This document shows positions 1 through 64,000 of a stretch of DNA of 64,000 bases, piece by piece. Every line of letters begins with the position of its first letter. Within the stretch, counting starts at the first letter, position 1. Where the stretch lies: assembly GCF_900182815.1 (NCBI RefSeq), contig NZ_FXUA01000007.1, positions 1 to 64,000 of the forward strand. Direction: 5' to 3'. The stretch comes from Algoriphagus winogradskyi (lineage in GTDB: Bacteria > Bacteroidota > Bacteroidia > Cytophagales > Cyclobacteriaceae). Made by a program: the position numbers and the translations under genes. The notes beneath the pieces were generated by a model. The model saw nothing but the letters and a program-made list of their open reading frames with translations, had not been told where the DNA came from and did not search any database.

Positions 1-32
1 CAACCTTATTGAAACCACTTTCAATAAGGTTG
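1..32. repeat. Perfect 14-bp inverted repeat at the window edge
   Basis: Positions 1-14 are the exact reverse complement of 19-32, with a 4-nt loop. It lies about 40 nt downstream of the stop of the minus-strand gene at 69-521, so it may be that operon's transcription terminator. The sequence beyond position 1 is not visible, so a T-tract on the minus strand cannot be confirmed. Confidence 0.5.
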
Positions 33-68
33 TCACAAAAGACAGTAAATCAATAGTTTACACAGCTT

Positions 69-521
69 TTACCAACTATTTTTGACCATTAAATCGCTAT
101 TTAATAAATCAAATTCTGACGTATTGAATTGGCCTACGAAATACTGGGTAAATTCCTTTTTAGAATTGACAATAAAATTAATTCTTTGAAAGGAACCTCT
201 ATAGCCTTCTAGATCTAAAAATGTAATGTGTTCTTTTTTACATTTCAACTTGGAAAAAGTGTTAAATATCTGATAAGTGACTTCAATATTACTCTTTAAA
301 TCTGAGATTCTTTGAACGGATATTTTGCTTACAAAAATAGATCTTATAAAAGCAACTAAGACAAGAGGTAAAATAAAATACAAAGAATAAACCGGCAATG
401 ATTTTTCTACCATTAGAATTGAGATTGTAGCCAAAATAGAAAGGAAGAAGAATTTATCTTGACTATAAGCCAGGATGCATCTCATTAGAAATGGCTTTGG
501 TTCTTTTTCGAAAATAATCAT
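69..521 (-). CDS. Hypothetical small membrane protein downstream of fic
   Basis: 150 residues, family not recognised. Two hydrophobic segments lie near residues 24-42 and 46-63, followed by a basic stretch and a soluble C-terminal half of about 85 residues, so the likely form is a two-helix inner-membrane protein with a cytoplasmic tail. The ATG at 521 is only 5 bp beyond the fic stop codon, so the two genes are almost certainly co-transcribed. That context suggests a partner or substrate of the Fic protein, but nothing in the sequence shows it. The reading frame is intact. Confidence 0.6.
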   Translation of the reverse strand: MIIFEKEPKPFLMRCILAYSQDKFFFLSILATISILMVEKSLPVYSLYFILPLVLVAFIRSIFVSKISVQRISDLKSNIEVTYQIFNTFSKLKCKKEHITFLDLEGYRGSFQRINFIVNSKKEFTQYFVGQFNTSEFDLLNSDLMVKNSW

Positions 522-526
522 ATGTC

Positions 527-1492
527 TTAATTTCTGTTTCTATTTATAAAATACCTCATCTGATTCCCATTTCCCTTAGCCAAAATTAGATTTGATTCTA
601 CTGCTTTTTTTAGATCCCTGCTGGCAGTAGCAGAAGAAATAGATTTGAATACATCCATGTAAGCTTTACGAGTGAATTCATTTTTGCCCAAAGAAAGGAA
701 ATAAGTGATCCGTTGATCTGAAGTCAAGGTTTGACTATTGGTGTTTAATAGATTTCCAAGAGAACTGTCTATGATAGCTAGCATGTATTCGATGAAAAAA
801 GTTGACTTTCCAGCCTTATCACATTTAGAGAGGACTTGGTAATACTCATCTTGAGTTTGGGTAATAAGCGTTTCAAAAGGAAGGAATTCAAAAAGGGGAT
901 ACCTCTCTTTTAGAATTACTGTTTGCCATAGCCTTCCCATCCTCCCGTTTCCGTCAAGAAATGGATGGATAAATTCCATTTCGTAGTGAAAGACACAGCT
1001 TTTGATCAAAGCAAGTTCGTCGTCATTCTTTAGATACTGAAATAGTTCTTTCATGAGTCCAGGCACATTTGAAGCTGGCGGGGCTAAATGTGCAACTTGC
1101 GAACCTTTAACTACTCCTACTCCTCGAGTTCGGTAGCTGCCAGGTTGATCAATCAATTCTTTCATCAATGTCGCGTGCGCTGATAAGAATGATTTCTCAG
1201 ATGAGGGTTTATAGAAACTTAGATTTTCATAAACTTCTATTGCATTAATCACTTCCGTAATGTCTTTTTGAGGGCCAATGATTCGTTTATTTTCAATCAA
1301 AGCCGTAATCTGCTCTTCAGAAAGTGTATTGCCTTCTATCTGGAGAGATGAGTGAATGGTTTTTATCTTGTTTTGCTTGCGAAGTTGAGGAGATTGCTTT
1401 TCTAGAAAAAGTGCGTTTGCCTCCCCAATTTTTTCTGAAATCGAACTGACCAATTGCAAGATGGTTGGCGTGATATCGTAAGGAGGTTTCAT
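527..1492 (-). CDS. Fic family protein with C-terminal winged helix
   Basis: Fic-domain enzymes typically transfer AMP from ATP to protein hydroxyl groups. The full signature HPFLDGNGRMGR is at about residues 176-187, including the catalytic His and the phosphate-binding Asn/Arg. An N-terminal SLQIEGN segment (about residues 49-55) matches the (S/T)xxxE(G/N) inhibitory-helix motif, so this should be a self-inhibited class II Fic. The last 60 or so residues look like a winged helix, a frequent partner of Fic in DNA-binding autoregulators. I chose the ATG at 1492, not the upstream TTG at 1519, because a perfect palindrome occupies 1495-1518 just before it. The target is unknown. Confidence 0.88.
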   Translation of the reverse strand: MKPPYDITPTILQLVSSISEKIGEANALFLEKQSPQLRKQNKIKTIHSSLQIEGNTLSEEQITALIENKRIIGPQKDITEVINAIEVYENLSFYKPSSEKSFLSAHATLMKELIDQPGSYRTRGVGVVKGSQVAHLAPPASNVPGLMKELFQYLKNDDELALIKSCVFHYEMEFIHPFLDGNGRMGRLWQTVILKERYPLFEFLPFETLITQTQDEYYQVLSKCDKAGKSTFFIEYMLAIIDSSLGNLLNTNSQTLTSDQRITYFLSLGKNEFTRKAYMDVFKSISSATASRDLKKAVESNLILAKGNGNQMRYFINRNRN

Positions 1493-1494
1493 AG

Positions 1495-1518
1495 TGATAG
1501 TATCATTTGATACTATCA
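1495..1518. promoter_or_regulatory. Perfect palindrome at the fic start, probable operator
   Basis: Two 11-bp arms, TGATAGTATCA and TGATACTATCA, are separated by TT. The element ends 2 bp before the fic ATG, where a bound protein would block initiation. The Fic protein's C-terminal winged-helix region makes autorepression a reasonable inference. Confidence 0.55.
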
Positions 1519-1688
1519 AAGATATTATTATTGAGATTACCTAAGGTATTATCGGATGATTAAAGCCGAGAAATAGTGATTATCCTACTTTGCGAATTCA
1601 ACAAACAACATCAAACCTGCTTATTTGTAGGTGAAAACTAGCATTTGGGCTACTTCGGTCTCCCGTCTTCCCACTTCCTGCTTACCCT

Positions 1689-2663
1689 CTACTTCTTCCT
1701 CTCAATCGTATAACTCACCAGTCCTTCAAGTGAAGTTTTATATTCCGATTCAGGAAAGGTTTTCAGGATATCCAATGCTTCCTGATAAAATCTATCCATG
1801 ATGGTTTTGGCGTATTCCAGTCCACCACTTTTCTTCACGAAATCGATTACCTGATTGACTGCTTTTTTATCTTCACTTCGATTTCGGATCAAATTAATGA
1901 TCTTCTTTTTCTCAAACCAATCCGCCTTTTGCAACGCAAAAATTAAAGGCAGCGTCATTTTCTTTTCTTTGATATCTATTCCGACAGGCTTGCCGATTTC
2001 ATCTTCACCGTAGTCAAAAAGATCGTCTTTGATCTGGAAGGCCATCCCAACTTTCTCTCCAAATTCCCGCATTTTGGAGATGGTTTCATCGCTGCTGTCT
2101 GTACTGGAAGCACCTACGGCGCAACAAGAGGCTAATAAACTGGCTGTCTTTTGACGAATAATGTCGTAATAAACTTCCTCGGTGATGTCGAGTTTTCTGG
2201 CTTTGGCGATTTGTAGCAATTCGCCTTCAGACATCTCTTTTACTGCGTTTGATACGATCTTAAGCAGTTTGAAATCATTGTTTTCTACACTCAAAAGTAG
2301 CCCTCGGGAAAGCAGGTAATCACCAACTAAAACTGAGATTTTGTTTTTCCAAAGTGCATTTACAGAGAAAAATCCACGACGGTAATTCGCATCATCTACC
2401 ACATCATCGTGAACCAGCGTTGCAGTGTGCAGTAATTCAATTAGCGCAGCGCCTCTATGCGTAGAGTCATTTATTCCACCACAAACTCCCGCAGTCAAAA
2501 AAACGAACATTGGGCGCATCTGCTTGCCTTTGCGCTTGACAATGTAATTAGTGATGTGGTCGAGGAGCTTGACCTTAGATTTCATAGAGGCCCGAAATTT
2601 CAGCTCAAATTGAGCCATTTCATTCTCTATTGGTATCTGTATTTGCTTAAGGTCTGGTTTCAT
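1689..2663 (-). CDS. Polyprenyl diphosphate synthase (trans-isoprenyl type)
   Basis: Condenses isopentenyl diphosphate onto an allylic diphosphate to make long all-trans prenyl chains, used for the menaquinone side chain in this group. The first Asp-rich motif DDVVDD (residues 86-91) and the second, KDDLFD (about 212-217), are both intact, as is the downstream GKPVGIDIKEKK lysine-rich segment. At 324 residues it has the usual length of octaprenyl/heptaprenyl synthases. The product chain length cannot be read from the sequence. It is a single gene, divergent from the DUF4199 gene at 2811. Confidence 0.9.
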   Translation of the reverse strand: MKPDLKQIQIPIENEMAQFELKFRASMKSKVKLLDHITNYIVKRKGKQMRPMFVFLTAGVCGGINDSTHRGAALIELLHTATLVHDDVVDDANYRRGFFSVNALWKNKISVLVGDYLLSRGLLLSVENNDFKLLKIVSNAVKEMSEGELLQIAKARKLDITEEVYYDIIRQKTASLLASCCAVGASSTDSSDETISKMREFGEKVGMAFQIKDDLFDYGEDEIGKPVGIDIKEKKMTLPLIFALQKADWFEKKKIINLIRNRSEDKKAVNQVIDFVKKSGGLEYAKTIMDRFYQEALDILKTFPESEYKTSLEGLVSYTIERKK

Positions 2664-2755
2664 CCGGTCTTTGATGCCGTAAAAATAATACCCTTTCGCT
2701 CATGGACAAGGTTTTGATAGGCTAGGACCAGCAATCAATTGAAAATGACGTTGAT

Positions 2756-2788
2756 TTTGATAAATTAGGTATTTTGTAACTACGTTTT
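2756..2788 (+). promoter_or_regulatory. Bacteroidota-type promoter for the DUF4199 gene
   Basis: TTTG at 2756-2759, a 21-nt spacer, then TACGTTTT at 2781-2788 (7 of 8 to TAnnTTTG). The predicted transcript start would leave a leader of about 15 nt before the ATG at 2811. Confidence 0.45.
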
Positions 2789-2810
2789 TGCACCTAAAAC
2801 CCTACAGACT

Positions 2811-3296
2811 ATGAAAAATATTAAAATTGAAATCAAATGGGCATTGATATTTGTAGCCATGATGTTGGCCTGGATGTTTTTGGAAAAGTCTCTGGGATAT
2901 CATGATGAGAAGATAGAAGACCATCCATTCTTCACAAATTTTGTGGCCATTCCTTCCATTGCGATTTACATTTTTGCTTTGCTTGATAAGCGAAGGAATT
3001 TTTATCATGGTGTGATGAGCTACAAGCAAGGCTTTATTTCAGGTCTTATTATTTCGGTGATTGTGGCGGCCCTTAGCCCACTTTCACAATACATTACCAT
3101 TGAATTTATCACGCCTGAATATTTTCCGAACGTTATAAATTATGCTGTGAGTTCTGGTAATATGACACAAGCAGAAGCAGAAGGATATTTCAATTTGAAA
3201 AGTTATATATTCCAATCCGTAATAGGGGCGTTAGTGATGGGACTGCTCACTTCTGCTATTGTAGCTATTTTTGTTAAGTCAAAGTCTCAAACATGA
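2811..3296 (+). CDS. DUF4199 family membrane protein
   Basis: 161 residues with four predicted transmembrane helices (about residues 7-25, 43-61, 74-94 and 133-155). Length, topology and the short loop following the first helix match the DUF4199 family, which is widespread in Bacteroidota and has no established function. The gene stands alone with its own promoter and is not overlapped by the acyltransferase gene that follows about 80 bp later. Family assignment is from memory of the sequence pattern. Confidence 0.75.
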   Translation: MKNIKIEIKWALIFVAMMLAWMFLEKSLGYHDEKIEDHPFFTNFVAIPSIAIYIFALLDKRRNFYHGVMSYKQGFISGLIISVIVAALSPLSQYITIEFITPEYFPNVINYAVSSGNMTQAEAEGYFNLKSYIFQSVIGALVMGLLTSAIVAIFVKSKSQT

Positions 3297-3340
3297 GCAT
3301 TACTTCACAGGGATCATTCATATAAGAAAGGGCTTTTCAC

Positions 3341-3348
3341 TATCTTTG
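3341..3348 (+). promoter_or_regulatory. -7 element upstream of the acyltransferase/gpsA operon
   Basis: TATCTTTG is a perfect TAnnTTTG. No convincing TTTG lies about 20 nt upstream. The implied transcript start near 3354 supports initiation at the TTG at 3376 and a short leader. Confidence 0.45.
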
Positions 3349-3375
3349 GATTGATTTTTAATAAAAACCAGCCAC

Positions 3376-5073
3376 TTGGAGGAGAAATACATCAAGCATA
3401 AGTACGAGCCGATTCACCCTAGTAAAGAGGAATGGCCAGTAGTGAAATTGGCGAGAGAGCGGAAGGAATTTGTAAAAAAAGTTGCTGACCTGTCGGAGGA
3501 TAGGATTCTCAATCTCACTGGCAACAATCCTGATATTCTCAAAGAAGAATTGGAAACGACATTATACCGGGAGAAACTTCGAATCAAGCAAAATCCTTGG
3601 GTTGTAGATCCTGATGATGATTCGTCTTTTTGGAGTGGAGTAAAGTCTTCTTTGGTACAAATAAGTACTGAAACAGTAAAAAGTAAGGTCAAAAAACTGC
3701 AGGCTTACAAGGTGGTTTTGAATCAAATCACAGCTCGCTACGCAGAGGAAATTGCCAGTAATTTCAAAACTACCCATTATAAGTTTACCCGATCAGTGGT
3801 TACTTATGGGTTTTCGAGATTGCTGAATGCAGCTCGTGTGAAGGGTTTCAAGTCTATTTTCAGCAATCAATACACCTTACAGGATAAAATACAGATCACT
3901 GGCGAAACTGATCAATTGCGTGACCTGGCTACTAAAGGCACCGTGGTGATGGTTCCCACTCACTTCAGTAATCTTGATAGTATCTTGATCGGATGGGTGA
4001 TTTCTGTTTTAGGCTTACCGCCTTTTATTTATGGAGCAGGATTGAATCTTTTCAATATTTCCATTTTTGCCTACTTCATGAATTCTCTCGGAGCCTACAA
4101 GGTAGATAGAAGGAAAAAGAATCTGATGTATCTGGAGACGCTCAAAACCTATTCTAAGGAAGCTATTCAATTTGGATGTCATTCCTTGTTTTTTCCTGGA
4201 GGAACTAGATCCCGCAGTGGGATGATCGAGTCAAAGCTCAAGCTTGGCCTTTTAAGTACTGCGATCGAGGCACAGCGGGCAAATTTCGAAAATGGATTGA
4301 ATGATATCTCAGGTAAGATTTTCATCGTTCCGGTTACGATTAATTATCACTTTGTATTGGAAGCGCCGAGTTTGATCCGAGATCACTTGAGCATCACCGG
4401 ACAGGAGCGTTATTATAAGGAGAATGATGAGTTCTCCAATTCGTACAAGATATCCAAGTTCCTAATCAAGTTTTTCACCAAAGGATCTGATATCTCAGTG
4501 TCTGTAGGTAAGGCAATGGATGTGTTAGGGAACTACGTGGATGTGGATGGCAGAAGCTTGGATAAACATGGTCGGGTGATTGATACGAGGGATTATTTTA
4601 TTTCTGACGGGAAAGTCTCAGTGGATAATCAGCGGGAGGAAGAATACACGAATATGCTTGGAAAGCGAATTGTGGAGGAATTTCACAAAATCAACCGGGT
4701 GTTTAATTCTCATTTGGTGGCTTTTGTGGCTTTTGAGCTGATCAAAAAGCAAAACAGAAAACTTGATTTGTTTGACTTACTAAGATTGCCAGAGGAAGAT
4801 ATCGCTATTCCTTATGAGGAGTTTAAGGCAAATTGTCAGCTTGTGCTAGACAAAATCAAGGAATTGAAGTCACAGGGATTGATCAATACTGCGCCCCATC
4901 TTTCGCTTGATTTGGATGAAATAATCAGTCGAGGGATGGAAAATGTGGGTATGTACCATGCTAAACGCCCTATTATCCGTGACAAAAATGGGAATATAGG
5001 AACTGATGACATGAGCCTACTTTATTTTTATCATAACAGATTAACCGGATATGGACTCGAAAAACTCTACTGA
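3376..5073 (+). CDS. Glycerol-3-phosphate / 1-acylglycerol-3-phosphate acyltransferase (PlsB-like)
   Basis: Acylates glycerol phosphate for phospholipid synthesis at the inner membrane. The PlsC-type acyltransferase signatures are clear: HFSNLD (H196-D201, the HxxxxD catalytic motif) and FPGGTRS (about 273-279, the glycerol-phosphate site, with Gly where Glu is usual). A 165-residue N-terminal region and a long C-terminal region make it larger (565 aa) than simple PlsC proteins and closer to PlsB-type enzymes. The start is TTG at 3376, supported by the -7 box 28 bp upstream; no ATG fits better. It overlaps gpsA by 23 bp, so acceptor supply and acylation are genetically coupled. Confidence 0.82.
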   Translation: MEEKYIKHKYEPIHPSKEEWPVVKLARERKEFVKKVADLSEDRILNLTGNNPDILKEELETTLYREKLRIKQNPWVVDPDDDSSFWSGVKSSLVQISTETVKSKVKKLQAYKVVLNQITARYAEEIASNFKTTHYKFTRSVVTYGFSRLLNAARVKGFKSIFSNQYTLQDKIQITGETDQLRDLATKGTVVMVPTHFSNLDSILIGWVISVLGLPPFIYGAGLNLFNISIFAYFMNSLGAYKVDRRKKNLMYLETLKTYSKEAIQFGCHSLFFPGGTRSRSGMIESKLKLGLLSTAIEAQRANFENGLNDISGKIFIVPVTINYHFVLEAPSLIRDHLSITGQERYYKENDEFSNSYKISKFLIKFFTKGSDISVSVGKAMDVLGNYVDVDGRSLDKHGRVIDTRDYFISDGKVSVDNQREEEYTNMLGKRIVEEFHKINRVFNSHLVAFVAFELIKKQNRKLDLFDLLRLPEEDIAIPYEEFKANCQLVLDKIKELKSQGLINTAPHLSLDLDEIISRGMENVGMYHAKRPIIRDKNGNIGTDDMSLLYFYHNRLTGYGLEKLY

Positions 5074-6109
5074 AGCTAAGTATATCGGAGTGGTAGGAGT
5101 GGGAAGCTTTGGCGCAGCCATCGCAAATATTCTAGCGGCTAAAAACCCTGTGATGGTCTATGCCCGAAAGCAGGAAGTAGTCGATGAAATTAATTCGTCT
5201 CATTCTGCTCAAGGAAAAGCATTGGCAAAAAATATAATTGCTTCTAATGATCCTGCACAACTTTGCAAAAGCTGTGATGTGCTTTTTTTTATGATTCCAT
5301 CTTCAGGCTTTCAGGAAGTAGTGAAGACTTTTTCGCCCTATTTGTTTCCTTATCACTTGATTATTCATGGTACCAAAGGGCTCTGTTTGAATCTCAAGTC
5401 TGGAGAAACACTGGAAACAGTTAAGAAGATCAAACGTAGTCAAATACTGACGATGAGCGAAGTAATCCTGCAAGAAACTGTGGCTGTAAGAGTCGGATGT
5501 CTAGCAGGGCCAAATCTATCCAAGGAACTGGCTCAAGGTCAACCTGCAGCTACTGTGATAGCCAGTAAATACAATGAAGTGATCTTAGAAGGTCAGAGTT
5601 TGTTGAGGTCTGAGAAATTTCAGGTTTATGGAAATTCCGATATTATCGGCGTGGAGATAAGTGGAGTATTGAAAAATATTATTGCTATCGCCTCAGGTGC
5701 ATTAGCAGGTCTAGGTTTAGGCGAAAATGCTAAAGGATTGCTGGTCAGCCGGGGTATGGTGGAAATGATTCACCTGGGAAATGCACTGGGAGGGAGTATT
5801 AAATCCGTGATGGGTTTGGCAGGAATTGGCGATTTGGTTACGACCTGCAATTCTATACATTCAAGGAATTTTACTGTAGGTTACCGACTTGCGAAAGGAG
5901 AGACCCTTGATTCGATTCTTGCAGATATGGAAGAAGTGGCAGAAGGTATAAATACGGTTAGAATAATTAAAGCATTCCTGGAAACTGCTGATCTCCGGGC
6001 GCCGATCACAGAAAATTTATATCGTGTGCTTTTTGATGATTTAGAAATAGAAGATGCGCTACAGTTTTTGATGAAATACCCATTCAATGTGGATGTAGAT
6101 TTTGTGTAG
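5051..6109 (+). CDS. gpsA: NAD(P)H-dependent glycerol-3-phosphate dehydrogenase
   Basis: Reduces dihydroxyacetone phosphate to sn-glycerol 3-phosphate, the backbone used by the acyltransferase encoded just upstream. The Rossmann fingerprint GVVGVGSFG is at residues 13-21. The catalytic-lysine segment GVEISGVLKN, the GLAGIGDLVTTC substrate loop and the conserved SRN motif are all present. At 352 residues it is slightly longer than the E. coli enzyme, mostly because of an insertion near residues 115-150. The start codon lies inside the end of the acyltransferase gene in another frame, which implies translational coupling. Confidence 0.95.
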   Translation: MDSKNSTEAKYIGVVGVGSFGAAIANILAAKNPVMVYARKQEVVDEINSSHSAQGKALAKNIIASNDPAQLCKSCDVLFFMIPSSGFQEVVKTFSPYLFPYHLIIHGTKGLCLNLKSGETLETVKKIKRSQILTMSEVILQETVAVRVGCLAGPNLSKELAQGQPAATVIASKYNEVILEGQSLLRSEKFQVYGNSDIIGVEISGVLKNIIAIASGALAGLGLGENAKGLLVSRGMVEMIHLGNALGGSIKSVMGLAGIGDLVTTCNSIHSRNFTVGYRLAKGETLDSILADMEEVAEGINTVRIIKAFLETADLRAPITENLYRVLFDDLEIEDALQFLMKYPFNVDVDFV

Positions 6110-6120
6110 ACTTTTGGCTG

Positions 6121-6155
6121 CAATGGACACAGAGTTTTATACAGTGAGCACAGAT
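6121..6155. repeat. Copy A of a dispersed intergenic element
   Basis: This stretch aligns with 35066-35100: both begin CAATG, carry a GTTTT core and end in GAGCACA followed by an A-rich tail, with scattered differences between. Both copies are intergenic. Confidence 0.35.
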
Positions 6156-6245
6156 TTAACTTGCTTCCCTTGAAGTAGGATTTCAAGCACTACTACATGC
6201 CAACTAGTGATCTGTCAGAATTTTTAGAGATGTGTGAGGTCTAGT

Positions 6246-6295
6246 AGAATTAGAAAAGCCACTTCTGAATGATCAAAAGTGGCTTTTCTAATTCT
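6246..6295. terminator. Bidirectional terminator between gpsA and the sugar dehydrogenase
   Basis: A 19-bp perfect stem (6246-6264 with 6277-6295) has A-rich and T-rich flanks on its two sides, so it can serve both convergent genes. Confidence 0.75.
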
Positions 6296-6306
6296 GTTAT
6301 TATTTC

Positions 6307-7473
6307 TTATCTAATCGGAATCAACTTTACCATTAAGCCTGTACCTTCAGTAATAGCATAAATATAGCCATCTGGACTTTGAGAAACCTGTCGTACTCGT
6401 CCGATATCCTGAAGCATAATTTCTTGCTCTCCGGCGGTAGATCCATTCATGTCTACACGGTTGATGTGCATTTTCTTTAATGCACCGATAAGAATATCGC
6501 CTTTCCAAGCCGGATATTTATCTGAAGTGACCATTGTCATACCCGCAGTAGCGATGGATGGTACATAATAAGTTAATGGTTGTTCCATTCCTTCTTTTTC
6601 CTGAATGTCAGAAACTGGCTTGTCATCATATCCAATACCCCAAGTAATCACTGGCCAACCGTAATTTTTGCCTTTTTCCAACAAATTCAACTCGTCACCA
6701 CCTTGAGGACCGTGCTCAGTTTCATAAAGTCTATTATTTTCTTTGTCGAAATACAAGCCTTGAGGGTTTCTGTTACCATAAGTCCAGATTGAAGCTACGG
6801 CACCTTCAGTGTCTACAAATGGATTGTCAGTCGGGATTCTGCCATCGTCATGAATTCGGTGAATTTTCCCATGAGAATTGGTCAAATCCTGTGCATTTGT
6901 AGGAGTGTTTTGACGTTCTCCGCTAGAATAGTAAAGGTATCCGTCGTTATCGAATACAATTCGGCTACCGTAATGCGCATTGCTTTTCCAAGCTGGAAGC
7001 GATTGAATCAGCTCTTCTTGATTGACGGCATTATTGCCTTCTAACTTAAATCTTGTGATCGTTGTAGCAGATGTGCTATCTGGCATTAGCTTGCCATAGG
7101 AAATATAGATCCAGCCATTCTCATCAAATTTTGGATGAGCTGTAACGTCCAACAAACCAGATTGACCTTTTGTCCAAAACTCAGGAAGTCCCTGTACTTT
7201 CTCTCCTGTGAATTTATCGTCTTTGAAAATAAGGATTTCTCCTTTTTTCTCAGTAACAAGCATTCTACCATCAGATAGCCATGTCATGCCCCAAGGATTT
7301 TCAAATCCAGTATAAAGGGTGTCAACATTGATTAATAGCTGTTCAGTTTGAACAGCGTAGGTCTCATCGATAGGTTCGACTACAGCTTCTTGCTCTTTAG
7401 GTGAGCAAGATGTTGCTAAGGCGATGCCAGATGCTACGAGAGCGATAGGCAGGTATAGTTTGTTTTTTGTCAT
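6307..7473 (-). CDS. PQQ-dependent sugar dehydrogenase family lipoprotein
   Basis: A six-bladed propeller of the soluble glucose dehydrogenase / aldose sugar dehydrogenase family, which oxidises sugars with PQQ outside the cytoplasm. The start is the ATG at 7473; further upstream in-frame codons run through the fbp terminator and are not used. The N-terminus is a signal with ALATSC as lipobox, so the mature protein is probably lipid-anchored. The family landmarks NPWGMTWLSDGRML, ENGWIYISYG, YGSRIVFDNDGYLY and the hallmark EHGPQGGDELN are all visible. The substrate cannot be deduced, and no PQQ synthesis genes are in the window. Confidence 0.88.
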   Translation of the reverse strand: MTKNKLYLPIALVASGIALATSCSPKEQEAVVEPIDETYAVQTEQLLINVDTLYTGFENPWGMTWLSDGRMLVTEKKGEILIFKDDKFTGEKVQGLPEFWTKGQSGLLDVTAHPKFDENGWIYISYGKLMPDSTSATTITRFKLEGNNAVNQEELIQSLPAWKSNAHYGSRIVFDNDGYLYYSSGERQNTPTNAQDLTNSHGKIHRIHDDGRIPTDNPFVDTEGAVASIWTYGNRNPQGLYFDKENNRLYETEHGPQGGDELNLLEKGKNYGWPVITWGIGYDDKPVSDIQEKEGMEQPLTYYVPSIATAGMTMVTSDKYPAWKGDILIGALKKMHINRVDMNGSTAGEQEIMLQDIGRVRQVSQSPDGYIYAITEGTGLMVKLIPIR

Positions 7474-7573
7474 GTGTTTATATTGTTTTCCAAAGGTCAG
7501 TTGGAATCTCGCATGCATTACAGTAAAACCTCTATGCAAGGGGTTCTTACTCATGCTCGATTTCATAGCGTTG

Positions 7574-7623
7574 TAAATAAGCTGCAAGATAAAATACATC
7601 TTTGAAATCTTGCAGCTTATTTA
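7574..7623 (-). terminator. Terminator of fbp
   Basis: A 17-bp perfect inverted repeat (7574-7590 with 7607-7623) begins just after the fbp stop codon. It sits between fbp and the true start of the sugar dehydrogenase gene. Confidence 0.7.
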
Positions 7624-7633
7624 CATGACCTGC

Positions 7634-8671
7634 TTAGGAAGTCGGCTTTTCTGCCGGGCAATTCATGAATGCTTCTGCTTCCTGTACCATTTCTGATGAA
7701 CCAATCAGCAGTGGTGTTCTTTGATGAAGCGTGGTCGGTTGGATCTCCAAAATCCTGTTGCATCCATCTGTTGCCATTGCACCAGCTTGCTCCGCTATAA
7801 GTGCCAGGGCATTTGCTTCATATAACAATCGTAATTTCCCGGATGGGTTCTTATGTGTAGCAGGATAAAGGTAAATCCCACCTTTTAGCAAGTTTCTATG
7901 GAAGTCTGCTACCAAGGAGCCAATGTATCTGGCAGAGTATCTTCTATCCTTGCATTGGTCTACATAAGCCTTCATTCCTTCTTCCCATTCTTTCTGAGAG
8001 CCTTCATTTACGGAATAAATTTCTCCGTTTTTTGGAGCTTGAATATTGGGGTGGGAAAGGAAAAATTCACCCAAAGATTGTTCGTAAGTAAAGCCATTTA
8101 CTCCGCATCCAGTGGTGTAAACTAACATTGTCGAAGAGCCATAGAGCACATAACCCGCAGCGACTTGCTCTGTACCTGCTTGCATGATATCTTCTCTTTG
8201 AATAGGGCTTCCAGCCGGAGTCTTTCTGCGGTAAATCGAAAATATTGTTCCTATGGAAATATTTACATCGATATTGGAGCTGCCATCGAGCGGATCTATA
8301 GCAACTACATACTTTCCAGAGCTATTTTGTAAATCAATCACAGAATCCTCTTCTTCAGAAACTATGGCACAGACTTCGCCACCTTTACTCAGGGCACGCA
8401 TAAATCGGATATTAGCAATGACGTCCAGCTTTTGTTGCTCTTCTCCTTGTACATTGACTTGACCGAAGGCTCCACCGATATTTGATAGTCCGGCACGAGT
8501 GGTTTCGCGATTTACTATCTTGGCTGCAAGTGCGATATCTCGCAGAAGTTGAGAAAGTTCACCTGAAGCAAAAGGGAAATCGCTTTGCTTGAGTTTAATA
8601 AATCTGTCTAAGGTAGTGCCGACAGAGTAGGCTAGTCCGCTTTGGTCAGGTTGGTAAGGAAGAATTTTCAT
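7634..8671 (-). CDS. fbp: Class I fructose-1,6-bisphosphatase
   Basis: Hydrolyses fructose 1,6-bisphosphate to fructose 6-phosphate, the committing step of gluconeogenesis. The metal-binding motif [10 protein letters not shown] is at residues 126-135, preceded by SEEEDS (105-110), which supplies further metal ligands. The substrate-binding [17 protein letters not shown] segment lies near residues 275-291. Length (345) is typical. The gene has its own terminator and is divergent from the aspartate kinase gene with a 57-bp gap. Confidence 0.96.
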
Positions 8672-8728
8672 ATATTGGAATAGTTCAATTGGTGGTTTAA
8701 TCTTATTGAAAAGTAAGCAAATATTTTA

Positions 8729-9997
8729 ATGACAAAAACTCAGATTTATAAATTTGGCGGAGCTTCTGTAAAAGATGCCCCTGCAGTTAAAAACTTGGCT
8801 AATATTCTCCGTAATCGATTGCGAAATAATTTTGTGATTGTGGTTTCAGCCATGGGAAAAACTACAAATCATCTTGAAACTATTCTCTCTCTTAAATTAA
8901 CAAATCAGGATTATTCTTGGAATAGTTCAAATTTGAAGTCTTACCACCTGGATATTTGCACAGCGTTATTTCCCGAGGGACATGTAATTTTCCCTAAAAT
9001 CGAGAACTACTTCATCCTGCTCCATCATGAACTCAACAAACCTGTTTCCAAGGAGAATTACGATGAATATTATGATCGGGTAATTGGTTTTGGAGAAATG
9101 CTTTCTTCCAGAATTGTCATGGAGTATTTATGCTCGCAGGCATTACTCGTCCTGTGGCAAGATGCACGGGAACTGATCTGTACAAATAGTGATTTTCGAT
9201 TTGCTAAGGTAGATTGGGAGAAAACGCGCAGAAATTGCCAATCACAATTGAGACCGAAATTGGAGCAGTTTCCTGTTTTGACTCAAGGATTTATTGGTGC
9301 TGATTCATCTGGAAGACCGACAACGTTAGGTCGAGAAGGGTCTGATTTTACTGCGTCAATTCTAGCCACTAGCCTTGATGCCGGATCGGTCACGATCTGG
9401 AAGGATGTGCCTGGTGTGCTCAATGCTGATCCAAAATTATTCAAGGATACGAAGCTTTTTAGTGAGCTGGAATATCAGCAAGCAGCACAAATGACCTATT
9501 ACGGAGCTTCTGTGATTCATCCTAAGACTATTAAGCCATTGGCGAATGCAGGAATTCCACTCTTCGTCAAATCTTTTCTCCATCCGGAAGAGAATGGGAC
9601 AAAAATCCATAAGACAGCAAAGGTTGAAACAGTACCGACTATTATTTTGAAAAAGGATCAAATTCTAGTGTCTTTTAAAGTGACGGATTTCACTTTTATT
9701 GAAGAGAAGCACATCCATCAAGTTTATGAACAGTTGCAAATGTTAAAGCTCAGGGCAAACATGTTGCAAACCTCAGCGATAACTATCTCCATCGTGGTAG
9801 ACTCCCAACTGTTCAAATTGGAGCAATTGTTGGCCAAACTTAAAAATGATTTTATAATACGATACAATGAAGGCTTAGACTTGTTGACGGTATTACATCC
9901 AAAGCCGGATTCAATCCCGTCTCTATTGGATGGGTACGAGGTACTGCTGGAGCAAAGCACCAGAAATATGGTGCAGGTAGTGAGACGGTTAAACTAG
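8729..9997 (+). CDS. lysC: Aspartate kinase (monofunctional)
   Basis: Phosphorylates aspartate to feed lysine, threonine, methionine and diaminopimelate synthesis. The kinase N-terminus KFGGASVKD is at residues 8-16. TLGREGSDFTA is the substrate/ATP loop, and the segment VPGVLNADPK followed by ASVIHPKTI is typical of the family. The last 130 residues form a regulatory ACT-like region, but no homoserine dehydrogenase domain follows, so the enzyme is monofunctional. It stands alone, without amino-acid biosynthesis neighbours. Feedback specificity cannot be read from the sequence. Confidence 0.92.
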   Translation: MTKTQIYKFGGASVKDAPAVKNLANILRNRLRNNFVIVVSAMGKTTNHLETILSLKLTNQDYSWNSSNLKSYHLDICTALFPEGHVIFPKIENYFILLHHELNKPVSKENYDEYYDRVIGFGEMLSSRIVMEYLCSQALLVLWQDARELICTNSDFRFAKVDWEKTRRNCQSQLRPKLEQFPVLTQGFIGADSSGRPTTLGREGSDFTASILATSLDAGSVTIWKDVPGVLNADPKLFKDTKLFSELEYQQAAQMTYYGASVIHPKTIKPLANAGIPLFVKSFLHPEENGTKIHKTAKVETVPTIILKKDQILVSFKVTDFTFIEEKHIHQVYEQLQMLKLRANMLQTSAITISIVVDSQLFKLEQLLAKLKNDFIIRYNEGLDLLTVLHPKPDSIPSLLDGYEVLLEQSTRNMVQVVRRLN

Positions 9998-10088
9998 ACT
10001 TTCGATAAAAGTCATTTCCTGAAACCACTGGTATTTCATCAAAAATCAATAGTTTCAGGATATAAACTCGATAACCTAACCTTACCCT

Positions 10089-11213
10089 ATGAAAACTAGA
10101 AGAGTATTTTTACAAAGAGCCAGTCTTTCTGCTATGGCATTGACTGTGCCCGTTTTAAACCCATTTTCTGTTATGGCTGATCAAATTTCTGAATATGCTA
10201 AAGATTCAAAAACCTTGCGTGTTGCAATCATGGGCCTTGGTAGCTACGGCACCCGAGTTGCGGAAGCGATTCAAAGTTGCCAGCGAACCAAATTGGTTGG
10301 AGTAATCAGTGGAACTCCCTCAAAAGTGGTTGCTTGGAGAGAGAAGTATGGTATTCCTGAGAAAAATTGCTATAACTATGAGAATTTCGATGCAATCAAG
10401 GATAACCCTGACATTGACGCCGTCTATGTGATCACTCCAAATGCTCTACATAAGGATCAGGTAATCCGAGTAGCCAAAGCTGGAAAGCATGCTATCTGTG
10501 AAAAGCCGATGGCTGTGAATGCAGCTGATGGTCAAGCGATGGTTGAGGCCTGCAAAGCAGCAGGGGTTCATCTTTTGATTGGATACAGAATGCATTTTGA
10601 GCCAAATACATTAGAAGTGATTCGAATGAGAAAGGCAGGAGAATTTGGTGACATTCGATTTTTTCAGGGACTAAGTGGTTTTACCATTGGAGATCCAACT
10701 CAATGGAGACTAGATCCGAAACTTTCAGGCGGTGGCGCCATGATGGATATCGGTATTTATTCGATTAATGGTGCCCGGTATATGATTGGAGAGGAACCAA
10801 TTTGGGTGACCGCTCAGGAGGTCAAAACCAATCCTGAAAAATTTAAAGAGGGAATTGATGAGACGATCACATTCCAACTTGGCTTCCCAAGTGGGGTAAT
10901 TGCTTCTTGCTTATCTACCTACAATATGAATAATCTAGATAGGTTTTATCTGAATGGAAGCAAAGGCTGGGCAGAAATGCAGCCTTCGACAGGCTATGGT
11001 CCTATAAAAGGAGAAACCAATAAAGGACCTTTAACTGAGCCAATCGTCACGCATCAGACAGTTCAAATGGATGAAATGGCAGCTATAATTTTTGATGGGA
11101 AAAAGCCTGAAGTACCCGTAGATGGAGAAGAAGGAGTGAAGGATATGAAGATAATAGATGCTATTTTCAAAGCTGTAGAAACTGGAGAAAAAGTACTTCT
11201 GAATTTAAGTTGA
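10089..11213 (+). CDS. Tat-exported Gfo/Idh/MocA family oxidoreductase
   Basis: An NAD(P)-dependent oxidoreductase related to glucose-fructose oxidoreductase, probably acting on a sugar or sugar derivative in the periplasm. It begins with a twin-arginine signal (TRRVFLQRASLSAMALTVP), consistent with export of a folded, cofactor-loaded protein. The Rossmann motif MGLGSYG is at about residues 48-54 and the family motif EKPMA at about 141-145. The C-terminal half shows the sheet-domain hallmark GGGAMMDIGIYSINGARY. An 8-bp inverted repeat lies in the upstream gap (about 10019-10055). The substrate is unknown. Confidence 0.88.
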   Translation: MKTRRVFLQRASLSAMALTVPVLNPFSVMADQISEYAKDSKTLRVAIMGLGSYGTRVAEAIQSCQRTKLVGVISGTPSKVVAWREKYGIPEKNCYNYENFDAIKDNPDIDAVYVITPNALHKDQVIRVAKAGKHAICEKPMAVNAADGQAMVEACKAAGVHLLIGYRMHFEPNTLEVIRMRKAGEFGDIRFFQGLSGFTIGDPTQWRLDPKLSGGGAMMDIGIYSINGARYMIGEEPIWVTAQEVKTNPEKFKEGIDETITFQLGFPSGVIASCLSTYNMNNLDRFYLNGSKGWAEMQPSTGYGPIKGETNKGPLTEPIVTHQTVQMDEMAAIIFDGKKPEVPVDGEEGVKDMKIIDAIFKAVETGEKVLLNLS

Positions 11214-11233
11214 AATCTTTACAATGGGGTAGC

Positions 11234-12109
11234 CTATTTAACAAATCGGTTGATGATCCGCTCGATCCCTGGAAGATAGGCTACGCCAAAAAGATTCAAA
11301 TGAACCAGTAGTGGATACAGATTATATAATCCCATTCTGTCTTCAAAACCTGGCTCTAATGGTAAAACAGATTCATAAGAGGCATAAAATTTCGAGTCAA
11401 ATCCCCCAAATAGGCGACTGAAGGCTATATCCATTTCTCGGTGTCCAAAATAGACGGCAGGATCTATAAAGCATGGCTCTCCATCAGGTGTGGCAATCAC
11501 ATTTCCAGACCATAAATCGCCATGCACCAAAGAAGGTTTTTCCTTGGGGAAATTGCTTTCCAGCTTAGGGTAGATTTCTTGAAATTTCTTTAAGAATTCC
11601 AAAGGAATCAGGCGATCAAAATAGGCTTTCCCAATTAGAGGTTCCAATCGCTGCTCAATGTAGAAGTCTACCCAATTGGATGTTTGTAGGTTTTTTTGAT
11701 GAATAGATGCAATGTAATTGTCCTTTTCTAACCCGAATTCATTTCGAGATGTCAAATGAAGATGAGCTAAGCCAAGTCCCAAGTTTTCCCAATAGTCAAG
11801 TTTGGCCTTACCTTCAGGGATGAATTCAGACAGCAAAAAATTATAATCCTCCACTCTTCCACAACCATAAGTTTCTGGAACTTTGAGAAAAGTGGATTGA
11901 CGTAGAAGATTTAGCCCTTCTTCCTCTTTGTGAAGAATATCCCTTTCATGATCGAAGTTTAGTTTTAGAAAAAATACGCCTGAATTGCTTTCTATTCGGA
12001 TACCTTGATTATGATTTCCCGCTGCTACAAGAGATGCTGATTTTAATTCAGCCATAGTACCTAGGCTTTCAAAAAGTATTTGTTCGTAGATCTCGTGCTG
12101 GTCAAGCAT
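11234..12109 (-). CDS. Fructosamine kinase family protein
   Basis: Enzymes of this family phosphorylate ketoamine adducts on glycated proteins so that the adduct falls off. The aminoglycoside-kinase-like catalytic loop HGDLWSGN and the metal-binding FIDPAVYFGHREMDIAFSR region are intact, and the length (291) is normal. The start overlaps the phosphatase gene by 8 bp. The pairing of fructosamine kinase homologues with a low-molecular-weight phosphatase is known in bacteria and fits removal of phosphorylated sugar adducts. Whether fructosamines, ribulosamines or free amines are used here is not known. Confidence 0.9.
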   Translation of the reverse strand: MLDQHEIYEQILFESLGTMAELKSASLVAAGNHNQGIRIESNSGVFFLKLNFDHERDILHKEEEGLNLLRQSTFLKVPETYGCGRVEDYNFLLSEFIPEGKAKLDYWENLGLGLAHLHLTSRNEFGLEKDNYIASIHQKNLQTSNWVDFYIEQRLEPLIGKAYFDRLIPLEFLKKFQEIYPKLESNFPKEKPSLVHGDLWSGNVIATPDGEPCFIDPAVYFGHREMDIAFSRLFGGFDSKFYASYESVLPLEPGFEDRMGLYNLYPLLVHLNLFGVAYLPGIERIINRFVK

Positions 12110-12587
12110 AGAGATGATGGGTCGCTTTAACCTGTATTAGAAAACGATCAAGGGCCTCATCCAATATTTGGTATATTTCCTCAAAACCCTCTTCTCCTCC
12201 ATAATATGGATCTGGAACTGACATTCCCTGCGTTTCAGCCACAAAGTCACGCATGAGGTAAATTCCTTTGTCCTTAAAACCATACCTTGCTTTTAAGTTA
12301 TTAAGATTTCGAAGGTTGTTGTCATCCATTGCAAGGATGTAATCAAAATCCCTGAAATCTGTACGATTTACTTGTCTGCCGCGATGATTAAGAGGTAAAT
12401 TATATTTATTGGCACATTTTATTGTTCTTTCATCAGGCAGTTCTCCAATGTGAAAATCTGAAGTACCGGCACTATCAGCTTTAAATTGTGATTTCATGCC
12501 GGCTTGCTCTACTTTATAATTAAAAATAGCTTCTGCAAGAGGTGATCTACATATATTACCTAAACAAACAAATAAAACTCTAATCAT
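12102..12587 (-). CDS. Low-molecular-weight protein-tyrosine-phosphatase family
   Basis: The P-loop CLGNICRS at residues 8-15 starts with the nucleophilic Cys and ends with the phosphate-binding Arg, and the general-acid Asp is in VPDPYYGG near residue 130. The fold and length (161) fit the family. It precedes and overlaps the fructosamine kinase gene by 8 bp, so its physiological substrate may be a phosphorylated sugar-protein adduct instead of phosphotyrosine; that is inference from context. Confidence 0.9.
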   Translation of the reverse strand: MIRVLFVCLGNICRSPLAEAIFNYKVEQAGMKSQFKADSAGTSDFHIGELPDERTIKCANKYNLPLNHRGRQVNRTDFRDFDYILAMDDNNLRNLNNLKARYGFKDKGIYLMRDFVAETQGMSVPDPYYGGEEGFEEIYQILDEALDRFLIQVKATHHLYA

Positions 12588-12606
12588 ATTATTAGCTGAA
12601 CTTAAT

Positions 12607-12642
12607 TAGCTACTTGAAAAACAAAGGCTTTGAAAGTAGCTA
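12607..12642. repeat. Inverted repeat upstream of the phosphatase gene
   Basis: TAGCTACTT at 12607-12615 pairs with AAGTAGCTA at 12634-12642, followed on the plus strand by TTTTT. It sits 20 bp upstream of the minus-strand phosphatase start. It could be an operator or a plus-strand terminator-like hairpin; no function is shown. Confidence 0.35.
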
Positions 12643-12773
12643 TTTTTAGGGGGAAATGCACGGCGAGATTCGTCTTTTTTGTATGAATATTCAAATCCAT
12701 GCTTTCAAAGAGCCTTTTAGCCTGAATAAATCATTAATAATAGTATTTCATGTCAAATAACTACTTTTGATAA

Positions 12774-14018
12774 ATGAAATGGATTTATCGAATCGGGATA
12801 TTTTTTGCCAGAATACTTTTATTGATAAGCGGACTCTTTATACCCAAAATTAGACATTTCTCTTCTAGCAGAAAAAATCTATTTCAAAGACTGATAGTAT
12901 TTAGGTCTAAAAACAAAGGTGAGCTAGCGTGGTTTCACGTAGCATCCTTAGGGGAATATGAACAGGCTAGGCCGGTTATTGCTGAGTTAAAACGCTTACA
13001 GCCAGATCAATTGGTTGTTGTTAGTTTCTTCAGCCCATCTGGCTATGACAATGTGATTAAAAAATCTCAGCCTAATGTAGATTTTATTACATATCTGCCG
13101 CTGGATAGTAAAAAGCTGGCAGATAATTTTGTGAATACCCTGAACCCTAGCATGGCATTTTTTGTCAAGTATGATCTTTGGTATCATCATATTGCTGCAG
13201 TAAAATCCCGCAATACCCCACTTTTTCTATTCTCAGCATCTTTTCGACCTAATCAAATCTATTTCAGAAGTGATGGATTTTTTAGAAAAATCTTGTTCCA
13301 ATTCGATTACATTTTTACCCAAAATAAAAACACATTCGATCTACTTAAGTCTATAGGTTACCAACATACAAGCGTTACTGGGGATACTAGATTTGATAGA
13401 GTTGCGGAAACTGCACGTAATCAAAAGGACTATCCAGAGATGGCTAAATGGGTTGGGGATAAACCAACTTTAGTGGCTGGTTCTGTTTGGCAGGAGGATA
13501 TGGATCTGCTAATTCCGCTGATGAATTCAAAGCCAGGTTATCGGTGGATAATAGCGCCGCATGATTTGAGTCCTGAGCCAATGAATCGTTGGTCGGATCA
13601 GTTATCTTTGTCTGCCGTCAGGTATTCCCTTTGGGATTCGGACGATTCTCCAGATGTGCTTTTTATAGATAATATTGGAATGCTAAGCTCTTTGTATCAA
13701 TTTGCTAGGATAGCTTATGTAGGCGGTGCATTTGGAAAAGGGCTCCACAATATATTAGAGCCGATTGGATTCAAAGTCCCGGTGATATTCGGCAAATTGT
13801 CGAAGGTGGATAAATTTCCTGAAGCAGCAGAAAGCCAGGCCAAGGGGTGCGGATTTGAAGTAAGTGATGCAGAGAGTTTGAGTCTGGTATTTGAGAAATT
13901 GGAGCAACCTGAATTTTATCAGGAAAGTGTGAAATCTGCTCAGCAATGGCTTGATATGAATATTGGAGCAGCAGCAAAAATTATAGAAAAGGTGGAAAAA
14001 CTAGTTTCAAAGAAATGA
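12774..14018 (+). CDS. waaA: 3-deoxy-D-manno-octulosonic acid transferase
   Basis: Transfers Kdo from CMP-Kdo to the lipid A precursor at the cytoplasmic face of the inner membrane. An N-terminal hydrophobic anchor (about residues 4-24) precedes the acceptor domain containing WFHVASLGEYEQARP (family signature with the catalytic Glu). The C-terminal donor domain carries AYVGGAFGKGLHNILEPIGF, the characteristic CMP-Kdo site. Length (414) is normal. It overlaps rsgA by 4 bp (ATGA). A TACTTTTG box ends only 4 bp before the ATG, too close for an ordinary leader. Confidence 0.94.
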   Translation: MKWIYRIGIFFARILLLISGLFIPKIRHFSSSRKNLFQRLIVFRSKNKGELAWFHVASLGEYEQARPVIAELKRLQPDQLVVVSFFSPSGYDNVIKKSQPNVDFITYLPLDSKKLADNFVNTLNPSMAFFVKYDLWYHHIAAVKSRNTPLFLFSASFRPNQIYFRSDGFFRKILFQFDYIFTQNKNTFDLLKSIGYQHTSVTGDTRFDRVAETARNQKDYPEMAKWVGDKPTLVAGSVWQEDMDLLIPLMNSKPGYRWIIAPHDLSPEPMNRWSDQLSLSAVRYSLWDSDDSPDVLFIDNIGMLSSLYQFARIAYVGGAFGKGLHNILEPIGFKVPVIFGKLSKVDKFPEAAESQAKGCGFEVSDAESLSLVFEKLEQPEFYQESVKSAQQWLDMNIGAAAKIIEKVEKLVSKK

Positions 14019-14938
14019 GGGGAAGAGTTATAAAATCTACAGGGAGCTGGTATCTTGTTCAGACTGAAAGAGAGGTGGTCGCTTCTAGATTAAAGGGGAA
14101 ATTCAAACAGGACGAGCTAAAGTTGACTAATCCTATTGCAGTGGGAGACTGGGTAGAATTGGAAAAAGAAGACAATCAGGAGACGGCGGTGATTTCTGAT
14201 ATTTTGCCTCGAGAAAACTACGTAATTCGAAAGTCTACTCGGAAGCAACATTTTTCTCATATCATTGCGAGCAATCTCGACCAGGCAATTTTGGTCATCA
14301 CCATGAAAAGCCCAAGAACATCTCTGGGTTTTATTGATAGGTTTTTGGTGAGTACAGAGAGCTTTAGGATTCCAGCAATTCTGGTAGTAAATAAGATGGA
14401 TCAAATGTCCGGCGAAAAAGCAGAAGACTGGCTCTTGGATATTCATGAGATTTATGAGCCATTAGGCTATAAGGTACTTGAAGTTTCGGCTTTGAAAGAA
14501 GAAAATCTTAAAGAAAAGTTTGATTCAGTACTCTCAGGAAAATCAACTTTAATCTCAGGACATTCAGGTGTAGGGAAATCGACTTTGCTCAATGCTTTGG
14601 TGCCGGAAGCTACCCAGCATACAAAAGAAGTTTCTGGATTCACTTCTAAAGGTGTACATACGACTACTTTTGCGGAGCTTTTTAGGCTGGAAAATGGTGG
14701 GGATCTGATCGATACTCCGGGTATTAAGGAGTTTGGGATTCTGGATATCGAGGATAATGAGCTTTCACATTATTTTCCAGAAATGAGAAAGTATCTTGGG
14801 CAATGCAAGTACAATAACTGCCAACATGTGAATGAGCCAGGTTGTGTCGTGCTTGAGAAAGTGGAAGCGGGTCATATTCATCCTTACCGATACGAAAGCT
14901 ATTTGAATATCCTGAATGAGAAGGATGACTATAGATAA
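14015..14938 (+). CDS. rsgA: Ribosome small-subunit-dependent GTPase A
   Basis: A circularly permuted GTPase that helps late maturation of the 30S subunit. An N-terminal OB-fold (about residues 1-70) is followed by G4 NKMD, then G1 GHSGVGKST, a G2 Thr region (GVHTTT) and G3 DTPG, the order that defines the family. The C-terminal zinc motif reads CKYNNCQHVNEPGC. At 307 residues it is complete. It is translationally coupled to waaA by a 4-bp overlap. Confidence 0.96.
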   Translation: MRGRVIKSTGSWYLVQTEREVVASRLKGKFKQDELKLTNPIAVGDWVELEKEDNQETAVISDILPRENYVIRKSTRKQHFSHIIASNLDQAILVITMKSPRTSLGFIDRFLVSTESFRIPAILVVNKMDQMSGEKAEDWLLDIHEIYEPLGYKVLEVSALKEENLKEKFDSVLSGKSTLISGHSGVGKSTLLNALVPEATQHTKEVSGFTSKGVHTTTFAELFRLENGGDLIDTPGIKEFGILDIEDNELSHYFPEMRKYLGQCKYNNCQHVNEPGCVVLEKVEAGHIHPYRYESYLNILNEKDDYR

Positions 14939-14952
14939 GCTGCCTGCTTGAT

Positions 14953-14983
14953 TTTGAATCCAAGTAGAATTGGCCTAATTTTC
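14953..14983 (+). promoter_or_regulatory. Bacteroidota-type promoter for the phosphoribosyltransferase/panB pair
   Basis: TTTG at 14953-14956, 19-nt spacer, then TAATTTTC at 14976-14983 (7 of 8 to TAnnTTTG). The ATG at 15000 follows 17 bp later. Confidence 0.5.
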
Positions 14984-14999
14984 ATTTTTATAAAATACC

Positions 15000-15491
15000 A
15001 TGAGCGAAGTACTCAATCACCAACAGATAAAGAAGAAAATCACCCGAATGGCGTATGAGATTTATGAGCGAAATCTCAACTCAAAAGCCGTTGTGTTTGC
15101 TGGGATCTCTGGAATGGGAAGGTTTCTTTCTGATCTTCTAGCTACAGAACTTAAAGCGATTTCCCCGCTGATTATTGAAAAGACAGAAATCATTTTGGAC
15201 AAGGCACATGTAGCTTCAGAGGAAGTTCAGCTTTCCAATGAGATAGATTTGCAGGGGAAAACATTGATTCTAGTAGATGATGTTCTCAATACAGGCAAAA
15301 CATTAGTCTATGCAATGAAGCCTTTTTTGGATGAGGAATTGTATCGAATGGAAATCGCGGTACTTGTCAACCGAAGTCATGGACTTTTTCCGATTCGTCC
15401 TGATTACACAGGTTTCGAGCTTTCCACTACACTCAACGAACATATCAAAGTAGATTTCTCCGGAGAAAATTACTTCGTCTATCTACATTAA
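15000..15491 (+). CDS. Phosphoribosyltransferase family protein (PyrR-like)
   Basis: The PRPP-binding loop [11 protein letters not shown] is at about residues 97-107, as in type I phosphoribosyltransferases. An N-terminal helix, a [13 protein letters not shown] loop and a hydrophobic core give overall similarity to PyrR (uracil phosphoribosyltransferase / pyrimidine attenuator). At 163 residues it is slightly shorter than typical PyrR. The base substrate cannot be assigned. It lies 4 bp upstream of panB and is probably co-transcribed. Confidence 0.78.
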
Positions 15492-15495
15492 AATT

Positions 15496-16317
15496 ATGTC
15501 AGTACACTCCTCCGCAAACGTAAAACGTATCACTACGCACATCCTTCAGGAAATGAAAGATCGTGGTGAGAAGATCTCCATGCTCACAGCCTACGATTAT
15601 TCCATGGCAAAAATTGTGGATGCTGCTGGGATCGATATTATTCTTGTCGGTGACTCGGCCTCCAATGTGATGGCAGGTCATGAGACTACTTTGCCGATTA
15701 CTTTGGATCAGATGATCTATCATGCTTCTTCAGTCGTAAGAGCAGTGAGCAGGTCTTTTGTGGTGGTGGATATTCCTTTTGGAAGTTATCAGGGAAATAG
15801 CTCTGAAGCATTGCGATCTACGATTCGGATCATGAAGGAATCCGGTGCTCATGCTGTGAAAGTAGAAGGTGGATCTGAAATCAAGGAATCTATTGCGAGA
15901 ATATTAAGTGCTGGAGTTCCGGTAATGGGGCATTTGGGCCTTACTCCGCAGTCCATTTATAAATTCGGCACATATACAGTAAGAGCAAAAGAGGAAGCTG
16001 AGGCAAGAAAGCTAGTGGAGGATGCTAAGCTTCTGGAAGAGCTAGGCTGTTTTGCTATCGTTGTGGAAAAAATTCCTGCGGACCTTGCTAAGAAAGTGGC
16101 CGAGTCAGTTTCTATTCCAATTATCGGTATAGGTGCAGGTGGAGGAGTAGATGGGCAAGTTTTGGTTGTACACGATATGCTCGGGATCACTCAGGAGTTC
16201 AAACCAAGATTCTTGAGGCAATATGCAGACCTCGAGGGCATCATGATGGAGGCCTTCGGCCAATACATCAAAGACGTAAAGAGCCAGGACTTTCCGAATG
16301 AGAAGGAAAGTTATTAG
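15496..16317 (+). CDS. panB: 3-methyl-2-oxobutanoate hydroxymethyltransferase
   Basis: Makes ketopantoate from 2-oxoisovalerate and methylenetetrahydrofolate, the first step of pantothenate and CoA synthesis. The N-terminal segment [17 protein letters not shown], the metal-binding [12 protein letters not shown], the KVEGG catalytic region and [10 protein letters not shown] are all present. Length (273) is standard. No other pan genes are nearby. It is the second gene of a two-gene unit and is followed by a strong terminator. Confidence 0.96.
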
Positions 16318-16331
16318 AAATGCTAATTCAT

Positions 16332-16372
16332 AAAAAAAGGGCATATCATCTTTAAATGATACGCCCTTTTTT
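16332..16372. terminator. Terminator between panB and the convergent secreted-protein gene
   Basis: An A/T-flanked stem of about 17 bp (one internal mismatch) has arms reading AAAGGGC-A-TATCAT and ATGATA-C-GCCCTTT. Oligo-T on one side and oligo-A on the other make it bidirectional. Confidence 0.75.
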
Positions 16373-16389
16373 AATGTGTAGTGGTTTAT

Positions 16390-17475
16390 TTAATCTTTTA
16401 CAAGCTCCTTGAAATTGCTAATTCCGCTTCCTATCATTTCCATAATGGAACCTTTTGCAGAGGCGATGTACTTTTCATGATCACATGCTACATAATGCGA
16501 AGCAAGAGTCATTTCCCCTCCAGATACCATGACCAATTGTGGATAAGCTGTTTTAGAAAAGGTAGCTACTTCAGCAGAAGTAACTTCTACCAATTTGTCT
16601 TCGGCAAAGATTTCTCCAAAGTATACATCTCTTTTCAGGGCAGTGGAAGAGTCAAAAAGTGGTGAGCTCGCCATATGGCCTGCTACAAATCGTACTTTGG
16701 ATGCTAATAGAGACTGAGTAGGCGAGGTAGTAAACCCTTTTGCAAACTTACCTAAACTCATTTGCTCATTGTCCATAGATCCTACACTTGCGGCCATTCT
16801 CAAATTAATGTCAGCCTTTACTTTAGAAGAAGCATAGTTTGCAAAGCTGGTTGAGCTTGCATCCAAATTCACAAATGGGAATATGAAAGTGGCTTCCGCA
16901 ACATAGGCGTCACCCAGATCTTTAGATAATTTGGAACTAGTATCTGTGAATGTTCCTTTCTCACGGCCGCTGCTAGAGACGTCTTTTACCCAGTAGTCAT
17001 ATCCTGTAGGAGTCACCATGACGTATCCTGTAGCTTGATCAGTAGAGGAGGCACCACCTTTCATTTTTGTATAACCTGAATAGTAATCAGTTTTTCCAGC
17101 CTCATCAGCAGAAATGATTTCATACCCTTCAGCTTCCAGCTGTGCTACAAAATCGGCATATGCCTCATCAACTATTTTCTGGAAATCAGGGATATCCACA
17201 CCGCTCAATTGTACTCCCATTCTGGTTTTAGTGCCTGATACAGTGGTAGTACGATTCGCACGGTCATTTTTAGATGCTGCTGTACTTGCAGAAGCTTCCT
17301 CATACACTTCAAATAGGGCTCTGAATTTTTGGATATAAACCCGCTTTGGAGATTTTGATGATTGCTTGCCACGGTGAAAAGTACTGACATCATAATCCTT
17401 TGATGAAATATAAGGATCAGCTGGCTGTAGAATTCCTGTCAGAAACAGAAGAATTGTTAGTAGTGTAATTTTCAT
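16390..17475 (-). CDS. Secreted protein of unknown family
   Basis: 361 residues, not recognised. A clear N-terminal signal (about residues 1-17, ITLLTILLFLTGI) predicts export. The mature part is rich in Ser, Thr, Ala and Gly, has no transmembrane segment, and has no obvious catalytic motif or T9SS C-terminal domain. It contains only one Cys (near residue 345). The gene is isolated, with convergent and divergent terminators around it. Its start region is followed upstream by an inverted repeat (GAGTTAT at 17480-17486 with ATAACTC at 17513-17519), which could be regulatory. Confidence 0.7.
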   Translation of the reverse strand: MKITLLTILLFLTGILQPADPYISSKDYDVSTFHRGKQSSKSPKRVYIQKFRALFEVYEEASASTAASKNDRANRTTTVSGTKTRMGVQLSGVDIPDFQKIVDEAYADFVAQLEAEGYEIISADEAGKTDYYSGYTKMKGGASSTDQATGYVMVTPTGYDYWVKDVSSSGREKGTFTDTSSKLSKDLGDAYVAEATFIFPFVNLDASSTSFANYASSKVKADINLRMAASVGSMDNEQMSLGKFAKGFTTSPTQSLLASKVRFVAGHMASSPLFDSSTALKRDVYFGEIFAEDKLVEVTSAEVATFSKTAYPQLVMVSGGEMTLASHYVACDHEKYIASAKGSIMEMIGSGISNFKELVKD

Positions 17476-17898
17476 AATTAGAGTTATTAATGCGAGACGT
17501 TTTTGTGATTCTGATAACTCTAAATTAGATGATAGACGTGGGATTTTTAAATGCGAAGCGGCTTGTTAGTTTACTTGTTATTTGCTTAAAATGTTGTTAA
17601 ACGTCTGTAAATCAGGTTAGTGAAAGGGGATCTCTCCATATACTAACAATTAGTTGATCTATTAAATAGGGCATTTGTCGTATGAAAAAGTATGCGTCAC
17701 AAACCCTTTTGCTCATCAAAATCTATCAGAATCGTTAGATACTCTTACCTCTGGAATTGAAAATTTCAGGATTAATCAACCAGAAGATTAGTAAGCTATT
17801 TTATTCAAAACTTAGAAAGTGCCTTAAAAATTTGCCTAGGTTTGATGCAAATTTTGACATAAAAAAAGACCGAAGCTAATCGGTCTAATTGTTTTTAT
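17476..17898. other. 423-bp intergenic stretch with two hairpins
   Basis: No coding sequence was seen. It holds an inverted repeat near the secreted-protein start (17480-17519), a 9-bp hairpin (AAAATTTGC at 17827-17835 with GCAAATTTT at 17847-17855) and, next to it, the terminator of the GH57 operon. The middle, about 17520-17820, shows nothing recognisable. Confidence 0.6.
17861..17886 (-). terminator. Terminator of the glycogen operon
   Basis: On the minus strand, AGACCGA (17880-17886) and TCGGTCT (17867-17873) form a 7-bp stem with a 6-nt loop, followed by a T7 run. It lies 13 bp past the GH57 stop codon. Confidence 0.75.
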
Positions 17899-19119
17899 CT
17901 ATACATCTGAAACCTTGGCTTCCTTTTCACTGAGTTTTTCTTTCACCCTTATCATAAAGTCACTGAGGACATTCATGTAATTAATAAATGCTTCATATGG
18001 CGAATCATATGGGCTGAAATATGCATGAATATCTCCGTCTGAAAAGAACTTAGTACACATGTAATAGAAGTGATCACTGGTTTGCAGATATGCCCAGTCG
18101 CGCTGAATATCATCGTCATCAATTCCTTTTACCAACTTCTCCATTTCAAAAAGTCGATCAAATGCCTCGTCTTGTAGGTCATTACCTAACCATGCTGTCA
18201 AATCACGCTCCTCATCTGCCCAAGAAATAGGAATTGGAACATGGATTTTACCAACTGGAGAAATCTTATCGGCAACTTCTGATGGGGTAGAAAATGTAAA
18301 GTTAGTCTTACTGAAAACTGCGTCTGGAAGAGCCCTCATGAATTCGAAAATTCCCGTTTCAGCCCATTGATGTTCCCCGAAAGTCTCATAATCCATGAAT
18401 AGATTAATTGTCTCTTCTTCTTGAGGAACGTTGTTTATCCATTTTACGAACTTGTCCGTAGTTAGCGGATAGTCATCCCAGCCTTTGTTTCCAAATCTAA
18501 ATGCGATATCATCCGAAAGCTGAAAGTTTTTCAGCAATACTTTTAGCTTAGGATCAATGCTGTTTACGTAAACATAATTTGGGCTTTTCCATCCAAGCAC
18601 GTGCTTTGCTCCTTCCGTTAAAATGGCATCAAAACCCATTTCTGCGACCATAGCGCCGATTTGATCTGAGTAAATAAGCTCCGTATTTCTAAATACTTTT
18701 GGCTTGTACCCATTGAAAAGTTTCTTGATTTTTTCCTGATGCTTTTTCACCATACTTTGAAACTCATCCTTGCTTTTCAAAGCTGCTAATGTGTGGGCAT
18801 AAGTTTCATTGAGCAATTCACAATGACCAGTTGCCACTAGTTTTTGAAAACTTTCCAAAACATCAGGGGCGTAAGTCTCTAACTGATCTAAAAATACGCC
18901 TGACATAGAGAAACTCACTTTGAATGCGCCATTATACTTGTTGATCATTTCCAACAATAAAGCATTCATAGGTAAATAGCATTTCTGAGCTACCTTTCGC
19001 ATGACACTACGATTCAGGAAATCGTCCCAGTAATGATGATCGTCTCCGATGTCAAAAAAACGATAAGGCTTCAGACGGTATGGCTGATGAACCTGGAAGT
19101 AAAAGCAGATGGTTCTCAT
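17899..19119 (-). CDS. Glycoside hydrolase family 57 (alpha-amylase/alpha-glucanotransferase type)
   Basis: GH57 enzymes act on alpha-1,4 or alpha-1,6 glucans. The family start FQVHQPYRL has HQP at residues 11-13. HCELLNETYAHTL and FRNTELIYSDQ correspond to conserved regions 2 and 3, and FMDYETFGEHQW supplies the conserved Asp region. Length (406) fits the short, cytoplasmic GH57 group, with no signal peptide. Its start overlaps the glycosyltransferase gene by 4 bp. Together with the two upstream genes it forms the glycogen cluster conserved in Bacteroidota. Whether it hydrolyses or transfers is not clear. Confidence 0.9.
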   Translation of the reverse strand: MRTICFYFQVHQPYRLKPYRFFDIGDDHHYWDDFLNRSVMRKVAQKCYLPMNALLLEMINKYNGAFKVSFSMSGVFLDQLETYAPDVLESFQKLVATGHCELLNETYAHTLAALKSKDEFQSMVKKHQEKIKKLFNGYKPKVFRNTELIYSDQIGAMVAEMGFDAILTEGAKHVLGWKSPNYVYVNSIDPKLKVLLKNFQLSDDIAFRFGNKGWDDYPLTTDKFVKWINNVPQEEETINLFMDYETFGEHQWAETGIFEFMRALPDAVFSKTNFTFSTPSEVADKISPVGKIHVPIPISWADEERDLTAWLGNDLQDEAFDRLFEMEKLVKGIDDDDIQRDWAYLQTSDHFYYMCTKFFSDGDIHAYFSPYDSPYEAFINYMNVLSDFMIRVKEKLSEKEAKVSDV

Positions 19120-20402
19120 GATTTCTTCGATAATGTTTTTCGGTACACTGTGATCAATTTTTCAGCCACATGCTCCCATTTTAATTTTTTCAATTCTTCT
19201 GTTCCAAGCTCTTTGAACATTTTAGATATACCATCATAATGTAGCAAAGCAAAAATGGCATCTGCCATGGAGTCAATGTCCCAAAAGTCGATTTTGATGG
19301 CATTATTTAGGACCTCGGCCACACCAGATTGTTTGGAGATAATTACAGGAGTATTATGTCTAACTGCTTCTAAAGGAGAGATGCCAAAGGGCTCAGATAC
19401 TGATGGCATTACATATACGTCTGAAATGGCATACATGTGGTCCACATCGTCACCTTTGAGAAATCCTGTAAAATGAAACTTTGTCCCCATTCGAAGTTCC
19501 GCCACTCGATCAATCATTCGATTGAGCAAATCCCCATTACCCGCCATTACAAAACGTACGTTAGGATCTCGCTCAATGACCTTTTTTGCTGCTTCTACAA
19601 AGTATTCAGGGCCTTTTTGGAAGGTGATTCTTCCAAGGAAAGTAACAATCTTTTCTGGTACCTTCTTTTGATAACTAGACTTGATAATACTGGCGTCAAG
19701 GACAGCATTATGAAGGACCGTTACTTTTTCAGCAGGGATGCCATATTTTTTTATGATAATGTTTTTGGTTAGCTGACTTACTGCAACCACATGGTCCGCA
19801 GCTTCCATGCCTGCGCGCTCTATATCATAAACCACCTGGTTTACAGATTCGCCTGATCGGTCAAATTCAGTCGCATGCACATGGGCTACCATAGGCTTTC
19901 CACTGATTTCTTTGGCAGCGATCCCGGCAGGAAAAGAAAGCCAGTCATGGGCATGAATGATATCGTGCTCCTTATTTTTGGAGATATGAGCTGCTACTAA
20001 AGCATAGCGTGAAACCTCCATCATTAAGTCCTTCCCATACTTTCCGCTGAATTCAAATTTGTTTGAGAATACACTTTCATCAACATCAGTCCTGTCATGG
20101 ATGGCATAATCAGTATATTTCTTAAATTCATCAGGTCCTAAGTAGGGGACCAAAAAGCTACTTACTTCTAAATAAGTGAGGTTTTTCCAGAATTTTTTGA
20201 ATCGTTTTTCACGGTAGTCTATCGTAACATCACTTGCATTGACAAAATCTGCCAATGGTTCCTCGTCTCCCCAAAGTTTAGGTACTACAAATATGATGTC
20301 TTGGTTATGGTGAGCCATCCCTTTCACCAAGCCATAACACGCCGTCCCAAGACCTCCAGAAATATGTGGTGGAAATTCCCACCCAAACATTAGCACCTTC
20401 AT
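19116..20402 (-). CDS. Glycosyltransferase family 4 / glycogen synthase-like
   Basis: A retaining GT-B glycosyltransferase, probably elongating an alpha-glucan chain from a nucleotide sugar. The N-terminal glycogen-synthase-like loop GWEFPPHISGGLG is at residues 7-19. The C-terminal domain has the FLGRITFQKGPEY donor region and the EPFGISPLEAV E-x7-E motif. Length (428) is shorter than classical GlgA. It is encoded between the debranching enzyme and GH57 genes with a 10-bp gap and a 4-bp overlap, which supports a role in glycogen metabolism. Confidence 0.88.
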   Translation of the reverse strand: MKVLMFGWEFPPHISGGLGTACYGLVKGMAHHNQDIIFVVPKLWGDEEPLADFVNASDVTIDYREKRFKKFWKNLTYLEVSSFLVPYLGPDEFKKYTDYAIHDRTDVDESVFSNKFEFSGKYGKDLMMEVSRYALVAAHISKNKEHDIIHAHDWLSFPAGIAAKEISGKPMVAHVHATEFDRSGESVNQVVYDIERAGMEAADHVVAVSQLTKNIIIKKYGIPAEKVTVLHNAVLDASIIKSSYQKKVPEKIVTFLGRITFQKGPEYFVEAAKKVIERDPNVRFVMAGNGDLLNRMIDRVAELRMGTKFHFTGFLKGDDVDHMYAISDVYVMPSVSEPFGISPLEAVRHNTPVIISKQSGVAEVLNNAIKIDFWDIDSMADAIFALLHYDGISKMFKELGTEELKKLKWEHVAEKLITVYRKTLSKKS

Positions 20403-20412
20403 AAAAAGTCTA

Positions 20413-22329
20413 TTATATCTTTTTGACCAAATCCATCATTCTAAGCAATTCTGATACGCTCCACGCTTGTGATATTGCGCCTTTAGGGCGATGCGGTGGA
20501 TCACCATCATAAATTTCTGCCACAGCTCCCACTCCATATTGAGTCATTACGCCATCAAAACCCTTTACAATTTTTTGAATAAAATTCGCACCAGACTTAC
20601 CATGTAGCCTAATGTATGCTTCTACAAAGTGACCTAGGGGCCAAACCCAAACTGTTCCATTGTGATAAGCTTCATCTCTACTAATTTGATCACCGAAATA
20701 GTAGCCTTTGTAAGCTGGGTCGTCAGGAGAAAGAGATCTCATGCCTCTGGTTGTGAGAAGTTTTGATTTGGCAGTTTCCAACACTTGATCACATTTTTCA
20801 TCACTCAGCATGACATAAGGGAGAGAGGTAGCAAAAATCATATTTGGACGAATTGCCCAGTCTTTTTCTTCCCCGTCAATGTAATCTGCCAGATAACCAT
20901 GCTCATCAGACCAAAACTCTTTTTCAAAGGTATGGCCGATTTTTGTTGCATGATCTGCTATTTCTTCATCTCCAGTTAATTCATGATAGAAACACAAAGC
21001 GTTATACCATAAGGCTTGGATTTCAACTGGGCACCCCATCCGTGGAGTAACAGGACCATCTGGGGTTACGGCGTCCATCCAGGTAAGTGCTTTACCCTCC
21101 TCTCCACCATACACTAGGCCATTCTCTAAAACGTGAATATTGAAATCAGTACCATTGAGGTACCCATCAATAATACCTTTCATTTTACCCAAATAGCGTT
21201 CTTTAACTGTTTTGCTATCGCCTGTATACTTGATGTATTGTTGTAGTGCCCAGAAGTACCATAATGGTGCGTCAATGGAATTCATATTAGTTGTGACTCC
21301 GCTTCCGACATTAGGAAAAAGTGGGCCTTTCAAATCGCGGGACATGGTGTCCATGATATCAAGAAAAGTCTTATTATCTCCTGTGGTGAGTGTAAGTCCT
21401 GGAGCGGCTACAAAAGTATCTCTACCCCACCAGCCAAACCATGGATACCCAGCAATTACCCTGGTGTCTCCGTCTCGCTGACGTAAAAATTGGCCTGCTG
21501 AATTCTTCAGGCAGTTTACAAAATTACTTCTAGGTATTCGCCTCGCGATTTCTTTCTCGAAGGCATTTTGACGTGTTTTTGGATCTGCTTCTGTCAGTCC
21601 TGCTGAAAATATGACAGACTCACCTTTTTCTATTTCAAATTCAAAATACCCGGGGACGTATAAGTCTTCCTGATAGTCATACCCTCGCTCGCGTTCTAAA
21701 ATATACTCTACATTGTAATACCAATCAGGTGCAGGAACAAACTCTACCTTCTTTGATACCTGCAGATAAAGTGGGTCATACTTGTCATATAAGTGGAAAA
21801 TTGCTCCATTTAGAGCTTTTTTATATTTTTTGTTTATGTATGTATTGGCCTTGCAGAGGTCGTGGTAACCTCTAAATGCCAAGAAGGGTTGTATACGTAT
21901 TTTAGTCGGCGAATGTGCGTCTAGCAAGGTGTAGCGTATCATCAAGCGATCTCTGTTGGTGTCCAGTATCAACTCCTTTTGCAAAAGAACTCCACCTACA
22001 CGATAGGTTAGTTTAGGGATGGGTTCAGAATCGAAATCCTCGAGGTATTTATGGCCTCGTGGGGAGTAATTTCCCGGGAATTTGCTTATCCCTAAATTAA
22101 AACTGGCTCCATGTTGGATTACCGTTTCATGAACGGTAGATAACATTACGTGGCTTTGTGAGTCGATTTTTGGTTGAGGCACTACGAGTAGCCCATGGTA
22201 TTTACGGGTGTTGCAGCAAATTATTGAAGTGCTGGTATAGGCGCCGGAACGATTGGATCTGATGATCTCTCTCTCAAGAGAATAATTCAGATTGATTAGT
22301 TGTGTTTTATCGAAATGGATATAACTCAT
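20413..22329 (-). CDS. Glycogen debranching enzyme (amylo-alpha-1,6-glucosidase type)
   Basis: Hydrolyses alpha-1,6 branches of glycogen. The N-terminal domain (about residues 1-220) resembles the GDE_N domain, and the C-terminal (alpha/alpha)6-barrel shows AGYPWFGWWGRDTFVAAPGL and, further on, WMDAVTPDGPVTPR and HNGTVWVWPLG, typical of archaeal-type debranching enzymes. No signal peptide is present, so it is cytoplasmic. At 638 residues it is complete. As the first gene of the three-gene operon, its product pairs naturally with the glycosyltransferase and GH57 enzyme that follow. Confidence 0.92.
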   Translation of the reverse strand: MSYIHFDKTQLINLNYSLEREIIRSNRSGAYTSTSIICCNTRKYHGLLVVPQPKIDSQSHVMLSTVHETVIQHGASFNLGISKFPGNYSPRGHKYLEDFDSEPIPKLTYRVGGVLLQKELILDTNRDRLMIRYTLLDAHSPTKIRIQPFLAFRGYHDLCKANTYINKKYKKALNGAIFHLYDKYDPLYLQVSKKVEFVPAPDWYYNVEYILERERGYDYQEDLYVPGYFEFEIEKGESVIFSAGLTEADPKTRQNAFEKEIARRIPRSNFVNCLKNSAGQFLRQRDGDTRVIAGYPWFGWWGRDTFVAAPGLTLTTGDNKTFLDIMDTMSRDLKGPLFPNVGSGVTTNMNSIDAPLWYFWALQQYIKYTGDSKTVKERYLGKMKGIIDGYLNGTDFNIHVLENGLVYGGEEGKALTWMDAVTPDGPVTPRMGCPVEIQALWYNALCFYHELTGDEEIADHATKIGHTFEKEFWSDEHGYLADYIDGEEKDWAIRPNMIFATSLPYVMLSDEKCDQVLETAKSKLLTTRGMRSLSPDDPAYKGYYFGDQISRDEAYHNGTVWVWPLGHFVEAYIRLHGKSGANFIQKIVKGFDGVMTQYGVGAVAEIYDGDPPHRPKGAISQAWSVSELLRMMDLVKKI

Positions 22330-22644
22330 GCGGGGAAAATTCTATGTTGTTAAAAATAGAGTTTTGCACCGACAAGAAAAATGAAATGGTAAAAAATAAA
22401 GGTTATGTTTCCATAACCTTTTGTCTTTGTTGAAATAATTAAGAATGAATCGCCTCTTTTTGGACTTCTTCGAAATTTTTTAGCGATTCTTCGAATTTCA
22501 TCAGGTAACTTTTTGCCATTCTGATATTGATAGGTTTTACCTGTGGGAATTTTGGCGAAGTTTTGAACAAAGTGAACATCTGAAGTTGGTTTAGTTCTGG
22601 CAGGATTTATCAAATGCTGTGCCAATAGAGGCTCTATTAATAAG

Positions 22645-22671
22645 AAAAGCCCCTCAAAATGAGGGGCTTTT
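22645..22671 (-). terminator. Terminator downstream of tRNA-His
   Basis: An 11-bp perfect stem (22645-22655 with 22661-22671) begins 2 bp past the 3' end of the tRNA and ends in TTTT on the minus strand. Confidence 0.8.
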
Positions 22672-22672
22672 G

Positions 22673-22747
22673 GGTGAAAGACCGGGTTCGAACCGGCGAC
22701 CTCTGGATCCACAAACCAGCGCTCTAACCAGCTGAGCTACAATCACC
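22673..22747 (-). tRNA. tRNA-His (GTG)
   Basis: Read on the minus strand, the D-arm (GCTC/GAGC), anticodon loop TTGTGGA with anticodon GTG, a 5-nt variable loop and T-loop TTCGAAC are all clear. An encoded extra G at position -1 (22747) opposite C73 (22673) is the tRNA-His identity pair. CCA is not encoded. Three U-U oppositions stand out: 5-68 and 6-67 in the acceptor stem and 31-39 in the anticodon stem. A promoter upstream and a terminator downstream argue that it is expressed. Confidence 0.88.
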
Positions 22748-22784
22748 ATGTATACGTTTGAACTGGTTTCTTCCAAACGGTCTG

Positions 22785-22816
22785 CAAAAGTAATGATTAA
22801 GCTGAATCAGCGCAAT
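22785..22816 (-). promoter_or_regulatory. Promoter of tRNA-His
   Basis: On the minus strand ATTG (22813-22816), a 20-nt spacer and the perfect -7 box TACTTTTG (22785-22792) lie about 38 bp upstream of the tRNA 5' end. Confidence 0.6.
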
Positions 22817-22823
22817 AGGATTA

Positions 22824-24167
22824 TCAAAAATTTATAGAAAAAATAAGTCTGTCACCTTTCTTCTCTTCATGAAATGTACCGTTTTCGTACGCTAAATGTC
22901 CAGAAACGACTGTGTGTGTGACTTTTGACTGAAATGTGTGTCCTTCGAATGGCGACCAGCCACACTTCGATAAAATGTTTTCTTTGGATACCTTCCATGG
23001 ATTATTTAAGTCTACCAGTACCAAATCAGCATAATATCCTTCCCGGATGAATCCTCTTTCTTTAATATTAAATAGTGTGGCTACGTTGTGACACATTTTA
23101 AGAGCAATTTTCTCTAAGCTGATTTTACCCTGATGGTAGAAGTCAAGCATAGCGACTAAACTGTGCTGATTCAATGGGCCTCCGGAAGGAGCTTTGGTAT
23201 ACAGCAGTGCTTTTTCTTCTAAGGTATGAGGAGCGTGATCAGTGGCGATCACATCGATAGTTCCGTCAAGCATTGCATTGAAGATTGCATCTCTATCTTT
23301 TGCAGTCTTTACCGCTGGGTTCCATTTGATCAAGGTACCTTTTGAATCATAATCTTCCTCAGCAAACCACATGTGGTGGATACAAGCCTCCGCGGTTACT
23401 TTTTTCTGTTCCAAAGGAATTGTATTTGTGAATAACTCCAATTCCTTTGCTGTGCTAATATGTAATATGTGAAGTCGGGTTCCATGTTTTTTTGCCATGG
23501 CGACTGCCCGGCTCGAAGCATCATAGCAAGCTTCCTCTGATCTGATCTTTGGGTGAAATTTGACAGGGATATCATCCCCGTAGATAGCTTTGTATTTATC
23601 GAAATTTGCTTTGATGATGTCATCGTTTTCGCTGTGGATAGCGATTATTGCTTTACACTCCTTAAATATTCCTTCCAGAGACTCAATGTTATCCACGACC
23701 ATATTTCCGGTAGACGAGCCCTGAAAAATCTTCAATCCGCAAACTTTTTCAAAATCCACTTTCATGATCTCATCCAAATTGCTGTTAGTAGCTCCCATGA
23801 AAAATGAATAGTTCGCTAATGAAACTTCTGCAGCTCTGGAGTATTTCTGTTCGAGCAATTCCACCGTCGTGGCTTGGGGAATGGTATTCGGCATTTCCAT
23901 GTAGGAAGTGGTACCACCAGCGACTCCCGCCTTAGCTTCGGTATAGATCTCAGCTTTGTGTGTAAGTCCCGGCTCTCTGAAGTGTACCTGATCATCAATT
24001 AGCCCTGGGAAAAGATGTTTTCCAGTTCCGTCTATATGGATATCTGCCTGCTCAGCACTGAGGTTGTCACCCAGTTTTGAAATTCTTCCATTTTCTACTA
24101 ACACATCGCCAAGACTTATCCGGCCTTCATTGACTATATTTGCACCGGTGATCAGAATACTTTTCAT
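22824..24167 (-). CDS. pyrC: Dihydroorotase
   Basis: Cyclises carbamoyl aspartate to dihydroorotate in pyrimidine synthesis. The N-terminal metal motif reads DDQVHFREPGLTHK: Gln stands where the first His of the usual HxH would be, as I recall is general in Bacteroidota-type enzymes. The probable carbamylated Lys is in GLKIFQGSSTGN. The later metal His residues are in IAIHSEN and LHILHIST, and the catalytic Asp in VIATDHAPHT. Length (447) is normal. It is divergent from the DEAD-box helicase gene, 47 bp apart. Confidence 0.93.
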   Translation of the reverse strand: MKSILITGANIVNEGRISLGDVLVENGRISKLGDNLSAEQADIHIDGTGKHLFPGLIDDQVHFREPGLTHKAEIYTEAKAGVAGGTTSYMEMPNTIPQATTVELLEQKYSRAAEVSLANYSFFMGATNSNLDEIMKVDFEKVCGLKIFQGSSTGNMVVDNIESLEGIFKECKAIIAIHSENDDIIKANFDKYKAIYGDDIPVKFHPKIRSEEACYDASSRAVAMAKKHGTRLHILHISTAKELELFTNTIPLEQKKVTAEACIHHMWFAEEDYDSKGTLIKWNPAVKTAKDRDAIFNAMLDGTIDVIATDHAPHTLEEKALLYTKAPSGGPLNQHSLVAMLDFYHQGKISLEKIALKMCHNVATLFNIKERGFIREGYYADLVLVDLNNPWKVSKENILSKCGWSPFEGHTFQSKVTHTVVSGHLAYENGTFHEEKKGDRLIFSINF

Positions 24168-24214
24168 CTTTATTCCTTTTTGGATTTTACTATTTCAACC
24201 AAAATTAACGAATC

Positions 24215-25588
24215 ATGAGCAATGAGGCCTCAACATTTGAAGCATTTAAGCTAAATAGACAGCTATTGAATGCCGTGGCGGACGCCGGATATGTTCATCC
24301 TACCCCAATTCAGGAAAAAGCAATTCCTCTTGCTCTTGCTGGTCACGATGTATTAGGTATCGCTCAGACAGGTACTGGTAAGACTGCTGCCTATGTGTTG
24401 CCGGTTCTAATGAAGGTGAAATATGCCCAAGGGGATCATGCCAGAGCAGTAATTTTGGCACCTACTCGTGAGCTAGTAATGCAGATCGAAGAAGTGGTGG
24501 TTCAAATGTCAGCGAATACGGACCTGAGAATGGTTGCGCTTTATGGCGGTTTGGGACCAAAAACTCAGATAGAAATCCTAGAAAAAGGCGTGGATATCAT
24601 CGTTTCTACCCCGGGGAGATTTCTGGATATTTATAGAAAAGGAAAAATCCTGACCAAAGAAATAAAAACCATGGTGCTGGATGAGGCTGACAAAATGATG
24701 GACATGGGCTTTATGCCTCAGATCCGATCGATTTTGGAAATCATTCCTAGAAAGCGACAGAACCTACTTTTCTCCGCGACTTTTGGAGAACGAATCGATC
24801 GCTTTGCAGCGGAGTTTTTGGAATTTCCGGAAAGAGTAGAAGTTACTCCTCAGGCTACTACGGCTGAGACTATTGGTCAGGTGAAATACTTGGTTCCAAA
24901 TATTAAGACCAAACTTAGTCTTCTTGCTCATCTCTTTAAAAATGAAGAGATCAATAGAGCCATCATTTTTACCAGATCAAGAAGAAATGCAGAAGAGGTT
25001 TTCGCCTTTTTGAGTCATAGAAGTTATGGCGAAGTTCGGGTGATCCATGCCAATAAAGGACAGAATACAAGAATCAATTCCATTGAGGATTTCAAAGGCG
25101 GAGATGTTCGGATTTTGGTGGCGACAGACGTTGCTTCCAGAGGATTGGATGTAACAATGGTATCTCACGTGGTAAATTTTGATGTGCCGTTGATCTATGA
25201 GGATTATGTGCATAGAATAGGGAGGACAGGAAGAGCGACGAATGAAGGAAAAGCAATCAGTTTCGTGAATCCTGCCGAGGAATATCACTTTGACAAGATC
25301 GAGGAGATCATCAGAATGAAAGTTGAAGAGGCTGAAATTCCTTCTGAAGTGGACATAACGCCGACTCCCTATGAAGAAAAACAAGCCTATGCGCGTGAAT
25401 TGGATCGTTTACTCCAACGCGATAATCCTGATTACAAAGGAGCTTTTCATGAGAAAAAGGAACATAAAAAGCCGAACCCGCATCTAGAGGCACAGGAGAA
25501 AGAGAAAAAGCGTGGCAATAAAAATTCCAAAGCCAAGACCAATAGAAATCAGCTGAAGACCAAGCATCAGAAAAATAAGGGGAAATAG
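24215..25588 (+). CDS. DEAD-box RNA helicase
   Basis: ATP-dependent RNA unwinding, probably in ribosome assembly or mRNA turnover. The motifs appear in order: Q motif (TPIQEKAIP), Walker A AQTGTGKT, PTRELV, DEAD, SAT, then ATDVASRGLD and HRIGRTGR in the second RecA domain. A basic, Lys/Asn/Gln-rich tail of about 60 residues ends the protein, as in many Bacteroidota RhlE-type helicases, and probably binds RNA. Length 457. It is a single gene. Confidence 0.93.
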   Translation: MSNEASTFEAFKLNRQLLNAVADAGYVHPTPIQEKAIPLALAGHDVLGIAQTGTGKTAAYVLPVLMKVKYAQGDHARAVILAPTRELVMQIEEVVVQMSANTDLRMVALYGGLGPKTQIEILEKGVDIIVSTPGRFLDIYRKGKILTKEIKTMVLDEADKMMDMGFMPQIRSILEIIPRKRQNLLFSATFGERIDRFAAEFLEFPERVEVTPQATTAETIGQVKYLVPNIKTKLSLLAHLFKNEEINRAIIFTRSRRNAEEVFAFLSHRSYGEVRVIHANKGQNTRINSIEDFKGGDVRILVATDVASRGLDVTMVSHVVNFDVPLIYEDYVHRIGRTGRATNEGKAISFVNPAEEYHFDKIEEIIRMKVEEAEIPSEVDITPTPYEEKQAYARELDRLLQRDNPDYKGAFHEKKEHKKPNPHLEAQEKEKKRGNKNSKAKTNRNQLKTKHQKNKGK

Positions 25589-25670
25589 CCTATAACTAAG
25601 AAAGGTTAATTTTCTCTAAAACTAATCTCCATCTGTTTGAAGTTTTATTTGTAATGATAAAATTTGAGAT

Positions 25671-26834
25671 GTGAGATTAGTTTTATTTTTTGTTTTTGTC
25701 AGTGCTTCCCTTCAGGCACAATCTTTTTTGGTTCCATACAACCATCAGCTACCCGATTCAAGGAAAATCGAAATTCAGGTTGAGTTCTTAAATGAGTTTG
25801 ATGCAGAAAAGGAAACGGTATTTCTATTAGAGGATGCTTTCGATGAACTTTATATGCCTTTTCATGAATTGCTGGATTTCTCTGAGTCCAATAATTTTGT
25901 TTTGATCAAGGGGAGAAAGGATAATGAGGAGCTAAAAAGAGGCGTGATGCTTTCTGGAAGTCTAGATTATCAATTGGCTTACACCCTTTATAATCAAGAT
26001 CAAGTAGCTCGTGATATAGAGGTAATTAGGCAGGAATTACTCGGGGAAGAGCAAGTGATTTTGTTGGGATATTCATCTTCAGCCATGGTGTTGCAGCATT
26101 ACCTTTCCTTGTTTCCTCAGCATGTAAGCACAATGATCAGTGTTAATCCCTTGGTTTTTGACGTTCAAAAGAACATGAGTTTTCCTTCCTCAGGATTAAC
26201 CTTTCAAGGTTTGACACTTAATGATGAGTAGAACTTTGATTTCAGTTATTATGCAAATTTCTACAATGTAAATTTGGGGCGAAAGGCCGCTGCGAAGCAC
26301 AATCTGATTGAGTTTATGATTTTTCAGGATGTGCTGAAGGGGTTGGCTTCTACCCAAGATTCTGCAACAAATATCCCATTACTTGTGCGGGCATTTGAAC
26401 ATGCTATAGCCGTCTCGGGAATGCAAGATTCTTCTCAAAAGATCAATCCAAACTTAGAAGTACTGAAAACATTGAGTAATCCACTTTGGATCACCTATCA
26501 AAATGACAACTTCGATTTCTATGGAACCAACTACGATCGATTGTTGGGATTTGAGGGGAAGATGATTCTGATTGGAGGAGCTTTTGACCATTTGATTTAC
26601 TCCAAATCATACGATGTGCTCGCAGAGTATTATACTAATTGCACGTTGCTCTTACTCAGAGATGGTCATGGATTTCAGCAAGCTTTAGGGCTTTCTGCCT
26701 TCAATGACTTAATAAATGCCTTCATTAGCAATGATACTTCAGGAAAGATTGCAGCTTATAAAAAGTTGTCTGATGATACCTTCATCTTCGAAAAATATTA
26801 TGAGGGTGACTTTAAAGTGCCACCTCTTTTTTGA
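25671..26834 (+). pseudogene. Alpha/beta-hydrolase-like exported protein interrupted by an in-frame TAG
   Basis: Two open stretches of 186 codons each, 25671-26231 and 26274-26834, lie in the same frame. They are joined by 14 further sense codons after a single TAG at 26229-26231, so one nonsense codon splits an otherwise continuous gene of 387 sense codons. The GTG start gives a signal peptide (VLFFVFVSASLQAQ). The nucleophile-elbow-like GYSSSA is in the first half. Candidate acid and base residues (GGAFDHLIY, DGHGFQQ) lie in the second half, so the first part alone cannot be an active hydrolase. Coding quality is unchanged after the stop, so the change looks recent or is a sequencing error. 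Confidence 0.75.
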
Positions 26835-26857
26835 TCTATAATATGATTTCCTAAAAA

Positions 26858-26890
26858 AGAAAAACCAGTTCAAATAGAACTGGTTTTTCT
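26858..26890. terminator. Bidirectional terminator after the hydrolase pseudogene
   Basis: A 14-bp perfect stem (26858-26871 with 26877-26890) has a 5-nt loop and A/T-rich flanks. It overlaps the end of the convergent DUF3995 gene. Confidence 0.75.
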
Positions 26891-27331
26891 TGAAATTTGC
26901 CGGCTTTTATACAGTAATTTAAATCCTACTATCGCTATAATTAAACACAAAGGAGAAAAGAATAAGGTGTCTGTTTTCGCAAATTCTGATGATTTAATTT
27001 GCTTGAAAAAACCAATGTATTTGAAATCACCCAAAGCTCTCAACCCAAAAATTAGTGGGACAGCCCAAAGCCCAATTATTCTAACCCAAAACGGTAATTT
27101 GCGATTTGCCGAAATGAAGGTTATCCAGTAAAATGCTGCGAATAGAGTTAGTCCAGACCCAACAATTATGCTGTCAAATGTCTGCGGACTCAGCATTTGC
27201 TGCCCTTGTTCATTTGTAGGTATGACACTTTCAAATCCCCAAACCCCTCCACTTGCCCAGTAAAAATGAATTAAAGCAAGAATAGAAAAGATTACAATTA
27301 AAAGTATGGCTAGAGTTGATTTCATAATCAT
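26870..27331 (-). CDS. DUF3995 family membrane protein
   Basis: 153 residues with four hydrophobic helices (about residues 5-25, 50-70, 80-98 and 120-140). The first helix continues into HFYWASGGVWGFESVIPT, a pattern I associate with DUF3995 proteins of unknown function. Two Met codons are possible starts (27331 and 27325). The gene lies 15 bp downstream of the M20 amidohydrolase gene on the same strand and may be co-transcribed with it. Confidence 0.75.
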   Translation of the reverse strand: MIMKSTLAILLIVIFSILALIHFYWASGGVWGFESVIPTNEQGQQMLSPQTFDSIIVGSGLTLFAAFYWITFISANRKLPFWVRIIGLWAVPLIFGLRALGDFKYIGFFKQIKSSEFAKTDTLFFSPLCLIIAIVGFKLLYKSRQISRKTSSI

Positions 27332-27346
27332 GAGCTATTATTCTAC

Positions 27347-28648
27347 TCATTTATTCTTTTCCATATAATCCACAACGAAATAACTCAAGGTTCGCATTCC
27401 TAGCACAAATCCACCTTCGTCGATATAGAATCCAGGCGTATGATGCGAAGGTGTAGTCAATGGGTCACCACCTTTTTTCATGCCTCCTAGAAAGATAAAC
27501 ACACCCGGCTTTTCCCTCTGGAAAAAGCTAAAATCTTCTGCACCTGTCACCGGGTTCAAATAAATTAAATTCTCTGCTCCTGCTGCAGCTTCCAACGATG
27601 GAAGCATTTCCTTTGTCAAATCTGGATGATTGACCGTGGAAGGATATAGTTTCTCGAGCTTCAAGTCAACGGTAGCGCCTGCGCTTTCAGCAATATTAGT
27701 TACGATCTCATTGATCCGCTTATGTACCAGCTTTTGCTGCTCATCGCCAAATGTTCTTACGGTACCTATCAATTTGACTTCCTCTGGGATAATATTATGA
27801 CGAATACCGCCGTGGATCGCTCCGATTGTGACTACAGCAGGATTTTGGGTGACGTTTACACTTCTGGAAAGTATAGTCTGAAGTCCCATGATGATCTGTG
27901 AACTAGTGACTATTGGATCCACACTTGACCAAGGATAAGCGCCATGTGCTTGTACACCTTTGACGGTGATTTCCAGATTGTCTACTGCTGCCATGATCGG
28001 TCCAGATCTATAACCGATTTTTCCTACTTCGGTTTGGGAATTGATATGCAAGCCGAAAACGGCATCCACGTCATCCATCACGCCTTCTTTTACCATTAGC
28101 TCAGCACCAGCTATATCTGCATCAAAAACTCCTTCTTCTGCTGGTTGGAAAAGAAATTTCACTGTGCCTTGTAGTTCGCCTTTCATGCTGGCCAACACTT
28201 CTGCCACTCCCATCAATATGGCGACGTGAGAATCATGGCCACAGGCATGCATTACTCCGGTTTCCTGACCATTGTAAGTTGCTGTATTTACAGATTTAAA
28301 AGGCAAATCATTGCGTTCGGTGACTGGGAGCCCATCCATATCTGCCCGAAGCGCGACTGTAGGTCCAGGCTTTCCACCTTCCAACACACCAACTACTCCA
28401 GTTACAGCTACATTTTCAGTCACCTCAATTCCAAGAGAGCGAAGATGGTCTGCTATTTTCTTTGCAGTGCGAAACTCCTGATTTCCCAGCTCAGGGTGCA
28501 TGTGAATATCCCTGCGCCACTCGATCACTTTGGCTTCAATTGCGTTTGCTTTTGTGTCGATAGTTGAGCGGAGTGCTGTTTGTGCCAAAAGCGTTTCTGT
28601 TCCTACGAACATTGACACAAAAAACAGTGAGTATAAAAGGTATTTCAT
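27347..28648 (-). CDS. Exported M20 family amidohydrolase/carboxypeptidase
   Basis: A metal-dependent enzyme of the M20D type (hippurate hydrolase / N-acyl amino acid amidohydrolase). A signal peptide (about residues 1-22, ending TLLAQ) sends it to the periplasm. The metal ligands lie in MHACGHDSHVA, QPAEEGVFDADIAGAE and, near the C-terminus, GAEDFSFF and TPSHHTPGF. The dimerisation domain is at about residues 210-325. Length 433. The substrate is not known. A perfect -7 box lies about 27 bp upstream of the ATG. Confidence 0.92.
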   Translation of the reverse strand: MKYLLYSLFFVSMFVGTETLLAQTALRSTIDTKANAIEAKVIEWRRDIHMHPELGNQEFRTAKKIADHLRSLGIEVTENVAVTGVVGVLEGGKPGPTVALRADMDGLPVTERNDLPFKSVNTATYNGQETGVMHACGHDSHVAILMGVAEVLASMKGELQGTVKFLFQPAEEGVFDADIAGAELMVKEGVMDDVDAVFGLHINSQTEVGKIGYRSGPIMAAVDNLEITVKGVQAHGAYPWSSVDPIVTSSQIIMGLQTILSRSVNVTQNPAVVTIGAIHGGIRHNIIPEEVKLIGTVRTFGDEQQKLVHKRINEIVTNIAESAGATVDLKLEKLYPSTVNHPDLTKEMLPSLEAAAGAENLIYLNPVTGAEDFSFFQREKPGVFIFLGGMKKGGDPLTTPSHHTPGFYIDEGGFVLGMRTLSYFVVDYMEKNK

Positions 28649-28674
28649 GGTTGGTGCTATGTATTGGTATTTAT

Positions 28675-28682
28675 CAAATTTA
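28675..28682 (-). promoter_or_regulatory. -7 element of the M20 amidohydrolase gene
   Basis: TAAATTTG on the minus strand is a perfect TAnnTTTG. It lies 27 bp upstream of the ATG, but no good TTTG is seen at the expected -33 distance. Confidence 0.35.
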
Positions 28683-28795
28683 GAAAAATGTGCTAATGCT
28701 CAAGCTTTTTCAAAGCCAAATGCTTAAAAGTCTTATTGAAAAGAACTATTTCAATTCAAATGACTTTGTATAGAACAATCATATAATAAGAATCT

Positions 28796-29494
28796 ATGCA
28801 ACTCAATAATCAAATAGCTGTAGTAACTGGCGTAAGTAAAGGTATAGGACTGGAGTTAGTAAAATTACTGCTTGAAAAAGGAACTGTAGTCGCTGGCTGG
28901 GGGAGAAATGCACCAGACTTTCAGCATGAAAATTTCCATTTTTTTAGCTGTGATGTGGCAAAAGAAGAGTCAGTCGAAAATGCGTTTCAAGCAACTACTG
29001 GAAAACTTGGAAAAGATATTAGAATCCTTGTAAACAATGCTGGATTTGGGGTAGCTGGGGATACAGAAACTTTCTCCTCAGAGGACTGGAAAGCCATGTT
29101 TGACACCAATGTTCACGGGATTTTCTATACCACCAAGCGCTTGATTCCTGGTATGAAAGCTGCAGATGAAGGACATATTTTGAATGTGGCATCTATCGCA
29201 GGATTGAATGGAGTGAATAAGTTTGCTGGATACGTAGGTACCAAGCATGCAGTGAGAGGGATTTCCCATTCACTTTATATGGAGCTAAGAGATTTTGGTA
29301 TTAAAGTATCCACGATTTATCCTGGCTCAATTCAAACCAATTTTTTCGACGATATACAGGGTGTAGACGCTAATGAAAATATGATGAGGCCAATCGATGT
29401 GGCGACCACTATGGTACAGACTTTAGAAACTCATCCGAACTACTTTGTGGCTGATGTGGAATGCAGACCTTTGAGGCCAAAAGGCAAGAAATAA
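28796..29494 (+). CDS. Short-chain dehydrogenase/reductase
   Basis: A classical SDR of 232 residues. The cofactor motif TGVSKGIG is at residues 12-19, NNAGFG follows near 79, a catalytic Ser is in NVASIAG, and the catalytic Tyr-Lys pair is in YVGTK. An Asp/Arg specificity signature is not obvious, so cofactor preference is open, and the substrate is unknown. It is a single gene followed by its own terminator. Confidence 0.9.
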   Translation: MQLNNQIAVVTGVSKGIGLELVKLLLEKGTVVAGWGRNAPDFQHENFHFFSCDVAKEESVENAFQATTGKLGKDIRILVNNAGFGVAGDTETFSSEDWKAMFDTNVHGIFYTTKRLIPGMKAADEGHILNVASIAGLNGVNKFAGYVGTKHAVRGISHSLYMELRDFGIKVSTIYPGSIQTNFFDDIQGVDANENMMRPIDVATTMVQTLETHPNYFVADVECRPLRPKGKK

Positions 29495-29516
29495 GAATAT
29501 ACTGTAAAAATAATTC

Positions 29517-29555
29517 AAACACCGATGAGTATTTTAAAGAGGCTCATCGGTGTTT
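29517..29555 (+). terminator. Terminator of the SDR gene
   Basis: A 13-bp stem, AAACACCGATGAG (29517-29529) with CTCATCGGTGTTT (29543-29555), continues into a T run. Confidence 0.8.
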
Positions 29556-29662
29556 TTTATGAGATTTATTGTGGTTTTAGAAGCCAGAAAATAGCCATTT
29601 GGCATGCTTTAAAATTGTTTTGAGCTAGTTATGTGTTTATTTTGAAAAATATCTTTTGAGCT

Positions 29663-30187
29663 ATGAAAAAAACAAATCTGATAATTCTACTGATAGTCCT
29701 TTTAGGTGGTGCATCCTACATGGGGTATTTGTCTCAACTAGGAACTTCCGCTGAAGCTGCTATTCTCACTGCTCCAAGCGAACTGCCAGACTTTACCTTG
29801 AATGATATCAATGGAAAGGCTACCTCAATTCACGGAGTGGCGGGGGCAAAGCCGACACTATTCATTTACTACAACTCCACCTGCCATCTTTGCCAAGAGG
29901 AACTCGGGAATATTTCCAAAAGAATTGAAGAGTTTAAGGACTACAACTTAATTCTAACAACGGTGCAGCCTATGGAGGAAATGATAGGTTTTGCAGATGG
30001 TCTAGGAATTAAGGACAAGAGCAACGTTCATTTTTTACTTGATTCTGAAATGAAAGTAGCTAGTTTCTATCAAGTAAGAAGTGTGCCTTCAATTTACGTT
30101 TATGATGGTAAAAAGCAATTGGTTGCCGAATATGTAGGGATCACCAAGATTGAGCTTTTACTTGAGAAATTGAGCGCTGGTAAATAA
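29663..30187 (+). CDS. TlpA-like thiol-disulfide oxidoreductase, membrane-anchored
   Basis: A thioredoxin-fold protein of 174 residues. The N-terminus carries one hydrophobic helix (about residues 5-22), probably an uncleaved anchor, so the domain faces the periplasm. The active site reads CHLC (about residues 75-78), and the conserved cis-Pro region is VRSVPSIYVYDG. It resembles AhpC/TSA-redoxin or TlpA proteins that reduce or shuttle disulfides. The precise partner is unknown. It is followed by a strong terminator. Confidence 0.85.
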   Translation: MKKTNLIILLIVLLGGASYMGYLSQLGTSAEAAILTAPSELPDFTLNDINGKATSIHGVAGAKPTLFIYYNSTCHLCQEELGNISKRIEEFKDYNLILTTVQPMEEMIGFADGLGIKDKSNVHFLLDSEMKVASFYQVRSVPSIYVYDGKKQLVAEYVGITKIELLLEKLSAGK

Positions 30188-30190
30188 TTC

Positions 30191-30245
30191 GGGGTGGTAA
30201 TTCTGATTTTGGCTAGATTATCAAAATCAGAATTGCCCCTTTTTT
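30191..30245 (+). terminator. Terminator of the redoxin gene
   Basis: A long stem (GGTAATTCTGATTTT with AAAATCAGAATTGCC, one offset base) is followed by a T-rich run from 30240. Confidence 0.75.
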
Positions 30246-30268
30246 TCGTTAAGTAAGTCAATCAAGTC

Positions 30269-30304
30269 TTTGCAAATGAAAGCTACATTTTTTCCCTACT
30301 TTTG
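30269..30304 (+). promoter_or_regulatory. Candidate promoter of gldAFG
   Basis: TTTG at 30269-30272 and a perfect -7 box TACTTTTG at 30297-30304 are 24 nt apart, slightly more than usual. The gldA ATG follows 18 bp later. Confidence 0.45.
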
Positions 30305-30322
30305 AATGACTAAAAAAGCCCA

Positions 30323-31228
30323 ATGTCTCTAGAAGTACGCCAGCTCACCAAACTTTACGGAACACAAAAAGCACTTGATGAAGTGTCATTTTCGGCTACA
30401 CCGGGAAGGATACTTGGTTTTTTGGGACCAAATGGAGCAGGGAAATCAACCACCATGAAGGTGATTACTGGTTACATTTCTGCCAACTCTGGCGGAGTTA
30501 CTGTGATGGGAAAGGATGCTGTGAATTCACCGAAGGAAGTGAGTAGACTCATTGGCTACCTGCCTGAGCATAACCCCTTATATCTTGATATGTATGTGCG
30601 GGAATTTCTGGAATTCTCCGGAGGCTTATATGGAATGTCTGGTCAAATCTTAAAATCCCGAACCAAGGAATTGCTTCATCGCACCGGACTAGAGCCGGAG
30701 CAGCACAAGAAAATAGGACAACTTTCCAAAGGTTATCGGCAGCGGGTAGGACTTGCGCGAGCTTTGATCCATGATCCTCAAGTGATCATTTTGGATGAGC
30801 CGACGACTGGTCTCGATCCAAATCAATTGGTAGAAATAAGAAGTCTGATTCAAGAAGTGGCAAAGGACAAAACGCTTATTCTTTCCACGCACATCATGCA
30901 GGAAGTAGAAGCTATTTGCCATGATGTGGTGATCATTAATAAAGGGAAAATCCTTGCTTCAGATTCACTTAGTAGGTTGAAATCTGGAACGAATGAAGTT
31001 CAATTGATTCTGGAGACAGAGGAGGAGTTACAGCTGGAGTGGTTTGAGAATGTTGGCACTGTGATCTTTGGTTCCAAAGGAACCTCAGAGCTGATGATTT
31101 CTTGTCAAGATGCAGCTTTAGGAAGGAAAGCTGTGATGAACATCGTGCAGGAGCGCTCCTTGAACCTGATTAGTTTGAATCAGAGTAAAAAGAATTTGGA
31201 ACAGATTTTTAGAGAGATCACTAGATGA
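30323..31228 (+). CDS. gldA: Gliding-motility ABC transporter ATP-binding protein
   Basis: The ATPase of the Gld ABC transporter needed for gliding in Bacteroidota. Walker A GPNGAGKST (about residues 35-43), the Q-loop, the signature LSKGYRQRVGLARAL, Walker B VIILDEPTTGLD and the switch His (STHIM) are all present. The C-terminal 80 residues are the extension typical of this exporter class. Length 301. The stop overlaps the gldF start by 4 bp. The three-gene order matches GldA-GldF-GldG. Confidence 0.92.
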   Translation: MSLEVRQLTKLYGTQKALDEVSFSATPGRILGFLGPNGAGKSTTMKVITGYISANSGGVTVMGKDAVNSPKEVSRLIGYLPEHNPLYLDMYVREFLEFSGGLYGMSGQILKSRTKELLHRTGLEPEQHKKIGQLSKGYRQRVGLARALIHDPQVIILDEPTTGLDPNQLVEIRSLIQEVAKDKTLILSTHIMQEVEAICHDVVIINKGKILASDSLSRLKSGTNEVQLILETEEELQLEWFENVGTVIFGSKGTSELMISCQDAALGRKAVMNIVQERSLNLISLNQSKKNLEQIFREITR

Positions 31229-31944
31229 GCAGCCTTTTTCTAAAAGAATTCAATTCATTTTTTGGTAGCCTGTTAGGTTACCTAGTGCTATCCTTATTCT
31301 TGGTGGCTTTAGGGTTGATCGTCTGGGTTTTTCCGGAAACAAGCGTATTGGAATATGGATATGCAGATCTTGAGGCACTTTTCACTTATACTCCCTATGT
31401 ATTTACCTTTCTGGTTCCGGCCCTCTCTATGCGAGCTATCGCTGATGAGCTCAAAACCGGAACTTGGGAGCTTTTAAGAACTTCACCACTGTCGTTGGTG
31501 CAGATTATTTTGGCCAAATACCTAGCCTTGCTTTGTCTGGTTCTGGTAGCGCTTGTACCAACTTTGCTTTATTTCTATAGCATTATACAACTTGGTGATC
31601 CTGTAGGAAACCTTGATCAAGCTGGTTTTTTTGGCTCTTGGATAGGTTTGATTATGATAGGAGCGGTTTTCGCTGCAGTTGGCTTATTCGCGAGTGCTCT
31701 TACTTCACAGCAAGTAGTTGCTTTCGTGTTGGGTGTGTTTTTATGTTTTGTCTTGTATTTTGGATTCTCGGCATTGGCGGATATGCAGCTTGGAAATATT
31801 TCCTATTGGGCAGATGAAGTGAGCTTAAGTTTTCATTACATCAATTTGAGTAGAGGGGTGGTTGATTCGGCAGATCTATTCTTTTTGTTCGGGATGATCT
31901 GGTTGTTTTTGGGCGGTGCAGTATTGGCTTTGAGAAATAAATGA
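31225..31944 (+). CDS. gldF: Gliding-motility ABC transporter permease
   Basis: An inner-membrane permease of 239 residues with six hydrophobic helices (about residues 13-33, 55-75, 95-125, 140-165, 172-192 and 215-235). The cytoplasmic ELKTGTWELLRTSPLS loop is the coupling region typical of ABC-2 permeases. The start overlaps gldA and the stop overlaps gldG by 4 bp each, so the three proteins are made in a fixed ratio. Confidence 0.92.
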   Translation: MSSLFLKEFNSFFGSLLGYLVLSLFLVALGLIVWVFPETSVLEYGYADLEALFTYTPYVFTFLVPALSMRAIADELKTGTWELLRTSPLSLVQIILAKYLALLCLVLVALVPTLLYFYSIIQLGDPVGNLDQAGFFGSWIGLIMIGAVFAAVGLFASALTSQQVVAFVLGVFLCFVLYFGFSALADMQLGNISYWADEVSLSFHYINLSRGVVDSADLFFLFGMIWLFLGGAVLALRNK

Positions 31945-33629
31945 AAAACGCCGCTTTACATATTGCTAAGCCTTGGTTGATACTTTTCGGAGGTGTTTTG
32001 TTGTTTGTCTTATTGGCTCAATTCCTGAATTTCAGAATTGATCTTACTGAGGAAAACCGTTATTCTCTGCATCCTGCTACAGAAGAAGTGCTTTCGCAAA
32101 TCACCGAACCGCTTCACGTGGATATTCTTTTGGTGAGTGAAGACCTTCCCGGCGGCATGCGGAGATTGCAAAAATCTATTGAGGAAACGGTTCGCACCTT
32201 TAATGCTTACAGTCCTGAGAAAATCACTTTTTCTTATTTTGATCCATTAAGCATAGAAGCTGATCTGCAGGAGGAATTTATACTTTCCTTAACTCAGTAC
32301 GGAATTAACCCTACCAATCTCTCTGTCAATAAGCCTACTGGTTTGCAGACGCAACTTATTTTCCCGGGTATTCTTGTCAGCAATGAAGAATATGAAACGG
32401 GAGCATTAATTCTCAAAGGAGAGCGCGGAATGAGTCCAGATCAAACTCTAAATCAATCCATTGAGAATTTGGAGTTCGAGTTAAGCAATGCGATCCGGCA
32501 ATTGATTTCCCCTGAGTCTTCCTCGATTGCCATGATTATGGGCCATGGAGAAATGGGTTCGGATGAAGGCTACGGCATGGTAGAGGCTTTGGATGGTGAT
32601 TTTGAGTTATTCAAGGTGCCGCTTGAGCAAGCGAAAACACCAGCAGATTTAGCTGGGTTTGAGATGATTTTTATCCAAGGACCTAAGGAAGCATTTACCG
32701 AACGTGAGATTTACCTGCTTGATCAATACGTGATGGGAGGCGGAAATCTCGTGGTATTGCTAGACGGCGTGGCTGTCGATATTGAGAATGCTGGAGGTGA
32801 AGGCACATTAGGAATGCCTGTAGATGTAGGTTTGGATCAGCTTCTTTTCCGCTATGGAATACGTGTGAATAAAGATTTGATTCAGGACTTGAACTTTGGC
32901 TACATTCCTGTGATGGGAGGGAATTTCGGAGATCAGCAGCAGATGGTTTCTTTGCCTTGGCCATTTTATATTTTGGCTGGTAGGATGCAGGAGCATGCGA
33001 TTACCAAAGGCTTGGATGTGGTTGAGTTTCGATTTGCTAGTAGCCTTGATACTGTGAAAGCTGATGGAGTAACTAAAACACCTTTGATCTTTAGTTCTGA
33101 TTTGTCACGTATTTTGCAAGCGCCCGTGCGTGTGGCTTTTGCAGATATGGAGCAGGAGCCTGATGTGAAGCAATTTGGGCTAAGAAATTTACCACTTGCC
33201 TATTTATTGGAAGGGGAATTCACTTCCTTGTACAAAAACCGTTTCCTACCAGAAGGCTTTGCGAAAGCAGATTTTAAGGAAAGTGGTAAAGGAAAAGTGG
33301 TCGTAGTAGGTGATGGTGATGTTTTTCAAGCATTAACAAATCTGGAGGATGGAACGCCTTTGGCCTTGGGCGAAGATCCCTTTAGTCAGACGACTTTTGC
33401 AAATAAGCTTTTCCTGAAAAACCTAGCACAATATCTTGCTGATCCGGAAGGAATTATTGCCTCCCGTACCCGATCTTTTCAGATTCGTCCTTTGAATAAG
33501 GCTAAGATTGCGCAGCAAAAGGCATTCTGGCAAGGATTGAATGTGCTAGCACCGGTGATTGTTTTGGTGATTTTTGGAGGATTGGTGTGGTGGATTAGAA
33601 AGAATAAGTATAGCCGCAGAATAAACTGA
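31941..33629 (+). CDS. gldG: Gliding-motility ABC transporter auxiliary protein
   Basis: 562 residues with an N-terminal transmembrane helix (about residues 11-29), a large extracytoplasmic domain beginning with the NFRIDLTEENRYSLHPAT element, and a C-terminal transmembrane helix (about 530-552) before a basic tail. That is the GldG topology, with ABC_transp_aux and DUF4350-like regions. GldG is thought to pair with GldA and GldF in an ABC complex needed for gliding. It is the last gene of the operon. Confidence 0.92.
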   Translation: MKNAALHIAKPWLILFGGVLLFVLLAQFLNFRIDLTEENRYSLHPATEEVLSQITEPLHVDILLVSEDLPGGMRRLQKSIEETVRTFNAYSPEKITFSYFDPLSIEADLQEEFILSLTQYGINPTNLSVNKPTGLQTQLIFPGILVSNEEYETGALILKGERGMSPDQTLNQSIENLEFELSNAIRQLISPESSSIAMIMGHGEMGSDEGYGMVEALDGDFELFKVPLEQAKTPADLAGFEMIFIQGPKEAFTEREIYLLDQYVMGGGNLVVLLDGVAVDIENAGGEGTLGMPVDVGLDQLLFRYGIRVNKDLIQDLNFGYIPVMGGNFGDQQQMVSLPWPFYILAGRMQEHAITKGLDVVEFRFASSLDTVKADGVTKTPLIFSSDLSRILQAPVRVAFADMEQEPDVKQFGLRNLPLAYLLEGEFTSLYKNRFLPEGFAKADFKESGKGKVVVVGDGDVFQALTNLEDGTPLALGEDPFSQTTFANKLFLKNLAQYLADPEGIIASRTRSFQIRPLNKAKIAQQKAFWQGLNVLAPVIVLVIFGGLVWWIRKNKYSRRIN

Positions 33630-33841
33630 GTCAAAAAAATAGGTTCTATTTCATTATTTTGTCAGAGATTCATTTATACGACGGTTCGAATTAGAATTTA
33701 TTTATAAATTTACCCCCATTCAAAAGTAAAAATATATTAAGCCCTACGATATGAAATCGAGCATGACTAAACTTCTCAGATTGGGATGTTCATAATCTAT
33801 GCGAGATTCCATATGACCTTCAATAGAAAAATTATAATCAT

Positions 33842-34966
33842 ATGAAATTTATTGTTTCCTCTTCTGCATTATTAAAGCAGCTTTCGGCTATCAATGGTGT
33901 GGTGACAACCAATCCCGTAGTGCCAATTTTGGAAAATTTTCTTTTTGAGATCAAAGAGAGTCTATTGACCATTACCGCATCTGATTTGCAGACTTCTATG
34001 ATTACTGAAATCAACGTGGAGGCTAAGGAAGATGGAAATATCGCGGTGCCTGCAAAGATTTTGATCGAGACGTTGAAAAACCTACCAGAGCAGCCGGTTA
34101 CTTTCAGCATTGATCATGATACTTACGCGGTTGAGATCAGTTCTGACAATGGTCGATATAGATTGGCTGGTGAGAATGCAACTGACTTCCCGAAAATCCC
34201 AACTGTAAGCAACGCTACTTCTGTAGACATGTCTACTGAGGTGCTTTCTTCAGCTGTTTCTAACACGATCTTCGCAACTAGTTCAGATGAACTTCGTCCT
34301 GCAATGACTGGTGTTTACATCAATCTAAGCCCAACAAATACTACCTTCGTAGCAACTGACGGACATAGACTGGTAAGATACAGAAGAGTAGATATCGCTT
34401 CACAGGATGCTGCTACGTTGATTATTCCTCGTAAAGCATTGAACCTTTTGAAGTCAACTTTGCCTTCAGAAAATCTTCCGGTAACTGTAGAGTTTAATCA
34501 GTCAAACGCCTATTTCAACTTCAATAACATCAAGATGATTTGTCGTTTGATCGACGAGCGTTTCCCTGATTACGAAAATGTAATTCCTGCGGAAAACCCG
34601 AACGTGATGACTATTGACCGTTCAGAATTGTTAAGTTCACTTCGTCGTATCGCGATTTATGCAAATAAAACAACCCATCAGGTAAGACTGAAATTGACGG
34701 GTAGCGAATTGATGATTTCTGCTGAAGATCTTGATTTCTCTAACGAGGCGAACGAAAGACTTTCCTGTGAGCACGATGGAGAGGATATCGAAATTGGATT
34801 CAACGCGAAATTCCTGGTGGAAATGTTGAATAACCTTTCTTGCAAAGAAGTTAGCTTGAAGTTCTCTGCGCCTAACCGTGCAGGTTTGATCCTTCCGGCT
34901 GAGCAGGATGAAAACGAAGACATCCTAATGCTAGTAATGCCTGTGATGTTGAATAACTACGTATAA
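33842..34966 (+). CDS. dnaN: DNA polymerase III sliding clamp (beta subunit)
   Basis: The DNA-encircling clamp that tethers the replicative polymerase. 374 residues are divided into three equal clamp domains. Recognisable segments are AINGVVTTNPVVPILENFL at the N-terminus, the second-domain motif ATDGHRLVRYR, and the conserved C-terminal LVMPVMLNNYV. It is a single gene; neither dnaA nor recF is adjacent, so there is no sign of an origin here. The upstream gap of 212 bp has no recognisable gene, and a terminator follows. Confidence 0.95.
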   Translation: MKFIVSSSALLKQLSAINGVVTTNPVVPILENFLFEIKESLLTITASDLQTSMITEINVEAKEDGNIAVPAKILIETLKNLPEQPVTFSIDHDTYAVEISSDNGRYRLAGENATDFPKIPTVSNATSVDMSTEVLSSAVSNTIFATSSDELRPAMTGVYINLSPTNTTFVATDGHRLVRYRRVDIASQDAATLIIPRKALNLLKSTLPSENLPVTVEFNQSNAYFNFNNIKMICRLIDERFPDYENVIPAENPNVMTIDRSELLSSLRRIAIYANKTTHQVRLKLTGSELMISAEDLDFSNEANERLSCEHDGEDIEIGFNAKFLVEMLNNLSCKEVSLKFSAPNRAGLILPAEQDENEDILMLVMPVMLNNYV

Positions 34967-34991
34967 TAACCACAAACCATAAAACGAAAAG

Positions 34992-35017
34992 CCCGAAGAT
35001 TCCTTCGGGTTTTTTTA
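34992..35017 (+). terminator. Terminator of dnaN
   Basis: CCCGAAG (34992-34998), 4-nt loop, CTTCGGG (35003-35009), then a T7 run. Confidence 0.85.
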
Positions 35018-35018
35018 T

Positions 35019-35049
35019 GACCTTTGAGGTTTGGAATACCTCGAAGGTC
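35019..35049. repeat. Palindromic repeat, copy 1
   Basis: GACCTTTGAGGT (35019-35030) pairs with ACCTCGAAGGTC (35038-35049) with one G-T wobble. It shares its core with the palindrome at 35265-35295. Confidence 0.55.
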
Positions 35050-35065
35050 TTGATTAGTTGAACCA

Positions 35066-35100
35066 CAATGCGCAGGGAGGTTTTCGCAGAGAGCACAAAT
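35066..35100. repeat. Copy B of a dispersed intergenic element
   Basis: Aligns with 6121-6155, sharing CAATG, a GTTTT core and GAGCACA followed by an A-rich tail. Both lie between genes. Confidence 0.35.
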
Positions 35101-35264
35101 GCGATTCAATGATCCTTTCTGGCGCAATTCTTTAGCTTGTGCCCTATGAAATTTAGTATTCTGACCCTCCTATATGCTTCACTTAATAGAAGTCTGAAGA
35201 CTTGATTTTGGTAGGTCCAAGTCATGAGATTTGAACCAATTTACTAAATCCACTATTCAATCAA

Positions 35265-35295
35265 AACCTTTGAGGTCTTGAAGACCTCAAAGGTT
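35265..35295. repeat. Palindromic repeat, copy 2
   Basis: A perfect 15-bp palindrome (35265-35279 with 35281-35295) reads AACCTTTGAGGTCTT and its complement around one central base. It ends about 5 bp before the stop of the VF530 gene and may also act as its terminator. Confidence 0.6.
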
Positions 35296-35299
35296 ACAA

Positions 35300-35548
35300 T
35301 TAACCTTTCTTCGCATCACGCAAAGACTTCAAATACAAACCTTCCACTCTCTCTCTAGCCCATGGAGTTTTGCGAAGAAATTTCAAACTAGAATTAACCG
35401 AGGGATCATGTGTGAAGCACCGAATAGTTATCCGCTCACCAAGTTCCTCCCATCCATAGAACTCTACCAGATGCTCGACCATATCTGCAAGCTTTACGCC
35501 GTGAAGTGGATTGTTGGGTTGTGACTCAGGAATAGGATTGTCAGACAT
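35300..35548 (-). CDS. VF530 family (DUF2132) putative DNA-binding protein
   Basis: 82 residues. The central part, [21 protein letters not shown], and the [21 protein letters not shown] segment are the strongly conserved blocks of the VF530/DUF2132 family, small proteins proposed from structure to bind DNA. No cellular role is established. It lies 11 bp downstream of the exported amidohydrolase gene on the same strand, so the two are probably co-transcribed. Confidence 0.85.
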
Positions 35549-35559
35549 TTATTTTCGAA

Positions 35560-37257
35560 TTATTTCTTAAAAATAGTCTTTCCTTCCTTAATGGTCTCCA
35601 TTACTTGAATGTCTTTCAATAACATTGGGTCAACCTTTAAGGGGTTCTGGTCCAAAATAACCAGGTCAGCTAATTTCCCCGACACCAGACTGCCCTTTCT
35701 ATTTTCTTCAAAATGCTGGAAAGCGCCCCAGATCGTAATAGATTTTAAGGCCTCGTAAGGAGTTAATCGCTCTTCTTTACCAATAATTTCACCGCTTCGG
35801 GAAACCCGATTGACAGTGGTCCATAAGATCATCATCAAATTTGGAAATGCAACTGGAGCATCGGTGTGAGAAGTAACTTTCATCCCTCGATCCAAAGCCG
35901 AGCGAAGTGGAGAAATCTGATCAGCTTTTTCCTGACCTATGATTTCCCTATGCCAATCTCCCCAGTAAAAAGTATGCATTGGGAAAAGTGAAGCAATCAC
36001 GTCCATATCAGCAAGGCTATCCAATTGATCCAGACGAATGTATTGACCATGGATTAGCACATTTCGACGATCCTGGTTTCCATATTTTGTAATAGCAGGT
36101 CGGAGAGTTCGAATCAATTGGTCCATTGCGGCATCCCCATTCGCGTGCGTAAGTAGTTGCCATTCATTTTCAAAAGCCATGTTGACTATTCGTTGTACTT
36201 CGGCGTCTTGAGCGATTGCAGGATATCCTTTATAGTCTTTATTTTGTCCATCTGGCGGGATTAAATAGGGTTCTGTCCGCCAAGCAGTTCTTCCTTGAGG
36301 TGATCCATCAAGCGTCATTTTTATTCCACCTATTCTGTAGCGATTGGTATAATCCTTTCCATACCATTTGGTGTCAAAATACTGAGGAGCTGTATAGTCG
36401 ATGTAGGAAACTACGTCTAGATAAAATTTACCCTTCTCCGCATAGCTTGCCATCAACTCATGATTTGCCATTGCTCTTCCTTCTTGGGCAGTGGTGTAGC
36501 CAAATTTGGCTGCCATTTCCTGAGATTTATCTAAATAATAAAAAGCTAACTCAGGATCAGAAGGACCAATAATTGGAAAAAATAAAGGGATAGCTGCAAG
36601 TTCTTCGAGAACTCCATTCGGCTCTTGGCTTCCTTGCATTCTTCGGATTACTCCACCTGCAGGATCCTTTGATTCTGCAGTGATATTACTCATTTCGAGA
36701 CCTTTTGAGTTCATCACGGCAAAGTGACCGGAAATATGAATGATACAAATTGGGACTTCAGTGGAAACCTGATCCAAATCTTCTTTGGTAGGGAAGCGAT
36801 TTTCAACTAGAACAGCATCGTCAAATCCTAAACCAACGATCCATCCCTGAGTTTTATCAGTTCCATTTTCTGAGTGCCAAGACTTCAATTCGGCGACTAA
36901 TTCGGGGATGGAATTGACCTCACCATCAGGGCTGGCCAATAAATTAGCTGCGATAGCCTGTGCTCCAAATCCTCCAAAATGTGCATGGCCATCTATAAAT
37001 CCTGGCACCAAGGTCTTCCCTTCTAGATTTTTCAGCTGATGATCTTCCCCGGCGATTTCTTTGGCTTTGTTTATAGTGCCGACAAAAAGAATTTCCCCTT
37101 CTTTTTCTACCAAAGCTTCAGCGTACGCTGGTTCATCCCCTTCCATCGTGATGATATCTCCACCAACATAAATAGTGGTGGGTATATCAGAACCAACTTG
37201 AGTTTCGCAGGAGAAAAGAATCAAACAGAACCAACTAAGTAGGATGAGGTTTTTCAT
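35560..37257 (-). CDS. Exported YtcJ-like amidohydrolase lipoprotein
   Basis: A metal-dependent hydrolase of the amidohydrolase superfamily. The start is the ATG at 37257; the additional upstream frame has no supporting signal. Residues 1-16 form a lipoprotein signal (LSWFCLILFSC). The first metal pair is in GFIDGHAHFGG, and later His and Asp ligands are in LTHANGDAAMDQ, LIHGQYIR and TSHTDAPVAFP. It probably sits in a membrane facing the periplasm. The family includes amide and imide hydrolases; the substrate is not known. Confidence 0.87.
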   Translation of the reverse strand: MKNLILLSWFCLILFSCETQVGSDIPTTIYVGGDIITMEGDEPAYAEALVEKEGEILFVGTINKAKEIAGEDHQLKNLEGKTLVPGFIDGHAHFGGFGAQAIAANLLASPDGEVNSIPELVAELKSWHSENGTDKTQGWIVGLGFDDAVLVENRFPTKEDLDQVSTEVPICIIHISGHFAVMNSKGLEMSNITAESKDPAGGVIRRMQGSQEPNGVLEELAAIPLFFPIIGPSDPELAFYYLDKSQEMAAKFGYTTAQEGRAMANHELMASYAEKGKFYLDVVSYIDYTAPQYFDTKWYGKDYTNRYRIGGIKMTLDGSPQGRTAWRTEPYLIPPDGQNKDYKGYPAIAQDAEVQRIVNMAFENEWQLLTHANGDAAMDQLIRTLRPAITKYGNQDRRNVLIHGQYIRLDQLDSLADMDVIASLFPMHTFYWGDWHREIIGQEKADQISPLRSALDRGMKVTSHTDAPVAFPNLMMILWTTVNRVSRSGEIIGKEERLTPYEALKSITIWGAFQHFEENRKGSLVSGKLADLVILDQNPLKVDPMLLKDIQVMETIKEGKTIFKK

Positions 37258-37328
37258 ATTTCGTCTAGTTGAAAAATTAGAATTGTAACAAATTAGTGAT
37301 TTTTTCAAAAGTATTGAAAATCACTTAT

Positions 37329-37718
37329 TTACTGGGTTGGCTCTATGAAATCCCAAAGGTTTCCATACAAATCCTTAAAGACTGCCACTGTTCCAAAGGC
37401 TTCTTCGGAAGGTTCTCTGATGAACTCAACTCCTTTAGCAGTGTAATTATGATAATCCCGGTAGAAATTGTCAGTATATAAAAATAGAAATACCCTACCT
37501 CCAGACTGAAAGCCAATTTGATTTCTCTGAAGTTCGTTGGCAGCTTTCGCCAGTAGCAAATGGCAAGTAGATCCAGGAGGAGCAACCCTCACCCAGCGCT
37601 TTACATCACTGATATGGGTGTCTTCGATTAATTCAAAACCTAAAATATTTGTATAGTACTCTATTGCCTCATCGTAATCCCTTACCAAAATGGCTATTTG
37701 TCCTAGTTGTTGTTTCAT
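37329..37718 (-). CDS. VOC family protein (glyoxalase-like)
   Basis: 130 residues when started at the ATG at 37718, which begins KQQLGQIAILVRDYDEAI, the first beta strand of a vicinal-oxygen-chelate domain. FYRDYHNYTAKGVEF and YGNLWDFIEP complete the fold, the latter with a terminal metal-binding Glu as in glyoxalase-like proteins. The upstream in-frame part (to 37820) has no similarity to the fold and overlaps the neighbouring gene. The substrate is unknown. It follows another VOC gene. Confidence 0.85.
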   Translation of the reverse strand: MKQQLGQIAILVRDYDEAIEYYTNILGFELIEDTHISDVKRWVRVAPPGSTCHLLLAKAANELQRNQIGFQSGGRVFLFLYTDNFYRDYHNYTAKGVEFIREPSEEAFGTVAVFKDLYGNLWDFIEPTQ

Positions 37719-37767
37719 TGGTGCAAGTAGTGAAAAGCAAAAGGTATTTGAAACCTTAGTCACTAAT

Positions 37768-38154
37768 TCATGAAGTTTTTTCAGCAGAGGATTCAATGTC
37801 TTCGACAATGAAAATTGCATTATTATTCAAATCATACAAGCCAAATTCATGGGTTCCCCAAGCAGTATTTTTAATCAGTTTTTCAGATTTTAAAATGCCT
37901 TTGATCACCAAAGCTTCAAAATAGGGCTCAATGTTTTTTACGAAAATCCTCACCACCGAACCTCCCAAAAGAGGATCTTCAGGTGTATCTGCATGCCATT
38001 GTAAATGAAGCTCAATCTCTTCTAGGCGCATGCCAGCATACATATGGTCTCCGAAGGTTTTCACAAACCCTAAATTGTTAGAATACCAATCTAAATCTCT
38101 AGCAATGTCTTGAGAGGGTAGGACTGGAATAGTACATATGAAATCAGTTTTCAT
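37768..38154 (-). CDS. VOC family protein (bleomycin-resistance-like)
   Basis: 128 residues from the ATG at 38154. TIPVLPSQDIARDLDWYSNNLGF opens a VOC fold (the first 18 residues of it are diagnostic), and the later GTHEFGLYDLNNNAIFIVED segment closes it. Proteins of this kind bind drugs or act as lyases/dioxygenases; the metal residues are partly missing (LHLQW in place of a His-rich strand), so a binding role is possible. It ends 49 bp upstream of the second VOC gene. Confidence 0.82.
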   Translation of the reverse strand: MKTDFICTIPVLPSQDIARDLDWYSNNLGFVKTFGDHMYAGMRLEEIELHLQWHADTPEDPLLGGSVVRIFVKNIEPYFEALVIKGILKSEKLIKNTAWGTHEFGLYDLNNNAIFIVEDIESSAEKTS

Positions 38155-38411
38155 GGATGAAATAGTTGCGATTGCAGGACTGGTCGATTTCACATTAAGA
38201 TACTAAAGCTGCAGATGACTCCAAAGAGCTATAATGTCAACGGCGAACATGTAAAATGTTCCTCGTCTTTATTTTGAGTGCATGATCATAAAATTTTAAT
38301 TCCTATGCTAAATAGAATTGCCTGAAATGGATAAGCCCTCCAATCACCTCAAGGCCTAGTCTTGAAAGTTTCAACTTAGACAATTGAGATACTTTTAGTC
38401 TATCATACCAC

Positions 38412-39491
38412 CTAAGCTCTACCTAGCTGGCGCAGCATGTAAACATGATCTCTAAGTGCACCTAGAAAGGTGGCTTTCACAAAGTAAGGAACATTAAACT
38501 CCTCAGCTGTTTTCGACACGATCCCTGAAAGCTCACGGTAGTGAATGTGTGAAATATTCGGAAATAAATGGTGCTCTACCTGAAAATTCAGACCGCCAAT
38601 CAGCCAAGAAAAGAACCTGCTTTTTGGCGCATAATTGCTGGTAGTTGCCAGTTGGTGAACTGTCCAATTGCCTTCCATTTGACCTTCAGAATCTGGCTGG
38701 GGAAAAGAGGCATCTGATACAATATGAGCGGTCTGAAACACCGCGCTGATGCATATCCCAGTAACAAAATGCATACTCAAAAATGCTAGAATGATTATAT
38801 AGGTTGGCAGAGGCACCATAAGTAGAGGAATTACTAAGGCGTAAGAGTAATAGAATATTTTCCATCCGAGAATCTTTAAGATCTCCTTTTTGAATTCTAT
38901 TCCTTTTTTGAAAAAGCCCATTTCTTTATAGCGGTTGACCCGCACAAAATCTTTGGTGGTGATCCAGGAGATCGTAGAGAGTCCATAAAAAAACCAAATG
39001 TATAAGTATTGAAATCGGTGTATCCAATACAGCTTCGCATTAGGGGAAAATCTCAAGAAAAATGGCGCATTGATATCATCATCCGCATGCTCAATATTGG
39101 TGTACGTATGGTGAAGAACATTGTGCTGCACCTTCCAAACATTGGCATTTGCACCTATGAGATTCATAGTATAGCCCAAATATTTATTTACGGTTGGGTT
39201 TTTAGAATAAGACCCGTGAATGGCGTCATGCATTACTCCCATGCCAACTCCAGCCATTCCGAGCCCACTGGTAACATATAGCGCAAAAAGTAAATATGGA
39301 CTAGCTACTATCCCTGTGCAAATAATGATGATGGGGATAAGAAAAACTGACAGCATAACAATAGTCTTGAAGACCATGTTTCCATTTCCATAAATATTCT
39401 TGTTGTTCTTTTTGAAGTGATCATTAACCCTAATTCGTAATATTTTTGAGAATTCAGCATTAACTGTTTTATCGAATTTTAATTTTTTCAT
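38412..39491 (-). CDS. Membrane fatty acid desaturase (acyl-lipid/acyl-CoA type)
   Basis: An integral di-iron desaturase of 359 residues. The three His boxes are visible: HDAIH (residues about 89-93), HNVLHH (about 124-129) and QVEHHLFP (about 306-313). The Gln in the third box is the front-end/linoleoyl-CoA desaturase pattern. Four or more membrane helices fall near residues 42-85 and 205-250. It probably adjusts membrane fluidity. The gene is isolated, with a 444-bp gap upstream that holds no gene. Confidence 0.9.
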   Translation of the reverse strand: MKKLKFDKTVNAEFSKILRIRVNDHFKKNNKNIYGNGNMVFKTIVMLSVFLIPIIIICTGIVASPYLLFALYVTSGLGMAGVGMGVMHDAIHGSYSKNPTVNKYLGYTMNLIGANANVWKVQHNVLHHTYTNIEHADDDINAPFFLRFSPNAKLYWIHRFQYLYIWFFYGLSTISWITTKDFVRVNRYKEMGFFKKGIEFKKEILKILGWKIFYYSYALVIPLLMVPLPTYIIILAFLSMHFVTGICISAVFQTAHIVSDASFPQPDSEGQMEGNWTVHQLATTSNYAPKSRFFSWLIGGLNFQVEHHLFPNISHIHYRELSGIVSKTAEEFNVPYFVKATFLGALRDHVYMLRQLGRA

Positions 39492-39935
39492 TTTTATTTG
39501 TTGCTGTAGTATCTCTTTTCTTATTGTAAGAGTTTGGGTTTTGCTATCATTACATCTACCGAGGTGGATTTGTTTAGAACTAATTAGTGCTCTTTTAGGA
39601 GTTTTTTAGATGAAGATATTCCATCAAGTAAAGGATTTTTGATTCAATACACGTTATAAATCCAATACTATGAATTATTCATTTTTAGGTACGCTAGGAA
39701 AAGCTTACATATTAAGCCGTTAAGTCCTATATACTAGATACTTGAGTTGGGAGGGGACTATAAAGTTTATTTTTCAAATCCTTAGTATCAAAAGTTTACA
39801 ATGCCAAGCTAGTATGTACTTGATTTGTAGTTTGATAGGTTTTAGGATATAAAATAAGAAGCATGAAAGTTCGGGGAATCTCAATTTTGTACCTGCCATT
39901 TCCAATTCGAAGATCCTATTCCTAATTTGAGAAAA
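39492..39935. other. 444-bp intergenic stretch, nothing recognised
   Basis: No gene or strong hairpin was seen. It lies upstream of the desaturase gene (minus) and downstream of a small membrane-protein gene, so it must carry the desaturase promoter, but no clear TTTG/TAnnTTTG pair stands out. Confidence 0.5.
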
Positions 39936-40361
39936 TCAATTTTGTGCAGGTTTAATAGCTTTTCTTTTTTTTACTTTCCAATAAATGGAGCCTGCTATGG
40001 CACCCAGTGCAATACCACCTGGACCCGTAATAAGAATACCAAGTAAAGGACCTTGGTTGGCTTCAGGGGTAAAAATCAAAGGGCCAAAAAATCCTAGTAC
40101 GAAGCCTACTACACCTAGCCCGAGTGCTCCACCGAGTATGTAAGATCCTAGACGTGGCATCTTGTTGGTTTGTTTATTCCAAACACTATATGCTAGATAG
40201 CCTGCTGTAATAAAACTTGCAATGCTCGAAATTACCATTGCCCATTTCGGAGGATCTGAATCGAAAAAAATTGAGATAATAGCGCCGTAAATCCAAAAAG
40301 TAAAATAGAATACAGCGACAAATGTGGCAAAGGCGATAATAATCTGAGCTGCTTTTTTCAT
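39936..40361 (-). CDS. Hypothetical four-helix membrane protein
   Basis: 141 residues, not recognised. Four hydrophobic segments (about residues 6-30, 42-62, 74-98 and 104-128) are followed by a basic tail (KVKKRKAIKPAQN) that should face the cytoplasm. Two Gly-rich helices (LGSYILGGALGLGVVGF and GILITGPGGIALGAIAG) suggest close helix packing. The gene is isolated. Confidence 0.65.
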   Translation of the reverse strand: MKKAAQIIIAFATFVAVFYFTFWIYGAIISIFFDSDPPKWAMVISSIASFITAGYLAYSVWNKQTNKMPRLGSYILGGALGLGVVGFVLGFFGPLIFTPEANQGPLLGILITGPGGIALGAIAGSIYWKVKKRKAIKPAQN

Positions 40362-40542
40362 GTTCGTGAGGAACGGGTTGATTGAAAGTATTTAATATAC
40401 TCAAGTTATATGGATTGCCGGCTTGAGGTCTGAGCTATTCATTTTACTAGGAGCTATGTTTCGCTTTTGAGGTATTTGTTTGGATCTGAGGTGCGGTCTT
40501 TTACACTAAGTATGGGATTTGGTTTAGCGTTGTTCTTTAAAT

Positions 40543-42087
40543 TTAATTCCATTGAAATGCCAGATACCTCGTTTGCTCATTTCCAGTATTTCGAATCGCA
40601 TGTGGCACGGATGAGCCTAGGAAATATACATCTCCAGCTTTTCCCAGGTATTTCTGATTACCAATTTCCATTTCTGTCTCGCCTTCTATCATGATGACTA
40701 TTTCTGTGGCTAGGTGGGTATGAGGTTCATGGCTTTTTATACCAGGATTCAGATTTGTCATGTGCATTTCGTAGTACGGACACATGGAAGTTTCTCGGTG
40801 AAAGTAATCCCTAATTCCCCCGCGATCATGTTCTTTAAATTCTAGTTCGCTGTAATCAAATATCTCTGATCCGGCCTTTTTTCCACGCTTCATATCAATA
40901 CCCTTTGAAGTATATGCCATCTGGAAATATGCCGCGCCTTCCGATGTGCTTGTAAACTTCGCTTGGTCGCCAGGCATAAGGACTACCACACTGTTTGCGC
41001 CGAGTGTTTTGGATTTGCCATCCAAAGTTGCTTTTACTTCTCCTTCCTTGATTATCAAAATTTGCTCTTTCTTGGCGTTTAAGAAGGTTTTCTGTGCTGA
41101 TGGCTTAATGAAATTCACTGAAAAAACCATATCGTCAAGATGCATGGTTTCTCCTTCCATAAGAAGCGTGTCAGTATTCCCTGAAGGATAAGAATATACC
41201 TGAGAAACGACTCTTTTTGGCACCACATCACTCCAGAGCCAAGCTAGTGATTCCGGTAAAATCGAACCGGAATGATTCCCGTTATGACCTCCTGTGCCTC
41301 CAACGAACTCATACTCATAGTCTTTGAATTTTAGTGCTGATTCCATTTGTAGGTTGGCTAGCCACCAGTTTCCATAGTGATTGTTTAAATCGGATGAGCC
41401 GTCTTGCATGAAAACCTTTAGGTCTTTCTTATCGGTTTTGCGGATCATCGGCGGATAATTATGTCCTCCTCGGATGTCTGTGAAACTTCCATAGTGACTG
41501 AGTACCTTATGAAAAGATTCCGGATGAAACCAAGCTGCACTGAAGGCGCAGATTGCCCCAGAAGAAAGTCCCGCAATAGCTCGCATTTTTGGATCATCTG
41601 CGATATTATAACTCATCTTTAATTCAGGAATTATTTCGTTCAACAAGAAATCACTGTATGTCGAGGACATGTCATCGTACTCCAAACTCCTATTACTTGC
41701 TCTCCAAGGGTTTTCGGGTTCTGGTAGACTTTTATTGTGGCCAGGATTGATGAAAAGTCCAATGGTAACTGGCATCTTTCCTTGAGCAATGAGGTTGTCA
41801 AAAACGGTAGGAACTTTGAAATCTCCTTCTGAATTGACATAAGCATGTCCGTCCTGAAAAATCATCAACGCAGCGGGCTGGGAAGCTTCATATTGCGCCG
41901 GAATGTAGATGTAGTAATCCCGGATTGTGTTTGGAAATGTGGTGCTTTCCCAAGAATGTTTTGTTACAGTTCCTTTAGGAATAGTCTCATAGACTTCTGA
42001 GTTTGGGCCGTATTTATAGCCATCCTGAGCTTCTACTCTGAGGATAATTAGGAGTAAAAAAAGTAGTATAAATATTTTCGCCTTCAT
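40543..42087 (-). CDS. Exported esterase fused to two cupin domains
   Basis: 514 residues. A signal peptide (1-20) is followed by an alpha/beta-hydrolase of the esterase D/enterochelin-esterase type (about 35-295): YYIYIPAQYE at the start, GLSSGA as nucleophile elbow, and later Asp (MQDGSSDLN) and His (GGTGGHNGNH) candidates. A first cupin-like sheet region (about 310-400) and a second, better conserved cupin (about 430-514; HEPHTHLATEIVIMIEGETEM) complete it. The reaction is unknown. A 14-bp palindrome lies upstream at 42150. Confidence 0.83.
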   Translation of the reverse strand: MKAKIFILLFLLLIILRVEAQDGYKYGPNSEVYETIPKGTVTKHSWESTTFPNTIRDYYIYIPAQYEASQPAALMIFQDGHAYVNSEGDFKVPTVFDNLIAQGKMPVTIGLFINPGHNKSLPEPENPWRASNRSLEYDDMSSTYSDFLLNEIIPELKMSYNIADDPKMRAIAGLSSGAICAFSAAWFHPESFHKVLSHYGSFTDIRGGHNYPPMIRKTDKKDLKVFMQDGSSDLNNHYGNWWLANLQMESALKFKDYEYEFVGGTGGHNGNHSGSILPESLAWLWSDVVPKRVVSQVYSYPSGNTDTLLMEGETMHLDDMVFSVNFIKPSAQKTFLNAKKEQILIIKEGEVKATLDGKSKTLGANSVVVLMPGDQAKFTSTSEGAAYFQMAYTSKGIDMKRGKKAGSEIFDYSELEFKEHDRGGIRDYFHRETSMCPYYEMHMTNLNPGIKSHEPHTHLATEIVIMIEGETEMEIGNQKYLGKAGDVYFLGSSVPHAIRNTGNEQTRYLAFQWN

Positions 42088-42149
42088 GGGTTATTGGGTT
42101 GGGATACTGTGTCTTGATATCTTGTAAAAAGTAATATAGCAAGAAAATA

Positions 42150-42163
42150 CAAATACGTATTTG
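42150..42163. promoter_or_regulatory. 14-bp perfect palindrome upstream of the esterase-cupin gene
   Basis: CAAATACGTATTTG is its own reverse complement. It lies about 60 bp upstream of the ATG at 42087, between it and the histidine kinase gene, where an operator is expected. No regulator gene is adjacent. Confidence 0.35.
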
Positions 42164-42248
42164 CTAAAGGTCAAGACATTAGGGAAGCAATTCCCCAAAA
42201 ATGATTTGTATCTACAAGCCTGTTTTCCTACAAACTACCCATGTCAGA

Positions 42249-44678
42249 TTAACTTTCCGGAAGGTAAATATCAAATGTAGCTCCCTGGTCAGGCTTGCCG
42301 TGTGCGGCTATGTATCCATTGTGATTTTCAACGATTTTTTTCACTATCGCCAAGCCTATTCCAGTTCCTTGGTATTTATCCTTTCCATTTAGTCTCTGAA
42401 ACAATTCAAATATCCTCTCTTTATATTGATCTTCAAACCCAATTCCGTTATCGGATATACGGATGTGGCAATAGTTAATATCTGGCGAAAGAAATTCAGC
42501 TTCAATTTCTCTGCCTTTTCTTTTTTCGCTCTTGATGCTGATGATAGGGGCCCGATTCTTTACCGCAAACTTCAAGGAGTTGCTGATGAGGTTTTGAAGT
42601 AACTGCCGAAACTGAAAAGGGATGATATCCAGGGTACAAAGTTCATCTGACTCTACAGTGGCATTATGCGCAGCTAATTCCTCCTTCAAATCCATCTTAA
42701 CCTCCACTATTAATTTGTTTAGATCCGTAGGTTCATACTTACGTTCGGAAATGCTCGTTCTGGAGTAGGCAAGTAAATCACTAATTAAGTTTTGCATTCG
42801 CTGAGCAGCGCTTTGCATTCGTTTGAAAAATTCTTTCCCTTGCTCAGTGAGGTTTTCATATTCTTGTTCAAGGAGGAGAGTAGAGAAAGTCTGGATTTTA
42901 CGAAGCGGCTCCTGTAAATCATGACTAGAAATGTAGGCAAAAGATTGAAGCTCTTTATTCATACTTGCTAGATCTTTTACCTTCTTGGCGAGTTCGTCTG
43001 TGCGTTCGACAACTAGTTTTTCCAGTTCATTCATGAATTCTTTTTGATCATGAATATCAGTGCTTGAACCTACCCACATTTGAATTTCTCCATCTTCATT
43101 CAGTTGAGGTTTAGCTCTGCTAAGCTGCCATCTGTAAGTGCCGTCATATTTGCGGAACCTATGCTCAAATAAAAAGTCTTTTCCTGTGGATATTGAATCT
43201 GACCAAGCTTTTATATTTCCTGCTCTATCATCTGGATGCACGATAGCTATCCACCCTTCTTCCTCAAGTCGCTCGGGAGAATATCCTGAGAAATCATAAA
43301 CAGATTTGTTAAAATAATTTATGTTGCCTTCGTTATCAGCAGTCCAAATATGCTGAGGAAGTGAGTTTGCCAAAAGCCTGAATTTCTGCTCACTCTCCTC
43401 GAGTTTTTGGATATTTAATTTTTCTGCAGTGATGTCTCTTACCGTTCCTATTACTTTTTCCGGGTTATTTTTTTTGTCGAAATGGACCCTTCCTTTTACC
43501 TCGATCCATTTAATTTGGTTTCCATTTGTGATGACCCGACTAGTATACTCTAAATTTCCACTAATGAATGCTCTTTCAAAAGCAGCTTGTCTAACCTTCA
43601 GATCCTTTGGGTGGATATTACTCACAAAGTCTTCATGGTGAATATTTGAACCAGGGGCGAGTCCAAAAATCTCATGAAGTCTGTCTGAACCATCCAGGAT
43701 TTTATTTTTAACATTAAAGTCGAAGGTCCCGAGCTCTGAAGCATCAATGACCATAGTGAGTTTCTCTTCACTCGCTTCTATTTTCTTATGAGCAATGACT
43801 TGCTCAGTCACATCATGTCCAATACTGATGATCCCATTTATTTCACCACTTTCATCATAAAGGGCTTCATAGCTAAAGCTGATATAGCTAGTTTTTAATT
43901 CCCCATCCCGCAAAAGTTTAACTGGTAGTTCAGATGCAGCAAAACGATTTCCGGTTTTGTATACCTCATCCAATAGTCCCTTTATTCCCTGTTTTTCGAG
44001 TTCAGGTAAAATTTCAAGAATCGGCTTATTCATGACCTCTTCCGCTTTTCTTCCCCACATGTTAAGCGCGTTGGTATTAGCGATATCAGTATGGTATTCT
44101 GGCCCCATAAAAGTCGCAATGGATGCAGGTGCCTGCTGAATAATTAGCCTGAGTTTACGTTCACTACTTTCCAGTTTTCGTTTCAAAAAAACCTCTTGGG
44201 TAGTTTCAGCGCAGGTGACTATTACGCCACATATTATCCCACTATCATCCCACGCAGGGCTATAACTAAACGTCCAGTATGCATCTTCCATATGACCATT
44301 TCGATGAATCGGGACTAGTAGATTCTCAAAATATAGGGATTCTCCCCCTTCCAGCACTTGATCCATGAGTGGCTTGATAGTTTCCCAGATCTCCGGCCAG
44401 GCTTCTTCCCCAGGCATGCCAAGAATTGAAGGGTGCTTTCCATCTCTGCCTAAGCTTGGTCTGTAAGCATCGTTATAGAAACAAAGTAATTCTGGTCCCC
44501 ACCAAAGAAACTTTGGGAATTTAGAATATAGGAGGATGTTAAGTGTCGTTTTTAAACTTTGTTGCCAAAAGCTGGAGTCACCTAGAGAGGTTTTACTCCA
44601 ATCCTTTTCACGGATCAATTGACCCATTTCACCGCCTCCTATTGGAAATGAAGCGATAGCTGAACCTTGCTCAATCAT
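42249..44678 (-). CDS. Multi-PAS sensor histidine kinase
   Basis: 809 residues with no signal peptide or transmembrane helix, so a soluble sensor. Roughly four PAS-type regions (about 30-160, 170-295, 300-425 and 430-555, several with PAC-like ends such as ISIGHDVTEQV and VGSSTDIHDQKEF) precede a dimerisation/phosphoacceptor domain with SSHDLQEPLRKIQTF. The catalytic domain has LISNSLKFAVKN (N box), SDNGIGFED (G1) and GTGIGLAIVKKI (G2). It lies 6 bp after the response regulator gene, almost certainly its partner. The signal is unknown. Confidence 0.93.
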   Translation of the reverse strand: MIEQGSAIASFPIGGGEMGQLIREKDWSKTSLGDSSFWQQSLKTTLNILLYSKFPKFLWWGPELLCFYNDAYRPSLGRDGKHPSILGMPGEEAWPEIWETIKPLMDQVLEGGESLYFENLLVPIHRNGHMEDAYWTFSYSPAWDDSGIICGVIVTCAETTQEVFLKRKLESSERKLRLIIQQAPASIATFMGPEYHTDIANTNALNMWGRKAEEVMNKPILEILPELEKQGIKGLLDEVYKTGNRFAASELPVKLLRDGELKTSYISFSYEALYDESGEINGIISIGHDVTEQVIAHKKIEASEEKLTMVIDASELGTFDFNVKNKILDGSDRLHEIFGLAPGSNIHHEDFVSNIHPKDLKVRQAAFERAFISGNLEYTSRVITNGNQIKWIEVKGRVHFDKKNNPEKVIGTVRDITAEKLNIQKLEESEQKFRLLANSLPQHIWTADNEGNINYFNKSVYDFSGYSPERLEEEGWIAIVHPDDRAGNIKAWSDSISTGKDFLFEHRFRKYDGTYRWQLSRAKPQLNEDGEIQMWVGSSTDIHDQKEFMNELEKLVVERTDELAKKVKDLASMNKELQSFAYISSHDLQEPLRKIQTFSTLLLEQEYENLTEQGKEFFKRMQSAAQRMQNLISDLLAYSRTSISERKYEPTDLNKLIVEVKMDLKEELAAHNATVESDELCTLDIIPFQFRQLLQNLISNSLKFAVKNRAPIISIKSEKRKGREIEAEFLSPDINYCHIRISDNGIGFEDQYKERIFELFQRLNGKDKYQGTGIGLAIVKKIVENHNGYIAAHGKPDQGATFDIYLPES

Positions 44679-44684
44679 AGCTTA

Positions 44685-45131
44685 TTAATGAGATTGGATT
44701 ACAAAATTGTCTTTGGTGGGTTTCTCGGATTTGTTAGCCAAAGAGGTAAGTCCCTTACATATCACATCTTTCAGTTTAGAATATTCGGCAGGTTTCCTGA
44801 TATAACGAAATGCGCCAATATCATATAGAGAGTTCACTATTGGCTCATCCATTGAAGTGGAATATATTATAATAGGCAAATTTCGGAATTTTTCATCCGC
44901 CATTAGTTCGCCGAGGCATTCAAAACCTGATTTCAAGGGCATATTCAAATCAAGAAAAACCACATCAGGCAACTTGTCCTCGGAAGTCATAAGCAGGGTC
45001 ATTAACTCTACGCCGTTTGTGACTGTAGTAAGATTCGTTTCGATAGGTAACCTTGAGAGAGAATCTTCAAAAAAGAATCGATCATCTACGTCATCATCAG
45101 CGAGTAAAAGATTAATGGGGCCTAAGCTCAT
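44685..45131 (-). CDS. Single-domain response regulator
   Basis: A CheY-like receiver of 148 residues without output domain. The acidic pocket DDDVDD (residues about 11-16), the phosphoacceptor Asp in VVFLDLNMPLKSG, the conserved Thr/Ser in IIIYSTSMD and Lys in YIRKPAEYSK are all in place. With no DNA-binding domain it must signal through protein contact. It is the first gene of the pair with the PAS kinase. An inverted repeat (45131-45177) abuts its start. Confidence 0.93.
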   Translation of the reverse strand: MSLGPINLLLADDDVDDRFFFEDSLSRLPIETNLTTVTNGVELMTLLMTSEDKLPDVVFLDLNMPLKSGFECLGELMADEKFRNLPIIIYSTSMDEPIVNSLYDIGAFRYIRKPAEYSKLKDVICKGLTSLANKSEKPTKDNFVIQSH

Positions 45132-45177
45132 TGAAAATAGTATTGCCTATTAGGATTTTATATGTCACTATTTTCAA
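45131..45177. promoter_or_regulatory. Inverted repeat abutting the response-regulator start
   Basis: TTGAAAATAGT (45131-45141) pairs exactly with ACTATTTTCAA (45167-45177), 25 bp apart. The inner arm touches the start codon, so it could be a repressor site or a leader hairpin. Confidence 0.4.
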
Positions 45178-45792
45178 ATATAGCATAAATCAATGTGTTT
45201 AATAGTGGTTTTTGAAAGGGGTACAAACTTTGGTGTGCCCTCTTCGATCCACATTTTATAGATTCTCCGCATTTTAAGGAAATTCCAATTGAAGTATATG
45301 CGCTACAGGAGCTCCTGAAATATTCTTTTTGTTCCATACACTCAGATCCGGCTTCCTCACTGGCAGCCTCATCCAAATGACTATAAAAAGTAGGTTCGAG
45401 GGCGATGATGAAATTTACCTTCAACTCTATTGCTTTCGGGATCACCATTCGCATCGCCCACCTAGTAGGGGTTATACCTGCCACTTTTTGTTCATTGGAA
45501 CAAGACTTCATCGTACCCAGCACTTGAAGAAAAGGAGCCTTTAATACTTTTCCGATGAAGCTATTTACACTTTAGCCAACAATTATCTTTTAGTCTGCTT
45601 TGAATAAGCCGCCAACGGATTGCTTTTCAATTTGCACTCAAAAGGAATCTGCGATTTTTGAGGCGGGTTCTTTTACTCGGCTATTAGGAGAATGGACGAA
45701 AAGTTTGAGTTGTAATTTATTACAATCAGGAAAAGCCATAAAAAAGCCGTTTGCTTGATACAAACGGCTAGGTAATAAGATCTTTATTAGAA
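45132..45792. other. 661-bp stretch without a convincing gene
   Basis: Both strands hold short open frames (for example 45158-45523 on minus), but these have odd composition, no recognised domain and no neighbouring signal. The inverted repeat near the response regulator and the terminator at 45745-45769 are the only structured elements. It may contain a decayed gene. Confidence 0.5.
45745..45769 (-). terminator. Terminator of the lipoprotein gene
   Basis: On the minus strand AGCCGTTTG (45761-45769) and CAAACGGCT (45745-45753) form a 9-bp stem followed by TTTTT. It lies just past the stop codon of the lipoprotein gene. Confidence 0.75.
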
Positions 45793-46452
45793 TTAATTCA
45801 CAGAGATATTTGTGAACCAAATAAACCGATTACCATCTGGTCCCATATGGTCTTTGACAAGTGTAATTGGGCCGAATTTTTCCTCGTTTTCCCACGTCCA
45901 GGTTCTTCCTTCTGCTCCATTCCCTCTTCTAAAAGTCCATTCTAAAATTTTATGGTTTTCATCTAAATACAAATCATAGGCATCTCCCGGTGTATATCCC
46001 ATTCCCGGAGATTTGGCTTCGCCAGAACCATAGCGTATGGTCAGTTTAGTAGAATTTGTCCCTTTTATCGGAGTCGGAATATTTTCCTCTGTTTCATAAG
46101 TATAACCTGTGTCCCAAGCCAGTTGGAATGGCATCATGAACCAATACTTATCATTCACAAATCCAGAATCCTTATCAGGTAAAGAATCAGATGCTAGGCT
46201 ATAGGTAAATGTGGTATCCGTGCCTGAATAATAGACCGTATTGTCCTTGATATTCCATTTCCAATCACGGGAAAGTACATTCACCGAGTCACGCTGTACA
46301 TTCCAGGTATAGGCGATGGAGTTGACCTCATCAAACTTGTCGAAACCATACGCCATCGCCACTTTCATAGGCAAGGTGTCTGGTATTGTTTCTTTAGGTT
46401 GGCATGCCTGCAGTGCGCAGACCACTAGAAGAGCACAAAGAAAATTTTTCAT
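45793..46452 (-). CDS. Hypothetical lipoprotein
   Basis: 219 residues, family not recognised. The N-terminus is a lipoprotein signal with lipobox LQAC (Cys at residue 17). The mature part is Trp- and Tyr-rich, with alternating beta-strand patterns (YTWNVQRDSVNVLSRDWKW and later WTWENEEKFG) and no transmembrane segment, so an all-beta periplasmic or surface lipoprotein is likely. It follows the SDR operon by about 30 bp on the same strand and could be its last member. Confidence 0.68.
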   Translation of the reverse strand: MKNFLCALLVVCALQACQPKETIPDTLPMKVAMAYGFDKFDEVNSIAYTWNVQRDSVNVLSRDWKWNIKDNTVYYSGTDTTFTYSLASDSLPDKDSGFVNDKYWFMMPFQLAWDTGYTYETEENIPTPIKGTNSTKLTIRYGSGEAKSPGMGYTPGDAYDLYLDENHKILEWTFRRGNGAEGRTWTWENEEKFGPITLVKDHMGPDGNRFIWFTNISVN

Positions 46453-46481
46453 GGCGTTGGTTTTTTATAAAGTTAACAGAC

Positions 46482-47273
46482 TTAAGTTTCAGATTGTTTT
46501 TTTAGCCACTTTTTATACTTCTGGTATTCAAAGCGTTGATATAGGGTTCTGATGAATCTGAAAAATCGATTTAAAACCAGCATATTGAGAAAAAGAGGAG
46601 AGGGGAAGATTCTTCGCTTTCCCTTAGCTGTTCCTCTCAGAATCACCGTAGCTACCCAGCTGGGGGATTGTATGGGGTAAGCCATTGGAATATCCTTGCC
46701 AGCAGATTCAAAGAACTGGGTTTTAGTTGCAATGGGAAAAACTAAGGTGAGCCAGTGTCCTTTTTTCTCCAGCCATACGGTTCGTGCCCATTGTAGTAAA
46801 GCGGATTTAGTGGCCGCATACAAACTGTATCCTGGAATAGTCCAGAATGACATGGCCGAAGCGGTAATGATTAGACGAAATTTTGCGCCAGGGAAAAGCT
46901 CTCGAATTGCCATTCCAATTTGAATCGGACTGTGGACATTGAGTTGGAAAAGGCGATCCATTTCTTTCCAGTTTTGATTCTCTGCTGGAGCAAACTGAGC
47001 TTTTCCGGCATTTGCAAAGAAAAAATCCACTCGTTCCCACCTAGAGGAGACCCATTCTAAAATCTTTTCATTGCCAGATTTGTCAGCAAGGTCAGCTTGT
47101 AAAATATGGAGCTTTGGAAGTTCACGTTTCAATTTCTCCAAACCTGCCAAGTCAAAATCGACTGCCAGAATCTCAGGATTAGAAGGTGTTAACTGCCTTA
47201 CGAGTGATTTCCCTATCCCAGAAGCAGCACCAGTGACAATAATATGAGCTTCTGTAAATGGTTTATACAGCAT
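46482..47273 (-). CDS. Short-chain dehydrogenase/reductase
   Basis: 263 residues. The cofactor motif TGAASGIG is at residues 14-21, with an Asp at the end of strand 2 (AVDFD) that favours NAD. NAGKA, Ser in ITASAMS and the YAATK pair form the catalytic core. A C-terminal region of basic and aromatic residues (about 225-258) may associate with membrane. It overlaps the acetoacetate-decarboxylase-like gene by 11 bp and is the last enzyme of the four-gene operon. Confidence 0.9.
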   Translation of the reverse strand: MLYKPFTEAHIIVTGAASGIGKSLVRQLTPSNPEILAVDFDLAGLEKLKRELPKLHILQADLADKSGNEKILEWVSSRWERVDFFFANAGKAQFAPAENQNWKEMDRLFQLNVHSPIQIGMAIRELFPGAKFRLIITASAMSFWTIPGYSLYAATKSALLQWARTVWLEKKGHWLTLVFPIATKTQFFESAGKDIPMAYPIQSPSWVATVILRGTAKGKRRIFPSPLFLNMLVLNRFFRFIRTLYQRFEYQKYKKWLKKQSET

Positions 47274-47937
47274 ACTTCGCTTTAGGGAATTCGATATGAA
47301 AAGGGCTGATTTTTACTGCGAACAATGGTTTCTTAGAAGTAAGATCAGGAAAGTAATCTGGGTCGCTATTTATATTTTTAACTTTGGCAAGCTTTCCCCA
47401 TCCATGACCGGAAGGCTTCGTAAAGAAATCTACCCCATCCCAACGCTGATGTAGATCTATTGGCAAAAAACTTGTTGAAAGTGGAAAAGGAATTCCACCA
47501 AAATTCACTTCGCAGGAGAAAGCAATTTTGTCACCGTCCGTTACCTGAATCAGTTCTTTACCCTTATTTTTCTCCCAAGAAATTGCTAAAGTCTGCTTTG
47601 GGATTCCCCAATTTGACCGGCCATTTTGAGTACTTACTTCTGTACTCACATAGATTTTGGTAATTGACTGCTTATTATAAAGTGAAAATTTCCCTGGTAT
47701 GAAAAGCAGTTCCTTGTATAGTCCTACTGGGGAGGATTTATAATTAACTAACATCAGGTAACCCAAACCTCCTTTAAAGTTGCCTTTCAAATGATCGGGT
47801 AAATCTCCGTGATTCTCCAACCATTTTTCTGAAAATTTATAAACCAAAATAATTCCCTCACCCTCTAATTTCCATGGTGCAGACGCTTTTTTATAAAGTT
47901 TCTGATTCTTTAAAGATATTTGGTGATTTTCAGGCAT
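47263..47937 (-). CDS. Acetoacetate decarboxylase-like family protein
   Basis: 224 residues of the ADC-like superfamily. The central segment KIYVSTEVSTQNGRSNWGIPK resembles the conserved core of these proteins, which bind or decarboxylate beta-keto acids or similar molecules. SSPVGLYKELLFIPG also matches the family. A catalytic Schiff-base Lys is not securely identified, so the function could be isomerase- or binding-like. It is overlapped by both flanking SDR genes (8 bp and 11 bp), which strongly implies one pathway. Confidence 0.75.
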   Translation of the reverse strand: MPENHQISLKNQKLYKKASAPWKLEGEGIILVYKFSEKWLENHGDLPDHLKGNFKGGLGYLMLVNYKSSPVGLYKELLFIPGKFSLYNKQSITKIYVSTEVSTQNGRSNWGIPKQTLAISWEKNKGKELIQVTDGDKIAFSCEVNFGGIPFPLSTSFLPIDLHQRWDGVDFFTKPSGHGWGKLAKVKNINSDPDYFPDLTSKKPLFAVKISPFHIEFPKAKYAV

Positions 47938-48691
47938 AGGGCGATGGGCTTACACTTGTCCAGCCACCGTCAATAATGAGTGTTTGTCCAGTGATATGAT
48001 TTGCTTCGTCTGAAACCAAAAACGCTGCTGCACTGGCAATATCTTGTGCCAGAGCCGGCCTACCTAGTGGAGTGATTTCTGACCAAGTGTTTTCGTAGTC
48101 TGGGTCGAGTTTTGTCCGGTTAGTAACTGTCGCCCCTGGAGCGATAGTGTTTACTCGGATTTTAAATGGAGCAAGCTCGAGTACTAAGTTCTTGGCGAGC
48201 ATTTCTATCGCCGCCTTACTCATTGCATAGGCAGCGAGATTTTCATGGCTTTGATGTGCTGTGACCGAAGAGGTGAAAAGCAAAACTCCACCATTTACCT
48301 GCTCTTTCATCACCTTGGCAGCAGCCTGAGCTAGGAAGAAAGTGCCTAGTTGATTTACTCTAGTCACTTCCATAAAATCTGCTCTGGAATACTCCAAGAA
48401 GGGTCCAAATAATGTGATCCCTGAATTAGCTATTACAATATCAACCGAACCGAAATTGGTTATGGCTGTCTGTATCAATTCTTCTATCACTTCCTCAGCA
48501 CTAGAATCTCCGGCAATAGCAATGGCTGGTACCCCGTGAGCACTACTAATTCTCTTGCAGGCTTCAGCAATGAGTCCTTCTTCAAGGTCATTAATAATGA
48601 TATTCACGCTTTGGGAAGCAAGTTTTTCGGCAATTGCTAATCCAATTCCCTGACCTGCTCCGGTGATTATAGCGGTTTTTCTGGGTTTCAT
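47930..48691 (-). CDS. Short-chain dehydrogenase/reductase (FabG-like)
   Basis: 253 residues. TGAGQGIG at residues 10-17 and a NAD-favouring Asp in INDLEE, then NSGIT, the catalytic Ser in FTSSVTA, and YAMSK complete a classical SDR site. The C-terminus ends ITGQTLIIDGGW, as in FabG and sugar dehydrogenases. It begins 1 bp after the IlvD/Edd dehydratase gene, consistent with oxidation or reduction of the same sugar-acid or hydroxy-acid series. Confidence 0.92.
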   Translation of the reverse strand: MKPRKTAIITGAGQGIGLAIAEKLASQSVNIIINDLEEGLIAEACKRISSAHGVPAIAIAGDSSAEEVIEELIQTAITNFGSVDIVIANSGITLFGPFLEYSRADFMEVTRVNQLGTFFLAQAAAKVMKEQVNGGVLLFTSSVTAHQSHENLAAYAMSKAAIEMLAKNLVLELAPFKIRVNTIAPGATVTNRTKLDPDYENTWSEITPLGRPALAQDIASAAAFLVSDEANHITGQTLIIDGGWTSVSPSPYA

Positions 48692-48692
48692 T

Positions 48693-50411
48693 TTAATGAG
48701 AATCCCGTTTCACTTCTGAGCCTGAACTGCCTTGGAGGAAGTCAAAATCTACACCTTCATGAGCTTGGTTGACTTTATCTAAAAATAGATTGACATAACC
48801 ACGCTCATATGGCAAATTAAGTGGTTTAAATTCTGCTTTTCTCTTTGCAAATTCTTCATCAGAAATCATCAGGTTTAAGGTTCTAGCAGGGACATTTAGC
48901 TCAATCATATCTCCAGTTTGGACTAATGCCAATGGTCCGCCGATAGCTGACTCAGGCGATACATGGAGTACTACGGTACCATAACCTGTTCCACTCATTC
49001 TTCCATCTGAAATGCGGACCATATCTTTGACACCCTTGGCAAGGAGCTTTTGAGGTAATCCCATATTGCCAACTTCCGGCATTCCAGGATAGCCTTTTGG
49101 TCCAACGTTTTTCATTACCATGATGCAGTTTTCATCTATATCCAGCTCCGGAGTATCAATTCTAGCTTTGTAATCATCAATATCATTAAAAACAACAGCT
49201 CGACCTGTATGGGTCAATAGGCTAGGAGTGGCTGCCGAGGGCTTGATGACAGCACCATTTGGACAAAGATTTCCTTTCAGCACTGCGATTCCTGAGTCTG
49301 GTTTAATTGGATTTTCGAAAGTCCCAATTAGATTTCTATCGTAGCATTGAGCTTTAGAAAAGTTTTCTCCGATAGATTTACCATTTGCTGTGATTTCTCC
49401 GAGATGCAAATGTTTTTCTATTTCTTTCATTACTGCCGGGAGGCCTCCAGCATAAAATAGGTCTTCTACCCAGTGCTCGCCGGATGGCTGCACATTAGCA
49501 ATCAGCGGAATCATCGACGAAAATTTATCAAAATCAGTCAAGTCAACATCTACTCCGATTCTCTTGGCGATCGCAGTGAGGTGCAAGATGAAATTGGTTG
49601 ATCCCCCCAAAGCTGCATTCACCATAATGGAATTTTCAAAAGCTTTGCGAGTGAGGATTTTGCTCATTTTCAAGTCCTCATTCACCATTTCAACGATCCG
49701 CATACCGGTCATGTGAGCAAGGACTTTTCGTCTGGAATCCGCCGCTGGGATCGTTGCATTATCTGGAAGTGAGAGGCCAAGTGATTCGACCATGGCAGCC
49801 ATAGTAGATGCTGTGCCCATAGGTGCGCAATGCCCCACTGAGCGAGACATAGATGCTTCAGCTTCTATCATATCATCTTGGGTCATTTTTCCGAGTTTGA
49901 ACTCTTCGGCAAATCGCCAGATATCTGATGTTCCGATTTTTTTTCCTTTATAACGACCGACTAACATCGGTCCTCCAGAAAGAACAATAGAAGGAATATC
50001 AACGGATGCCGCTCCCATAACTAGGGATGGAGTGGTTTTATCACATCCACACATGAGAACCACGCCGTCCATAGGATTTGCTCGGATACTTTCTTCCACA
50101 TCCATGCTGGCCAGATTCCTGAAAAGCATAGCAGTAGGTTTGACAGAACACTCACCTAATGACATAACGGGGAATTCAAGTGGAAACCCACCGGCTTCCC
50201 AGATGCCGCGCTTCAGCGCTTCTGCTAGATCTCTAAAATGTGCGTTGCAGGGAGTAAGCTCGGACCAAGTATTGCATATTCCGATTACAGGCTTGTCTCC
50301 TTCAAAAAGGTGGTGAGGAAATCCTTGGTTTTTCATCCAGGAACGATAGATAATTCCGTCTTTTCCTGTGCGTCCGTACCAATCTTGGCTCCGGAGTTTT
50401 TTCTTTGACAT
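48693..50411 (-). CDS. IlvD/Edd family dehydratase
   Basis: An Fe-S dehydratase of 572 residues that removes water from a 2,3-dihydroxy acid. The Cys ligands are in CNTWSELTPCN, MCGCDKTTPS and GHCAPMGTASTM. The overall sequence is closer to sugar-acid dehydratases (L-arabinonate/D-xylonate/L-fuconate type) than to branched-chain IlvD, and neighbouring SDR genes fit a sugar-acid catabolic role. No ilv genes are nearby. It is the first gene of the operon, with an upstream gap of about 75 bp. The substrate is inferred only by context. Confidence 0.85.
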   Translation of the reverse strand: MSKKKLRSQDWYGRTGKDGIIYRSWMKNQGFPHHLFEGDKPVIGICNTWSELTPCNAHFRDLAEALKRGIWEAGGFPLEFPVMSLGECSVKPTAMLFRNLASMDVEESIRANPMDGVVLMCGCDKTTPSLVMGAASVDIPSIVLSGGPMLVGRYKGKKIGTSDIWRFAEEFKLGKMTQDDMIEAEASMSRSVGHCAPMGTASTMAAMVESLGLSLPDNATIPAADSRRKVLAHMTGMRIVEMVNEDLKMSKILTRKAFENSIMVNAALGGSTNFILHLTAIAKRIGVDVDLTDFDKFSSMIPLIANVQPSGEHWVEDLFYAGGLPAVMKEIEKHLHLGEITANGKSIGENFSKAQCYDRNLIGTFENPIKPDSGIAVLKGNLCPNGAVIKPSAATPSLLTHTGRAVVFNDIDDYKARIDTPELDIDENCIMVMKNVGPKGYPGMPEVGNMGLPQKLLAKGVKDMVRISDGRMSGTGYGTVVLHVSPESAIGGPLALVQTGDMIELNVPARTLNLMISDEEFAKRKAEFKPLNLPYERGYVNLFLDKVNQAHEGVDFDFLQGSSGSEVKRDSH

Positions 50412-50490
50412 ATAGGTTGTTTTGGCTTTTCGAGCCAGAATTTACCAAAAATTTTGCAAAGGAAAGAAATGAAAGAAGATTGTAAGGTAA

Positions 50491-50751
50491 TTAATCTGGC
50501 ATCTGAGAAATAACTTCTTGTAAAGCAATAAGATCTATTTTGAAATCAGTCATAATAGTATCTTCTGAATCACCTTGATTTAGGGTGTAATAATACCTTA
50601 GCCTTAAGGCATTTGCTAAATTAAAATAACACTGAGTAGTATCGTCTCCTTGATTTCTAAGCTCAACAACACTACTATGCTCTGGCATGAAAAGCATATT
50701 GGTCAAAGCTGCTCCATGAAGTGATACGAGAAGTATTGAATTACTTAATCT
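50491..50751 (-). pseudogene. C-terminal remnant of a GT61 (DUF563) glycosyltransferase
   Basis: The open frame runs from a TGA at 50752-50754 to the stop at 50491. It has no good start codon (only a TTG at 50706). It encodes LLVSLHGAALTNMLFMP, the end-of-fold motif of family 61 glycosyltransferases, and then a normal C-terminus. The N-terminal 250-300 residues of such an enzyme are absent, because murA ends only about 115 bp upstream. This is most likely what is left of a deleted polysaccharide-biosynthesis gene. Confidence 0.7.
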
Positions 50752-50836
50752 TCAGTACGAAGATTAAGGGGAGGATTTCTGTTGACGATAACTTCTTGTA
50801 GCAAGGCTTAACAAAACTAAGTTTAGTATAAAAAAT

Positions 50837-50860
50837 CCATCCGACTATGAAGTCGGATGG
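50837..50860 (-). terminator. Terminator of murA
   Basis: A 9-bp stem, CCATCCGAC with GTCGGATGG, is followed on the minus strand by ATTTTTT. It lies 6 bp past the murA stop codon. Confidence 0.8.
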
Positions 50861-50866
50861 TATGTA

Positions 50867-52171
50867 TTAGATTCTTTCGATATCTGCTCCTAGAGCTCTT
50901 AATCTGTCATCGATATTTTGATACCCTCTGTCAATCTGCTCGATGTTATCAATGATGGATGTCCCATTTGCAGAAAGAGCAGCAATAAGCAATGCCACGC
51001 CCGCTCGGATATCTGGCGAAGTCATTCTGATACCGCGAAGTTCAGTTTTTCTGTCGAGACCAATTACAGTGGCTCTATGTGGATCACAAAGAATGATCTG
51101 CGCACCCATGTCGATCAATTTATCCACAAAGAATAAGCGAGATTCAAACATCTTCTGATGTACAAGTACAGTGCCTTTTGCCTGAGTAGCTGTAACCAAA
51201 ACTATACTCAACAAATCCGGAGTGAATCCGGGCCAGATAGCATCTGCTACTGTTAGGATAGATCCGTCAATGAACGTCTCAATCTCGTAATGCTTCTGAG
51301 CAGGAACGAAAATATCGTCTCCCCGGAATTCCAATTGGATTCCCATTCTACGGAAAGTCTCCGGAATGATTCCAAGTCTAGGGATTTGGCAGTCTTTGAT
51401 CGTAATCTCAGATTGAGTCATGGCAGCTAGACCAATGAAAGATCCAATTTCGATCATATCAGGAAGCATCTTATGCGTGGTGCCTCCCAATTTTTTCACT
51501 CCTTCAATAGTAAGAAGGTTAGATCCAACACCAGAAATTTTTGCCCCCATGCGATTTAGCATGTCACAAAGCTGTTGCAAATATGGCTCGCAAGCTGCGT
51601 TATAAATTGTAGTAGTACCTTCAGCCATAGCGGCAGCCATCACGATATTGGCTGTACCGGTTACCGATGCTTCGTCCAGAAGCATGTAGCAGCCTTTTAG
51701 TTTTTTTCCATCTATGTGGAAAATCTCGTTTTTGGCGTCGTAGTTGAATTTTGCCCCAAGCTTTTGGAAACCTGTGAAGTGCGTATCCATTCTTCTTCGA
51801 CCGATTTTGTCTCCACCTGGCTTGGATAGTTTTCCAGTCCCGAATCGAGCCAGCAAAGGTCCCAAAAGCATCACAGAGCCCCTCAAAGCAGATGCTTTTT
51901 TGAGGTATTCTTCTGTTTCCATGAAGTCAAGGTTGACTTCGTTAGCTTGAAAAGTATAAGTTTCTGCGCCTTCTTTGGTTACCTTCACGCCCATATCGCT
52001 CAGTAAATCAATGAGCTTATTGACATCTACGATATTTGGGATTTTTTCAATAGTAACTTTCTCCGGTGTGAGGAGAACTGCGCAAAGAATTTGAAGTGCT
52101 TCGTTTTTTGCTCCCTGAGGAATTATTTCTCCTTTGAGTTTAATTCCACCATTGACCCGAAATGACCCCAT
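50867..52171 (-). CDS. murA: UDP-N-acetylglucosamine 1-carboxyvinyltransferase
   Basis: Transfers enolpyruvate from PEP to UDP-GlcNAc, the first committed step of peptidoglycan synthesis. The two-domain EPSP-synthase-like fold is evident, with GAKNEAL near residue 20 and SGxT-like segments. In the active-site loop LSKPGGDKIGRRRMD, Asp121 takes the place of the Cys found in the E. coli enzyme (Cys115) that fosfomycin alkylates. Length (434) is usual. Its start overlaps the DUF4290 stop by 1 bp (TAATG). Confidence 0.94.
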   Translation of the reverse strand: MGSFRVNGGIKLKGEIIPQGAKNEALQILCAVLLTPEKVTIEKIPNIVDVNKLIDLLSDMGVKVTKEGAETYTFQANEVNLDFMETEEYLKKASALRGSVMLLGPLLARFGTGKLSKPGGDKIGRRRMDTHFTGFQKLGAKFNYDAKNEIFHIDGKKLKGCYMLLDEASVTGTANIVMAAAMAEGTTTIYNAACEPYLQQLCDMLNRMGAKISGVGSNLLTIEGVKKLGGTTHKMLPDMIEIGSFIGLAAMTQSEITIKDCQIPRLGIIPETFRRMGIQLEFRGDDIFVPAQKHYEIETFIDGSILTVADAIWPGFTPDLLSIVLVTATQAKGTVLVHQKMFESRLFFVDKLIDMGAQIILCDPHRATVIGLDRKTELRGIRMTSPDIRAGVALLIAALSANGTSIIDNIEQIDRGYQNIDDRLRALGADIERI

Positions 52172-52839
52172 TAATTTCTACGTTTTTTGTTGTGTCCGTT
52201 ATTTGAGCGACGCTTATTATTATGATTAGATCGCTTGTTTTTATTGTTTGAGCGCTCTTCCTGACGAGGTGGCTTGAAGTCCCTATGTGTGTTGGACTCA
52301 AACAAACCGTTTTCTCGTACCTTCTCAAGGTCGATGTGCAATTTACCTTTGGATAACGTCTTAATGTCATCTAAGATTATAGCATCGTCAAAATTTTCCC
52401 TGTTCCAAGTAGAGTGAAAGCTTCTCATCAATTGGCCGATGAAAATAACAGCAGCTTCCTGCTCCTCATCATCTTCGAGTTTGATTGCGCCTTCGATGAG
52501 TTTTTCGATGTTTCGTCCGTAGTGTTTAAACCTTACCTCCCCTTTTGGATAGCCTATTGGTAATGGTTTTTTTCCCAATAATTCCTTTTCCGGCATAGGG
52601 AAAGGAGCATCGACTTCCAGTTTGAAATCAGACATGATGTACAAGTCGTCCCAAAGCTTCTGGTCATTTTCCTGCTTCAAAGATGGGTTCAATTGCTTGA
52701 TGATTTCAATTGCTGTATATGCGCTTTGGGTACGCTTATCACGATCTTCAATCGCCGTGATATGATCAACGAGGCGTTGAATATTTTTGCCGTATTCTTT
52801 CAAAATTAGTTTTTGTTTGTCAAGTTCTAGTGGCTCCAT
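52171..52839 (-). CDS. DUF4290 family protein
   Basis: 222 residues. The N-terminal 170 residues match the Bacteroidota family DUF4290 (KEYGKNIQRLVDHI, then GRNIEKLIEGAIKLED), with no known function. The last 35 residues are a run of Asn, Lys, Arg and Ser, probably a disordered nucleic-acid-binding tail. It is one base short of separating from murA, so the two are co-translated. Residues conserved across the family suggest a helical protein. Confidence 0.85.
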   Translation of the reverse strand: MEPLELDKQKLILKEYGKNIQRLVDHITAIEDRDKRTQSAYTAIEIIKQLNPSLKQENDQKLWDDLYIMSDFKLEVDAPFPMPEKELLGKKPLPIGYPKGEVRFKHYGRNIEKLIEGAIKLEDDEEQEAAVIFIGQLMRSFHSTWNRENFDDAIILDDIKTLSKGKLHIDLEKVRENGLFESNTHRDFKPPRQEERSNNKNKRSNHNNKRRSNNGHNKKRRN

Positions 52840-52904
52840 GTTGCATCCCGTTTTGCGCTAATTAAGGTAATGAAAAAATTACCAAAAGGCAGGGGAGCAG
52901 GTGA

Positions 52905-55175
52905 TTAGTCTATAATTCTGAGCTTCGCAAAGCTAAGTAATAATGTTTTCTCGCCAAAATGCTCGAATTGAATCGTTGCTTTTCGGTTAATTCCTTCTGT
53001 TTCAATCTTTTGAACTTTTCCAAAGCCAAACTTTGGATGTTCTACCAATTGCTCAGCCTGAAGATTGTTCGTGTTGGAAGGCTTGAAATCAGGACTTGGT
53101 GTGTGCAGTTTCATTGCCGTAGGCATTCTGGTTTCTGGCTTCTTCTTGATTCCTATATAACCTGAGGAAGACTCCGATGCCCCTGGTACTCCCTCTTTTC
53201 GGAATGCGCCTGGCATTTCTTTCGAAGATACCTTTTTACTAACCTTTATGCAATCAGGGGATACTTCTTCTAGGAATCTGCTTGGTTCACAATTCAGCAA
53301 CCTGCCGTAGCGATACCGCGTGAGCGCATAGGTGAAATATAATTTGTCCATCGCCCTGGTCGTGGCCACATAGAACAACCTTCGTTCCTCTTCGAGATCT
53401 TCGCGGCTTTGCATCATCATCTGTGAGGGGAACAAATCCTCCTCCATTCCTACCACGAAAACCTGCTTAAATTCCAATCCTTTTGAAGAGTGAATTGTCA
53501 TCAAGGTGATGGCGTCTGTGGTGTCTTTGTCACGGTCATTATCCGTCAGTAAAGCGATTTCCTGAAGGAAAGCACCAAGGCTCTTGTCCTCATTCTCTTC
53601 ATTGTCCACATATTCTTTGATGGCATTGAGCAATTCCTGGACGTTTTCATAGCGGTTCAGACCTTCTATGGTTTTGTCTTCATAGAGCTCACGCAGCAGG
53701 CCACTTTGCTTTGCTATGCTACTTGCTGCTTCGAAAGCATCCTTGCGTTCTACTTCGATCTTGAAAGCTTTGATCATCGTTGCAAAGTCATCCAGCTGAC
53801 TGGCGGCTCTACCTCCGATGAAGCTGTGTGCATTTTGCACTACTTCCCAAAGCTGCATATCGTGATCAAATGCTGCGACTAGAATCTTGTCCACCGATGT
53901 ATCTCCAATTCCGCGCTTTGGATAATTTACAATCCTTTTGAAAGCTTCTTCATCCACGGGGTTCACTGTGAATCTCATGTAGGCCATCAGATCCTTAATT
54001 TCCTTTCTTTGGTAGAAAGAAAGTCCACCTACGATTTTATACGTCAGGTTCAATTTGCGAAGGGCTTCCTCTATAGCTCGGGATTGGGAGTTGGTTCTAT
54101 AGAGGATCGCGAAATCACTGTTGTTGAGTTTTTTGGTATTTCGCTCTTCAAAAATCGTGGAGGCGACAATTCTCCCTTCCTCACTGTCGGTACTAGCCTT
54201 GACTAATTCAATTTGATCTCCGTCACCGTTTGAAGTCCAGACGTTCTTCTTAAGCTGGGCTTTATTTTTTTCAATGATAGAGTTCGCAGCATCTACGATC
54301 ATTTTGGTAGATCGGTAGTTTTGCTCCAGTTTTACCACAAATAGATCAGGATAATCTTTCTCAAAATTGAGGATGTTCTGGATATCCGCTCCACGGAAAG
54401 CATAGATACTTTGTGCATCATCACCTACCACACAGATGTTTTGGTGGACAGCCGCCAGCTTTTTAGTGATGAGATATTGGGAAAGGTTTGTATCCTGAAA
54501 CTCATCCACCATGACATACCTAAAGCGTTGCTGATATTTATTCAATACATCCAGATGATCACGGAAAAGGATGTTTGTATTGAAAAGCAAATCATCAAAA
54601 TCCATCGCTCCGGCTTTGAAAAGCCTATCCTGATACCGCTGGTAGATTTCTCCCATTTTCGGTTTCATGGCAGCTTCATCGTCTGCTTTCACAAAGGGAT
54701 CATCCTGATATACTTTCCAAGTGATCAGGCGGTTTTTGGCTCCCGAAATTCGAGAGAGTACTGCGTTTGCTTTATAAACTTTGTCGTCAAGACGCATTTC
54801 TTTCACAATCGTACGGATCAGTGACTTGGAGTCGTCTGAATCGTAAATCGTGAAGTTGGAAGGGTAGCCGATTTTTGGAGCTTCCACACGAAGAATCTTT
54901 GCAAATACGGAGTGAAATGTTCCCATCCATGTATTTCTAGCTTCCAGTCCTGCAACTGTCTCAATTCGATGGCGCATCTCAGCCGCTGCCTTATTGGTAA
55001 AGGTCAATGACAAAATATTGAAGGCATCTACTCCTTTGGCAAATATCAGGTGGGCGATTCGGTAAGTAAGTACACGGGTTTTGCCCGAACCAGCACCAGC
55101 GATGATCATAACGGGTCCATCCGTATGCTCTACAGCGAGTCGTTGCTCTGGGTTTAAACTATCGAGGTAATCCAT
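52905..55175 (-). CDS. UvrD/PcrA/Rep-type ATP-dependent helicase
   Basis: A superfamily 1A 3'-5' DNA helicase of 756 residues when started at the ATG at 55175 (the earlier ATG at 55211 is also in frame). Motifs are Q (LNPEQRLAV), Walker A AGAGSGKT, DEFQDTN, GDDAQSIYAFRGA, VTRAMDKLY-like region (FYVATTRAMDKL) and the long 2B insertion. A C-terminal segment (AEQLVEHPKFGFGKV) resembles the Tudor-like PcrA tail. Likely roles are repair and clearing of RNA polymerase. Confidence 0.93.
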   Translation of the reverse strand: MDYLDSLNPEQRLAVEHTDGPVMIIAGAGSGKTRVLTYRIAHLIFAKGVDAFNILSLTFTNKAAAEMRHRIETVAGLEARNTWMGTFHSVFAKILRVEAPKIGYPSNFTIYDSDDSKSLIRTIVKEMRLDDKVYKANAVLSRISGAKNRLITWKVYQDDPFVKADDEAAMKPKMGEIYQRYQDRLFKAGAMDFDDLLFNTNILFRDHLDVLNKYQQRFRYVMVDEFQDTNLSQYLITKKLAAVHQNICVVGDDAQSIYAFRGADIQNILNFEKDYPDLFVVKLEQNYRSTKMIVDAANSIIEKNKAQLKKNVWTSNGDGDQIELVKASTDSEEGRIVASTIFEERNTKKLNNSDFAILYRTNSQSRAIEEALRKLNLTYKIVGGLSFYQRKEIKDLMAYMRFTVNPVDEEAFKRIVNYPKRGIGDTSVDKILVAAFDHDMQLWEVVQNAHSFIGGRAASQLDDFATMIKAFKIEVERKDAFEAASSIAKQSGLLRELYEDKTIEGLNRYENVQELLNAIKEYVDNEENEDKSLGAFLQEIALLTDNDRDKDTTDAITLMTIHSSKGLEFKQVFVVGMEEDLFPSQMMMQSREDLEEERRLFYVATTRAMDKLYFTYALTRYRYGRLLNCEPSRFLEEVSPDCIKVSKKVSSKEMPGAFRKEGVPGASESSSGYIGIKKKPETRMPTAMKLHTPSPDFKPSNTNNLQAEQLVEHPKFGFGKVQKIETEGINRKATIQFEHFGEKTLLLSFAKLRIID

Positions 55176-55326
55176 TTTGTTTTGAAGCAAGAAACTAGAT
55201 ACAAGAATCATGAGTGAGTATCAAGTAGCTAGTATCAAGATTTGAGATTAAAGTTAGTGTTTGGGAATTTTCCAATCTTTCAATTTTTCAATCCGCCACG
55301 GCGGAAAAGTCCTTGCAATTCAGAAA

Positions 55327-56166
55327 TTAAATTTTCCATCGCTTGTGACTCCAGAGATAAAGATCCGGCTGAAGTCTAATGTTTTCTTCCAACATGTCAC
55401 AGAACTGATCGGTGATCCTGTGTTCGTAGATCTTATCAAATGGTGGCTCAGCTAATTTGATCATTTCGTAGCGATAATGCCCCCTTTTGATTTTGGTCAT
55501 TTTACCATAGACGACGTGGAGGTTCATTTTCTTTGCGAGAAACTCTGCGCCCTCAAAAAAGACAGCAGGTCTATGTAAGAAGTTCCTTTTGTATCTTTTT
55601 TCCGAACTCGGCGGACGCTGATCCGAACCAAGTAATACTATTCTTGGTGATTTTGCTAAGGTAAGCATGGTCCTCCGAAAAGCCTTTTTTTCTGTAACTA
55701 TTCCGCCAAAATGTGTCCGAATAGTATTGATGAGGTTACCAAAGAACCGATTATTGACTTTCAGGTAAACTGTTTCAACGGGTGCCTGAACGGCCTGGTT
55801 GATACCAATTACGCCCATTTCCCAGTTAAATAAGTGACCTGAAACCAGTAAGGCAGATGTGCCGGAATTGACCACTTCATCTAGGTAATGTGTATTGACC
55901 ATCTGAAATCTTTTTTCAAACTCTCGTTCAGAGATTGTCAGCAGTTTGATAGTCTCTGCCAAGGAATCGGTGAAATTACGGTAAAATCGATTTCTGATTT
56001 TAATCCGCTCTTTTTCTGACTTTTCCGCAAAAGCAAATTTCAAATTTTCATCAATTACTTGCTTTCTGTAACGAAGAATAAATCTTGCTACCAAATAAAG
56101 TAAATCAGAGATGAGGTATAGAAAGGAAAGAGGTAAGAAAGAAATTAGCCTTATTACAAAGGTCAT
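55327..56166 (-). CDS. Lipid A-type lauroyl/myristoyl acyltransferase (HtrB/LpxL family), copy 1
   Basis: 279 residues. An N-terminal hydrophobic helix (about residues 5-30) anchors it to the inner membrane. The acyltransferase motif SGHLFNWE carries the conserved HxxxxE. GSDQRPPSSEKRY is the arginine-containing second block. It is paralogous to the gene at 56299, with the same length and the same C-terminus, LQPDLYLWSHKRWK. The two are probably one operon; which acyl positions they modify is unknown. Confidence 0.88.
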   Translation of the reverse strand: MTFVIRLISFLPLSFLYLISDLLYLVARFILRYRKQVIDENLKFAFAEKSEKERIKIRNRFYRNFTDSLAETIKLLTISEREFEKRFQMVNTHYLDEVVNSGTSALLVSGHLFNWEMGVIGINQAVQAPVETVYLKVNNRFFGNLINTIRTHFGGIVTEKKAFRRTMLTLAKSPRIVLLGSDQRPPSSEKRYKRNFLHRPAVFFEGAEFLAKKMNLHVVYGKMTKIKRGHYRYEMIKLAEPPFDKIYEHRITDQFCDMLEENIRLQPDLYLWSHKRWKI

Positions 56167-56298
56167 TTGGGTTTAGGGATATCAAGCTGATGAGTTCTTT
56201 ACAAAGAAAAGGAAATCAACCGATTTCTTCTTCTAAAACTTTGTCAGCATAAGTAATCCATCTGCCTTCAGTTCTTCATAATGAAACTTTGCTGACCA

Positions 56299-57138
56299 TT
56301 ACAATTTCCAGCGCTTATGACTCCACAGATATAGGTCTGGTTGCAAGACGATGTTTTCTTGAAGTCTTCTGCTAAACTCATCTGTTATGCTATGTGGGGC
56401 ATGATCATCATAGGGCGGTTTTGCAAGTTCTGAGAATTCGAAACGGTAATGACCTCGCTTTATTTTGGTCATTTGACCATAGAATACCGGTAGATTCATT
56501 TTTTTTGCAAGTACTTCTCCACCTTCAAAAAACAATGCATTTCGATTCATGAATTTCTTAGTATAGCGACTGTCCGACACGGGAGGTCGCTGATCGGCAG
56601 CGAGATGGACAATTCTTGGGGTGTTTCTCATGGTAATCATGCTGCGCCTGAAGGCCGTTTTCTCGGTCATGATACCTCCGAAATGAGTCCTGATCGCCAA
56701 CATTAGTTTGTTGAAGAAGGGGTTGTTAAGCTTTAAATATACTGTTTCAGCAGTCACTTCGGTATTTAATGCAACTCCTAGAATTGCCATCTCCCAATTA
56801 AAGACATGGCCTGCCATCATGAGGGAGCTTTTACCATTTTTTACTGGTTCATCCACCAAGTGCTGATTAACTACTTGAAATCTTTTCCTAAGCTCTTTTT
56901 CGGAAATCGTCAGCATCTTGAATGTCTCAGCAAAAAAAGCATCGGTAAAATTTCTGTAGAACTTGTTTCGGATCAACTTCCTTTCAGCAGGAGTTTTTTC
57001 AGGAAATGCATAAAGAAGGTTTTCGTCGATGACTTTTTTGCGGTAGGCAATTACATATCGAGCTATTAAGTAAAGGATGTCTGAAAAAATATATAGTACC
57101 GATAAAGGCAATCTGGAGAGGAGTCTAAGTATAAACAT
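56299..57138 (-). CDS. Lipid A-type lauroyl/myristoyl acyltransferase (HtrB/LpxL family), copy 2
   Basis: 279 residues and clearly paralogous to the downstream copy (matching RNKFYRNFTDAFF, AGHVFNWE with HxxxxE, and LQPDLYLWSHKRWK). The N-terminal anchor is longer and more hydrophobic. The two genes are separated by 132 bp. Two divergent copies suggest the organism adds two different acyl chains (as LpxL and LpxM do), or that they act on different lipids. Confidence 0.88.
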   Translation of the reverse strand: MFILRLLSRLPLSVLYIFSDILYLIARYVIAYRKKVIDENLLYAFPEKTPAERKLIRNKFYRNFTDAFFAETFKMLTISEKELRKRFQVVNQHLVDEPVKNGKSSLMMAGHVFNWEMAILGVALNTEVTAETVYLKLNNPFFNKLMLAIRTHFGGIMTEKTAFRRSMITMRNTPRIVHLAADQRPPVSDSRYTKKFMNRNALFFEGGEVLAKKMNLPVFYGQMTKIKRGHYRFEFSELAKPPYDDHAPHSITDEFSRRLQENIVLQPDLYLWSHKRWKL

Positions 57139-57261
57139 CTCGGCTAAGACTAAAGTTAGTGCGTGTATTTAGAAGATTTGTGAACGCTTTTTAAAACGAA
57201 TGCGTTCGATTTATTCTCATTTTCTAGTTATAAATTGACCCAATTGTTACTTTTGGAGCTT

Positions 57262-57855
57262 ATGTCGGAAGTTCAGCGCAGAAAATATTCTCAGGAAGAG
57301 AAAAATGCCATCTTCGATGGTGAGTTTATGCCACACATAGACTCCATGTACAATTTTGGCTACAGGCTCACCTTCGATGAAGATGATGCCAAAGATCTTG
57401 TGCAGGATACTTACCTGAAAGCCTATCGGTTTATCAACTCATTTGAGCAAGGTACGAATGCCAAAGCCTGGCTTTTCAGAATCCTGAAAAACAGCTTTAT
57501 TAATGAGTACCGGAAAAAATCAAAGCAGCCCACGAAGGTAGATTATCAGGAAGTTGAAACTTATTACAACTCGGATGACGTTCACTACCAAAGTACTAGT
57601 GATCTCAGGGCAGAATCTGTCAAAGATATGCTTGGTGATGAGATCTCTAATGCATTGAATAGTTTGGCGGTAGATTTTCGTACGGTAATTATCCTGTGTG
57701 ATTTGGAAGGTTTTACCTACGAAGAGATGGCCAAGATTCTGGATATCCCTATTGGGACAGTGAGATCCAGACTGCACCGCGCAAGAAATCTATTGAAAGA
57801 GAAGCTTCAAGGATATGCCCATAATATGGGATATAATACGGACGAGGAGGAATAA
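57262..57855 (+). CDS. ECF-type RNA polymerase sigma factor
   Basis: 197 residues from the ATG at 57262, chosen because GGAG lies 4 bp before it. Region 2 is LTFDEDDAKDLVQDTYLKAYRF with the conserved core, and region 4 is the helix-turn-helix YEEMAKILDIPIGTVRSRLHRARNLL. No other sigma domains are present. A perfect TACTTTTG box at 57247-57254 precedes the ATG closely, so the transcript may be nearly leaderless. It is followed by an anti-sigma-like gene. Confidence 0.93.
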   Translation: MSEVQRRKYSQEEKNAIFDGEFMPHIDSMYNFGYRLTFDEDDAKDLVQDTYLKAYRFINSFEQGTNAKAWLFRILKNSFINEYRKKSKQPTKVDYQEVETYYNSDDVHYQSTSDLRAESVKDMLGDEISNALNSLAVDFRTVIILCDLEGFTYEEMAKILDIPIGTVRSRLHRARNLLKEKLQGYAHNMGYNTDEEE

Positions 57856-57869
57856 TTAAAAAATTACCC

Positions 57870-58142
57870 ATGGAAATGAATGACAACCCATCTGGAGAGC
57901 GAAAGATGCAATGCAGTGACGAGAGCAAATGCTTCGAACTGCTAGAAAGTATTTTGGACGGTGAGCTGCAAGATTCTGGCAAGGAAGTCTTGAAGGAAAA
58001 GCTGGCCAAATGTCAACCGTGTTTTGAACATTACCACCTGGAGCAGGCTATCCGCGATGTATTGAAGACAAAATGCACTAAACACGCTGTACCTACTGAA
58101 CTTGCGGATCGTATTCGCAAAGAGATTCAGGATATTAAATAG
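57870..58142 (+). CDS. Probable zinc-binding anti-sigma factor
   Basis: 90 residues, one gene downstream of the ECF sigma factor. Cys and His are concentrated in the middle: CxxC in LAKCQPCFEHYH, plus Cys in SKCFELLES and KTKCTKH. This resembles the zinc-binding anti-sigma domain of RsrA-type proteins. There is no transmembrane helix, so it is a soluble, redox-sensing candidate. It is inferred to hold the sigma factor inactive until oxidised. Confidence 0.75.
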   Translation: MEMNDNPSGERKMQCSDESKCFELLESILDGELQDSGKEVLKEKLAKCQPCFEHYHLEQAIRDVLKTKCTKHAVPTELADRIRKEIQDIK

Positions 58143-58144
58143 TC

Positions 58145-58717
58145 ATGACCCAAGGAAAGGCCATTATTTTTTCCGCCCCATCTGGATCAGGCAAAACTTC
58201 GTTAGTCAAGCATTTGATCCAAAATATCCCAAATTTGGGATTTTCTATTTCCGCCTGTACACGCGACAAGCGGGGAAGACATGAGGTTCATGGCAAAGAT
58301 TACTACTTCCTCTCTCAGGAGGAATTCATCAAGAAAATAGACGAAGACGCATTTATAGAATGGGAAGAAGTCTATGCCGGTAACTTCTACGGTACACTGA
58401 AAGAAGAGATCCAACGTATCTGGGATTCAGGTAAAGCAGTTATTTTCGATGTGGATGTGAAAGGTGGATTAGCCTTGAAAAAATATTTCGGAGAGCAGGC
58501 GTTGGCGATTTTTGTGAAAGTACCTAGCTTGGAAGTGCTCAAAACCCGACTCAGTGATAGAGGAACGGAATCCGAAGAATCACTTTCCCGCCGCTTATTC
58601 AAAGCGGAATTCGAATCCAAGTTTGAACCCCAGTTTGATGTCACTGTAGTAAATGACGAATTCTCAAAGTCAAGCGCAGAAGCTGAGTATTTGGTCAGCG
58701 AATTTTTAGCTAGGTAA
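58145..58717 (+). CDS. gmk: Guanylate kinase
   Basis: Phosphorylates GMP to GDP. The P-loop SAPSGSGKTS (about residues 9-18), the GMP-binding SACTRDKR and GKDYYFL segments, and the lid region LKTRLSDRGTESEESLSRRL are clear. Length (190) is normal. It begins 2 bp after the anti-sigma gene, so it is transcribed with the sigma/anti-sigma pair, and ends 3 bp before nadD. Confidence 0.96.
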   Translation: MTQGKAIIFSAPSGSGKTSLVKHLIQNIPNLGFSISACTRDKRGRHEVHGKDYYFLSQEEFIKKIDEDAFIEWEEVYAGNFYGTLKEEIQRIWDSGKAVIFDVDVKGGLALKKYFGEQALAIFVKVPSLEVLKTRLSDRGTESEESLSRRLFKAEFESKFEPQFDVTVVNDEFSKSSAEAEYLVSEFLAR

Positions 58718-58720
58718 GTT

Positions 58721-59287
58721 TTGAAGATCGGTCTATACTTCGGTTCTTTCAATCCCATCCATATCGGTCATCTGATCATCGCAGATACGCTTCACGACCG
58801 CACAGATTTAGATCAGGTTTGGTTTGTGGTGAGTCCGCAGAATCCGCTAAAAAAACGTCAGTCTTTGATTCATGAGTTTGATAGACTGCGAATGGTGGAG
58901 TTGGCGATCGAGGACAATTACCAGTTTCGGGCTTCAGATGTGGAGTTCTCCATGCCCAAGCCTAGCTACACCATAGATACCCTCGCTTACCTGACTGACC
59001 AATACCCACAGCATCAGTTTTGCTTATTTTTAGGTTCGGATAATCTGACTCAGCTGAAGCGCTGGAAGAATTACCAGACCATTCTGGACAACTATGAGAT
59101 CTTCGTCTATCCACGACCAGGCGACGCGATCTCCTTTGAGCATCCGAATATCAAGCTGATCGACGCACCACTTTTAGATATCTCAGCCACCTTTATCCGC
59201 AAGTCTATCTTGGCTGGCAATTCTGTCAAGTACCTCTTACCTGATGGAGTGGCGGATTATATCCGGGATAAGAAGTTGTATTTGTAG
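58721..59287 (+). CDS. nadD: Nicotinate-nucleotide adenylyltransferase
   Basis: Makes deamido-NAD from NaMN and ATP. The nucleotidyltransferase motif GSFNPIHIGH is at residues 8-17, followed by the substrate loop SPQNPLKKRQ and the C-terminal ISATFIRKSI (SxTxxR). It starts with TTG at 58721 since no ATG lies near the N-terminus of the fold. Length 188. It ends the sigma-anti-sigma-gmk-nadD run. Confidence 0.94.
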   Translation: MKIGLYFGSFNPIHIGHLIIADTLHDRTDLDQVWFVVSPQNPLKKRQSLIHEFDRLRMVELAIEDNYQFRASDVEFSMPKPSYTIDTLAYLTDQYPQHQFCLFLGSDNLTQLKRWKNYQTILDNYEIFVYPRPGDAISFEHPNIKLIDAPLLDISATFIRKSILAGNSVKYLLPDGVADYIRDKKLYL

Positions 59288-59356
59288 GGGTAATCATTTG
59301 AATTCAAGCTATTTGCATTTTACATCTAGTTTTACGTTGTGTAAACTATGTATAAG

Positions 59357-59475
59357 TTATTTTCAAACTAATCTTTGCGATCAAAAAAAAAAAAATAGTA
59401 AACTTATACCGAAGTCTTAAGTGAGACCTGATTCCGGCCGGGATTTTTTGAATCAATCTTTAACTATTTTCAATC
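59357..59475 (+). promoter_or_regulatory. Conserved promoter/leader, module 1
   Basis: The block begins TTATTTTCAAACTAATCTTTGCGAT, in which the TAATCTTTG section approximates the Bacteroidota -7 box, then an A13 tract (59383-59395) and a 31-nt core (59399-59429) identical in modules 2 and 3. GTCT-TAAGTG-AGAC can form a small hairpin within the core. The peptide ATG is 47 bp past the core. Confidence 0.6.
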
Positions 59476-59718
59476 ATGAAAAAATTATTATTTGGGATGA
59501 TCCTTTTTGGGGCATTAGTTATTACTAATTCATCATTAGCAGACGATAGAGGGTCAGAAAAAAGGTACTATGGGGAGGTCGAATGTCCAGATGGATCTAT
59601 AATACCTGTTACAGGTAAATGCTGTGAACCGGGAGGCGTTTTTATGTGTAATTATGTATCATGTTCAAATTATACGCCACTTACTCCAATATGTCCATCA
59701 ATAGGAGGTTCAATATGA
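59476..59718 (+). CDS. Short secreted Cys-rich peptide, module 1
   Basis: 80 residues. The signal peptide MKKLLFGMILFGALVI is shared, with small changes, by all three peptides of the array. The mature part has six Cys (VEC, KCC, FMC, VSC, PIC), so up to three disulfides may form after export. The mature sequence is unlike the other two. No known domain is evident. Its stop overlaps the propeller gene's ATG by 4 bp (ATGA) and a strong AGGAGG lies at 59703-59708, so the two products are translationally coupled. Confidence 0.75.
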   Translation: MKKLLFGMILFGALVITNSSLADDRGSEKRYYGEVECPDGSIIPVTGKCCEPGGVFMCNYVSCSNYTPLTPICPSIGGSI

Positions 59719-60845
59719 GATTTTTAATGATTTTCGGATTGGTAATAATTCTAATTTCGTGTCAGAATCGACAAAAAACTCTAGGGGAAATTGAAGTTCC
59801 CCTAGAGCACGAAAAAATACTTACATCAACCATATTTGAAAAACCTTCTATCCTGAGACTCAAGTTTAATGATCGGATATATCCTTCTAAAATTGATCAA
59901 ATTAATTTTTTGGATAATCATATATATGTTTTGGATAAAAATTTTGGTATTATTTTTAAATTTTCAAAAGAAGGTGATCTATTAACAACTTTAGAAAAAC
60001 GAGGAGAAGGACCTGAAGAATATCAGTATTTACATAGGTTTAGAGTTGATACTGAAAATAAAACTATAGAAGTTTATGATAAGGTTGGTCAAAAAATCAT
60101 TATCTATGATTCAAATTTTAAATTTAAAGAATCGATAAAGATCGGTTTGTTTTTTGAGAATTTTGAAAAAATAAGTGATAAAAAGTATCTTATATATTTA
60201 GCTCAAGAAAATATTTTTAATGGTAAAAATGTATCTAATAATTTGATTATTTGGGATAACGGTGAAATCACATTCTCTGATATTTTGCAAAGACCTACTG
60301 ATATAAAATTTCAAGATAATTCTATTTATTTTAATAGGATGAGTAAAAGTATCTATTTTACACAAGCATTTAATGATACTATTTACAAATTTGATGTGAA
60401 TGTAAATAGAATTGTTGAAAAAAGCATAGTTAACTTTCCTAATAAGTTGTTCGGAAGTTTTTCTTCTATTGATGAAATTGATAGGGTTTTTAATGATAAG
60501 ACTTATTCTACTAATATAGATTATTTAGTGTTAAATGATAAAGTGATATCATTTAATTATATCAAGTCAGACAATGGTGCATTATCATTTATGAGGTATT
60601 TTTATTTTCCACACTCAAATTTTGTTTTTCAAGGAACAAGTTTGTACAATGATTTTGATGGGATCTTTTTATTTAGACATATTTATTTTAGGGACAATAT
60701 TTTTACATATGTTGTTTCGCCAGAGTCTTTGTCCAATTTAGATTTAGAAAAAGTAAGTGAAGATCTGAGGGGTTCGATTGATGAATCTATTTCTTTCGAA
60801 GATCAATTTTTACTATTGTCATTCAAAATTAAAGATAATTTGTAG
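59715..60845 (+). CDS. 6-bladed beta-propeller lipoprotein, module 1
   Basis: 376 residues from the ATG at 59715. A lipobox ILISC (Cys at about residue 16) marks a lipoprotein. The body is of repeated beta blades, with the characteristic RGEGPEEYQYLHRF motif found in this Bacteroidota 6-bladed propeller group (often annotated TolB-like or BF3164-like). The gene is strikingly AT-rich compared with genes to its left, with many AAT, ATA and TTT codons. It has no catalytic signature; binding of the adjacent peptide or of another ligand is only an inference. Confidence 0.8.
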   Translation: MRFLMIFGLVIILISCQNRQKTLGEIEVPLEHEKILTSTIFEKPSILRLKFNDRIYPSKIDQINFLDNHIYVLDKNFGIIFKFSKEGDLLTTLEKRGEGPEEYQYLHRFRVDTENKTIEVYDKVGQKIIIYDSNFKFKESIKIGLFFENFEKISDKKYLIYLAQENIFNGKNVSNNLIIWDNGEITFSDILQRPTDIKFQDNSIYFNRMSKSIYFTQAFNDTIYKFDVNVNRIVEKSIVNFPNKLFGSFSSIDEIDRVFNDKTYSTNIDYLVLNDKVISFNYIKSDNGALSFMRYFYFPHSNFVFQGTSLYNDFDGIFLFRHIYFRDNIFTYVVSPESLSNLDLEKVSEDLRGSIDESISFEDQFLLLSFKIKDNL

Positions 60846-60901
60846 TTTAAATTTAAGCTGTTTAAAAAGGGTGATTTTAACGTTGTAAATACAAACATAA
60901 T

Positions 60902-61014
60902 TTTATTTCAACCTAACTCTTGCGATTAAAAAAAAATAGTAAACTTATACCGAAGTCTTAAGTGAGACCTTATTCTTGGCCGAGTTTTTTTAATTAGTTC
61001 AATATTAAAGTTTT
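60902..61014 (+). promoter_or_regulatory. Conserved promoter/leader, module 2
   Basis: Same organisation as module 1: TTTATTTCAACCTAACTCTTGCGATT, an A9 tract (60928-60936), then the identical 31-nt core at 60940-60970. The peptide ATG follows 45 bp later. The last part before the ATG is diverged. Confidence 0.6.
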
Positions 61015-61203
61015 ATGAAAAAGTTATTATTTGGAATGGCCTTCTTTTTTGGGGCTATGATGTTTAGCAGTGTTAGTGTCCAGGCAACGGACCCTGTACC
61101 AAAATGGGTTTGTTGTCAAACTTGGAAAATAAGTGAATGTGTTGATAGATTTGGATGGCCATTTAATGGAACAGAAAAGGTTGAGGCAGATTTTTGTTCT
61201 TAA
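61015..61203 (+). CDS. Short secreted Cys-rich peptide, module 2
   Basis: 62 residues. The start MKKLLFGMAFFFGAMM matches the signal of the other array peptides. The mature part has four Cys (CC, EC, FC) and is shorter than that of module 1. A perfect terminator-like hairpin (61214-61239) lies 10 bp past the stop, before the propeller gene, so the peptide is expected to be made in excess. No domain is recognised. Confidence 0.72.
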   Translation: MKKLLFGMAFFFGAMMFSSVSVQATDPVPKWVCCQTWKISECVDRFGWPFNGTEKVEADFCS

Positions 61204-61213
61204 TCTAATATAT

Positions 61214-61239
61214 AAAAGCTGAGATTCATCTCAGCTTTT
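61214..61239 (+). terminator. Terminator-like hairpin between peptide and propeller, module 2
   Basis: AAAAGCTGAGA (61214-61224) and TCTCAGCTTTT (61229-61239) form an 11-bp stem with a TTCA loop, followed by CTTTAA. The propeller gene starts 27 bp downstream. Partial readthrough would lower propeller expression relative to the peptide. Confidence 0.65.
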
Positions 61240-61265
61240 CTTTAAACCATGCAAATAAATATTTG

Positions 61266-62318
61266 ATGAAAAGAATATTACTTATTATCCTTATTTTGAG
61301 TTCGTGCAGTCCAAGTCCAAGTTCAGACAAACTCGAGAATCAAAATACTTTTGAAGTAGGATCATTTGGACGGAGTGAAAAACTGAAATCCCAAAAGTAC
61401 ACTTATAATGAAATTTTGACTCCCTTTAAAATTTATCTGAAGGGAAAATTTATAATAATTGGTAGCCAATCGGATAAGCGACTAATGCATCTACTTGATA
61501 AATCTACATTAGGATATGTGACTGGAAAAGGAGTAAAAGGAGAGGGGCCTGGAGAATTTGTAAATGTTAGGGGAATAGATTCAGGTTTTAATGACAGCAC
61601 TATTTGGGCATATTCAAATATGGGTAAAGCATTTTATGAGTTCACCTTATATGATACATTATCACTGGCTAAATCAGTAGTTGTTCAAAATCAGAAGTGG
61701 TTTCAGGCTATGTCTATGAACTGGAAACAATCAGGCGAAATTATTTCTTATATGAATTTTGGCCCTTCTAAGTTAAAAGTTTTTGATATTCAGGGAAATA
61801 CGATAGATAGCGCTGGTCTTTGGGTGACAAATAAAGAGTTGTCTGAGGATGCTAATTTTATATTGAGCGATTTGCATCAAGGAGCAAAGTATTACAATAA
61901 AGATAATCAGGTCTATGTTTTATCGAAGTTGAAATTTGACCAATTCGAAATATTTAATTTTAACAATAAAAAGCATATTGAAGTTAATGGACCTTTTAAT
62001 GAGGATACTAAATATGATGTTGGAAATGATGGTGATGTTAAATTCGCGGTTCTTGATGAAAACACTAAATATGGATATAGTGACGTCTGTGTGACGAAGA
62101 ACTTCATCTTCCTTGTTTTTATTGGAAAAACTTTAGCTGAAGGTAGAGCTCTCGGTGAAACTTCACGGGATATATTTCAGTTTGATTTGGCGGGAAGGCC
62201 TATAGCGCACTTCCAGACTGATGTGCCAATTATATCTATTGCTGTGGATGAAGAGGAATCAAAAATCTACGCGTTAACAGAAGATCAAAATCCAGGTATT
62301 GCAGTTTTTAAATATTAG
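61266..62318 (+). CDS. 6-bladed beta-propeller lipoprotein, module 2
   Basis: 350 residues from the ATG at 61266. The lipobox is ILSSC (Cys at about residue 14). The blade motif VKGEGPGEFVNVRGIDSG is the equivalent of those in the other modules. The protein is a soluble propeller with no transmembrane segment after the signal. It follows its peptide gene, the only other gene in the module, and precedes the leader of module 3. Confidence 0.8.
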   Translation: MKRILLIILILSSCSPSPSSDKLENQNTFEVGSFGRSEKLKSQKYTYNEILTPFKIYLKGKFIIIGSQSDKRLMHLLDKSTLGYVTGKGVKGEGPGEFVNVRGIDSGFNDSTIWAYSNMGKAFYEFTLYDTLSLAKSVVVQNQKWFQAMSMNWKQSGEIISYMNFGPSKLKVFDIQGNTIDSAGLWVTNKELSEDANFILSDLHQGAKYYNKDNQVYVLSKLKFDQFEIFNFNNKKHIEVNGPFNEDTKYDVGNDGDVKFAVLDENTKYGYSDVCVTKNFIFLVFIGKTLAEGRALGETSRDIFQFDLAGRPIAHFQTDVPIISIAVDEEESKIYALTEDQNPGIAVFKY

Positions 62319-62397
62319 GGTATGTGAGTTTTTTTTGCCTTCATGAAGCAGTGTCAGAATATATCTAGGAAAGAAGTTGTTTAAGAAAGCAGTCTCA

Positions 62398-62415
62398 GTT
62401 ATGCAGCTGCATAAC
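62398..62415. promoter_or_regulatory. 18-bp perfect palindrome upstream of module 3
   Basis: GTTATGCAGCTGCATAAC is its own reverse complement. It lies about 70 bp upstream of the module 3 leader, in the gap after propeller 2. It could be a regulator site; nothing equivalent was noticed before modules 1 and 2. Confidence 0.35.
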
Positions 62416-62484
62416 AGATGAAGTAACTTTCATTGTAAAAAATGAGGTTAATACACAGGTATTTGCTGTGTAAATAAGTTTCTA

Positions 62485-62595
62485 GTTATTTTCAAACTAA
62501 TCCTTGCGATTAAAAAAATAATAAACTTATACCGAAGTCTTAAGTGAGACCTGATTCCTGCCGTGATTTTTTAAACAATTTAATTATTCAATTTT
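62485..62595 (+). promoter_or_regulatory. Conserved promoter/leader, module 3
   Basis: GTTATTTTCAAACTAATCC, then TTGCGATT, an A7 tract (62512-62518), then the identical 31-nt core at 62522-62552. The peptide ATG follows 44 bp later. It is the closest in sequence to module 1. Confidence 0.6.
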
Positions 62596-62805
62596 ATGAA
62601 AAAGTTATTATTTGGAATGGCCTTTATTGGGGCTATGATGAGCACAGGAGTATCTTTCCACGCTAAAGCAGACGTTCCTGTAAAACCTTGCTATCAATGA
62701 ATGTATTGGTGCTCTGGGGAAGTTGTAGTCTATAACTGTGAAAACTATCAAACTGGGCATTTATGCTCTGCAGCTTATGAAGCATGCTATAAGTGTTCTC
62801 TATAA
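62596..62805 (+). pseudogene. Short Cys-rich peptide gene with an in-frame TGA, module 3
   Basis: The start MKKLLFGMAFIGAMM is the array signal. After 34 codons an in-frame TGA (62698-62700) follows PCYQ. The same frame then continues for 34 more codons (starting MYWCSGEVVVYNCEN) to a TAA, and the continuation holds five more Cys. The complete frame would have a length and Cys spacing like modules 1 and 2. Either a nonsense mutation, readthrough, or translation restart at the following ATG could apply. Confidence 0.65.
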
Positions 62806-62811
62806 ATAGGT

Positions 62812-62848
62812 GATAATTAGCGGCTCGTTTGCCTCTAATTGTTATATT
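62812..62848 (+). terminator. Terminator-like hairpin between peptide and propeller, module 3
   Basis: AATTAG-c-GGC (62815-62824) and GCC-t-CTAATT (62831-62840) form a stem with one mismatch, followed by GTTATATTG and a T-rich run. It is in the same place as the module 2 hairpin; the stem and sequence differ. Confidence 0.5.
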
Positions 62849-62876
62849 GTTTTTTTTGAGTTAAAAAACTGATTAT

Positions 62877-63986
62877 ATGTACTTTCGCTTATCCCTGATT
62901 TTTATTTTAATAACCTTTTTTTCCTGCAAAACTAATTCTGAAAAAGTTTCTGACGAAAGTATTCTTCACGTTGAACTTGAGGAATCAGAACTAATGAACA
63001 TAGAAAAGTTTGAAATTCTGGAACTCATCCCATTAGAAACCAATCAATTTAACTTGATGGGGCTCGATTTGAGGGTGCGCCAAAATGAAGAGAGTTATTA
63101 TGTGATGGACATTGGGACAAGAGATGCAGTGCATCAATTTTCTTCTGATGGGAAATATCTAGGTGCCGCAGCCTCGATAGGTGAAGGGCCAGGTCAACTG
63201 CTGGGTTTGCAGGATTTTCAAATTGATAATGAAGGCAACCTGCTGGTTTTGTCTTCATTGGGCGATAAGTCCACTATCATTAAAATTGAAGACGCCGCTG
63301 AGCTCACTACAGTTTTTGAAACCGATTATTTGGCAGGATCATTTACCATTCCATCTTCTGGTAATTTTCTTTTGGCTGGTGGATATAACCTCCCAATTGT
63401 AGCTGACCGGGTTGTTTTGACAGATTCAATTGGGATCATTCAATCTACTTTTTTGCCTAATGATTATGAGAATGAAATGCTACCAATGGGGGAGCGAAAT
63501 TTCTATGAATCAGGTGAAAACCTGCTCTATTCCGAAATTTTCAACAACCGAGTTTATGAATATTCTGAGGCAGGATTAATGCCTATTTTGGAAATTGATA
63601 TGGGAAAGTATTCACTTCCAGATAACTTTTGGGATGTAGATCTCATGGTAGGATTTAGTCGACTACAGGAAAACGGATTTGCAACGATAAAATCAGTCTT
63701 TGAAGATGATAGCAATTACTTGGTTAACATCCATATTCAAAGTAAGGCAGGTTCTTTCAAGAAATTACTTCTCATCAATAAGGAGACTGGGGATTCAAAC
63801 TATTGGGATGGCACATCCTCTGAAGAAGAGGTGTACAGTGACCCTATTGCAATGGAAAATGGAGAAATTACGTTTTTGACCTATCACTCGGTATTGAAAA
63901 AGAAATTGGAAGGGGATTTACCACCTAACCTCCAAGAAATGAACTATGACTATCCAATATTACTCACAACTAAGATTAATGATTAA
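62877..63986 (+). CDS. 6-bladed beta-propeller lipoprotein, module 3
   Basis: 369 residues. The lipobox is TFFSC (Cys at about residue 17). The blade motif SIGEGPGQLLGLQDFQID matches the equivalents in the other two modules, and the codon use is less AT-rich than that of propeller 1. The gene ends 14 bp before the window edge; whether another module follows cannot be seen. Confidence 0.8.
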   Translation: MYFRLSLIFILITFFSCKTNSEKVSDESILHVELEESELMNIEKFEILELIPLETNQFNLMGLDLRVRQNEESYYVMDIGTRDAVHQFSSDGKYLGAAASIGEGPGQLLGLQDFQIDNEGNLLVLSSLGDKSTIIKIEDAAELTTVFETDYLAGSFTIPSSGNFLLAGGYNLPIVADRVVLTDSIGIIQSTFLPNDYENEMLPMGERNFYESGENLLYSEIFNNRVYEYSEAGLMPILEIDMGKYSLPDNFWDVDLMVGFSRLQENGFATIKSVFEDDSNYLVNIHIQSKAGSFKKLLLINKETGDSNYWDGTSSEEEVYSDPIAMENGEITFLTYHSVLKKKLEGDLPPNLQEMNYDYPILLTTKIND

Positions 63987-64000
63987 AAGAAAAAGTTATC

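Follow-up and report, generated by a model that had tools for sequence, protein, structure and literature searches.

The window, a 64,000-nt stretch of an Algoriphagus winogradskyi contig, ends in an array of three head-to-tail modules (59361-63986), each consisting, as the first-pass annotation had described, of a leader, a short peptide gene and a gene for a propeller lipoprotein, all on the forward strand. Upstream the array is bordered by an ORF for nadD (58721..59287, +), which marks one edge of a hotspot. Leader 1 (59361..59454, +) carries a TTTCAAACTAAT..TTGCGAT block, a 13-nt A-tract, an invariant core and a terminator-like hairpin with a T-run, while the A-tracts of leader 2 (60906..60995, +) and leader 3 (62490..62577, +) measure 9 and 7 nt. 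Peptide 1 (59476..59718, +; type G) has 80 aa, with a signal peptide and a mature part of six cysteines, and its stop overlaps the start of propeller lipoprotein 1 (59715..60845, +) at 59715-59718. Peptide 2 (61015..61203, +), of 62 aa with a four-cysteine mature part containing WVCCQ, and propeller lipoprotein 2 (61266..62318, +) are of type B. The last module, of type A, comprises peptide 3 (62596..62805, +), broken by an in-frame TGA at 62698-62700, and propeller lipoprotein 3 (62877..63986, +), whose reading frame is open though its peptide is broken. It also holds a third gene, for a 177-aa lipoprotein that looks thioredoxin-like by eye, starting at 63979 (+) and extending beyond the window end at 64000 to about 64512 (L004:5946-6512). 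The relatives of this protein, 14 ORFs in two clusters, all lie 3' of a propeller of type A, whether whole or reduced to a remnant, and the gene is part of type A cassettes.

The three peptides share near-identical signal peptides beginning MKKLLFGM and have unlike mature parts, both as first noticed, and to judge from these signals they would be exported. The cysteine counts given at the outset (6, 4 and 6) hold for peptides 1 and 2; peptide 3 as encoded has 34 aa and one Cys, and its six cysteines would need read-through of the TGA, intact orthologues being found in A. locisalis and in genome G300. The mature region had also been called hypervariable, which is wrong, because apart from type G (peptide 1), found solely in this genome, the mature peptides fall into discrete, conserved types common to several species.

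The lipoproteins share a GEGP motif, as first reported (GEGPEEY, GEGPGEF and GEGPGQL), and each has, by inspection, a signal stretch and a Cys, the putative basis of lipidation and display at the envelope. Propellers 1 and 3 belong to PF17170 (DUF5128) and propeller 2 to PF15869 (TolB_like), both families of six-bladed propellers, with scores (89.1, 89.1 and 79.2 bits) well above the curated cut-offs of 22.9 bits for PF17170 and 29.2 bits for PF15869. Since they divide between two families, the propellers did not arise by recent copying from one another, and recent tandem triplication of whole modules was rejected, the payloads being unrelated or distant. Propellers 2 and 3, modeled with AF2, reached pTM 0.71 and 0.73 with a mean pLDDT of only 63 and 70; the former best matched NHL propellers (1q7f, TM 0.60/0.73) and the latter 4raa (TM 0.71/0.73), so that both are predicted to adopt the six-bladed fold, a call made from PDB matches rather than blade count. 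Solved relatives include 4raa (BF0058, Bacteroides fragilis) and 3s9j (DUF4221, BVU_1028), and a DUF4221 member takes the propeller's place in a cassette of G326. Neither Pfam names nor PDB titles give a function or partner peptide for PF17170 or PF15869, whereas the propellers of the window are tied to a typed peptide. A plasmid or viral home for the array was discounted, propeller 2 having no match in a plasmid collection and peptide 1 no relative among viral contigs.

All three leaders share the identical 31-nt core first noticed, and a 29-nt part of it occurs at exactly three sites in this genome (up to 3 mismatches; reversed control, 0). The core, for which a search across Cytophagales genomes had been suggested, does not extend beyond part of one genus: 8 of 72 Algoriphagus genomes have it, and none of the 278 that represent other genera in the family sample does. 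Cassettes headed by different leaders occur frequently. The leaders can fold into two hairpins, the second terminator-like. Among leaders of other lineages of the genus, the covariation score, paired cells and double-change cells exceeded all 500 shuffles, and two of the five measures did not rise above them. Hairpin covariation in the core group was not above shuffles, none of the leaders, taken singly, folded significantly better than shuffles, and a terminator scan of the window flagged none of the leaders. A two-hairpin fold of the leader RNA is probable, with a second hairpin that resembles an intrinsic terminator, and expression may accordingly depend on regulated read-through. A known structured RNA was rejected: the five Rfam matches in 59250-64000 (E up to 5) were all far below gathering scores and none lay within a leader. 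The native terminator of nadD was rejected as well, since six empty sites, read by eye, lack such a leader. A-tracts range from 7 to 14 nt, and one idea is that changes in their length could cause promoter phase variation.

The interval between nadD and a glucoamylase gene is a hotspot across the genus, empty in 6 of the 32 Algoriphagus genomes in which it was delimited and holding up to seven propellers in others. Of the 72 genomes of the genus, 48 were fetched at nadD, and from these we tabulated 60 units in 29 genomes, leaving out G324 B, which lies at the edge of a contig, and 12 loci whose fetched stretch contains no glucoamylase gene, although several of these loci carry the leader. Pieces of the nadD 3' end stand between or after cassettes in 13 of the 48 fetched loci; the window's own nadD-glucoamylase interval has none. 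With a peptide-start filter that excludes G293 B, G293 F and G329 A, units of the same genome and different type (23 pairs) had identities of 0.84 in the leader, 0.79 in the signal, 0.23 in the mature peptide and 0.23 in the propeller, and units of different genomes and the same type (116 pairs) had 0.65, 0.75, 0.56 and 0.56. The drop at the junction of signal and mature peptide defines the exchanged unit as mature peptide plus propeller, and the hotspot offers an example of small payloads being swapped at the boundary of a signal peptide. The repeated nadD 3' and leader sequences offer a route for this, and we infer that exchange proceeds by homologous recombination.

The expectation that peptide and propeller co-occur and co-vary was confirmed within the genus. 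All 50 peptides upstream of a tabulated propeller match it in type, 28 of them being other than the 22 query peptides, which also match, compared with a mean of 8.8 and a maximum of 20 in 10,000 shuffles. Under strict clustering the figure is 48 of 50, the propellers G283 A2 and G334 B having clustered alone and been typed by hand; self-matches aside, they score best against type A (161 bits, next 57) and type B (214 bits, next 102), respectively. Peptide clusters drawn without regard to the propellers agreed with propeller types at an ARI of 0.97 (with G334 B assigned to B). Outside the genus, type C peptides accompany propellers whose nearest type is C (L131, L134, L137, L140 and L143) and type B peptides with type B propellers (L133 and L145), and in four of these seven pairs (L134, L137, L140 and L143) the leaders are unrelated. 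The peptide search used 22 queries, so unlike peptides could be missed. By genomic type, then, peptide and propeller types appear to pair one to one, and the complete match in the genus together with the B and C pairings elsewhere supports a cognate pair and makes it plausible that each propeller binds its own peptide. Type matching also fits linkage by descent. A neutral hotspot in which linked genes merely travel together, type matching reflecting descent and not interaction, would draw on the co-inheritance of adjacent genes and on the same repeats as a recombination route; we consider it quite improbable, because type B and C pairs persist across genera though the leader changes in several, because unpaired loss is one-sided, and because none of the listed comparisons that yielded a dN/dS estimate reached 0.5.

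That loss is lopsided is seen in the 60 units, where 16 intact propellers stand with a broken or absent peptide vs two intact peptides with a broken propeller, a ratio that overstates the number of independent events because the units are related. The peptide makes up about 16% of the coding target, yet it is the part more commonly lost. Three of the seven broken calls (G293 B, G293 F and G329 A) were re-marked by hand from the DNA, G293 F because its start codon appears to be lost, and for the nine absent peptides the upstream DNA was read by eye (for G339 in part, together with the ORF list). Six of the 16 propellers are of type C, five of them without any trace of a peptide, perhaps through one old event; in G293, four open propellers accompany four peptides that are all damaged or missing. 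Comparison of four peptide-less type C propellers from four species shows a signature of purifying selection, with dN/dS of 0.077-0.096 in 6 of 6 comparisons, values that are rough given that dS exceeds 1.1 and such ratios lose precision above 1; higher values came from closely related paired propellers, several pairs of which, with low dS, gave 0.25-0.43. Retention of orphans also fits a propeller with a function of its own. Such a function in the envelope (binding of a ligand, glycan or protein), with the peptide serving as a ligand, inhibitor or assembly partner that the propeller can do without, would agree with orphan propellers that are open and in part under purifying selection, and with the presence of an upstream peptide at only 3 of the 9 PF17170 loci of this genome outside the array and its absence, in the same scan, at 45 of 60 fetched propeller loci of other genera. 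We rate this as a serious but less likely rival, since alone it leaves unexplained the locking of types between genera under changed leaders, the growth of arrays and the repeated loss of peptides by single lesions.

The explanation we favor, at somewhat short of an even chance, is that these cognate pairs of peptide and binder mediate antagonism between related strains, the peptide acting as a toxin and the envelope propeller as its immunity protein. Each payload would be a two-gene pair, in which a multi-Cys peptide carries an export signal and a lipoprotein with a six-bladed propeller recognizes peptides of that type. The peptide would act on neighbors without the matching propeller, while the propeller at the cell envelope would capture or neutralize it and so provide self-immunity, and an orphan propeller would confer immunity to the peptide of neighbors. 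Payloads would be swapped by homologous recombination through the shared upstream module of nadD 3' end, leader and signal peptide, and the terminator-like hairpin of the leader would place expression under regulated read-through. The broader proposal, held more tentatively, is that Bacteroidota possess a new polymorphic system for antagonism (or recognition), in which exported Cys-rich peptides would be neutralized by type-matched beta-propeller lipoproteins, payloads would be interchangeable behind a common attenuator-like leader and signal peptide at the nadD hotspot, and orphans would represent acquired immunity to neighbors. An intact peptide beside a broken propeller, found in G298 (type D frameshift) and G309 (type F nonsense), speaks against a strict toxin-immunity rule, unless the lesions are recent or sequencing errors; in neither genome did a search reveal another propeller that matches closely. 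Signaling or kin recognition, in which the propeller senses the exported peptide of its own type and strains without a peptide act as listeners, accommodates the type locking, the structured leader and the orphan propellers, and residues 1-20 of peptide 1 weakly match a Phr secreted-pheromone model (E 0.016). That match was set aside because it covers the signal region alone and, at 15.7 bits, lies below the cut-off of 25; moreover, no transducer gene was noticed in the intervals read by eye, and orphans conserved over dS > 1 would require a long-lived foreign signal, which makes this explanation a less likely, though serious, rival. If antagonism is the correct reading, the array would be of the bacteriocin-immunity kind with a propeller as immunity protein, for which we know of no precedent, and past conflicts could be read off from the orphan propellers. 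The pairing gives PF17170 and PF15869, which have no Pfam-assigned function, a concrete typed partner, and it predicts that binding by each propeller type is restricted to the peptide type paired with it.

Polymorphic toxin loci generally combine a delivery part and a payload with a cognate partner, and include orphans. Polymorphic toxin-immunity and bacteriocin-immunity loci (PMC3482391, PMC6671954) resemble the present array in having a conserved delivery part, an exchangeable payload and cognate as well as orphan partners, and differ from it in that here a small Cys-rich peptide without a delivery domain, of putative toxicity, is partnered by a propeller lipoprotein. In an abstract from this literature, bacteroidetocins are described as class IIa-related peptides. 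In B. thetaiotaomicron, a gene annotated "6-Bladed beta-propeller" (BT0664) is listed in a table of the iron-dependent stimulon, and the passage concerned names no peptide (PMC10434189). Our literature search on NVEALA, DUF5128 and combined terms returned no title on such peptide/propeller pairs, and the papers containing the string "PF14055" concern, by title or abstract, Plasmodium or enzyme profiles.

The NVEALA peptides of Bacteroides (PF14055) are short exported peptides adjoining propeller genes, and the comparison with them drawn in the first-pass annotation stands as an analogy, without extending to family membership for the peptides tested: the NVEALA model matched neither window peptides 1 and 2 (E up to 1) nor seven peptides of relatives (E up to 10). 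The leader of the Algoriphagus peptides looks like an ordinary signal peptide. In some peptides of other genera the leader has a KEVALEKAIAG-like end resembling, by eye, the motif that gave NVEALA its name.

The three modules claimed by the first-pass annotation were confirmed, at 59361-63986. In each, a leader is followed by a gene for a short Cys-rich peptide, whose signal peptide begins with MKKLLFGM, and then by a lipoprotein gene. All three leaders are ~90 nt long and have in common a TTTCAA.CTAA...TTGCGAT block, an A-tract (13, 9 and 7 nt in leaders 1, 2 and 3), a 31-nt core that is the same in all of them, and a terminator-like hairpin whose T-run sits a few tens of nucleotides 5' of the peptide ATG. 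Lipoproteins 1 and 3 are PF17170 members, and lipoprotein 2 is assigned to PF15869. Propellers 2 and 3 were modelled with AlphaFold at modest confidence (mean pLDDT 63 and 70, pTM 0.71 and 0.73); in Foldseek the former matched NHL propellers best and the latter 4raa, an exported protein from B. fragilis whose title says only putative. Peptide 3 is interrupted by a TGA at 62698-62700 and has unbroken orthologues in A. locisalis and the related genome G300. Upstream of the array lie two adjoining minus-strand genes of 279 aa, alike in sequence (55327-57138), which we take to be lipid acyltransferase-like; downstream are two adjoining genes of about 1,090-1,100 aa (fetched locus stretch L004:13451-20000), presumably encoding FG-GAP/VCBS-like repeats.

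Across Algoriphagus such cassettes stack in a hotspot between nadD, found by search in 71 of 72 genomes, and a glucoamylase-like gene (presumably GH15), which bounds the gap in 32 of the 48 genomes from which the site was fetched. Six of the 32 gaps are empty (86-158 bp) and contain no such leader; the remaining 26 are longer than that, reaching 12.8 kb at most, one of them (G322) holding remnants only, and the A. locisalis hotspot carries seven propellers. In 13 of the 48 loci, pieces of the nadD 3' end are found between cassettes or behind them, with varying start codons and ends mostly at codon 187 or 188. When 15 loci were each compared with their own stretch next to nadD, at least 8 gave matches that reach the signal-peptide codons from either the leader or the nadD 3' end, the query having ended ~250 nt past nadD, so that this comparison does not give the end point of homology.

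Peptides and propellers match in type. The propellers form types C, A, E, B, F and D plus singletons, two of which were assigned by hand (G283 A2 to A, G334 to B) in agreement with sequence matches and Pfam. Of 51 peptide matches, 50 lie upstream of a tabulated propeller and all 50 agree with it in type (48/50 once the hand-placed propellers are taken out of their types; 22 of the 50 had themselves served as queries), compared with an average of 8.8 matches, and never more than 20, in 10,000 rounds of peptide-type shuffling. The 50 include a broken type A peptide in G329 whose own propeller is mostly deleted, so that the next tabulated one is 1.2 kb away; the remaining match is a broken remnant without propeller in G311. 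Peptides clustered independently of the propellers reproduce the propeller types with an ARI of 0.97. Type A is a three-gene cassette: two clusters of lipoproteins comprise 14 ORFs, every one of which comes after a type A propeller or its remnant. The G326 cassette (L096) has its own peptide type and, in place of a PF17170/PF15869 partner, a DUF4221 protein. The window peptides 1, 2 and 3 are of types G, B and A.

The payload is exchangeable beneath the leader. Among 39 intact units from 23 genomes, units of different type in the same genome (n=23) averaged 84% and 79% nucleotide identity in leader and signal and 23% amino-acid identity in both mature peptide and propeller, versus 65, 75, 56 and 56% for units of the same type in different genomes (n=116; Mann-Whitney p = 2e-8, 0.25, 1e-13 and 4e-14, the pairs not being independent). 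The leader is more alike within a genome, and mature peptide and propeller move as one, the switch being at the signal/mature junction.

Loss is one-sided. Of 60 units (one contig-edge unit left out, three rows re-marked by hand), 40 have both genes intact, seven an intact propeller with a broken peptide, nine an intact propeller with no peptide, two an intact peptide with a broken propeller, one both broken, and one a broken propeller without peptide. An intact propeller without a working peptide therefore outnumbers the reverse 16:2, in contrast to the ~16% of the coding target that the peptide makes up (binomial p = 2e-11 against that share and 7e-4 against one half, both too small owing to relatedness); in-situ lesions alone give 7 to 2. 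Type C accounts for six of the 16, and purifying selection acts on some propellers that have no peptide, pairwise dN/dS being 0.077-0.096 among such type C propellers of four species, at saturated-looking dS. In G293 (L103) all four propellers are open and the four peptides are each differently damaged or missing. One-sided loss fits a costly peptide with a partner worth keeping, and we therefore prefer a peptide plus protector, a reading in which export, binding, antagonism and immunity are inferred. Against a strict version of this reading, an intact peptide adjoins a broken propeller in G298 and G309, and a search of both found no second closely matching propeller. A propeller acting as receptor in peptide signalling, or with an independent function, is also plausible; searches of open-access literature listed no paper on these pairs.

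The core is restricted to Algoriphagus in our searches. An exact 20-nt core was found in five stretches of the genome collection (A. yeomjeoni, A. locisalis with two, A. antarcticus and A. aquimarinus), and a 26-nt core with ≤3 mismatches in three of 295 genomes from the family, each of them Algoriphagus; within the genus, eight of 72 genomes have it (18 sites, 13 exact). Searching these 72 genomes with a sequence-only leader model recovered additional, diverged leaders (e.g. in G308, G335, G304, G311, G324 and G334); the core is lineage-specific, since the leaders of G311, G324 and G334 keep the flanks but differ in the core. The A-tract of the otherwise near-invariant leader differs in length, at 7-14 nt across 18 copies (window leaders at 59361-62577; L025-L028, L041-L043), a variation that might serve as an expression switch. 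One G301 leader (L042, 9218-9308, minus strand) is split between core and second hairpin by a ~170-nt insertion with terminal inverted repeats AACCCACACC/GGTGTGGGTT.

A two-hairpin model built from 33 leader sites of other lineages fits 36 such sites at E below 1e-6. In these leaders the covariation score (0.278 vs 0.219 shuffled), paired cells and double-change cells were higher than in any of 500 shuffles or any slid version, in an alignment already fitted to the model, which favours this result; two further measures were not above shuffles. Leaders carrying the core can form the same two hairpins, with 96% of cells paired and covariation not above shuffles. Of six leaders folded singly, none did significantly better than its shuffled versions, some stretches ending before the T-run. 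A terminator-like leader is likely in the genus and unproven in the window.

Among 40 genomes of other family genera, PF15869 occurs in nine and PF17170 in 20. Upstream of the propeller, 15 of 60 loci fetched from other genera, some overlapping, have a short ORF that carries a signal and three or more Cys, as do 3 of 9 additional loci in the window's own genome; the total of 18/69 compares with 2/69 for the antisense strand and 0.4% of shuffles. The three own-genome peptides precede PF17170 propellers without a core leader (L046, L048, L051), and the L046 type recurs in other genera (L167, L185). Other-genus type C peptides carry an ordinary-looking signal peptide (L131) or one of two unrelated leaders (L134, L143 and L137, L140), and C is the type that the propellers beside them match with the highest score. 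B propellers accompany the type B peptides (L145, L133). Early stops occur in the peptides of L133 (G021, type B) and L143 (G043, type C, where a later start is possible), both next to open propellers. The two other long peptide leader types found in these genera have TLIELGNKA-like (L127, L134, L143, L158) and KEVALEKAIAG-like ends (L137, L140, L144, L148).
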